In this document: piece after piece, positions 1 through 32,002 of the stretch | Layout of the letters: each line of letters begins with the position of its first letter | Numbering within the stretch: the first letter of the stretch is position 1 | DNA from: Calidithermus chliarophilus DSM 9957 | GTDB taxonomy: Bacteria > Deinococcota > Deinococci > Deinococcales > Thermaceae | Length of the DNA stretch: 32,002 bases | Reading direction: 5' to 3' | Assembly (NCBI RefSeq): GCF_000430045.1 | Contig: NZ_KE387023.1 | Coordinates: forward strand, 2,422,752 to 2,454,753 | Program-made: the position numbers and the translations under genes | Notes under the pieces: generated by a model | Seen by the model: the letters and a program-made list of their open reading frames with translations, nothing else | Told to the model about the DNA's origin: nothing | Database searches by the model: none

Positions 1-210
1 GGTTTGCTGATAAACCACTTCCCAGGGCGGTAAATCCCCCGGCATCATCCTCCACGCGGCTCCGGCACGGACTATCCAGCGCAAACCGTCGAACACGTCC
101 CGCAGGGCGTATTCCCTTTGGGGTGCGTCCTCGCGCATCAGGGTCAGGTAGGGGGCCACGAACAGCCACTCCTCGTCGCTCACGTCGCTCGGATACCGCT
201 TTCGGCTCAT
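1..210 (-). CDS. IS5-family transposase, N-terminal part (runs off window)
   Basis: The minus-strand frame starting at ATG 210 reads through position 1 without a stop and gives about 70 residues. It opens with YPSDVSDEEWLFVAPYL and continues with a DVFDGLRWIVRAGAAWRMMP segment and a PPWEVVYQ motif. This is the DUF4096-type N-terminal helix-turn-helix region typical of IS5-family transposases (the usual form is YPSDLTDEEW ... GCQWRMLP ... PPWQTVY). It should bind the terminal repeats. The DDE catalytic core lies outside the window. A GGAGGG sits directly before the ATG with very short spacing. Confidence 0.85.
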   Translation of the reverse strand, partial: MSRKRYPSDVSDEEWLFVAPYLTLMREDAPQREYALRDVFDGLRWIVRAGAAWRMMPGDLPPWEVVYQQT

Positions 211-245
211 CCCTCCAGCTTAGCCCTAAAGTTCATAACACCCTC
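1..245 (-). mobile_element. Right-hand end of an IS5-family insertion sequence
   Basis: The element enters from the left window edge and ends at about position 245. Read on the minus strand its end begins GAGGGTGTTATGAAC, followed after about 35 bases by the transposase start codon, the usual compact layout of an IS end. A TA (246-247) inside CTAG abuts the end, which fits the TA-type target preference of part of the IS5 family. The sequence has none of the CTCGAG palindromes that crowd the flanking native DNA. The exact end and the second terminal repeat cannot be verified because the other end is outside the window. Confidence 0.75.
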
Positions 246-247
246 TA

Positions 248-628
248 GGCGGCGAGGGGCTCGAGGTGCTGGGCGACGCCATCCAGATCGAGCAGGTGCT
301 GCACAACCTCCTGCGCAACGCCCTCGAGGCCCTCGGCGGCGTGGAGCCCGAGCGGCGGCGGGTGCGGGTGCGGGCCTGGCGGGAGGGGCGGGAGGTGCGG
401 CTCGAGGTGCGCGACTTTGGCCCCGGCATCGCCCCGGAGGTGCTGCCCCAGCTCTTCAACCCCTTCGTCAGCAGCAAGGCCGGGGGGATGGGCCTGGGGC
501 TTTCGCTGTCGCAGACGCTGGTGCAGGGGATGGGGGGCGTGCTCGAGGGCGGCAACGCCCCCGGCGGCGGGGCCTGCTTCACCCTCAGGCTGCCCGCGCG
601 GGTCACGGAGGAGCATGTCCGGCCCTAG
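248..628 (+). pseudogene. Sensor histidine kinase, C-terminal ATPase fragment interrupted by the IS
   Basis: The frame encodes the HATPase_c domain of a FixL/NtrB-like kinase: N box NLLRNALEAL, G1 box VRDFGPGI, F box LFNPFVSSK and G2 box GGMGLGLSLSQ. Nothing of the sensor or of the phospho-accepting H box is present, because the frame runs directly into IS sequence at about 247 and meets a stop inside it (221-223). The gene was therefore split by transposition and the 5' part, if it survives, lies beyond the left edge. The end overlaps the response-regulator start by 14 bp, which marks the two as a former operon. An internal GTG at 266 could start a fragment, but a lone ATPase domain is unlikely to signal. 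Confidence 0.85.
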
Positions 629-1253
629 CCCCGCCCTCAAGCACTCGCCGGTGGTCTACCTCGTGGACGACGACGAGGCCGTGCGCGAGGCGCTGGCCCT
701 GCTGATCGGGACCATCGGGCTCGAGGTGCAGGCGTTCGCCTCCCCGGCGGCCTTCCTCGAGGCCTTCGACCCCGAGGCCATCGGCTGCCTAGTGCTCGAC
801 GTGCGGATGCCGGGCATGAGCGGCCTGCAGTTGCAGGAGATGCTGCGGGAGCGCGGCGTGGACCTGCCGGTGGTGATCGTGACCGGCCACGGCGACGTGA
901 ACCTGGCCCGGCGGGCCTTCGTCGCGGGGGCGGTGGAGTTCTTGCCCAAGCCCCTCGACGAGCAGACCCTCATCGAGACCCTGCAGCGCGCGGTGCGGGC
1001 CCACATCCAGTCGCGCCAGCGCCAGGAGGTGGGCCGCGAGGCCCGCGAGCGCCTGACCCGCCTGAGCCCGCGCGAGCTCGAGGTGCTGCGCCTGATGGTC
1101 GAGGGCTACACCAACAAGCAGATCGCCCGGCGGCTCGAGGTCTCCCCGCGCACCGTCGAGACCCACCGCGCCCACCTGATGGAGAAGCTCGAGGCCGAGT
1201 CGCTGGCCGGGCTGGTGCGGCTGTACCTGCGGGGGCTCGAGGAGCATCCGTAA
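615..1253 (+). CDS. FixJ/TodT-type response regulator (REC + LuxR-type HTH)
   Basis: The product is 212 residues. A receiver domain (about 12-130) carries the acidic cluster D18-D20, the phospho-acceptor D62 in LDVRMPGMSG, T90 and K112. A LuxR/GerE helix-turn-helix follows (about 148-205, LSPRELEVLRLMVEGYTNKQIA ending in VETHRAHLMEKL). It is a DNA-binding transcription factor activated by phosphorylation. The ATG at 615 lies inside the end of the kinase fragment, so it was translationally coupled to that gene. With the kinase cut by an IS, its signal input and possibly its promoter are altered; transcription may now come from the IS or from internal sites. The target genes are unknown, but the next gene downstream encodes an HbpS-like protein. 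Confidence 0.9.
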   Translation: MSGPSPALKHSPVVYLVDDDEAVREALALLIGTIGLEVQAFASPAAFLEAFDPEAIGCLVLDVRMPGMSGLQLQEMLRERGVDLPVVIVTGHGDVNLARRAFVAGAVEFLPKPLDEQTLIETLQRAVRAHIQSRQRQEVGREARERLTRLSPRELEVLRLMVEGYTNKQIARRLEVSPRTVETHRAHLMEKLEAESLAGLVRLYLRGLEEHP

Positions 1254-1290
1254 AACTACGGAGCCCGCCCCGAAATAGCCCGAATTCCGC

Positions 1291-1348
1291 TGCCGGACGG
1301 CTCCGGCATAGCATGCGTTCAGTTCAGCGCATCGCTGACGAACGGAGG
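1291..1348 (+). promoter_or_regulatory. Two consecutive hairpins and Shine-Dalgarno before the HbpS-like gene
   Basis: A perfect 7-bp stem TGCCGGA/TCCGGCA (1291-1297 with 1302-1308, loop CGGC) is followed by a second hairpin, TCAGCG/CGCTGA (1324-1329 with 1333-1338), extended by an outer GTTC/GAAC pairing (1317-1320 with 1340-1343). The second stem ends directly against the GGAGG ribosome-binding site (1344-1348). Neither is followed by a T run, so they look more like leader structures than terminators. A regulatory role is inference. Confidence 0.45.
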
Positions 1349-1353
1349 ATGCC

Positions 1354-1833
1354 ATGACCAAACTTGCCCGCTTCAGCCTCGCCAGCCTGACCGCCCTCGG
1401 CCTCGCCCTGGCCCAGGGGGTGCTCACCGAGCGCAACCTTTCCGTGGCCCTGGCCGAAGAAGCCGCGCTCGCCGCCATGCAGAAGTGTCAGGCCGACGGC
1501 TACCGCGTCTCGGTGGTGGTGCTCGACCGGGGCGGCACCTTCAAGGCCGGCCTGCGCAACGACGGGGCCGGGCTGCACACCTTCGACACCGCCTGGAAGA
1601 AGGCCTTCACCTCCGCCAGCATCCGCATCCCCACCAGCACCTTCGCCCAGCGCGTCCAGACCGCCCCCGGCCTCGCCAGCATCAGCGGCGTGATCGCCCT
1701 GGGCGGCGGCCTGCCCATCAGCGTGGGCAACGAGGTCATCGGGGCCATCGGCGTGGGCGGGGCCCCCAGCGGCGAGGCCGACGAGGTCTGCGCCAAGGCG
1801 GGCATCGACAAGATCGCCGACCGCTTGAGGTAA
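1354..1833 (+). CDS. Secreted HbpS/GlcG-like (DUF336) haem-binding family protein
   Basis: The 159-residue product has a Sec signal peptide with probable cleavage at ALAQ (about residue 20/21). The rest is one DUF336 domain with the family-typical segment VSVVVLDRGG, then RNDGAG and DTAWKKAFTSAS, and a Gly-rich end. Characterised relatives include HbpS of Streptomyces, an extracellular haem-binding protein that senses redox stress together with a two-component system, and GlcG. GGAGG lies 5 nt before the ATG. It is preceded by a kinase/regulator pair and followed by two ankyrin-repeat genes, so a redox- or haem-linked surface function is plausible but inferred. Confidence 0.85.
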   Translation: MTKLARFSLASLTALGLALAQGVLTERNLSVALAEEAALAAMQKCQADGYRVSVVVLDRGGTFKAGLRNDGAGLHTFDTAWKKAFTSASIRIPTSTFAQRVQTAPGLASISGVIALGGGLPISVGNEVIGAIGVGGAPSGEADEVCAKAGIDKIADRLR

Positions 1834-1848
1834 AGCACCCTGTCCTGG

Positions 1849-1866
1849 GCGGGCCTCGAGGCCCGC
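1849..1866 (+). other. Perfect 18-bp palindrome between HbpS-like gene and first ankyrin gene
   Basis: GCGGGCCTCGAGGCCCGC is its own reverse complement and is centred on CTCGAG. It sits 16 bp after the upstream stop codon and about 10 bp before the ribosome-binding site of the next gene. It can form a stem-loop that may attenuate or stabilise the operon mRNA. It lacks a T run. Confidence 0.5.
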
Positions 1867-1889
1867 TCCTAACCCTTAGGAGAACCCCG

Positions 1890-2582
1890 ATGACGATCAA
1901 GCGCTGGCAATCGACCCTGACCATCCTGGCCCTGCTGCTGGCCTCCGGCAGCCTGGGCCAGACGCCCGCCAAACCCATGAATTCCGCTTCCCTGGACCTC
2001 AAGCTCATCGAAGCGGCGACCCGGGGCGACCTCACGCAAGTGCAGGACCTGCTCCGCCGCGGGGCCAACGTCAACGCCCGCGACGCCACCCGTCGCACCG
2101 CCCTTACCGCCGCTGCCCTGGGCGACCACGTGGCGGTGGCCCGGGCCCTCATCGCCGCGGGGGCCGACCCCGACCTCCAGGACGCCAACCGCAACAACGC
2201 CCTCCTGGTGAGCGGGGAGACCGGCAGCGTCGCCATGCTGCGCGAGGTGCTGGGGGCCAACCCCGACCTGACCCGCACCAACCGCTTCGGCGGGACCGCG
2301 CTGATCCCCGCCGCCGACCGGGGCCACGTGGAGTACGTGCGCGAGATCCTCAAGACCAAGATCGACGTGGACCACGTCAACAACCTGGGCTGGACCGCGT
2401 TGCTCGAGGCCATCATCCTGGGCGAGGGCGGGGCGCGGCACACCGAGATCGTGCGCCTGCTCATCGCCGCCGGGGCCGACGTCAACTTAGCCGACCGCGA
2501 GGGCGTGACGCCCCTGGCCCACGCCAAGCGGCGCGGCTACGCCGCCATCGCCCGGCTGCTCGAGCGGGCCGGGGCTCGCTAG
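1890..2582 (+). CDS. Secreted ankyrin-repeat protein 1
   Basis: The 230-residue product has an N-terminal signal peptide (hydrophobic stretch about 8-20, cleavage near SLGQ). It then has about five ankyrin repeats, recognisable by motifs such as LLRRGANVNARD, LIAAGADPDLQDANRNNALL and LLIAAGADVNLADREGVTPLAHAKRRG (split here by repeat). Ankyrin repeats mediate protein-protein contacts; no catalytic motif is seen. The start ATG 1890 has AGGAGA upstream. It is followed after 12 bp by a close paralogue, so the pair is a tandem duplication. Periplasmic ankyrin proteins in other bacteria are linked to oxidative stress defence, which fits the HbpS-like neighbour but is not shown here. Confidence 0.9.
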   Translation: MTIKRWQSTLTILALLLASGSLGQTPAKPMNSASLDLKLIEAATRGDLTQVQDLLRRGANVNARDATRRTALTAAALGDHVAVARALIAAGADPDLQDANRNNALLVSGETGSVAMLREVLGANPDLTRTNRFGGTALIPAADRGHVEYVREILKTKIDVDHVNNLGWTALLEAIILGEGGARHTEIVRLLIAAGADVNLADREGVTPLAHAKRRGYAAIARLLERAGAR

Positions 2583-2594
2583 GGGAGGGCTGCC

Positions 2595-3287
2595 ATGCGC
2601 CGATGGTTCCTGATCGCGCTGATGGCCCTGGCGGGCCTGGCCCTCGCCCAGGTTCCCCCCTCGCCGGCCGAGCTCGAGGGCTACACCGGCCTGCTGGCCG
2701 CCGCCGCCAAGGGCGACGTGGCCCGCATCGAAAGCCTGCTCGAGGGCGGGGCCAGCCCGGAGGTGCGCGACCGCGCCGGGCGCACCCCGCTGCTCGTAGC
2801 CGCCCACCTGGGCCAGCACGCGGCGGCCCGGGCCCTGCTGCGCGGGGGCGCCGACCCCAACGCCCTCGACAACCAGCGCTACGACCTCATCACCATCGCC
2901 GCCGTGCGCAACGACGCCCAGATGATCCGCGTCGGCCTGGCCGGGGGCGCGAGCCCCAAGAACGTCACCAGCCCCTACGACGGCACCGCCCTCATCGCCG
3001 CGGCCCACCTGGGCCACGTGGAGGCGGTGCGGGTGCTGCTGGAGGCTAAGGCCCCGCTCGACCACGTCAACAACCTCGGCTGGACCGCGCTGCACGAGGC
3101 GATCATCCTCGGCGACGGCGGGCCCCGCCACACCGAGGTGGTGCGGCTGCTGCTGGAGGCCGGCGCCAACCCCAACCTGGCCGACCGGGGCGGCGTCACG
3201 CCCTTGCAGCACGCCCGGCAGCGCGGCTATACGGGGATGGTGCGGCTGCTCGAGCAGGCCGGTATGGAAAACAAACGTAATCCGTGA
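2595..3287 (+). CDS. Secreted ankyrin-repeat protein 2 (paralogue of the preceding gene)
   Basis: The product is 230 residues, the same length as its neighbour, with a signal peptide ending at LALAQ. Its ankyrin repeats include LLEGGASPEVRDRAGRTPLL and LLRGGADPNALD. The last two repeats are nearly identical to paralogue 1 (both contain DHVNNLGWTAL and EAIILG), whereas the first repeats have diverged. The start ATG 2595 is preceded by GGGAGGG. The two genes probably form one transcription unit with the HbpS-like gene. The last seven residues (ENKRNP tail) have no counterpart in paralogue 1 and lie at the edge of the foreign island. Confidence 0.9.
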   Translation: MRRWFLIALMALAGLALAQVPPSPAELEGYTGLLAAAAKGDVARIESLLEGGASPEVRDRAGRTPLLVAAHLGQHAAARALLRGGADPNALDNQRYDLITIAAVRNDAQMIRVGLAGGASPKNVTSPYDGTALIAAAHLGHVEAVRVLLEAKAPLDHVNNLGWTALHEAIILGDGGPRHTEVVRLLLEAGANPNLADRGGVTPLQHARQRGYTGMVRLLEQAGMENKRNP

Positions 3288-3294
3288 CTCCAAC

Positions 3295-3504
3295 ATGACC
3301 ACCGCTGAGAAGTGGGGGGCTGGGATCACGGAGGGGGTTTTTGGAATCGCCCAGGCAGCTGCGGGTACAGCCGCCACAGCCTATTGCGCAGGCAAGTATA
3401 GTGGAAACAATGCACTTGCTTGTGGGGCAGCGCTAAGCAGTGGGATAGAGCTTGGGGGGAACTGGTTGAAGCACTATTGGATCGACGTTAATGGGTGGGA
3501 CTAA
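3295..3504 (+). CDS. Small 69-residue Gly/Ala-rich protein, unknown; possible secreted peptide
   Basis: I do not recognise a family. The product has a short polar start, an Ala/Gly-rich hydrophobic centre (GIAQAAAGTAATAYCAG) with two cysteines (about positions 31 and 43), and an aromatic tail NWLKHYWIDVNGWD. The size and composition are like a bacteriocin or a small membrane-active peptide, but no double-glycine leader is evident. No convincing Shine-Dalgarno precedes ATG 3295, which lies 7 bp after the ankyrin stop, so it may be translationally coupled. Its end overlaps the next gene by 14 bp. Base composition is lower in GC than the neighbours. It could also be a spurious frame. Confidence 0.5.
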   Translation: MTTAEKWGAGITEGVFGIAQAAAGTAATAYCAGKYSGNNALACGAALSSGIELGGNWLKHYWIDVNGWD

Positions 3505-3997
3505 GGACCATGAGGCCGTCAGGAGCAGGTGGGGGTTACTGCTGTGGGTGGTCACCTCGGCATACCTGCTCATCTCGAGCTTTGTGGTACAGATGCTCCT
3601 GGCCAGCTTCCGGGGTGAGGATTTCGGGCGAGGCCCATTCGGGAGCGTCATCTTGCTGGGCTTCTTGGGGCTGTTGTTGTGCTTCTCTGCCTACCTCATC
3701 TCCTCATTGATCACGATTACGCCCGAGGCGCTCACCGTACGGAGTATCTTCGGCAGCAGAACCATAGCGCTCAGGGACGTGCTAGAGATTAAAATCGTGC
3801 CCATATACGGGGACACGATTTTCTGGGGCTACAATGTCATCGTCCGCACGACGCTGTCCCAAGGGATTGCTGTTTATGCGAGCCTTTATGCCAATAGACA
3901 CCAGCTACTCGCAGCGCTTATTCATCACGCCAGGCGCGTTTCTGGTGGTGTCGATATTGACCGGTCTCTCCTGAATAGATACAGCCGCCGAAAGTAG
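3491..3997 (+). CDS. Membrane protein with two TM helices and PH-like domain, copy 1
   Basis: The product is 168 residues. Two hydrophobic helices (about 14-36 and 49-74) are followed by a beta-rich domain with ITPEALTVRSIFGSRTIALRD, then IKIVPIYGDT and GYNVIV, and the C-terminal signature VDIDRSLLNRY. The helix-helix-beta layout, with a segment on a sequence standing for a 'scale of reference strand' (GSRxIxLxDVxEI), resembles bacterial PH-like (bPH/YdbS-type) membrane proteins; the assignment is by pattern only. ATG 3491 overlaps the preceding small gene. GC is low, with many A/T-ending codons. A paralogue follows after 106 bp. Confidence 0.7.
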   Translation: MGGTKDHEAVRSRWGLLLWVVTSAYLLISSFVVQMLLASFRGEDFGRGPFGSVILLGFLGLLLCFSAYLISSLITITPEALTVRSIFGSRTIALRDVLEIKIVPIYGDTIFWGYNVIVRTTLSQGIAVYASLYANRHQLLAALIHHARRVSGGVDIDRSLLNRYSRRK

Positions 3998-4103
3998 CCT
4001 CGTACAGGCGAAGTCTAAATCTTGTGAGCCAGTCACAAGCGGTGGCGTAAGGTTCGGGGGAGCGTGCTAAAGAAGCGCTTCGTACATAGGATGAGACGGG
4101 ACT

Positions 4104-4604
4104 ATGGACCCTAGACCCCATGACGTAACCAGTAAGAAAGGCATGCTGGCCTGGACTTTAGCCGCGGCCTTCGTGGCCATTGCCGGCATCTCGTCACTGG
4201 TCCTGCTTGAGAGCTTCCGGGACGGCAGTTGGAGTCAGGACGTGGTAGGCACGGTTGCAGCCGCGGCGTTCCTGGCCTTTTCCATTGGCAGTCTGGCTTA
4301 TATTCTGACTTCATCAATTGTTGTATCAAGCCAAGAGTTAACGACCCAGAGCGTTCTTGGAAGCCGTTCGGTGCAGTTGAAAGATATTACGGAAATCAAG
4401 GTACTGCCCCTTTATGGCGATACCTTCATATTTGGATACAACGTGGTCCTTAAGTTAAACCACTCCGCCGGGCTAGGGATCTATGCCAGCATCTACGCAA
4501 ACGGCTATGAGATACTGAGGAGGCTCATCGCGAATACCCTACGGGAGGCAATTAACGTTGATGTTGATCGGTCTCTATTGAGAGAGTATGGCAGAAAAAG
4601 ATAG
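4104..4604 (+). CDS. Membrane protein with two TM helices and PH-like domain, copy 2
   Basis: This 166-residue paralogue of the 3491-3997 product has the same architecture: two membrane helices (about 15-37 and 48-72), then the beta-rich domain. Shared positions include GSRxxxLxDxxEIK, PxYGDT, GYNV, YASxYAN and VDxDRSLLxxY. The N-termini and helices have diverged much more than the C-terminal domain. The 106 bp between the copies shows TACATA (4083-4088) about 15 nt before the ATG as a weak -10 candidate and no strong ribosome-binding site. It belongs to the same low-GC island. Function unknown; see the island finding for an immunity-type hypothesis. Confidence 0.7.
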   Translation: MDPRPHDVTSKKGMLAWTLAAAFVAIAGISSLVLLESFRDGSWSQDVVGTVAAAAFLAFSIGSLAYILTSSIVVSSQELTTQSVLGSRSVQLKDITEIKVLPLYGDTFIFGYNVVLKLNHSAGLGIYASIYANGYEILRRLIANTLREAINVDVDRSLLREYGRKR

Positions 4605-4689
4605 ACAGTATCCGACTAAGGTGGACTCGCCGCAAAGCACATAGTGACTGCTGACCACCCTCAACTGTATCAAGCGCCACTTCACTGCT

Positions 4690-4830
4690 ATGACTTCCCA
4701 ACCCCTTTCCCTCCCACCTTTCCTTCTCCCTCCCCTCCTTCTCCTCCTGAGCGCCTGCGCCGCTCCCGACGGTACACTGCCGGTGGTGGAGGTCCAGTCC
4801 GCCTTCCCCGCCCTCAATAGCACCCTTTAG
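4690..4830 (+). CDS. Candidate 46-residue lipoprotein
   Basis: The frame from ATG 4690 to TAG 4830 gives a long Leu/Pro-rich hydrophobic segment followed by the lipobox LSAC (Cys about residue 23) and a short mature part of about 24 residues ending NSTL. A lipobox at the right distance from the start is unlikely by chance. However, the hydrophobic run comes from a pyrimidine-rich tract and no clear ribosome-binding site is visible, so it may be a remnant. It ends just before a strong hairpin. The rest of the 330-bp gap 4605-4934 holds only this, the hairpin and the promoter of the next gene. Confidence 0.4.
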   Translation: MTSQPLSLPPFLLPPLLLLLSACAAPDGTLPVVEVQSAFPALNSTL

Positions 4831-4845
4831 CCCCTTGACCCATAC

Positions 4846-4877
4846 CCCCACCGGGGAAAACCCGGTGGGGTTTGACT
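4846..4877 (+). terminator. Strong 10-bp hairpin, terminator-like
   Basis: CCCCACCGGG (4846-4855) pairs perfectly with CCCGGTGGGG (4861-4870) over a GAAAA loop and is followed by TTTGACTTT. It separates the foreign island from the acyl-CoA dehydrogenase gene. The T run is short and overlaps the -35 element of the next promoter. Confidence 0.65.
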
Positions 4878-4899
4878 TTGGCCTTTGCCCTGGTATAAA
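4872..4899 (+). promoter_or_regulatory. Sigma-70-type promoter of the acyl-CoA dehydrogenase gene
   Basis: TTGACT (4872-4877) and TATAAA (4894-4899) are spaced by 16 bp. The gene's GGAGGT (4923-4928 region) and ATG 4935 follow. A second TTGACT...TATAAG pair (4902-4907, 4911-4916) is too closely spaced to be a promoter and looks like a partial duplication of the first. Confidence 0.65.
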
Positions 4900-4934
4900 C
4901 TTTGACTCGGTATAAGTTTCCCGGAGGTACAGGC

Positions 4935-6689
4935 ATGATCGCAGATCGCAAATTGGCGAAAAAAGGCGGCGGCTGGCTGCTGGATAAGCCCGAGGGCATC
5001 TTCACCCCCGAAGACTTCGACGACACTGTCCGCGAGATCATCAAGACTACCCGCACCTTCGTCGAGCGCGAGTACCAGCCCGTAGCCGAGCGCCTCGAGC
5101 ACGGCGAGCTCGAGCTCAACGTCCCCCTGATGCGCAAGGCCGGGGAGCAGGGCCTGTTGGGCATCGAGGTGCCCGAGGAGTACGGCGGCCTCGACCTCTC
5201 CAAGACCATCTCCACCGTGGTGGCCGAGGAACTCGCGCCCACCGGCGGCTTCAGCGTGACCTACGGCGCCCACACCTCCATCGGCACCCTGCCGCTGGTC
5301 TACTTCGGCACCCCCGAGCAGAAGGCCAAGTACCTCCCCAAGCTGGCCTCGGGCGAGTGGATCGCCGCCTACTGCCTCACCGAGCCCGGCAACGGCTCCG
5401 ACGCCCTGGCCGCCAAGACCAAGGCGGTGCTCAGCGAGGACGGCAAGCACTACGTCCTCAACGGCACCAAGATGTGGATCTCCAACGCCGGCTTCGCCCA
5501 CCTCTTCACCGTGTTCGCCAAGATCGACGGCTCAGCCGCCGGGCCCGGCGGCTTCACCGCCTTCCTGGTCGAGCGCGACACGCCGGGCCTGTCCTTCGGC
5601 GGTGAAGAGAAGAAGATGGGCATCAAGGCCAGCAGCACCCGCATGGTGATCCTCGAAGACGTCAAGGTGCCCGTCGAGAACGTGCTGGGCACCATCGGCA
5701 AGGGCCACCAGATCGCCTTCAACGTGCTCAACGTGGGCCGCTACAAGCTGGGCGCGGGGGCCATCGGCGGGGCCAAGCACGCCCTGGCGCTGTCGGCCAA
5801 GTACGCCAAGGAGCGCGTGGCCTTCGGCAAGCCCATCGCCCACTTCGGCCTGATCCAGCACAAGCTCGCCGAGATGGCCACCCGCATCTTCGCCGGGGAG
5901 AGCGCCACCTACCGCACCGTGGGCCTCATCGACGAGGCGCTTCAGGGCAAGAGCGGCACCGAGGCGGTGCTGGCGGGCATCGAGGAGTACGCCATCGAGG
6001 CCAGCATCATCAAGGTGCTGGGCTCGGAGGTGCTCGACTACTGCGTGGACGAGGGCGTGCAGATCCACGGCGGCTACGGCTACAGCGCCGAGTACCCCAT
6101 CGAGCAGGCCTACCGCGACAGCCGCATCAACCGCATCTTCGAGGGCACCAACGAGATCAACCGCCTGCTCATCCCCGGCATGCTGCTGCGCCGGGCCATG
6201 AAGGGCGAGCTGCCGCTGGTGGACGCGGCCATGAGCCTGCAGAAGGAGCTGCTCGAGCCCTCCTTCGACCAGCCCGACGACCTCGAGCTCGCCCAGATCG
6301 AAAACCTCAAGAAGCTGGTGCTCATGACGAGCGGCCTGGCGGCCCTGAAGTACACCACCAAGATCGAGGAAGAGCAGGAGATCCTGGCCGTCGCCGCCGA
6401 CGCCCTCATCGACATCTACGCCGCCGAGTCCATGCTGCTGCGCTCGCGCCGCCTGGGCGGCGGGGTCTACGCCGACATGACCACCCTCTACCTCTACCAG
6501 GCCCTCGACCGCGCCCAGGCGGCCGCCCTCGGCGTGCTGCCCCGCCTGGCCGAAGGCGACGAGATGCGCGTGATGGCCTCCGCCGTGCGCCGCCTGACCA
6601 AGCACGAGCCCACCGACCTCGTGGACCTGCGCCGCCGCATCGCCCAGAAGGTGCTCGAGGCCGAGGGTTACCCGCAGCCGAAAGCCTGA
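4935..6689 (+). CDS. Acyl-CoA dehydrogenase, long form
   Basis: The 584-residue flavoenzyme introduces the alpha-beta double bond in fatty acyl-CoA (beta-oxidation). The N-terminal and middle ACAD domains carry the signature YCLTEPGNGSDA, and the C-terminal helical domain has IHGGYGYSAEYPIEQAYRD followed by RIFEGTNEINR. The Glu of FEGT (about E403) is in the position of the catalytic base. About 180 further residues after the core resemble the extra C-terminal domain of the very-long-chain type (FadE/VLCAD-like). ATG 4935 was chosen because of GGAGGT upstream; an in-frame TTG at 4902 has no such site. A thiolase of the same pathway lies at 29371. Confidence 0.93.
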   Translation: MIADRKLAKKGGGWLLDKPEGIFTPEDFDDTVREIIKTTRTFVEREYQPVAERLEHGELELNVPLMRKAGEQGLLGIEVPEEYGGLDLSKTISTVVAEELAPTGGFSVTYGAHTSIGTLPLVYFGTPEQKAKYLPKLASGEWIAAYCLTEPGNGSDALAAKTKAVLSEDGKHYVLNGTKMWISNAGFAHLFTVFAKIDGSAAGPGGFTAFLVERDTPGLSFGGEEKKMGIKASSTRMVILEDVKVPVENVLGTIGKGHQIAFNVLNVGRYKLGAGAIGGAKHALALSAKYAKERVAFGKPIAHFGLIQHKLAEMATRIFAGESATYRTVGLIDEALQGKSGTEAVLAGIEEYAIEASIIKVLGSEVLDYCVDEGVQIHGGYGYSAEYPIEQAYRDSRINRIFEGTNEINRLLIPGMLLRRAMKGELPLVDAAMSLQKELLEPSFDQPDDLELAQIENLKKLVLMTSGLAALKYTTKIEEEQEILAVAADALIDIYAAESMLLRSRRLGGGVYADMTTLYLYQALDRAQAAALGVLPRLAEGDEMRVMASAVRRLTKHEPTDLVDLRRRIAQKVLEAEGYPQPKA

Positions 6690-6763
6690 GGCCAGTCGTT
6701 CGTAGCCGGCGATGCCTCGTCTGTCGCTCGAGGCCGAAGGTTACCCGCAGCCCAGGGCTTGAC
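6654..6763 (+). repeat. Imperfect direct duplication of the 3' end of the acyl-CoA dehydrogenase gene
   Basis: The last 36 bases of the gene (6654-6689, starting CTCGAGGCCGAGGG) recur at 6727-6763 (starting CTCGAGGCCGAAGG) with about five differences in 37 positions. The offset is 73 bp, so the second copy is out of frame. This looks like a remnant of a local duplication. Confidence 0.75.
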
Positions 6764-6781
6764 CCTCGATGCGGCAAATGC

Positions 6782-6810
6782 CCCCGCAGAATCGCGGGGT
6801 TTTGTATTTT
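6782..6810 (+). terminator. Intrinsic terminator after the acyl-CoA dehydrogenase
   Basis: CCCCGC (6782-6787) pairs with GCGGGG (6794-6799) around AGAATC, followed directly by TTTTGTATTTT. It ends only 5 bp before the ATG of the NERD gene, so the T run may double as part of that gene's promoter. Confidence 0.75.
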
Positions 6811-6815
6811 GGGGC

Positions 6816-7466
6816 ATGTCCATCAAGCACGGTACAGCCGGAAAGACTTTGCGCAACAAGCTTCTTGCCTTAGCGGTGATTCTCCTCGTCGTTGGGATCG
6901 GGGGATACCTCCTCATCCGGGTGCTCGTGCCTTTCCTTGCCCCGGCGGCTCCGCTGGTGGCCCTGTTCCTCGTCCTGCGGGTACTCAGCAGCAAAGAGAT
7001 GGCCAAGGCCGTCCGGGCCGTAGGCAAGGGCTACGTCGGGGAGGTCACGGTCGGCAGGAGCCTCGAGCAACTCCCCACCGGCTGGCGCGTCTTTCACGAC
7101 CTGGACTTGGGCGGGGAGAACGTGGACCATTTAGTGATCGGACCCGCCGGGGTGTTCAACGTGGAGGTCAAGAACTACAGCGGCAAGGTGATCGCGACGC
7201 CGAAGGGGTTGTACAACAAGGGCAGACGCCAGGACGAGGTGGTCAAGCAGGCCTGGCGGCAGTCACACAAGCTCAAGGAGATTCTGGGGGCAGAAGTAAA
7301 GCCGATTCTGGTGTTCGTGGGCGATCGGCTCGATGGGGACCGGGCCGGAAAACTCCCGGTCAAACGCCCTGAGGAACTGGTGCGCCATCTCTCGAGCCTG
7401 CCGAAGGTCTGGGAGTATGGCGACTTCATCGCTGCGGTCAAGAAGGCCGAAGGGTTGGTCAAGTGA
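6816..7466 (+). CDS. Membrane-anchored NERD-domain protein (putative nuclease)
   Basis: The product is 216 residues. Two hydrophobic segments (about 15-36 and 38-57) anchor the N-terminus. A NERD (nuclease-related) domain follows, with GEVTVGRSLEQLP, NVDHLVIGPAGVFNVEVKN and conserved positions E75, D104, E117 and K119. The family shares the PD-(D/E)XK fold; the substrate is unknown. ATG 6816 is preferred to an in-frame start at 6759, because the earlier one would run through the terminator hairpin. The 3' end overlaps the convergent Uma2 gene by 8 bp. Confidence 0.85.
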   Translation: MSIKHGTAGKTLRNKLLALAVILLVVGIGGYLLIRVLVPFLAPAAPLVALFLVLRVLSSKEMAKAVRAVGKGYVGEVTVGRSLEQLPTGWRVFHDLDLGGENVDHLVIGPAGVFNVEVKNYSGKVIATPKGLYNKGRRQDEVVKQAWRQSHKLKEILGAEVKPILVFVGDRLDGDRAGKLPVKRPEELVRHLSSLPKVWEYGDFIAAVKKAEGLVK

Positions 7467-8013
7467 CGGCCCGGTAAATCTCCTCGAGCCCCACCCTGAG
7501 CTCGAGGCAGGGCAACTCGAGGACGTCGCTGCCCTCGAGGGTTTCGTAGCGCCAGGTGCCGTCCTCCAGGCGGCGGTAAACCTCGACCAGCTTCTGGTCT
7601 TGAGAAACCAGGACGTAGGCTTTGAGGCTGGGGATGGTCTTGTAATTGTGCAGTTTCTCGCCCCGGTCGATGGCTTCCGTCGATTCTGACAATACCTCGA
7701 TAATCCAGCAGGGTAATTGCTTGAACCGAGCCCTGCCGTCTGATTCTTCACAGGTGAGAAACAGGTCGGGGTAATAACCTTTTCCGCCGGGTGTCTGTAC
7801 GATCATGTCGTTGATGAATAGCTCGCACCCGGAGGCCTCCGCGGCGTCGTAGATCAAGCGGAGGAGCCGGCTGCAGATGCGGTTGTGATCTGCGGTTCCG
7901 CCTGCCATGGCGAATAGATAGCCGTCCACGAGCTCATGACGCACCTGTGATCGCGCTTCCAGCTCGAGGTATTCCTCGAAAGTGGCTTGCCCGACGGGGT
8001 TTTGGCGGGCCAT
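7459..8013 (-). CDS. Uma2-family (DUF820) restriction-endonuclease-like protein
   Basis: The product is 184 residues. The Uma2 signature is visible in order: FEEYLELE, RHELVDGYL (E27), YYPDLFLT (D83) and WIIEVLSEST (E106), the acidic residues of a PD-(D/E)XK nuclease fold. Uma2 genes are multiplied in many cyanobacteria and Thermales and their function is not settled. ATG 8013 was chosen because a TATACT lies 6 nt upstream, which predicts a leaderless mRNA. In-frame upstream starts would overlap the divergent gene. It converges on the NERD gene with an 8-bp overlap. Confidence 0.9.
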   Translation of the reverse strand: MARQNPVGQATFEEYLELEARSQVRHELVDGYLFAMAGGTADHNRICSRLLRLIYDAAEASGCELFINDMIVQTPGGKGYYPDLFLTCEESDGRARFKQLPCWIIEVLSESTEAIDRGEKLHNYKTIPSLKAYVLVSQDQKLVEVYRRLEDGTWRYETLEGSDVLELPCLELRVGLEEIYRAVT

Positions 8014-8019
8014 GGCTCG

Positions 8020-8049
8020 AGTATACAGGCGGCAGCGGTTGCTTAGACT
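8020..8049. promoter_or_regulatory. Compact divergent promoters for the Uma2 and LDH-like genes
   Basis: TATACT on the minus strand (8020-8025) lies 6 nt before ATG 8013. TAGACT on the plus strand (8044-8049) lies 7 nt before ATG 8057. The start codons of the two genes are only 43 bp apart, so the -10 of each occupies the -35 region of the other and the two probably compete. Confidence 0.65.
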
Positions 8050-8056
8050 GGTGAGC

Positions 8057-8977
8057 ATGAGCAAAGTCGCCATCGTCGGTGCCGGTCTGGTCGGGGCTAC
8101 CACCGCTCACACCCTGGCGTTGCGGGGGTCGTGCGAGGAGATCGTGCTGCTGGACGTGGACCGGGACAAGGCCCAGGCCCAGGCGGCCGACGTGGCCGCG
8201 GCCGCTACGCTCGACCGGGGGGTGCGGGTCTACAGCGGGAGCTACGCCCAGGTCAGGGGCGCCGACGTGGTGGTGCTGGCGGCGGGCCTGCGCCAGAAGG
8301 GGGGCCTGAGCCGTGCGGAGCTGATCAGCAGCAACACGCTGATCTACCGCGAGGTCATCCCGCAGGTGCTCGAGGCCGCCCCCGGCGCGGTGCTCTTGGT
8401 GGCCACCCAGCCGGTGGACTCCATGACCGAGTACGTGTACCGGCTGCTCGAGGGCTGCGACGTGAGCCGGGTGCTGGGGGTGGGGACGGTGCTCGAGACC
8501 ATGCAACTGCGGGCGGCGGTGGCCGCGCACCTGGGGGTCTCGCCCGAGCACGTCAACGGTTACGTGGTCGGCGAGGAGGGCGACTCGGCGCTGGTGGTGT
8601 GGTCGAACCTCAACGTGGCCGGGCTGCCCATCACCGAGTTCGCCGCCCAGCGCGGGGTGCCCTGGACGGCCCGCGACCAGTCCGCCATCACCGACCGGGT
8701 GCAGCGCTCCAACCGGCGGGTGGTGGAGGGTAAGGGGGCCATCTCCTACGGGGTGGGGGCCGCCATCGCCCGGGTGGTCGAGGCCATCCTCTACGGCGCG
8801 AACGTCGTCCTGACCGTCAGCTCGCGCAACTCCGAGTTCGGGGTCGCCCTGTCCCTGCCGTGCATCGTGGGGGCGGGCGGGGTCGTGGAAACCCTGGACC
8901 TGCCCTATTCGCGGGAGGAGCGGTTCAAGCTCGAGGTGCTGTGCAACAGCCTGAGGAACACCCTCGAGCACATCTAG
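8057..8977 (+). CDS. Lactate/malate dehydrogenase-like protein with replaced catalytic residues
   Basis: The product is 306 residues, the normal LDH length. The NAD-binding motif GAGLVG and D33 (LLDVDRD) are intact, and the substrate-binding Arg is kept (R86 in LSRAEL). The catalytic set is changed: VATNPVD has become VATQPVD (Q118), the Asp and Arg of TVLDSARFR have become E147 and Q150 (TVLETMQLR), and the proton-relay His of GEHGDS has become Glu (GEEGDS, E174). The fold and probably NAD binding remain, but LDH or MDH activity as known is unlikely. It is not a decayed gene: the frame is intact with normal codon use. Leaderless start at ATG 8057. Confidence 0.88.
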   Translation: MSKVAIVGAGLVGATTAHTLALRGSCEEIVLLDVDRDKAQAQAADVAAAATLDRGVRVYSGSYAQVRGADVVVLAAGLRQKGGLSRAELISSNTLIYREVIPQVLEAAPGAVLLVATQPVDSMTEYVYRLLEGCDVSRVLGVGTVLETMQLRAAVAAHLGVSPEHVNGYVVGEEGDSALVVWSNLNVAGLPITEFAAQRGVPWTARDQSAITDRVQRSNRRVVEGKGAISYGVGAAIARVVEAILYGANVVLTVSSRNSEFGVALSLPCIVGAGGVVETLDLPYSREERFKLEVLCNSLRNTLEHI

Positions 8978-8996
8978 CGAAGCTTACCCGTCCCCC

Positions 8997-9722
8997 TCAG
9001 CGCTCCTCCAGAACGCCCTGCCGCAGCAGCGCGGGCACGATGGGCTCGCCCACCCGCAGCAGGGCGTAGCTGCCCAGCCGGCGGGCGGTGAGCTTGAGCT
9101 TGCGCAGGTGGGCCTCGAGGGCGCTCTGGTAGGCGGCGACCTCGGCGGGGCCGGCCTCGAGGCGCTCGCCGGTCTCCACGTCGCGCAGCAGGGCCTCGGC
9201 GAGGGCGGGGGAGAGTTCCTGGGGAGCCAGGACCTGCACCAACACCACGTGCTTGAGCTTGCCCAGCAGCCGCACCCAGTCGAGCTCGTCGAGCCCGTCG
9301 GTGATCAGCACGGTAGCGCCCTTGGGCCGGGGGACGGCGAGGGCGGCTTGAGGCCCCTCCGCCACCGCCCGGGCCTGGCCCCGGTAGCGCCCCTGGCCCC
9401 ACAGGAAAGCACCCTCCGACTTCGAGAGCTTCGCCAGCAGGTGCAGCACGCGCTCGGCGTAAGGGGCCTTGCCGAAGAGGGCCATGCTGGGCGAGCCGTC
9501 GAGCAGGAAGGTGAAGCGGGCCGGGACCTCGGCCTGGAAGACGCGGGTGTAGAGCCGTCCGGTGCGCCCGTAGGCCCGCCAGTCGATGAAACGGGGCTCG
9601 TCGCCGGGGGCGTAGCCGCGCAGCTCGTAGAACTCGAGGCCCCGCCCGGGCCGGGGCTGGGTGCGCTCGCCCGCGAAGGGCTGGGTGGGGCGGGTGCGGA
9701 TGCGGTAGCGGTCGAGGCTCAT
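8997..9722 (-). CDS. DUF58 domain protein (MoxR partner)
   Basis: The product is 241 residues. It has the DUF58 core GDEPRFIDWRAYGRTGRLYTRVF and a vWA-like region beginning FTFLLDGSPSM, whose DxSxS (DGSPS) is the metal-site motif. DUF58 proteins work with MoxR AAA+ ATPases, which are thought to be chaperones for complex assembly or metal insertion. Its ATG overlaps the MoxR stop codon (ATGA), so the two are translationally coupled. No transmembrane helices are present, so this is the short cytosolic form. Confidence 0.9.
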   Translation of the reverse strand: MSLDRYRIRTRPTQPFAGERTQPRPGRGLEFYELRGYAPGDEPRFIDWRAYGRTGRLYTRVFQAEVPARFTFLLDGSPSMALFGKAPYAERVLHLLAKLSKSEGAFLWGQGRYRGQARAVAEGPQAALAVPRPKGATVLITDGLDELDWVRLLGKLKHVVLVQVLAPQELSPALAEALLRDVETGERLEAGPAEVAAYQSALEAHLRKLKLTARRLGSYALLRVGEPIVPALLRQGVLEER

Positions 9723-10627
9723 CTGGGCATGGTGCGGCGCAGCAGGTCTTGCAGCACGTTCTCCACGCTCACGCCCTCGAACTGGGCCTCCTCCGTCAGC
9801 AGCAGGCGGTGCGAGAGGGCCGGGCGCATGGCCTGGCGCAGGTCCTCCCAGTCGAGGTGGGCCCGGCCCGCCAGGTAGGCCAGGGCGCGGGCCAGCGCCA
9901 GCCAGGCTTTGGCCCCGCGGGGGGAGAGCGGCATGCGCAGGCGTTTGTCCTCCAGCGTCAGTTGCCCCGCGTTGGCGATGGCCTCGAGCGCGGGCTGGCT
10001 CACCACGACCTGCTCGAGCTCGCGGCGGGCCTGGGGCAGGTCGAGGCCCTCCACCGCCTTCGGCTGGGCGGGCTCCTCCCCCAGGATGCGCAGCCAGACC
10101 GCGCGGGGCGGCGCCTGTACGGCGATCTTGCTCATGAAGCGGTCGAGCTGGGCCTCGGGGAGGGGGTAGGTGCCCTCGAGCTCGAGGGGGTTCTGCGTGG
10201 CGAGCACCACGAAGGGATCGGGCAGGGCGTAGCGCACCCCGGCCACCGTGACCCCGCGCTCCTGCATGGCCTCCAGCAGCGCCGACTGGGTCTTGGGGGT
10301 GGCCCGGTTGATCTCGTCGGCCAGCACCACCTGGGCGAAGAGCGGCCCGGGGCGGAAGACGAACTGGCCGTCCTCGAGCACCTCGGTGCCGGTCACGTCG
10401 GCGGGCAGCAGGTCGGGGGTGAACTGGATGCGGCGGTAGGAGAGGCCCGAGGCCTCGGCGAAGGCCCGGGCGAGCAGGGTCTTGCCCAGGCCGGGGAGGC
10501 CCTCGAGCAGGGCGTGGCCGCCGGCGACGGCCGTGGCCAGGAGCTCACGGATCACGCGCTCCTGCCCGAAGAGCACGCCATGGAGGGAGGCCTCGAGCGC
10601 TCTGAGTGCTTGGCGGGGTTGGCTCAC
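9719..10627 (-). CDS. MoxR-family AAA+ ATPase
   Basis: The product is 302 residues from GTG 10627. Walker A is GLPGLGKT (43-50), Walker B is VVLADEIN (100-107), sensor 1 is ATQNPLE, followed by the arginine-finger region PEAQLDRF and an AAA lid domain. It acts with the DUF58 protein encoded immediately downstream. GTG 10627 is preferred because TATAGT ends 7 nt upstream, giving a leaderless transcript. A TTG at 10657 would place the start upstream of that promoter element. Confidence 0.93.
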   Translation of the reverse strand: MSQPRQALRALEASLHGVLFGQERVIRELLATAVAGGHALLEGLPGLGKTLLARAFAEASGLSYRRIQFTPDLLPADVTGTEVLEDGQFVFRPGPLFAQVVLADEINRATPKTQSALLEAMQERGVTVAGVRYALPDPFVVLATQNPLELEGTYPLPEAQLDRFMSKIAVQAPPRAVWLRILGEEPAQPKAVEGLDLPQARRELEQVVVSQPALEAIANAGQLTLEDKRLRMPLSPRGAKAWLALARALAYLAGRAHLDWEDLRQAMRPALSHRLLLTEEAQFEGVSVENVLQDLLRRTMPR

Positions 10628-10634
10628 AGACCGC

Positions 10635-10674
10635 ACTATAAAGGAATTGCAATTCAATGGAATTACGCTAAAGT
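10635..10674. promoter_or_regulatory. Divergent promoters of moxR-like gene and the 10697 gene
   Basis: Minus strand: TATAGT (10635-10640), 7 nt before GTG 10627. Plus strand: TTGCAA (10647-10652), 16-bp spacer, TAAAGT (10669-10674), followed by GGAGGT (10683-10688) and ATG 10697. The region is AT-rich for this genome. Confidence 0.6.
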
Positions 10675-10696
10675 ATTGCCTTGGAGGTGCCGTTGT

Positions 10697-11158
10697 ATGA
10701 AACGATTCGCAATATTCATGGCTTTAGGCGCGCTGCTGGCCGGGTTGGCGGTGGCGCAGTACCGCTTCCAGAACACCGGCCGGATCAACCGGATCCTCAC
10801 GCTGACCAGCCAGCAATTGGACCTGGCTGACGCCGAGGGGAGTTATCCGCTGGCGGTGTTTATTGATAAGCTGGACCGCAAGGACGCGAGCCGCAGCTAC
10901 TCGCGGAAACTGTCGAAGGGCCTGATCTACACCATCGAGGTCATCGGGGAAGGGGGTAAGGGCATCACCGACGCCGACCTGTACGTGCGCGACTCGAAGG
11001 GTTTGGTCAGCGTACGCGACGAGGGACTCTCGAACATCGCGAGGGTGGTGATCATGCCCAAGGCCGACGACACGTATACTTTCACGGCCTCGGCAGCCAG
11101 CTTCGGTTCCGCCCAGGACGGCTTCTTCTCGCTGGTGATCTCGGCGGCGGCCAGGTAG
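10697..11158 (+). CDS. Secreted protein of unknown function
   Basis: The product is 153 residues with a signal peptide ending LAVAQ (about residue 21). The mature part is a single predicted beta-rich domain with the pattern YTIEVIGEGGKGITDADLYV and DDTYTFTASA. This is reminiscent of pre-peptidase C-terminal-like beta-sandwich domains, but I would not assign a family. ATG 10697 has GGAGGT 8 nt upstream. The dihydrouridine synthase frame continues in the same reading frame directly after its stop, and that gene's Shine-Dalgarno overlaps the stop codon here, so the two are co-transcribed. Confidence 0.85.
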   Translation: MKRFAIFMALGALLAGLAVAQYRFQNTGRINRILTLTSQQLDLADAEGSYPLAVFIDKLDRKDASRSYSRKLSKGLIYTIEVIGEGGKGITDADLYVRDSKGLVSVRDEGLSNIARVVIMPKADDTYTFTASAASFGSAQDGFFSLVISAAAR

Positions 11159-11167
11159 GAGGTAAAA

Positions 11168-12133
11168 ACGCTCGCTCACGCGCGCCTGACCAATTTCTAC
11201 GCGGAAGCCCTGCGCCAGCCCCAGCCGGTGCTCGCGCCCATGGCCGGCTACACCGACGCGCCTTTCCGCAAGCTGGCCCTCGAGCACGGCGCGGGCTGGG
11301 TGGTGAGCGAGATGGTGCTGGCGCGGGGCTTCCTGGCCGGGGAGCGCCGCTCGCTCGAGCTGGGCGCCCCCTACCCCGGCGAGGAACGGCTGGTGCTCCA
11401 GCTTTTCGGCCACGAGCCCGACGTGCTGCGCGACGCGGCGGCCAAGGCCGAGGCCGAGTTCGGCCCCGTCGCCCTCGACCTCAACATGGGCTGCCCGGCC
11501 CCCAAGATGGCGGGCCGGGGCGGGGCCTGCCTGCTCCAGACGCCGGAGCTGGCTTTCGCGCTGGTGCGGGCCATGCGCCAGGGCACGAGCCTCCCGGTGA
11601 GCGCCAAGATCCGGCTGGGCTGGGACCACGACCAGAGCCTCGAGATCGCCCACGGGCTCGAGGCCGCCGGGGCCAGCCTGATCACGGTTCATGGGCGCAC
11701 CAGCCGGCAGCGCTACGGCGGCGAGGCCGACTGGGAGGCCATCGCCCGCGTGGCCCAGGCGGTGCGCGTCCCGGTCATCGGCAGCGGCGACGTGACCACC
11801 CCCGAGCAGTACTTCGAGCGCCTGAAGCTGGGGGTGGCCGGGGTGATGATCGGGCGGGGCGCGGTGGGCAACCCCTGGATCTTCGCGCAGATCCGGCAGG
11901 GCGGCTCGGCGGCGGGGCCGGCGCTCGAGGAGCGCGTTCACACCGCCCTGCGCCACGCCCGGCTCAACGCCCAGTGGTACGGCGAGGCGTCGGGGGTGCG
12001 CCAGTTGCGCAAGGTGCTGCCCCGCTACTTCCCCACCCACCCCGAACTGCACCCCGCGCTCAAGCAGGTGAGCACGCTGGGGGAGCTCGAGCGCTTGCTC
12101 TCGAGCCTCCGGCCCTTGACCCCGGCCTGCTGA
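11168..12133 (+). CDS. tRNA-dihydrouridine synthase (Dus family), apparently non-canonical start
   Basis: This flavoprotein reduces uridines in tRNA D-loops. Motifs: [13 protein letters not shown] (FMN site), [12 protein letters not shown] with the catalytic Cys (about C109), [11 protein letters not shown] and [12 protein letters not shown]. The usual start is missing: between the upstream stop (11156-11158) and the conserved core the frame has no ATG or TTG. The first GTG (11228) would begin directly at the VLAPM strand. A perfect GGAGGT (11158-11163) lies 4 nt before ACG 11168, and translation from there adds a family-typical leader ([10 protein letters not shown]). I infer ACG initiation; the conservative call is GTG 11228. 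Confidence 0.88.
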
Positions 12134-12154
12134 GCCCCCACAATCTTCGAGGTG

Positions 12155-13129
12155 ATGATCGCCCTCGGCATAGACACCTCCTGCGACGACACCGGCGTCG
12201 GGCTGGTGCGCGGCGGGCGGGTGGTCGCCAACAAGGTGGCCTCGCAGACCCTGCTGCACCAGCGCTTCGGCGGCGTGGTGCCCGAGCTCGCCAGCCGCGA
12301 GCACACCCAGGTGATCGACGGGCTGCTCGAGCAGGCCCTGGCCGAGGCCGGGGTTCGCCTCCGGGACGTCGAGCTCGTCGCGGCCACGCGCGGGCCCGGC
12401 CTGATCGGGGCGCTGCTGGTGGGCTACACCTACGCCAAGGGGCTGGCCCTGGCGCTCGGGAAGCCCTTCGTGGCGGTGCACCACCTCGAGGGCCACCTCT
12501 ACGCCGCCCTGGCCGACCATCCCGAGGCCCTGCCTCCTTTCCTCGCCCTCATTGCCTCGGGCGGCCACAGCCACCTCTTCCGCGTGGCGGCCTGGGGACG
12601 GTACGAGCTGCTGGGCGCGACCATGGACGACGCCGCCGGGGAGGCTTTCGACAAGGTGGCCCGCCTCCTGGGGCTGGGCTACCCCGGCGGGCCCGAGGTC
12701 GAGAAGTTGGCCGCCCAGGGCGACCCCCAGGCGGTGCCCTTCGGGATGCCCTTGCAGGGCCAGGGCCCGGGCCAGTACGCCTTCAGCTTCTCGGGGCTCA
12801 AGACCGCCGCCCTGCGGGCCGTCGAGAAGGGCCTGGACAAGGCCGACATCGCCGCCAGCTTCCAGCGCGTCGCGGTCGAGCACCTCGCCTCGGTGGTGCT
12901 GCGGGCCGCGCGGGACACGGGCCTCCAGACCCTCCTCGTCACCGGCGGGGTGGCCCAGAACCGCGCCCTGCGGGAGCGCCTCGAGCAGGCCGGCCTGCGC
13001 CTGCTGTTCCCGCCCCGTGGCATGGCCACCGACAACGGCGCCATGATCGCGCTCGCCGCCTGGCGCCGCTGGAGTGGGCAGGGAGACCCCCTGAGCCTGC
13101 CCGCGGCGGCGTATTTGCCGTTGGCGTGA
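12155..13129 (+). CDS. tsaD: tRNA threonylcarbamoyladenosine transferase TsaD
   Basis: The product is 324 residues. It catalyses transfer of threonylcarbamoyl to A37 of ANN-decoding tRNAs together with TsaB and TsaE. The family landmarks are GIDTSCDDTGVGL, the metal-binding HHLEGH (H110, H114), IASGGHSHL, FSFSGLKTA, LVTGGVAQNRALR and ATDNGAMIA. It starts 21 bp after the dus stop. GTG 12152 is an alternative: CACAAT (12139-12144) lies 7 nt before it, as in the other leaderless genes here. Both neighbours modify tRNA. Confidence 0.95.
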   Translation: MIALGIDTSCDDTGVGLVRGGRVVANKVASQTLLHQRFGGVVPELASREHTQVIDGLLEQALAEAGVRLRDVELVAATRGPGLIGALLVGYTYAKGLALALGKPFVAVHHLEGHLYAALADHPEALPPFLALIASGGHSHLFRVAAWGRYELLGATMDDAAGEAFDKVARLLGLGYPGGPEVEKLAAQGDPQAVPFGMPLQGQGPGQYAFSFSGLKTAALRAVEKGLDKADIAASFQRVAVEHLASVVLRAARDTGLQTLLVTGGVAQNRALRERLEQAGLRLLFPPRGMATDNGAMIALAAWRRWSGQGDPLSLPAAAYLPLA

Positions 13130-13133
13130 AATG

Positions 13134-13345
13134 GTCGAACGCCGATAGCTAAACGCCGATAGCCTATAGCCGATAGCTGATAGCCAAACGCAAGACGCAA
13201 AACGCCCTTTCTTCACCCCCCTTAGCGAGGGGGCCGGGGAGGATACCCCCTCGACGCCGGCGGGGAGGGGTCAACCACGGGCTACAGGCCACGAGCCTCC
13301 TGTTTACCGCTGACGGCTGATAGCTGAAGGCTGCTAGCTGCCCGC
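13134..13345 (+). repeat. Composite heptamer/hairpin element, copy 1
   Basis: Order: tract of GATAGCY-type heptamers (13138-13188), AAACGCM-type heptamers (13185-13206), hairpin CCCCCCTTAGCGAGGGGG (about 13217-13234), second GC hairpin from ACCCCCTCGACGCC to GGGGAGGGGT, CCACGGG-like units, then TGACGGC/TGATAGC heptamers to about 13340. It fills nearly all of the 278-bp gap between tsaD and secA; the rest is the secA promoter. Confidence 0.8.
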
Positions 13346-13390
13346 TTCCTTGACTGGTTCCAGCCCACCCAAATCCTCATCTTGCCGGGT

Positions 13391-13396
13391 TAGAAT
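13391..13396 (+). promoter_or_regulatory. -10 element of secA
   Basis: TAGAAT (13391-13396) lies 11 nt before ATG 13408, so the leader would be only about 5 nt and no Shine-Dalgarno is visible. No good -35 is seen at 16-18 bp. Confidence 0.5.
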
Positions 13397-13407
13397 CGTG
13401 AACGGTT

Positions 13408-16424
<3,017 letters not shown>

Positions 16425-16425
<1 letters not shown>

Positions 16426-16627
16426 GTCGTACGTCGTACGTCGTACGCAAAACGCCGAACGCCAAACGCCCTTTCTTTGCCCCCCTTAGCAAGGGGGGCT
16501 GGGGGGGATAACCCCTCCCCGCCGGCGGGGTGGGGTCTACCACGGGCCACGAGCCACGAGCTATGCACAAAGCGTGTCCTCGGCGTCTCGCGTACGGCGC
16601 ATGACGTATGACGTAGGACGTACGACC
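16425..16627 (+). repeat. Composite heptamer/hairpin element, copy 2, with inverted terminal tracts
   Basis: It starts at the last base of the secA stop codon. The left tract is GTCGTAC repeated three times (16427-16447), then AACGCCR heptamers, hairpin CCCCCCTTAGCAAGGGGGG, hairpin CCCCTCCCCGCC/GGCGGGGTGGGG, CCACGRG units, and a right tract of ACGTAYG/ACGTAGG heptamers ending ACGTACGACC (16618-16627). The left and right ends are imperfect inverted repeats of about 24 bp, so the whole copy could fold back or act as a MITE-like unit. Confidence 0.8.
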
Positions 16628-16631
16628 CGAG

Positions 16632-16637
16632 TAGCAT
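16632..16637 (+). promoter_or_regulatory. -10 element of the metallophosphoesterase gene
   Basis: TAGCAT (16632-16637) lies 7 nt before ATG 16645. This supports that start and a leaderless mRNA over the in-frame ATG 16636, which lies inside the -10 element. Confidence 0.5.
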
Positions 16638-16644
16638 GATTTCC

Positions 16645-17412
16645 ATGCGATTCCCCTGGCTCGCCGCCCACGAGGTCAACCGTTATGCCCAGCCCCTTGT
16701 GGGCCTCGAGCGTCCCGTGCGGGTGGCTCACCTGTCCGATCTGCACATCGGGTACTACGTGGACGCGAAGATCATCGCGCACTGGGTCGAAGCCACCATG
16801 GCCCAGAAGCCCGACCTCGTCGTCATCAGCGGCGACCTCACCGACACCCACCGCGCCGAGTGGATCCGGCCCGCCGTGGCCGAGCTGGCTGGCCTCGAGG
16901 CCCCCCTGGGCGCGTGGGCGGTGTGGGGCAACCACGACTACCGGCTGCGGCGCTACAAGTCGCGCGACCTCTCCGATCTGCAGGGCTGGCTCGAGCAGGC
17001 CGGGGTGCGGGTGCTCAACAACGCCGGGGTCCAGCTCCGCGACGACCTCTACCTCGCCGGCGTGGACGACCTCTGGCACGGCCAGCCCGACGTCTCACAG
17101 GCCCTGAAGGACCACCGCGAAGGCGCGGTGCTGCTGGTGTGCCACAACCCCGACTACTTCTTCGAGGTGCCCGCCAAGGTGGGCCTGACCCTCGTCGGGC
17201 ACACCCACGGCGGCCAGATCATCCTGCCCATCCTGGGCCCGGTGAGCACTTCGTCCAAGTACGGCAAGCGCTTCGCCGAGGGCTGGTTCGAGGAGCCGGT
17301 AAAGGGCTTCGTCTCGAGGGGCCTGGGCGTCTCCATGGTGCCCATCCGCTTCCGGGCCAAGGCCGAGATCGTGATCCACGAGCTGCACCCGGGGGAGAGC
17401 GGAAAGCGATAA
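16645..17412 (+). CDS. Calcineurin-like metallophosphoesterase (YaeI-type)
   Basis: The product is 255 residues. All five motifs of the dinuclear metal site are present: SDLHIG (D32, H34), GDLTD (D64), GNHDY (N96-D98), CHNPDYF and GHTHGGQ. YaeI-type relatives are membrane-associated phosphodiesterases acting on lipid-linked substrates. The N-terminus here is not clearly a membrane helix, so location is uncertain. ATG 16645 is chosen on promoter spacing; ATG 16636 gives three more residues. The gene is bounded on both sides by composite repeat copies. Confidence 0.9.
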   Translation: MRFPWLAAHEVNRYAQPLVGLERPVRVAHLSDLHIGYYVDAKIIAHWVEATMAQKPDLVVISGDLTDTHRAEWIRPAVAELAGLEAPLGAWAVWGNHDYRLRRYKSRDLSDLQGWLEQAGVRVLNNAGVQLRDDLYLAGVDDLWHGQPDVSQALKDHREGAVLLVCHNPDYFFEVPAKVGLTLVGHTHGGQIILPILGPVSTSSKYGKRFAEGWFEEPVKGFVSRGLGVSMVPIRFRAKAEIVIHELHPGESGKR

Positions 17413-17632
17413 GCTCTCAGCCGTCAGCTTTCAGCCGTCAGCGGAGGGCGGAAGGCTCGTGGCTCGTAGCGAAAGACACCCCTCCCTGCCGCCGGGGAGG
17501 GGGTATCCCCCCAGCCCCCCTTGCTAAGGGGGGAGAAAGGCGTTTTGCGTCTGGCGTCTTGCGTTTGGCGTCTTGTGTTCGGCGTTGGGCGTTCGGCTAT
17601 CAGCTATCAGCTATCAGCTATCGACCATCGCC
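17411..17632 (-). repeat. Composite heptamer/hairpin element, copy 3 (inverted)
   Basis: Same module order as copies 1 and 2 but on the minus strand. Read on the plus strand: CAGCCGT/CAGCTTT heptamers, GGCTCGT units, GC hairpin (ACCCCTCCCTGCC to GGGGAGGGGGT), hairpin CCCCCCTTGCTAAGGGGGG, GGCGTTT/GCGTCTT heptamers (about 17538-17594), then four GCTATCA units (about 17597-17623). It lies between two convergent genes and may serve as a bidirectional terminator. Confidence 0.8.
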
Positions 17633-17635
17633 CCC

Positions 17636-18586
17636 TCACCGCGTACGCAACACCGCCACCTTATCCGCCCCCGACAGCGGCAACCACACCTCACCCGGGC
17701 GGCCTAGGATCTGGCGCACGCTCGAGCGCGGCGTGGGCAGGGGGTAGGTGGTGAAACGCTCGGTGGCGGGGTCGAAGCTGTGCACGGCGTTGGCGCCGAA
17801 GTCGGAGACCCACACGACGTCGCGGTCGTCGACGTAGACCGCGTAGGTCTGGGGGTTGGTGCCCGGGAGCTTCCACTCTTTCCAGGCGCCCGTCTTGGGG
17901 TCGTAGCGGCCGAGCTGGCCGGTGTTCCAGTAGCTCACCCAGACCATGCCCTTCGAGTCGGACCATACACGCCGGGCGCCCTGGCCTTTGGTGGGGGGCT
18001 CGAGCACGGTGGCCTGTCCGGTGGCGGGGTCGATGCGGGCGACGTGGTTGCCGGCGAGGGAGGCGTAGTAGACCGCGCCGTCCGGGGTCGCGGTGATGCC
18101 GTAGGGGCCGCGGCCCCGCGGCGCAGGCCAGGCCTCGACCCGGCCCGTCCGGGGGTCCAGGCGGCCGTAGTAGCCGCTCTGCCCGGTGAACCATAGAACG
18201 CCCCTGGCGTCGAAGGCGGCGGTGTTGAGGTTGGCGTTGGCGGCGCTGGCGGGCAGGGGGTAGCGGCGCACCTCGAGGCTCTTCCCGTCCACCCGCACGA
18301 TCGCGTTGAGGCCGCTGTCGGTGATCCAGGCCGCGCCGTCGGGCCCGGCGATGACCCCGTGGGGGGCCGAGCCTTCGCCCAGCTTGACGTAGCTGCTCTG
18401 GCCGCTCACAGGGTCGAGGATGCCCAGCTCACCGGTGAACTGCGCGGTGAACCAGACCTTGCCGTCGGGGGCTGGGGCCACGTCGTGGGGGTGGGAGCCC
18501 GGCTTGACCGGGTATTCCCGGATGGCCGTAGGGCTGGTCTGTGCGAGGCTCAACCCCAGAAGCACCAAAAATCCGAATCTGAACAT
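17636..18586 (-). CDS. Secreted beta-propeller protein, virginiamycin B lyase (Vgb)-like
   Basis: The product is 316 residues with a signal peptide ending LSLAQ. The mature part is built of repeated blades with motifs such as PHDVAPAPDGKVWFT, PHGVIAGPDGAAWIT, PYGITATPDGAVYYA and VYVDDRDVVWVSDFG, the pattern of streptogramin lyase-like seven-bladed propellers. Antibiotic lyase activity cannot be assumed; most relatives of this type are uncharacterised. ATG 18586 has GGGGGT upstream; GTG 18592 is also possible. It begins 9 bp after the phosphatase stop and probably shares its transcript. Confidence 0.85.
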   Translation of the reverse strand: MFRFGFLVLLGLSLAQTSPTAIREYPVKPGSHPHDVAPAPDGKVWFTAQFTGELGILDPVSGQSSYVKLGEGSAPHGVIAGPDGAAWITDSGLNAIVRVDGKSLEVRRYPLPASAANANLNTAAFDARGVLWFTGQSGYYGRLDPRTGRVEAWPAPRGRGPYGITATPDGAVYYASLAGNHVARIDPATGQATVLEPPTKGQGARRVWSDSKGMVWVSYWNTGQLGRYDPKTGAWKEWKLPGTNPQTYAVYVDDRDVVWVSDFGANAVHSFDPATERFTTYPLPTPRSSVRQILGRPGEVWLPLSGADKVAVLRTR

Positions 18587-18595
18587 CCACACCCC

Positions 18596-19174
18596 CTATC
18601 GAACCGGCAGCTTGGCCCAGTCCTCGGCCAGCACGCGGGCGACCAGGCGGAAGCCGCCCGGCCCCAGCGGCCGGAAGATCGCCGCCTCGCCCTCGGCCAG
18701 GTTCACTTCGGCCGCGTCGCGCAGGTTGAACTGGTGGGCCACGAGCACGGTGTTGGTCCCGGCGGGCGGGACCACCGCCAGGAGCTTGCGCAGCGCCTCG
18801 GCCCGGGCCGGCCCCGACCCGCCCCGGATCTCCTCGCTGACCTCAAAGCGCCCGAAGGCCAGTTGGGCGGTCTCCCGGGTGCGGCAGTAGGGGCTCGCCA
18901 GCACGCTGCCTACGGGGATCTTCAGGGCGCGGAACGCCTCCCCGATGGCCCGGGCCTGGGCCCGCCCGGCTTCGTTGAGGTTGCGCTGTTTGCTGCAGTC
19001 CTGCAGGGCGGGGCCGTCGGTGTCGGCCTGGGAGAAGTCGGTGGCGGCGTGGCGGAAGTAGATGACGTAGCCGCCCTTTTGCAGGGCCTGGACCAGGGCA
19101 GCCCCCTCGAGCCCCTCCTGCGCGAAGGCCAAGGGGAGCGCTGCCAGGAGCCACAAAAGCCATCTCCCGGGCAT
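18596..19174 (-). CDS. Secreted histidine phosphatase-superfamily protein
   Basis: The product is 192 residues with a signal peptide ending LAFAQ (about residue 19). The phosphoglycerate-mutase-like catalytic motif is YFRHAATD (R41, phospho-accepting H42), with NLNEAGRAQARAIG, SPYCRTRETAQLA and the second His in VLVAHQFNL. The fold dephosphorylates small molecules or phosphoproteins; the exported form has no known substrate. CACACT (19181-19186) lies 6 nt before ATG 19174, a probable leaderless promoter. The Vgb-like gene follows. Confidence 0.9.
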   Translation of the reverse strand: MPGRWLLWLLAALPLAFAQEGLEGAALVQALQKGGYVIYFRHAATDFSQADTDGPALQDCSKQRNLNEAGRAQARAIGEAFRALKIPVGSVLASPYCRTRETAQLAFGRFEVSEEIRGGSGPARAEALRKLLAVVPPAGTNTVLVAHQFNLRDAAEVNLAEGEAAIFRPLGPGGFRLVARVLAEDWAKLPVR

Positions 19175-19213
19175 GCTTCAAGTGTGCCCGGGAGCGGGGG
19201 CGTCAATTGTGGG

Positions 19214-19951
19214 TCAGGCCTCGACCGTGACGTTCTCGAGGTTGAGGTTGGAGTAGACGTTCTGGGTGTCGTCGAGGTCCTCGAGCGCCTCGATCATCCG
19301 CAGCACCTTCTCGGCGTCCTCCTGGGGGAGCGCCATGGTGTTCTGCGGGATCATGGTGATCTCCACGTCCTCGGGCTTGAAGCCGCGCTCCTTGAGCCCG
19401 CCGGCGATGGTGTAGACCTCCTGCGGGTCGGTGTAGATCTCCAGGCCTTCCTCGCTCTCCTGCAGGTCGAGGGCGCCGAGTTCGATGGCGGCCTCCTGCG
19501 CGGCCTCGGTGTTGGGCTCGAGCCAGATGTAGCCCCGGCGGTCGAACTGCCAGGCCACCGCGCCGCTGGCCCCCAGGCTGCCCCCGTGCTTGCTGAAGAC
19601 GTGGCGCACCTCGCTGGCCGTGCGGTTGCGGTTGTCGGTGAGGGCGTACACCAGCACCGCCACCCCGCCGGGCGCGTAGCCCTCGTACACCACCTCCTCG
19701 TAGCTCGACCCCTCATCGTCGCCGCCCTGCAAGCGCTTGAGCAGGCGCTCGATGTTGTCGTTAGGGACGTCGTCCATCTTGGCCGCCTCGATGAGGTTGC
19801 GGAGCTGGACGTTGGCCGCCGGGTCGGCGCTACCCCCGGCCCGGGCCGCGGCCGCGATGGCGCGGAGGTACTTGCTGATCACCTTGCCGCGCTTGAGGTC
19901 GTTGGCGGCTTTCTTCCGCTTAATCTGAGCCCATTTGCTATGGCCTGCCAT
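19214..19951 (-). CDS. YebC/TACO1-family protein
   Basis: The product is 245 residues, the usual length. It starts with the invariant MAGHSKWAQIKRKKAAND and includes DVPNDNIERLLKR, YEGYAPGGVAVLV and the three-domain YebC layout. Members were described as DNA-binding regulators and more recently as ribosome-associated translation factors (the TACO1 role); the sequence does not decide which applies here. A consensus TATAAT lies just upstream of ATG 19951. Confidence 0.95.
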   Translation of the reverse strand: MAGHSKWAQIKRKKAANDLKRGKVISKYLRAIAAAARAGGSADPAANVQLRNLIEAAKMDDVPNDNIERLLKRLQGGDDEGSSYEEVVYEGYAPGGVAVLVYALTDNRNRTASEVRHVFSKHGGSLGASGAVAWQFDRRGYIWLEPNTEAAQEAAIELGALDLQESEEGLEIYTDPQEVYTIAGGLKERGFKPEDVEITMIPQNTMALPQEDAEKVLRMIEALEDLDDTQNVYSNLNLENVTVEA

Positions 19952-19966
19952 AAGTCACCGCTCTCC

Positions 19967-19972
19967 ATTATA
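19967..19972 (-). promoter_or_regulatory. Consensus -10 element of the YebC gene
   Basis: TATAAT on the minus strand ends 15 nt before ATG 19951, with GGAG within the short leader. It is the only perfect consensus -10 seen in the window. No matching -35 lies at 17 bp; that position holds CTCGAG. Confidence 0.55.
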
Positions 19973-19997
19973 GGGCGCTGTCCGGGGGGCTCGAGGA

Positions 19998-20278
19998 GGC
20001 GGTAAGCTTTCAGCCTTCAGCCCTCAGGGGTGAGCGGGAGGCCCGCGGCTCCTGGCCCGTGGCCCATCGCCCATCGCCCGTGGTGAAAAGGGAACCCTCC
20101 CCGCGTGCGGGGAGGGAATATCCCCCCAGCCCCCCTTGTTAAGGGGGGTGACGAGGCGTTTGGCGTCTTGCGTCTTGCGTACGACGTACGACGTAGGACG
20201 TACGACCGGCGTTCGGCGTTGGGCGTTCGGCTATCCGCTATCGGCTACGGGCTATCGACCATCGACCATCGCCATCAG
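19998..20278 (-). repeat. Composite heptamer/hairpin element, copy 4 (inverted, longest)
   Basis: On the plus strand: CAGCCTT/CAGCCCT heptamers, GGCCCGT and CCCATCG units, GC hairpin (CCCTCCCCGCG to CGGGGAGGG), hairpin CCCCCCTTGTTAAGGGGGG (about 20136-20154), GCGTCTT units, an ACGTACG/ACGTAGG tract (about 20179-20206), GGCGTTC units and GGCTATC/GACCATC units to about 20276. It fills nearly all of the 337-bp gap between yebC and pepF, apart from the yebC promoter. Confidence 0.8.
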
Positions 20279-20288
20279 CCCTCACCCT

Positions 20289-22040
20289 TCACCCCACGAG
20301 CCGCTCGAACCGCCCGATACGCTCCATCAGCACGTCCATGCCCCCCTGCCAGAAGGCGGGATCCTCGAGGTCGAAGCCGAAGCGGGCGGCGAGCTCCTTG
20401 GCGGGGTAGACCCCGACCGAGGCGAGCAGGTCCTCGTACTGGGGCAGGAAGTCGGGGCCGAGCTCGAGGTGCTTGTTGTACAGCGCCAGCCCGAAGAGCA
20501 GGCCGAAGGCGTAGGGGTAGTTGTAGAAGTCGATGCCGTAATAGTGGCCCTTCACGGCCCACATGTAGGGATGGTAGCTCGCCAGGCCGTCGCCGTAGGT
20601 GGCCTGCTGGGCCTCGAGCATCAGGGCGCAGAACTCGCTGGCCGACAGCTCGCGCTCCTTGCGCCGCTCGAAGACCGAGCGCTCGAAGAGGAAGCGGGAG
20701 TGGATGTCCACGATCACCTGGGCGGCGTCCTGGAGGTTGCCCTCGAGCAGCGTGACTTGCTCGGCCTCGCTCGCCTTGCGCAAGGCGGCCTCGGTGATGA
20801 TGGTCTCGTTCATGATGCTGGCGGTCTCGGCCAGGGTCATGGGGCCGCGCGCGAGCAGCGGGGGCTTGGAGCGCATGCAGTAGTTGTGGTAGGCGTGGCC
20901 GAGCTCGTGGGCCATGGTGCTCACCCCGCCGAAGCTCTCCTCGTAGTTGGTGAAGATCAGGCTCTCGCCGCCGCCGAAGTGGGAGCAGTAGGCCCCCACC
21001 TGCTTGCCCTTGCGGGGCTCGGCGTCGATGCGGCCCTCGGCGTACATGCGCCGGGCCACCTCGGCGTCGGCAGGGGAGAAGGAGGCCAGGTGCTCGATGA
21101 TGAAGTCGCGGCCCGCCTCCCAGCTCCAGCGGCTGTGGCTGTGGCCTACCGGGGCGAAGAGGTCCCACCAGTCCAGGCCCGCCTTCCCCAGCGCCTTGGC
21201 CTTGGCCCGGAAGTAGCGCCGCCAGTGGGGGAAGCTGGCCTCCATCACCTCCTGCATGGCCCCCAGCGCCTTGCGGGTGATGCGGTTGGTGAAGAGGGTG
21301 GGCTCGAGGTCGTCGGCCCAGCCGCGCTTGCGGTTGAGGGTGCTCTGCTGGCCCTTCCAGCCGTTGAGCGCGGCGGCCAGGGGGATCCGGTGGGCCTTCC
21401 AGGCCTCGAGCTCGGCCTCGTAGGCGGCCTTGCGGGTGGCCTCGTCGGGGTCGAAGGCCAGCAGGCGGACGCTGGAGATGGGCAACTCCTCGCCCCGCAC
21501 CTTCACGGTGATCTGGCTCGAGACGTTGGAGTGCAGCCGGGCGAAGGCCCCCCCGCCCGAGAGGGAGAGCTCGGCCGCCAGCACCTCTTCGGCCTCGCTC
21601 ATCAGGTGCTCGGCCTGGACGCGGGCTTCTTCCAGGAGGATGCGGTACTCCCCGGCGTTCACCGCCTCGGGGTCGAGGGACGCCAGCCAGGTGGTGAGGG
21701 GCGAGCGCAGCTTCTGCAGCCGCAGCGAAAGGTTGCGGAAGAGCGAGTAGCGGGCCTGGGCCTCCTCGTCGCCCGAGTTGGTCGAGACCAGGGCGTAGAG
21801 GTAGGTGTTGATGCGGTTCTGCGAGAGGCTGATGGCGTTGAGCTGCTCGATGACGGCGGCGAAGGCGGCCGCGTCGCCCTCACGCATGGGCCGGGCCCTG
21901 ACCTCGTGGCGCTCGAACAGGGCCTCGAGCTCGGTGATCTGCTGCTCGAGGCGGGCGTAGGCGTCCAGGAAGTCGGGGCTTTGCAGGCCCTTGAAGAGGG
22001 GCTCGAGGTTCCAGCGGGGGAGTTGTGCGGTGACGCTCAT
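20289..22040 (-). CDS. pepF: Oligoendopeptidase F-like M3 metallopeptidase
   Basis: The product is 583 residues, typical for the M3B clade. The zinc site is HELGH (378-382) within TMAHELGHAYHNYC, with the third ligand Glu in the helix MTLAETASIMNETII. It is a cytosolic peptidase degrading oligopeptides; no signal peptide is seen. ATG 22040 is supported by TATACT ending 6 nt upstream, a leaderless arrangement. The gene stands alone, with a composite repeat behind it. Confidence 0.93.
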   Translation of the reverse strand: MSVTAQLPRWNLEPLFKGLQSPDFLDAYARLEQQITELEALFERHEVRARPMREGDAAAFAAVIEQLNAISLSQNRINTYLYALVSTNSGDEEAQARYSLFRNLSLRLQKLRSPLTTWLASLDPEAVNAGEYRILLEEARVQAEHLMSEAEEVLAAELSLSGGGAFARLHSNVSSQITVKVRGEELPISSVRLLAFDPDEATRKAAYEAELEAWKAHRIPLAAALNGWKGQQSTLNRKRGWADDLEPTLFTNRITRKALGAMQEVMEASFPHWRRYFRAKAKALGKAGLDWWDLFAPVGHSHSRWSWEAGRDFIIEHLASFSPADAEVARRMYAEGRIDAEPRKGKQVGAYCSHFGGGESLIFTNYEESFGGVSTMAHELGHAYHNYCMRSKPPLLARGPMTLAETASIMNETIITEAALRKASEAEQVTLLEGNLQDAAQVIVDIHSRFLFERSVFERRKERELSASEFCALMLEAQQATYGDGLASYHPYMWAVKGHYYGIDFYNYPYAFGLLFGLALYNKHLELGPDFLPQYEDLLASVGVYPAKELAARFGFDLEDPAFWQGGMDVLMERIGRFERLVG

Positions 22041-22046
22041 GGAGTG

Positions 22047-22052
22047 AGTATA
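22047..22052 (-). promoter_or_regulatory. -10 element of pepF (leaderless)
   Basis: TATACT on the minus strand is separated by 6 nt (CACTCC) from ATG 22040. A loose -35, TTTCAG, lies about 17 bp further upstream. Confidence 0.6.
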
Positions 22053-22122
22053 CGCACCGGGCGACGGCCTGAAATGAACCTGCAGCGTGTGTGGGCAGGC
22101 TTCCTCGGGCCACCTTTCGGGC

Positions 22123-23343
22123 TCACTCGAGCCGGCTCACCGGGCGCGGCCACAGGTAGACCTGGCCGCCCTGGCCGCTCGAGGCCAGCACGCCGGTCTT
22201 GGGGTTGAAGGTGAGGCTGTAGACCGGGCCGGGCTGGTCGGGGGAGACCATCATCAGGCTGGGGGCTTGCGGCTTACCCAGGTCCCAAAAGCGCAGGGTG
22301 CGGTCGCCCGAGCCCGAGACCAAAAAGCGGTTGTCGATGCTGAAGGCCAGGCTGGAGACGGCGTCGGCATGGCCGGTGAGGGCGGCGAGCTGTTTGGGGT
22401 TGCCGTTGTCCTCTCGAGCCAGCAGGTCGAAGACCAGCACGCTCCCGTCGCCCAGCCCCACCCCCAGGAAGCGGTTGTTGCGGCTGAAGGCCAGCGCGTA
22501 GACGGGGGTGCTCGCCAGCTCCACCACGTTGACGCGGCGGGCGCTGCCCAGGTCCCAGACCTCCACCCCGCCCGTCGAGCGCCCCAGCACCATGGTGCGC
22601 CCGCTGGGGCTGAAGGCGGCGGAGAACAGCAACTGCGAGGTCTTGAACCCCTTGAGGTACTTGCCGCTCTTCACGTCCCAAAACGCCACGTCCCCGCCGA
22701 GCTGCACCGAGGTGACGCGGGTGGCCGTGGGGTCGAAGCTGAGGTTCCACACGCCCTTACCCGGCTTCATGAGCTGGACCTGCTTGCCCGAGGCCACCTC
22801 CCACACCCGGATGGTGCCGTCGCCGGAGCCCGAGGCCAGGAGCTTGCCGTCGCGGGAGAAGTCGAGGGCCCGCGCGTACTTGCTGTGCCCCTTGAGCACC
22901 CGCAGCTCCTTGCGGCTTTGCACGTCCCAGATGCGCACGGTGCTGTCGGCCGCGCCCACCGCCACGTAGCGGCCGTCGGGGCTGTGGGCCATGGAGTAGA
23001 CGTAGGTGGTCGCGACCTTGAAGCCTTCGGGCTTGCGGGGGTCGTAGAGCTCGAGCCGGGCGCTGACCTCCAGGGGCCGGTCGGTGAGCCGCACGGTCCG
23101 TTCGAAGTAGTAGTAGGTACCCCCTGCGGCTTCGGCCCGCAGCACCAGCTTGTAGCTGCCGGGCTCGAGGGCGTAGCTCGAGGTGGCACAGGTGCCGATC
23201 TCCTTGTTGCCCAGTGAGACCTTCACCGCCTCGGGGGTAACCCCTGAGGGCAGGCCGCAACTGAGGCTGAGGTTGGCGCCGGGACCCTCCTGGGCCAGGC
23301 CCAGGGAGGTAAGGCTGAGGAGTGCATAGAGCAAACTGCGCAT
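22123..23343 (-). CDS. Secreted WD40-repeat protein
   Basis: The product is 406 residues. A signal peptide ends LGLAQ (residue 18). A short beta-rich N-terminal domain (about 19-105) with two Cys is followed by about seven WD40 blades (115-400), seen as VRIWDVQS, IRVWEVAS, VAFWDVKS, VEVWDLGS, VLVFDLLA, LRFWDLGK and VYLWPRPV. The propeller offers a binding scaffold; no enzyme motif is visible. An extracytoplasmic location is unusual for WD40 proteins but common in Thermales. TAGAAT lies 6 nt before ATG 23343. Confidence 0.92.
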   Translation of the reverse strand: MRSLLYALLSLTSLGLAQEGPGANLSLSCGLPSGVTPEAVKVSLGNKEIGTCATSSYALEPGSYKLVLRAEAAGGTYYYFERTVRLTDRPLEVSARLELYDPRKPEGFKVATTYVYSMAHSPDGRYVAVGAADSTVRIWDVQSRKELRVLKGHSKYARALDFSRDGKLLASGSGDGTIRVWEVASGKQVQLMKPGKGVWNLSFDPTATRVTSVQLGGDVAFWDVKSGKYLKGFKTSQLLFSAAFSPSGRTMVLGRSTGGVEVWDLGSARRVNVVELASTPVYALAFSRNNRFLGVGLGDGSVLVFDLLAREDNGNPKQLAALTGHADAVSSLAFSIDNRFLVSGSGDRTLRFWDLGKPQAPSLMMVSPDQPGPVYSLTFNPKTGVLASSGQGGQVYLWPRPVSRLE

Positions 23344-23349
23344 GGGGCC

Positions 23350-23416
23350 ATTCTAATTCATGGGCCGCGGCGGCCGCAGGCGGGGTTTCTCGAGCGCGCC
23401 GGCGTGAATGTAGAGT
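23350..23416. promoter_or_regulatory. Divergent leaderless promoters for the WD40 and thioesterase genes
   Basis: Minus strand TAGAAT (23350-23355) is 6 nt before ATG 23343. Plus strand TAGAGT (23411-23416) is 6 nt before GTG 23423. No Shine-Dalgarno is present at either start. Confidence 0.6.
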
Positions 23417-23422
23417 TAAGCG

Positions 23423-23830
23423 GTGAGCGATTTCCCCGTCACCGTACACATCGACGTGCGCTTTCGCGACCTCGACCCGCTGGGCCACGTCAACAACGCG
23501 GTCTACCTGAGCTATGCCGAGACGGCACGCGTGGAGTACTTCCTCCGGCTGGGCTACCAGGTGGGCGGCGGCAACTTCATCCTGGCGAGGGCCGAGGTGG
23601 ACTACCGCCGCCCCATCGTCCTTCACGACGACGTCTCGGTGATGACCCGGGTGAACAAGGTGGGCAACAGCAGTTTCCGCATGCTCTTCGAGGTGTGGTC
23701 CAACGGCGAGCTCGCGGCCCGGGGCGAGACGGTGCAGGTCTGGCTCGAGGACGGCAAACCCAGCCCCCTGCCCCCGGCCCTGCGCGAGGCGATCCGGCGG
23801 CTCGAGGCCCAGCCCGTCGAGGGGTTATAG
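23423..23830 (+). CDS. Hotdog-fold acyl-CoA thioesterase (YbgC/FcbC family)
   Basis: The product is 135 residues. The 4HBT signature VRFRDLDPLGHVNNAVYLSY holds the catalytic Asp (D18), followed by DYRRPIVLHDDVSV. It hydrolyses acyl-CoA thioesters; the chain-length preference cannot be read from sequence. GTG 23423 is supported by the -10 spacing. The downstream 97 bp hold the tRNA promoter. Confidence 0.92.
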   Translation: MSDFPVTVHIDVRFRDLDPLGHVNNAVYLSYAETARVEYFLRLGYQVGGGNFILARAEVDYRRPIVLHDDVSVMTRVNKVGNSSFRMLFEVWSNGELAARGETVQVWLEDGKPSPLPPALREAIRRLEAQPVEGL

Positions 23831-23871
23831 CCCGGCCGCCTCGAGGACCCGCCGGCTTTCCGGATGACCCC

Positions 23872-23900
23872 TTGACGAATCAGCGTCACCCCGCTACTAT
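23872..23900 (+). promoter_or_regulatory. Promoter of tRNA-Leu
   Basis: TTGACG (23872-23877), 17-bp spacer, TACTAT (23895-23900). This is the best -35/-10 pair in the window, as expected for a strongly expressed stable RNA; the tRNA begins 28 nt downstream of the -10. Confidence 0.75.
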
Positions 23901-23927
23901 TGCTTTTGCGTCTGAAGCGCTTCCCCT

Positions 23928-24014
23928 GCCGGGATGGCGGAATTGGTAGACGCGCATGATTCAGGGTCATGTGCCCGCAAGGGTGTGCAGGTTCAAGTCC
24001 TGTTCCCGGCACCA
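23928..24014 (+). tRNA. tRNA-Leu (anticodon CAG)
   Basis: Acceptor stem GCCGGGA (23928-23934) pairs with TCCCGGC (24004-24010), followed by A and an encoded CCA (24012-24014). The anticodon loop ATTCAGG has CAG at 23962-23964, reading CUG. The long variable arm (GTGCCCGCAAGGGTGTGC region) is typical of class II tRNA-Leu, and the T arm GGTTCAAGTCC is present. Confidence 0.96.
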
Positions 24015-24018
24015 CGAA

Positions 24019-24050
24019 AAACCCCAGGCCGCAGCCTGGGGTTTCTGCTT
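24019..24050 (+). terminator. Intrinsic terminator after tRNA-Leu
   Basis: An 11-bp perfect stem AAACCCCAGGC/GCCTGGGGTTT (24019-24029 with 24034-24044, loop CGCA) lies 4 nt after the CCA and is followed by TTTCTGCTTT. Because of its A/T flanks it could also serve the convergent gene that ends at 24069. Confidence 0.85.
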
Positions 24051-24068
24051 TGCCGCGCGGCTCGAGGC

Positions 24069-24566
24069 CTAGCGGTAGCCCACGGGGTTGTAGAAGTTGC
24101 CCTTGTGGCGGTTGAGCACCTCGCGCACCTGGGGCTCGAGGCTCTCGGGCACGTCGGCCACGACCATCACCCCGCCGCGCTCGACCGCGGCGCCGTAGTA
24201 CTCGGCTTCCTTGGGGTCGTAACCGGCGTTGGCGATGGCCCCCGCCAGACCGCCCGTGGTGCCGCCCACTACCGCGCCGGCCACGGCGCCGCCCGCCACC
24301 GCCCCCAGGCTCTCAGCCAGGACACCGGCGGTGATGAAAGGCCCCACGCCAGGGATCAGCGCGGCCGCGATGCCGAAGAGGGCGCCCGCCGTAGCACCGA
24401 CCGCCAAGCCTTTCCCGGCCCCCTCGAGGGCGCTTTCACCCTTCTCCTCGATGTCGTGGCGGGAGACGAAGGAGAGCTGGCTGTCGGTCACGCCGATGGT
24501 GCGGAGTTCGTTGACGGCGGCTTCCGCCTGGGCCCTGGAATCAAAGACTGCAGTTACACGTCCCAT
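24069..24566 (-). CDS. General stress protein-like (YflT/17M-type domain) with glycine-zipper membrane segment
   Basis: The product is 165 residues. The N-terminal 40 residues (VTAVFDSRAQAEAAVNELRTIGV) match the domain of general stress proteins of the 17M type. The middle (about 58-125) is Gly/Ala-rich with GxxxG spacing and should insert in or pack on a membrane. The C-terminal VMVVADVPE is a ferredoxin-like strand. AAGGAGGT lies 6 nt before ATG 24566, a strong classic ribosome-binding site in contrast to many neighbours. Role inferred: stress response. Confidence 0.85.
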   Translation of the reverse strand: MGRVTAVFDSRAQAEAAVNELRTIGVTDSQLSFVSRHDIEEKGESALEGAGKGLAVGATAGALFGIAAALIPGVGPFITAGVLAESLGAVAGGAVAGAVVGGTTGGLAGAIANAGYDPKEAEYYGAAVERGGVMVVADVPESLEPQVREVLNRHKGNFYNPVGYR

Positions 24567-24665
24567 GTAATACCTCCTTCGGCCCATACTGTGCCCGCTT
24601 CGCCTGAGCGATCACTGTCCAAAAACTGAGCCCGGCCTGAACCGGGCTCGAGGGGGCGAATCCGC

Positions 24666-25700
24666 TCAGCTACTGCGCCACTTGGCGGTGAGGGTAATCT
24701 TGACGGTGACGGTCTCGCTGCCCCGCAGCACCTTGAGGGTGATGGTGTCGCCCACCTGGCGGCTGCGCACGTAGGCGATGAGCTCGTCGGAGGACTGCAC
24801 GGCCTTGCCGTCGACCTCGAGGATCAGGTCGGCGAGCACCCGGTTCTCGGACAGGCGGCGCGGGGGTTGCAAGCCCGAGTTGGCCGCCGGGTAGCCCTCG
24901 ATCAGGTCGAGCACGACCACCCCGCCCTGGCGCAGCCCGTAGGCGCGGGCCTCGTCGTCGGTGAGCTGGCTGAGGCTCACGCCCATGAAGGGGATGTCCC
25001 GCCGGTAGCCCGCCCTGATCTGGCCGATCAGGTTGTTCAGGCCCAGCAAGGGCGTGGCGTAGCTCTGGAACACCGGCACGTCCTGACCGTCCTGCTGTTC
25101 GCGGCCGATGGCGACGGCGATGGCCACCACCTTGCCCTCGGTGTTGAGCACGGGCCCGCCCGAGTCGCCGGGGGCTAAGGGCATGGTCGAGGCGATGAGG
25201 TCGCCAGGGAAGTCGGCGCGGATGGTGCGGCCGATGTTGGTGACCGTCCCGATGCGCGGGGCGATGAACTCCCCGCGCGAGTTGCCGATGGTCATGAGCG
25301 ACTCGCTCCTGCGCACGGGCTTGGCGGTCTCGAGCTCCATGAAGGGCACCGGCCCGGGCACCCTAGCCTTTATGAGGGCGATGTCGCGCAGGGCGTCGTA
25401 GCCCACCACCTCCGCGGGGTAGCGTTTCTCGTCGGCGGTACGCACCCAGAAGCGGTCGGTATCCTCGATGACGTGGTAAGCCGTGAGCACCAGCCCGTCG
25501 GCGCTGATGAAGAAGCCCGAACCCGTGCCCTGCGGCCGGGTCTCGATGCGAACCGCCGCCGGGTGGATCTGCTCGTAGACCCGCTCGAGCTGCACCTTCG
25601 CAGCCCGCGCGTCCAGCACGGGCGTTTCATCGTTCTTCTGAGCCCCTGTCGCCAGGAGCCCCATGAAACCGACCATGACGGCCAGCAACCAAATTCGCAT
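24666..25700 (-). CDS. HtrA/DegP-type serine protease with PDZ domain
   Basis: The product is 344 residues. An N-terminal hydrophobic signal or anchor (about 4-20) ends at TGAQ. The trypsin-like domain carries the triad H76 (TAYHVIE), D106 (ALRDIALIK) and S180 (APGDSGGP). One PDZ domain follows (about 255-340, FMGVSLSQL ... LILEVDGKAV). It degrades or senses misfolded exported proteins. ATG 25700 has TACACT 7 nt upstream; ATG 25706 is the alternative. Longer versions of this frame run into repeat DNA and are not real. Confidence 0.93.
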   Translation of the reverse strand: MRIWLLAVMVGFMGLLATGAQKNDETPVLDARAAKVQLERVYEQIHPAAVRIETRPQGTGSGFFISADGLVLTAYHVIEDTDRFWVRTADEKRYPAEVVGYDALRDIALIKARVPGPVPFMELETAKPVRRSESLMTIGNSRGEFIAPRIGTVTNIGRTIRADFPGDLIASTMPLAPGDSGGPVLNTEGKVVAIAVAIGREQQDGQDVPVFQSYATPLLGLNNLIGQIRAGYRRDIPFMGVSLSQLTDDEARAYGLRQGGVVVLDLIEGYPAANSGLQPPRRLSENRVLADLILEVDGKAVQSSDELIAYVRSRQVGDTITLKVLRGSETVTVKITLTAKWRSS

Positions 25701-25707
25701 GTTCATC

Positions 25708-25713
25708 AGTGTA
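25708..25713 (-). promoter_or_regulatory. -10 element of the HtrA-type gene (leaderless)
   Basis: TACACT on the minus strand is 7 nt before ATG 25700. Confidence 0.5.
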
Positions 25714-25785
25714 GGGCCAGGTGAGGGCCTGAGCGGCGATCTGGGGCACGATGTGAAGGGATTGAGAATTGGGGGTGTATGCCGA

Positions 25786-26022
25786 ATGCTGGTAGTCGAT
25801 AGTCGATAGCTGATAGCCGATAGCCAAACGCAAAACGCGGGTCGTACGCCGAACGCCAAACGCCAAACGCCAGACGCCAGACGCCTTGTTCCCCCCTTAG
25901 CGAGGGGGGTGTAGGGGGGATAAACCCTCCCCGCGCGTGGGGAGGGCTGGGGTGGGGTAAACCACGGCCACGAGCCACGAGCCTTGTGCTTATCGCTGAC
26001 GGCTGAAAGCTGAACGCTCTTC
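25786..26022 (+). repeat. Composite heptamer/hairpin element, copy 5
   Basis: Order as copies 1 and 2: GTCGATA/GCTGATA heptamers, AAACGCM heptamers (ACGCCAA and ACGCCAG units, about 25845-25884), hairpin CCCCCCTTAGCGAGGGGGG (about 25891-25909), second hairpin CCCTCCCCGCG/CGTGGGGAGGG, CCACGAG units (about 25960-25981), and TGACGGC/TGAAAGC heptamers. It occupies most of the 351-bp divergent gap between htrA and trpS. Confidence 0.8.
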
Positions 26023-26038
26023 CTGACCCCCACTTTGG

Positions 26039-26044
26039 TATCCT
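26039..26044 (+). promoter_or_regulatory. -10 element of trpS (leaderless)
   Basis: TATCCT is separated by 7 nt from ATG 26052. No Shine-Dalgarno is present. Confidence 0.5.
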
Positions 26045-26051
26045 GAACCGG

Positions 26052-27062
26052 ATGAAACGGGTTTTCTCCGGGTTTCAACCCACCGGCGAGCTGCACATCG
26101 GCAATTACCTCGGGGCGATGGTCAACTACGTGGCCCTGGGGGAGAAGCTCGGCCGGGACGCGATCTATTGCATCGTGGATTACCACGCGCCCACCAACCC
26201 GGCCGCCTACGACAAGGAGCTGTTGCGGCAGCGCACCTTCGAGGCCGGCCTGGTCAACATCGCGGCGGGCCTCGACCCCGACAAGGTGATCCTCTTCGTG
26301 CAGTCGCACGTGCCCGAGCACACCGAGCTGGCCTGGGTCTTCACCACCCAGACGCCCTACGGCGACCTCACCCGCATGACGCAGTTCAAGGACAAGGCGG
26401 CCAAGCTCGAGTCGGTCCCCGCAGGGCTGCTGATGTACCCGGTGCTCATGGCCGCCGACATCCTCATCTACAAGGCCGACACCGTGCCCGTGGGCGACGA
26501 CCAGACCCAGCACCTCGAGCTCGCCCGCGAGATCGCGCGGCGCTGGAACCTCGAGTACGGCGAGACCTTCCCCGAGCCCCAGATCTACCTCAACCCCAAC
26601 GCCCCGCGCGTGCCGGGCATCGACGGCAAGGCCAAGATGAGCAAGAGCGTGGGCAACACCATCGGCATCCTCGAGGACGCCGAGAGCATCTGGCAGAAGA
26701 TCCGGGTCATGCCCGACGACCCCGCCCGCATCCGCCTCTCCGACCCCGGCGACCCCGACCGCAGCGTGGCCTTCAAGTTCTTGCAGTACTTCGCCCCGCC
26801 CGAGCTCATCCAGGTGTTGCGCGAGGAATACGCCCGCCGCGGCATCGGGACGTTGGTGGTCAAGCAACTGCTGTTCCAGGAGATGATGAAGTCGCTGCGG
26901 CCCATCCGCGAGCGGGCCGCCGAGCTGCGGGCCAACCCCGAGCGGGTGATGGACGCCCTCGAGGACGGCGCCCGGCGGGCGCGGGCCATCGCCCAGGCCA
27001 CCATGGAAGAGGTGCGCGAGAAGTTCGGCCTGCTCTCCCCGCGGCGGAAGGTGCTTTCTTGA
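26052..27062 (+). CDS. trpS: Tryptophanyl-tRNA synthetase
   Basis: The product is 336 residues, a class I synthetase charging tRNA-Trp. The HIGH-type motif is HIGN (15-18) and KMSKS is exact (195-199). DYHAPTNP, the MAADILIYKAD helix and VPVGDDQTQHLELAR are typical of bacterial TrpS. The stop overlaps the start of the next gene (TTGA), so the two are translationally coupled. Confidence 0.97.
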   Translation: MKRVFSGFQPTGELHIGNYLGAMVNYVALGEKLGRDAIYCIVDYHAPTNPAAYDKELLRQRTFEAGLVNIAAGLDPDKVILFVQSHVPEHTELAWVFTTQTPYGDLTRMTQFKDKAAKLESVPAGLLMYPVLMAADILIYKADTVPVGDDQTQHLELAREIARRWNLEYGETFPEPQIYLNPNAPRVPGIDGKAKMSKSVGNTIGILEDAESIWQKIRVMPDDPARIRLSDPGDPDRSVAFKFLQYFAPPELIQVLREEYARRGIGTLVVKQLLFQEMMKSLRPIRERAAELRANPERVMDALEDGARRARAIAQATMEEVREKFGLLSPRRKVLS

Positions 27063-27778
27063 TCCACCTCGAGTTCCCCGGCTTCTCCGGCACGCCCCTC
27101 CAGCTCTCGGAGGCGGTGCGGCGGGGGAGCGTGGCGGCCAAGGAACTGCCGGTGTTGTCGCTGGTCGAGCAGGCCCTGGCGCAGGTCGAGGCGCTCGAGC
27201 TCTCCCAGCGCAGCGAGCTCTTGCCGCTGCTGGCCGAGCTGATCCTCTTCAAGCTGCGGGCCTTCGCCAAGGCCAGGCCCGCGCCGCAGGAGGAGGACGG
27301 CTTCGACGACGAGGCCACGGGCTTCCTCGAGACCCTCGTCGCCCTGCAGGAGGCCATCCAGTTCCTGCGCCAGCGGGCGGAGGAGCGCTCGAGGGTGCTG
27401 CCGGTGCCCCCGCCGCCCCTGCCCAAGGACAGGCGCCTGAGGCCCCTGCCCGTCGAGCGGCTGCTGGAGGCCGTGCGGCCCTTCACCCGCCGGGCTGAAA
27501 TTCAGATGGAGCCCGAGCGCTTCGGGCTCAAGGAGGCCTGGGCACGGGTGCGGGGCTTTCTGCTCCGGGCGCGGAGGGCGCTGTTCCGGCAACTGCCGCT
27601 GGAGACCTGGGCCGAGCAGACCGTGGCCTTCTCGGCGCTGCTCGAGGCCCACCGCGTGGGCGACGTGCGCCTGCGCCAGGGGGAGAACTTCGGGGAGCTC
27701 GAGGTCGAGTTCACCGCGCCGGAGACCCTGCCCGACGTGTCCCGGCCGGGCTCGGCGTTGCAGGCTTCGGCGGACTGA
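27059..27778 (+). CDS. scpA: Segregation and condensation protein A (ScpA)
   Basis: The product is 239 residues from TTG 27059. It is the kleisin subunit of the SMC-ScpAB condensin. It opens IHLEFPGFSGTPLQL, followed by LLPLLAELILFKLRAFA (helix that contacts ScpB/SMC), an acidic linker (EEDGFDDEA) and a C-terminal winged-helix region ending with VAFSALLEAHRVGDVRLRQGENFGELEVE. TTG overlaps the trpS stop and no other start fits the frame upstream of the conserved N-terminus. The ScpB gene is not in the window. Confidence 0.9.
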   Translation: MIHLEFPGFSGTPLQLSEAVRRGSVAAKELPVLSLVEQALAQVEALELSQRSELLPLLAELILFKLRAFAKARPAPQEEDGFDDEATGFLETLVALQEAIQFLRQRAEERSRVLPVPPPPLPKDRRLRPLPVERLLEAVRPFTRRAEIQMEPERFGLKEAWARVRGFLLRARRALFRQLPLETWAEQTVAFSALLEAHRVGDVRLRQGENFGELEVEFTAPETLPDVSRPGSALQASAD

Positions 27779-27795
27779 AGCCGCGGATAGCCGAT

Positions 27796-27837
27796 GGCTC
27801 ATAGCTGCGGCAGGTCCGGGGCTATGGGCTATGAGCC
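27796..27837. terminator. Inverted repeat between convergent scpA and dioxygenase genes
   Basis: GGCTCATAGC (27796-27805) pairs perfectly with GCTATGAGCC (27828-27837). The arms are built from the same GATAGC/CTATAGC-type units as the composite repeats, but the hairpin modules are absent, so this looks like a reduced relative (27780-27838). It reaches almost to the dioxygenase stop (27840). A bidirectional terminator function is inferred; there is no T run. Confidence 0.45.
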
Positions 27838-27839
27838 AC

Positions 27840-28427
27840 TCAAACTTGCAGCACGAAGTCGAAGCGGGCTTGCCAGAGGGTGTTGCTCTTCTGCACGGCC
27901 ATGGTCAGGCGCCGGTCGAAGATGCGGTCGGAGGCGTTGGCGGGTTCGCCGGGGAAGTAGAGCTGGGAGGTGAGCGCCGGCCGGCCCGGGGCCTGCACCT
28001 TGACGTGGATGTGGCGGGTGCGACCGGGATAAAGGCCGGGGACGACGGTCTCGAGCACGAAGCGCCCGCTGGCGTCGCTGAACTGGTGGCCCCGCAGGCG
28101 GAAGCCCTGGTTGTCGTACTGGCCCTGCGCGTCGCACTGCCAGAAGTCGAGGAGGGCGCGGGCTACGGGCTTGCAGCCGGTCGAGAGCACGTAGCCCTGG
28201 ATCAGCAGGCGGGTGCCGCCGAGGCCGGGCTCGAGCAGCGAGCGGCGCTCGGGGCTTTGCGGCTTGAAGTAGGGGCCTTCGGTCTGGGGCGGGGTGAGCT
28301 CGTCGTCCTCGTCGCCGCAGGCGGGGGTGGCGGGGAGGGTGGGGCTGGGCTGGGCCAGCGCGAGCGGGATCGGGGCGGCCAGGGCGACCCAGAGGAACTT
28401 GCGCCGGGTCCACGGGCGGTCTCTCAC
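27840..28427 (-). CDS. Exported intradiol ring-cleavage dioxygenase-family protein
   Basis: The product is 195 residues. The N-terminus has a twin-arginine-like signal (TRRKFLWVALA) ending LALAQ. Residues of the non-haem Fe(III) site are present: Y104 (QYDNQG), Y133 (LYPGRTRHIHV), H139 and H141. TEGPYF and the DFWQCDAQG segment are typical. Family enzymes cleave catechols between the hydroxyls; the exported single-domain type has no firm substrate. GTG 28427 has AGGAGGT 6 nt upstream. Confidence 0.9.
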   Translation of the reverse strand: MRDRPWTRRKFLWVALAAPIPLALAQPSPTLPATPACGDEDDELTPPQTEGPYFKPQSPERRSLLEPGLGGTRLLIQGYVLSTGCKPVARALLDFWQCDAQGQYDNQGFRLRGHQFSDASGRFVLETVVPGLYPGRTRHIHVKVQAPGRPALTSQLYFPGEPANASDRIFDRRLTMAVQKSNTLWQARFDFVLQV

Positions 28428-28526
28428 GGCAAACCTCCTGGGCTCGAGGCCTCTAGGGCTCGAGGTGGCTCCTAAGGTAGGGCAGGAGTGTGAAGATTGG
28501 GCGAAAGCGCGCGGGACGTGCCCGCG

Positions 28527-29234
28527 TTACTTCTCGACGGGAACACGCCACCTGGCCTCGGTGATGGTGGAGATCCCGCTGACGACGACGATGATCTCGG
28601 TGAGGCCGGGGTCGGCGAGGTCGGCGGTGAGGGTGAGGTAGCCCAGGCGGACGGTCCGGCCGGGAGGGGCCACGAAGCTGCCCGTTATCGGGCGCATCTT
28701 GACCGGCTGGCCCAGGTTGCTGCTGGCGCTGAAGTTGTCCTGGGTGAGCCGGAACACGAGGTCGCCCTGCCGGCGGCTGGTGAGGCTGGCTTCGATCAGG
28801 AGGCCGTCGGGGTTGGTCCGCAGCAGGCGGAGGGTGAGCTCGAGGCCGCCCTGCTTCCAGGTCTGGCCCAGCTCGAGCACCGTTCCCGCTTCGGTGTCGC
28901 CCGCCACCCGGGCATAGCGGATCTCCACCCGGTAACGCCGCCCCGCCACCAGCGTGAGGCTGTGCGAGGCGGGGTTGGGCGCGTAGAGGTTGCCCCCGGC
29001 GCTCACCCGGTCGGCACGCAGGACGTAGTTGCCGGTGCCGAGCTGGCTCACCAGCACGCTCTCCACGATGCGCAGGCGGGTGCCGCCCGGCCCGGTGAGC
29101 ACCACGGCCGCGTCGACGCCCTTGGGGAGGCCGCTGACGACGACCTCGAGGCTGGCCGTGTTCTGCGCCACGCCCCAGAACCCGGCGACGGCTAGGCTCA
29201 GGATGCCTGTGGAATACGCGAGCAACCGGTTCAT
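28527..29234 (-). CDS. Secreted beta-rich protein of unknown function
   Basis: The product is 235 residues with a signal peptide ending WGVAQ (about residue 24). The mature protein alternates short beta strands (LEVVVSGLPKGVDAAVVL, YRVEIRYARV, LRLLRTNPDGLLIEA) and suggests two immunoglobulin-like or fibronectin-like domains. I do not recognise a family. ATG 29234 has GGGGGTGG upstream. A small hairpin, CGCGGG/CCCGCG (28510-28526), lies at its 3' end. It is divergent from the thiolase gene across 136 bp. Confidence 0.82.
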   Translation of the reverse strand: MNRLLAYSTGILSLAVAGFWGVAQNTASLEVVVSGLPKGVDAAVVLTGPGGTRLRIVESVLVSQLGTGNYVLRADRVSAGGNLYAPNPASHSLTLVAGRRYRVEIRYARVAGDTEAGTVLELGQTWKQGGLELTLRLLRTNPDGLLIEASLTSRRQGDLVFRLTQDNFSASSNLGQPVKMRPITGSFVAPPGRTVRLGYLTLTADLADPGLTEIIVVVSGISTITEARWRVPVEK

Positions 29235-29370
29235 GCGACCACCCCCGGGTTTGACGCTGGCTCGGATCACCCTGATTTTAAGAGGGGCCCTGGGGCTTAG
29301 CAATCGAGACTCGTATAACGTTTTTACATCTTGGCGTGGAAATACCGTAGCATATAGCGAGGAGGCGATC

Positions 29371-30567
29371 ATGCGCGAAGTGTTTGTGGTTTCAGCGGTA
29401 CGGACGCCCATCGGGAAGTTCGGGGGGGCGCTCAAGGACTTCTCTCCCATCGACCTCGGCGCCCACGTGATGAAGGCGGCGCTCGAGAAGGCCGGGGTGC
29501 AGGGCAGCGACCTCGACCTCTTCGTCTTCGGGCAGGTGCTCAGAGCCGGGCACGGCCAGCTCCCCCCGCGCCAGGCCGCGTTCAAGGCGGGCATCCCCGA
29601 GAGCGTGGACGGCTACGCGGTGGACATGGTGTGCGCCTCGGGGATGCAGGCCACGGCCAACGGCGCGCTGGCGATCAAGAACCACGACGCCGAGCTGGTG
29701 CTGGTGGGGGGCATGGAGTCGATGACCCAGACCGGCTTCTACCTCAGCAGCCGGGCCCGCTGGGGCTACAAGTACCTGGCCGGGGCCCCCGAGCAACTGC
29801 AGGACGTCCTCCAGCGCGACGGGCTCTCCGACCCCTTCACCGGCGAGGCCATGGGCGACCAGACCGAGCGGCTGGCCGCCGAGTTCGGCGTCACCCGCGC
29901 CGAACTCGACGAGGTGGCCCTGCAGTCCAACCTGCGGGCGGCCCGGGCCGCCGAGGCCTGCCACTTCGGCCGGGAGATCGTGCCCGTCGAGGTCAAGACC
30001 CGCAAGGGGGTGGAGGTGGTGAGCAAGGACGAGGGCGTGCGCCCCGAGACCACGCTCGAGTCCCTCGCCGCCCTGCGCCCGGCCTTCAAGAAGGACGGCG
30101 TGCTCACCGCGGGCAACTCCTCGCAGATCTCCGACGGGGCGGCGGCGCTGCTGCTGGCGAGCGGCGAGGCCGTGGAGAAGTACGGCCTCAAGCCCATCGC
30201 CCGCATCCTGGGCTCGAGCTGGGCCGCCGGGGAGCCCTGGCGCTTCCCCGAGGCCCCGGTGCCGGCGGTCAAGAAGCTCCTGGGCAAGCTCGGGATGCAG
30301 GTCTCCGACTTCGACCTCTTCGAGAACAACGAAGCCTTCGCCCTCAACAACGTCCTGTTCCACCGGCTGCTGGGCGTGCCGATGGAGCAGCTCAACGTCC
30401 ACGGCGGGGCCATCGCGCTGGGCCACCCCATCGGCGCGAGCGGGGCCCGCATCCTCACCACCCTGATCCACGCCCTGCACACCTACGGCAAGAGCCGCGG
30501 CCTGGCCGCGATCTGCCACGGCACGGGCGGCTCGACCGCGCTGGCGCTCGAGGCCCTCCCGGCCTGA
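29371..30567 (+). CDS. Thiolase (acetyl-CoA acetyltransferase family)
   Basis: The product is 398 residues. The acyl-accepting Cys is C88 in MVCASGMQA, the NEAF motif appears as ENNEAFALNN, the catalytic His is in GGAIALGHPIGASGAR (about H352), and the second active-site Cys is C382. The last motif reads CHGTGGS instead of the common CGGGGQ, so substrate scope may differ from standard acetyl-CoA thiolase. GAGGAGG lies 6 nt before ATG 29371. It could act with the acyl-CoA dehydrogenase encoded at 4935, although the two are unlinked. Confidence 0.93.
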   Translation: MREVFVVSAVRTPIGKFGGALKDFSPIDLGAHVMKAALEKAGVQGSDLDLFVFGQVLRAGHGQLPPRQAAFKAGIPESVDGYAVDMVCASGMQATANGALAIKNHDAELVLVGGMESMTQTGFYLSSRARWGYKYLAGAPEQLQDVLQRDGLSDPFTGEAMGDQTERLAAEFGVTRAELDEVALQSNLRAARAAEACHFGREIVPVEVKTRKGVEVVSKDEGVRPETTLESLAALRPAFKKDGVLTAGNSSQISDGAAALLLASGEAVEKYGLKPIARILGSSWAAGEPWRFPEAPVPAVKKLLGKLGMQVSDFDLFENNEAFALNNVLFHRLLGVPMEQLNVHGGAIALGHPIGASGARILTTLIHALHTYGKSRGLAAICHGTGGSTALALEALPA

Positions 30568-30583
30568 GCGACAAGACCTCGCG

Positions 30584-30613
30584 CTCCCGGCCTTGCGCCG
30601 GGGGTTTTGTTTT
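30584..30613 (+). terminator. Intrinsic terminator after the thiolase gene
   Basis: CTCCCGGC (30584-30591) pairs with GCCGGGGG (30597-30604) over CTTGC and is followed by TTTTGTTTT. Confidence 0.85.
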
Positions 30614-30640
30614 GCCGCCGGGATCGGGACGTTCGGCCCT

Positions 30641-30705
30641 GGGAGGGTCACGTCGCCGGGGGTAGGGTGGCCGTGGCGAGAGCGGGGGCCGTGACCCGCC
30701 CTCCC
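30641..30705. other. Long imperfect inverted repeat in the gap before the first DUF4342 gene
   Basis: GGGAGGGTCACG (30641-30652) faces CGTGACCCGCCCTCCC (30690-30705), pairing over 12 bp with a 4-nt bulge and a GC-rich loop of about 37 nt. It has no T run and lies 35 nt after the thiolase terminator, so it is not needed for termination. Otherwise the 242-bp gap 30568-30809 holds only a possible -10 (TACACT, 30784-30789) and AAGGAGGT. Confidence 0.5.
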
Positions 30706-30809
30706 GGTAGGGCTGCTCCCGGATGGGACGTGGCCTTAGAGTTCGCCAGGAACCCGCCCACTCTTTGCCTCATCGAGGCTTAGTACACTACCCTCAAGGA
30801 GGTGCATTC

Positions 30810-31175
30810 ATGGCAGAGAATCCGCAAGAGACCAAGGGCAAGACCTGGGTCGAAGAGATCGAGATTTCCGGCGGCCAGCTAGTGGATAAGGTTCGGGAAT
30901 TGGTGCAGGAGGGCAATGCCCGCCGCGTGACGGTGTGCAAGCAGAACGGGGAGGAGATCTTCTCGGTGCCCCTGACGGTGGGCGTGCTGGTGGGCGGCGT
31001 GGTGACGGTGGCCCTGCCCGTGCTAGCGGCGCTCGGCGTGATCGCCGGGATCGTCACCCGCGTGCGGCTCAAGGTCGAGCGGGAGGAGGGGGCCACCACC
31101 GAGATCCGGGAGGAGCCCATCGCCGAGGTGCGGCCCCAGGACCAGGAGGTCCGGCCCGAGGACAAGCCCCTCTGA
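30810..31175 (+). CDS. DUF4342 domain protein, copy 1
   Basis: The product is 121 residues. The DUF4342 core is clear: KTWVEEIEISGGQLVDKVRELVQEGNARRV (seen in pieces), then SVPLTVGVLVGGVV and a hydrophobic segment to about residue 88, then a charged Glu-rich tail. The middle is a probable membrane helix or amphipathic pair. The biochemical function of the family is unknown. AAGGAGGT (30796-30803) precedes ATG 30810 at ideal spacing. A paralogue follows at 31386. Confidence 0.88.
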   Translation: MAENPQETKGKTWVEEIEISGGQLVDKVRELVQEGNARRVTVCKQNGEEIFSVPLTVGVLVGGVVTVALPVLAALGVIAGIVTRVRLKVEREEGATTEIREEPIAEVRPQDQEVRPEDKPL

Positions 31176-31191
31176 TACCCGATTCGGTCGG

Positions 31192-31227
31192 TTCGGCGCT
31201 GTCCGGCGGCGGACCGACAGGGCCGAA
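31192..31227. other. 12-bp inverted repeat after the first DUF4342 gene
   Basis: TTCGGCGCTGTC (31192-31203) pairs with GACAGGGCCGAA (31216-31227) with one mismatch, enclosing 12 nt. It begins 17 bp after the stop codon. There is no T run, so it could protect an mRNA 3' end or belong to the unexplained palindromic DNA of this region. Confidence 0.5.
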
Positions 31228-31316
31228 GTTATCCGCGTGGCGGAGGGCGGTAGCGCCCCTTGGAAGGGAGACGCTTGCTTCGCCGACCGTCAGGGAGGGG
31301 TGCGCTCTGGGGTCCG

Positions 31317-31361
31317 AAAAGATAGCCCCTGGGGCTCTTCGGTTTGGAAGATTATCTTTTT
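31317..31361 (+). promoter_or_regulatory. Potential three-way-junction leader before the second DUF4342 gene
   Basis: AAAAGATA (31317-31324) pairs with TATCTTTT (31353-31360). Inside lie two further hairpins, GCCC/GGGC (31325-31335) and TCTTC/GAAGA (31336-31340 with 31347-31351), leaving one unpaired base at the junction. The structure ends in a T run 17 nt before AGGAGGT. It could be a terminator or a regulatory leader; no known riboswitch class was recognised. Confidence 0.4.
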
Positions 31362-31385
31362 GAATCCGGCATGAGGAGGTCGCAA

Positions 31386-31733
31386 GTGGCGGAAGAGAAG
31401 CGAACGTGGGTCGATGAGCTCGAGGCCACCAGCGCCAACCTGGTACAGAGGGTGCAGGAGCTGCTGCGCGACGCCAGCGCGACCCGCGTCATCATCTGCA
31501 AGCCGGACGGCAGTGAGCTGATCTCCCTGCCCCTGACGGCGGGGGTGCTGGTGGGCGGGGTGCTCACCCTGGCCCTGCCGCGCCTGGCGGCGATCGGGGC
31601 GATCGCGGGGATGGTGACGCAGTTCAAGCTCAAGGTGGTGCGGCAGGCTGATGCCCGGGTGGAGGCCCGCACCGAGGAAGAGGAGAAGCAGACCCTCAAC
31701 CCCGAGCCGCCCTCGAGCCCGCCCCAACCCTGA
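31386..31733 (+). CDS. DUF4342 domain protein, copy 2
   Basis: The product is 115 residues from GTG 31386, chosen because AGGAGGT (31374-31380) is 5 nt upstream and because the N-terminus then aligns with copy 1 (AEEKRTWVDELEATSANLV against the MAENPQ start of copy 1). The shared core includes PLTxGVLVGGVxTxALP and a following hydrophobic segment. The tail is Glu/Pro-rich and differs from copy 1. ATG 31371 is an alternative start but overlaps the ribosome-binding site. Confidence 0.85.
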   Translation: MAEEKRTWVDELEATSANLVQRVQELLRDASATRVIICKPDGSELISLPLTAGVLVGGVLTLALPRLAAIGAIAGMVTQFKLKVVRQADARVEARTEEEEKQTLNPEPPSSPPQP

Positions 31734-31752
31734 GCGGGCGAGGAATCCTGCA

Positions 31753-31787
31753 GGGGCGAACCTCGTGTTCGCCCCGTTCGTTTCTTT
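31753..31787 (+). terminator. Intrinsic terminator after the second DUF4342 gene
   Basis: GGGGCGAAC (31753-31761) pairs with GTTCGCCCC (31767-31775) over CTCGT, followed by GTTCGTTTCTTTTC. The same hairpin sequence type is dispersed in many bacterial genomes. Confidence 0.75.
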
Positions 31788-31884
31788 TCTGGGGGGGGGA
31801 GGGGGTGTGCGGTGGGGTGGTTTGGTGACCCCCGCTCCGCCGTCAGGGGCCGGAGGGGGAGGCCATTCCACGTGGCGAGGGCAT

Positions 31885-31981
31885 CGCGGTACGCGACCCG
31901 GCATACGCCGGAAACCTGCTCCCCCTGGGGCTCCCCCGAGGGACTCCAGGTTACCGGCAGAGCCGGTATGGCCTACGGCCA
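31885..31981. other. Cluster of short perfect hairpins at the window end
   Basis: Five pairings follow one another: CGCG/CGCG (31885-31895), CCGGC/GCCGG (31898-31911), AACCTG/CAGGTT (31913-31918 with 31947-31952), TACCGGC/GCCGGTA (31952-31968) and TGGCC/GGCCA (31969-31981), mostly with 3-4-nt loops. No convincing gene covers 31734-32002. A structured RNA, a repeat element or the edge of a mobile element are all possible. Confidence 0.4.
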
Positions 31982-32002
31982 CCCCCTCGCGGACGTGCCG
32001 CC

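What the first reader, a model, noticed from the sequence alone, without database searches (positions are those of the whole stretch)
8057..8977. LDH-fold protein with all four catalytic positions rewritten
Compared with the LDH signature motifs, Asn of VATNPVD is Gln (Q118), Asp of TVLD is Glu (E147), Arg of DSAR is Gln (Q150) and the catalytic His of GEHGDS is Glu (E174), while the glycine-rich NAD site, D33 and the substrate Arg (R86) are kept. Each change is to a related polar residue in an otherwise well-kept protein, so this looks like a new function, such as another NAD-dependent reaction or a ligand sensor, and not decay. It shares a tight divergent promoter region with a Uma2 gene.
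Basis: partly seen in the sequence, partly recalled or inferred. Interest (0 to 1): 0.66.

Follow-up and report, generated by a model that had tools for sequence, protein, structure and literature searches.

The report
LDH-like protein with rebuilt active site
This gene makes a protein built like lactate dehydrogenase whose catalytic residues have all been replaced; seven related genes in six other bacterial genomes keep the same kind of replacements, so it is probably a maintained NAD-binding protein with a new job, as yet unknown, and not a broken enzyme.

Summary
Window 8057-8977 (+) encodes a complete 306-aa LDH-fold protein in which the four catalytic positions of LDH/MDH (N140, D168, R171, H195) read Q118, E147, Q150, E174. 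The protein belongs to a distinct clade of 8 genes in 7 Deinococcota genomes (Calidithermus, two Meiothermus MAGs, two other families), with 98-100% support. All 8 have Q at 140, E/Q at 168 and 195, no Arg at 171, and a new invariant Arg at position 101. All 33 canonical LDH/MDH sequences compared keep N/D/R/H. The NAD signature (GxGxxG, Asp33) is invariant. dN/dS is about 0.10-0.13 between close relatives, so this is not decay. Six of the seven genomes have no canonical LDH hit, which argues against an LDH partner subunit. The Uma2 and acyl-CoA dehydrogenase neighbours are incidental. Best explanation: an NAD(H)-binding pseudo-dehydrogenase (ligand sensor or scaffold) that cannot do LDH chemistry. 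Main rival: a dehydrogenase with new chemistry. NAD binding and activity were not measured. Verdict: real, a new variant of a known kind, moderately interesting, function not determined.

The parts
8057..8977 (+). LDH-superfamily protein with rewritten active site, 306 aa
8078..8095 (+). codons of G8-A-G-L-V-G13, the glycine-rich NAD motif, invariant glycines in all 8 members
8153..8155 (+). D33 codon, the NAD ribose aspartate, invariant
8291..8293 (+). R79 codon (LDH position 101), Arg in all 8 clade members, in 1 of 28 LDHs
8408..8410 (+). Q118 codon CAG (LDH Asn140), Gln in 8/8, Asn in 33/33 canonical
8480..8482 (+). V142 codon GTG (LDH Ser163), Val in 7/8
8495..8497 (+). E147 codon GAG (LDH Asp168), Glu/Gln in 8/8
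8504..8506 (+). Q150 codon CAA (LDH Arg171), never Arg in the clade
8576..8578 (+). E174 codon GAG (LDH catalytic His195), Glu/Gln in 8/8
8043..8056 (+). TTAGACTGGTGAGC upstream element: TAGACTGG (a candidate -10 box) is identical in all four Thermaceae members; the spacing to ATG is shortened here
   Evidence: function inferred

Best explanation
A neofunctionalised paralogue of a deinococcal L-lactate dehydrogenase. It keeps the LDH fold and the NAD-binding half of the site but has replaced the proton relay (His195-Asp168), the carboxylate clamp (Arg171), the carbonyl contact (Asn140) and Ser163. It therefore cannot reduce or oxidise 2-oxo/2-hydroxy acids by the LDH/MDH mechanism. Most likely it is an NAD(H)-binding pseudo-dehydrogenase: the dinucleotide and a small, not strongly anionic ligand sit in the remodelled Gln/Glu pocket, and binding changes loop closure or assembly to signal to a partner. 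Shown by sequence: the clade, the residue changes, purifying selection. Inferred: NAD binding, loss of LDH activity, the sensor/scaffold role; the partner is unknown.
For: Eight genes form one clade with 98/100 and 100/100 support, also without the longest branch. Their profile scores are 448-514 bits against 330 or less for every other match in about 790 genome searches with the profile. The four catalytic positions are changed in 8/8 and kept in 33/33 canonical sequences. G8, G10, G13, D33 and G77 are invariant. Of 63 columns conserved in LDHs, first-shell active-site columns are kept in 1/14 and others in 26/49, p=0.002, so change is concentrated in the pocket. dN/dS is 0.127 and 0.102 for two close pairs. 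Glu and Gln interchange at both the His195 and Asp168 positions, which argues against a general acid/base there. The literature supports loss of chemistry: in B. burgdorferi LDH, changing Thr146, Arg154 or His178 (positions 163, 171, 195 by that paper's own Arg156/His171 = 173/188 offset, PMC11980376) reduced or abolished activity. Even the divergent HicDH clade keeps R109, D168, R171 and H195 (PMC4109310). Fold: an AlphaFold model matches T. thermophilus LDH, TM 0.82-0.88.
Against: NAD binding was not measured, and S163V/H195E alter the nicotinamide end of the site. No partner gene or conserved operon was found that a sensor would act through. A new catalytic mechanism using E174/E147, of which at least one is Glu in every member, is not excluded. 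The AlphaFold model is of low confidence exactly in the active site (144-148, 168-184, 219-228). R86 and Q80 are kept in the four Thermaceae members and G056, which could mean a substrate is still processed there.
Confidence: 0.5

Rival explanations
1. A new NAD-dependent oxidoreductase: the remodelled pocket (R79, Q118, E147, Q150, E174) accepts a neutral or cationic substrate (such as an amine, alcohol or polyol) and hydride transfer uses a different acid/base, for example Glu174 or Glu147.
For: Cofactor signature invariant; pocket residues conserved in a new pattern (Q118 and R79 in 8/8); strong purifying selection; at least one Glu at 147/174 in every member.
Against: E/Q interchange at both positions; S163 replaced by Val; R109 and Q102 lost in three members; no consistent metabolic neighbours.
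Confidence: 0.35
2. A decaying LDH copy drifting towards a pseudogene.
For: The clade evolves faster than canonical LDHs (deep members have end branches of 1.2-2.5 changes per site against about 0.1-0.8); it is patchy (4 of 50 Thermaceae genomes); position 171 varies.
Against: All 8 frames are open at full length; dN/dS 0.10-0.13; Q118 needs two base changes from the AAC codon of the genome's own LDH, yet Gln is found in 8/8.
Confidence: 0.07
3. A regulatory subunit that assembles with a canonical LDH of the same cell and modulates it.
For: G000 also encodes a canonical LDH (L002). The interface residues that bind fructose bisphosphate in other LDHs are largely kept (R173 in 7/8, H188 in 6/8).
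Against: The other six genomes carrying the gene show no canonical LDH at E<=1e-10; H188 is Asn in the window protein.
Confidence: 0.05
4. Still an LDH or MDH despite the substitutions.
For: Q102 and R109 are kept in the Thermaceae members; it would explain the absence of another LDH in six genomes.
Against: Loss of His195, Asp168, Arg171, Asn140, Ser163 and Thr246 together; mutants at three of these positions are crippled in B. burgdorferi LDH.
Confidence: 0.03

Closest known systems
Bacterial NAD-dependent L-lactate dehydrogenase (TIGR01771), nearest solved: D. radiodurans 2v6b, T. thermophilus 2v6m/2e37
   Same: Fold, length, GxGxxG, Asp for NAD ribose, 41-47% identity over the full length; R173 of the effector site.
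   Different: N140Q, S163V, D168E, R171Q, H195E, T246I; the TIGR01771 score of 255.6 is below its curated cut-off of 303.55.
LDH-like malate dehydrogenase
   Same: Same superfamily and NAD site.
   Different: MDHs keep N/D/R/H and have Arg102 (5/5 here); this protein has Gln102 and a new Arg at 101.
Hydroxyisocaproate dehydrogenase (HicDH) clade
   Same: An LDH-superfamily branch with changed specificity.
   Different: HicDHs keep R109, D168, R171 and H195 (PMC4109310); this clade loses the last three in all members.
UEVLD (UEV3) LDH-like domain of animals
   Same: An LDH-fold domain in a protein not known as a metabolic LDH (PMC12513931, and own knowledge).
   Different: Fused to a ubiquitin E2-variant domain; its active-site residues were not compared here.

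Membership tests
L-lactate dehydrogenase (TIGR01771) | Score above the curated equivalog cut-off | tested here: not met
   255.6 against 303.55 bits
L-lactate dehydrogenase (TIGR01771) | Catalytic His195 with Asp168 | tested here: not met
   E174 and E147; E/Q in 8/8 clade members
L-lactate dehydrogenase (TIGR01771) | Arg171 carboxylate clamp | tested here: not met
   Q150; never Arg in the clade
L-lactate dehydrogenase (TIGR01771) | Gln102 and Arg109 in the mobile loop | tested here: met
   Q80, R86 in the window protein; lost in 3 of 8 relatives
L-lactate dehydrogenase (TIGR01771) | Lactate/pyruvate turnover | not testable with these tools
   needs an assay
Malate dehydrogenase | Arg102 with His195/Asp168/Arg171 | tested here: not met
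   Gln102; triad lost
LDH/MDH superfamily (Pfam Ldh_1_N, Ldh_1_C) | Both domains above gathering score | tested here: met
   102.9 and 75.1 bits against 27 and 22.6; TM 0.82-0.88 to T. thermophilus LDH
NAD-binding Rossmann protein | GxGxxG and acidic residue after beta2 | tested here: met
   G8, G10, G13, D33 invariant in 8/8; binding itself not measured
FBP-responsive bacterial LDH | Arg173 and His188 effector pair | tested here: inconclusive
   R152 kept but N167 in the window protein; both kept in most relatives

The most novel reading that the evidence does not exclude
A deinococcal LDH copy became a dedicated NADH (or NADH plus metabolite) sensor or a dehydrogenase with a Glu/Gln-based active site, a use of the LDH fold not described in bacteria to my knowledge.
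Probability: 0.35. Interest if true: 0.7.

Novelty: new variant of a known kind. Interest (0 to 1): 0.45.

Why it matters
LDH/MDH is a textbook superfamily for how specificity evolves, and its characterised members keep the same catalytic set. A natural clade that swapped the whole set while keeping the NAD signature shows a second way the fold can be used. It also warns annotators: a full-length LDH match is easily labelled lactate dehydrogenase although lactate chemistry is very unlikely.

Tried and rejected
1) Uma2 partnership: rejected. There are 13 Uma2 places in the genome (12 above the curated cut-off), and the copy beside the C. roseus orthologue is decayed. 2) Acyl-CoA dehydrogenase/APH-kinase (ACAD10/11-like) operon link seen beside the Meiothermus genes: rejected. 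The kinase is present in many Thermaceae without this gene and shows no match in the two Calidithermus genomes that have it. 3) LDH partner subunit: six of seven genomes lack a canonical LDH hit. 4) Mobile-element or viral carriage: no match in viral contigs with the protein; plasmid tblastn gave only hits below 60% identity, and the four fetched keep N/D/R/H. 5) AlphaFold with 4 sequences failed (pLDDT 53); with 5 sequences 76, active site still poor. 6) No paper found that joins LDH with pseudoenzyme and catalytic histidine; searches for Ser163 and S163L gave nothing relevant. 7) Promoter scan found no consensus site at 8014-8056. 9) Phylum searches centred on two other genomes held only 3 genomes each and show nothing.

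Full report
OBSERVATION. The ORF at 8057-8977 (+) is complete (306 aa) and LDH-like over its whole length (Pfam Ldh_1_N and Ldh_1_C; best solved relatives D. radiodurans and T. thermophilus LDH). In conventional LDH numbering the window residues are Q80=102, R86=109, Q118=140, V142=163, E147=168, Q150=171, R152=173, N167=188, E174=195, I229=246. The protein also lacks Ser163 and Thr246. It scores 255.6 bits against NCBIfam TIGR01771 (L-LDH), below the curated cut-off of 303.55.

GENOME CONTEXT. The same genome (4.69 Mb) carries a separate canonical LDH at C7:456830 with NPVD, LDTAR and GEHGDS. The close relative L003 is Calidithermus roseus at 88%; Meiothermus MAGs L004/L005 are at 72%.

A CLADE. 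Searching the 111 held Deinococcota genomes gave eight genes in seven genomes with the rewritten site: two Calidithermus, two Meiothermus MAGs, G056, G052 (two copies) and G055. In trees with canonical LDHs the eight are one side of a branch with 98/100 and 100/100 support, and remain so without the longest branch. A profile of the eight scores its members 448-514 bits, and nothing else in 390 genomes (relatives plus a spread of other phyla), or in 398 genomes of another large phylum, exceeds 330 bits. The genome-contig scan, which can only find close relatives of the query, found three. A wider distribution is therefore not excluded.

RESIDUES. Tallies: N140 is Q in 8/8; D168 is E6/Q2; R171 is Q5/T/V/L; H195 is E5/Q3; S163 is V7/T1; T246 is kept in 1/8. 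All 28 LDHs and 5 MDHs have N, D, R, H. A new Arg at position 101 is invariant in the clade and present in 1 of 28 LDHs. G8, G10, G13, D33 and G77 are invariant. R109 and Q102 are kept in the Thermaceae members and G056 only. Of 63 columns at least 95% conserved in LDHs, the first-shell columns listed in the eLife 2014 study (PMC4109310; mapped here by alignment) are kept in 1 of 14, all others in 26 of 49 (p=0.002). Change is thus concentrated on the substrate side, not on the cofactor signature or the rest of the fold.

SELECTION. dN/dS (Nei-Gojobori) is 0.127 for the Calidithermus pair, 0.102 for the Meiothermus pair, 0.27 for the two G052 copies. All frames are intact. Asn to Gln at 140 needs two base changes from AAC of the genome's own LDH to CAG.

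CONSEQUENCE. In B. burgdorferi LDH, site-directed changes at Thr146, Arg154 and His178 reduced or abolished activity (PMC11980376). Its Arg156/His171 equal 173/188, so these are 163, 171 and 195, all changed in the window protein. Loss of LDH/MDH chemistry is therefore a strong inference. Because Glu and Gln interchange at both former proton-relay positions, a conserved general acid/base is unlikely, which tilts me towards a binding protein over a new enzyme. But at least one of the two is Glu in every member, so the enzyme reading stays open at about one in three.

NEIGHBOURS. In the window the gene is divergent from Uma2 (43 bp) and convergent with DUF58 and MoxR ATPase genes. Uma2 has 13 places in the genome, 12 of them above the curated cut-off, and is a remnant in C. 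roseus. In Meiothermus the neighbours are two acyl-CoA dehydrogenases and an APH kinase; the kinase is common in Thermaceae lacking this gene and without a match in Calidithermus. In G056 the neighbours include an Fe-S protein and a methylmalonyl-CoA mutase. No neighbour is shared across the clade. The four Thermaceae genes share TAGACTGG upstream, a plausible -10 element (inference; the generic promoter scan does not flag it).

MODEL.

VERDICT.

Noticed in passing
window 7462-8013 (-): Uma2 gene of lower GC3 (0.76) than its neighbours (about 0.95); 13 Uma2 places in the genome; a decayed copy sits at the same place in C. roseus (L035 about 10980-11160).
   Followed up: partly
window 8043-8056: The conserved TAGACTGG box lies 5 bases before ATG here, while relatives have 17-20 bases with an AGGAG/GGGAG-like site in between, so the window gene may have become leaderless.
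   Followed up: partly
L036 7718-9637: A phage integrase and an Abi_C protein lie close downstream of the Meiothermus orthologue, suggesting an island boundary.
   Followed up: no
L039 and L040 (G052): Two divergent rewritten copies in one genome; L040 also lacks about three residues near 221-224.
   Followed up: no
L036 3044-5302, L037 2672-4950: Acyl-CoA dehydrogenase plus APH kinase pair resembling split ACAD10/11 (4-hydroxyacyl-CoA) enzymes, common in Meiothermus.
   Followed up: partly
window 7459-7466: The NERD-domain gene (6759-7466, +) and the Uma2 gene (-) overlap tail to tail by 8 bases.
   Followed up: no
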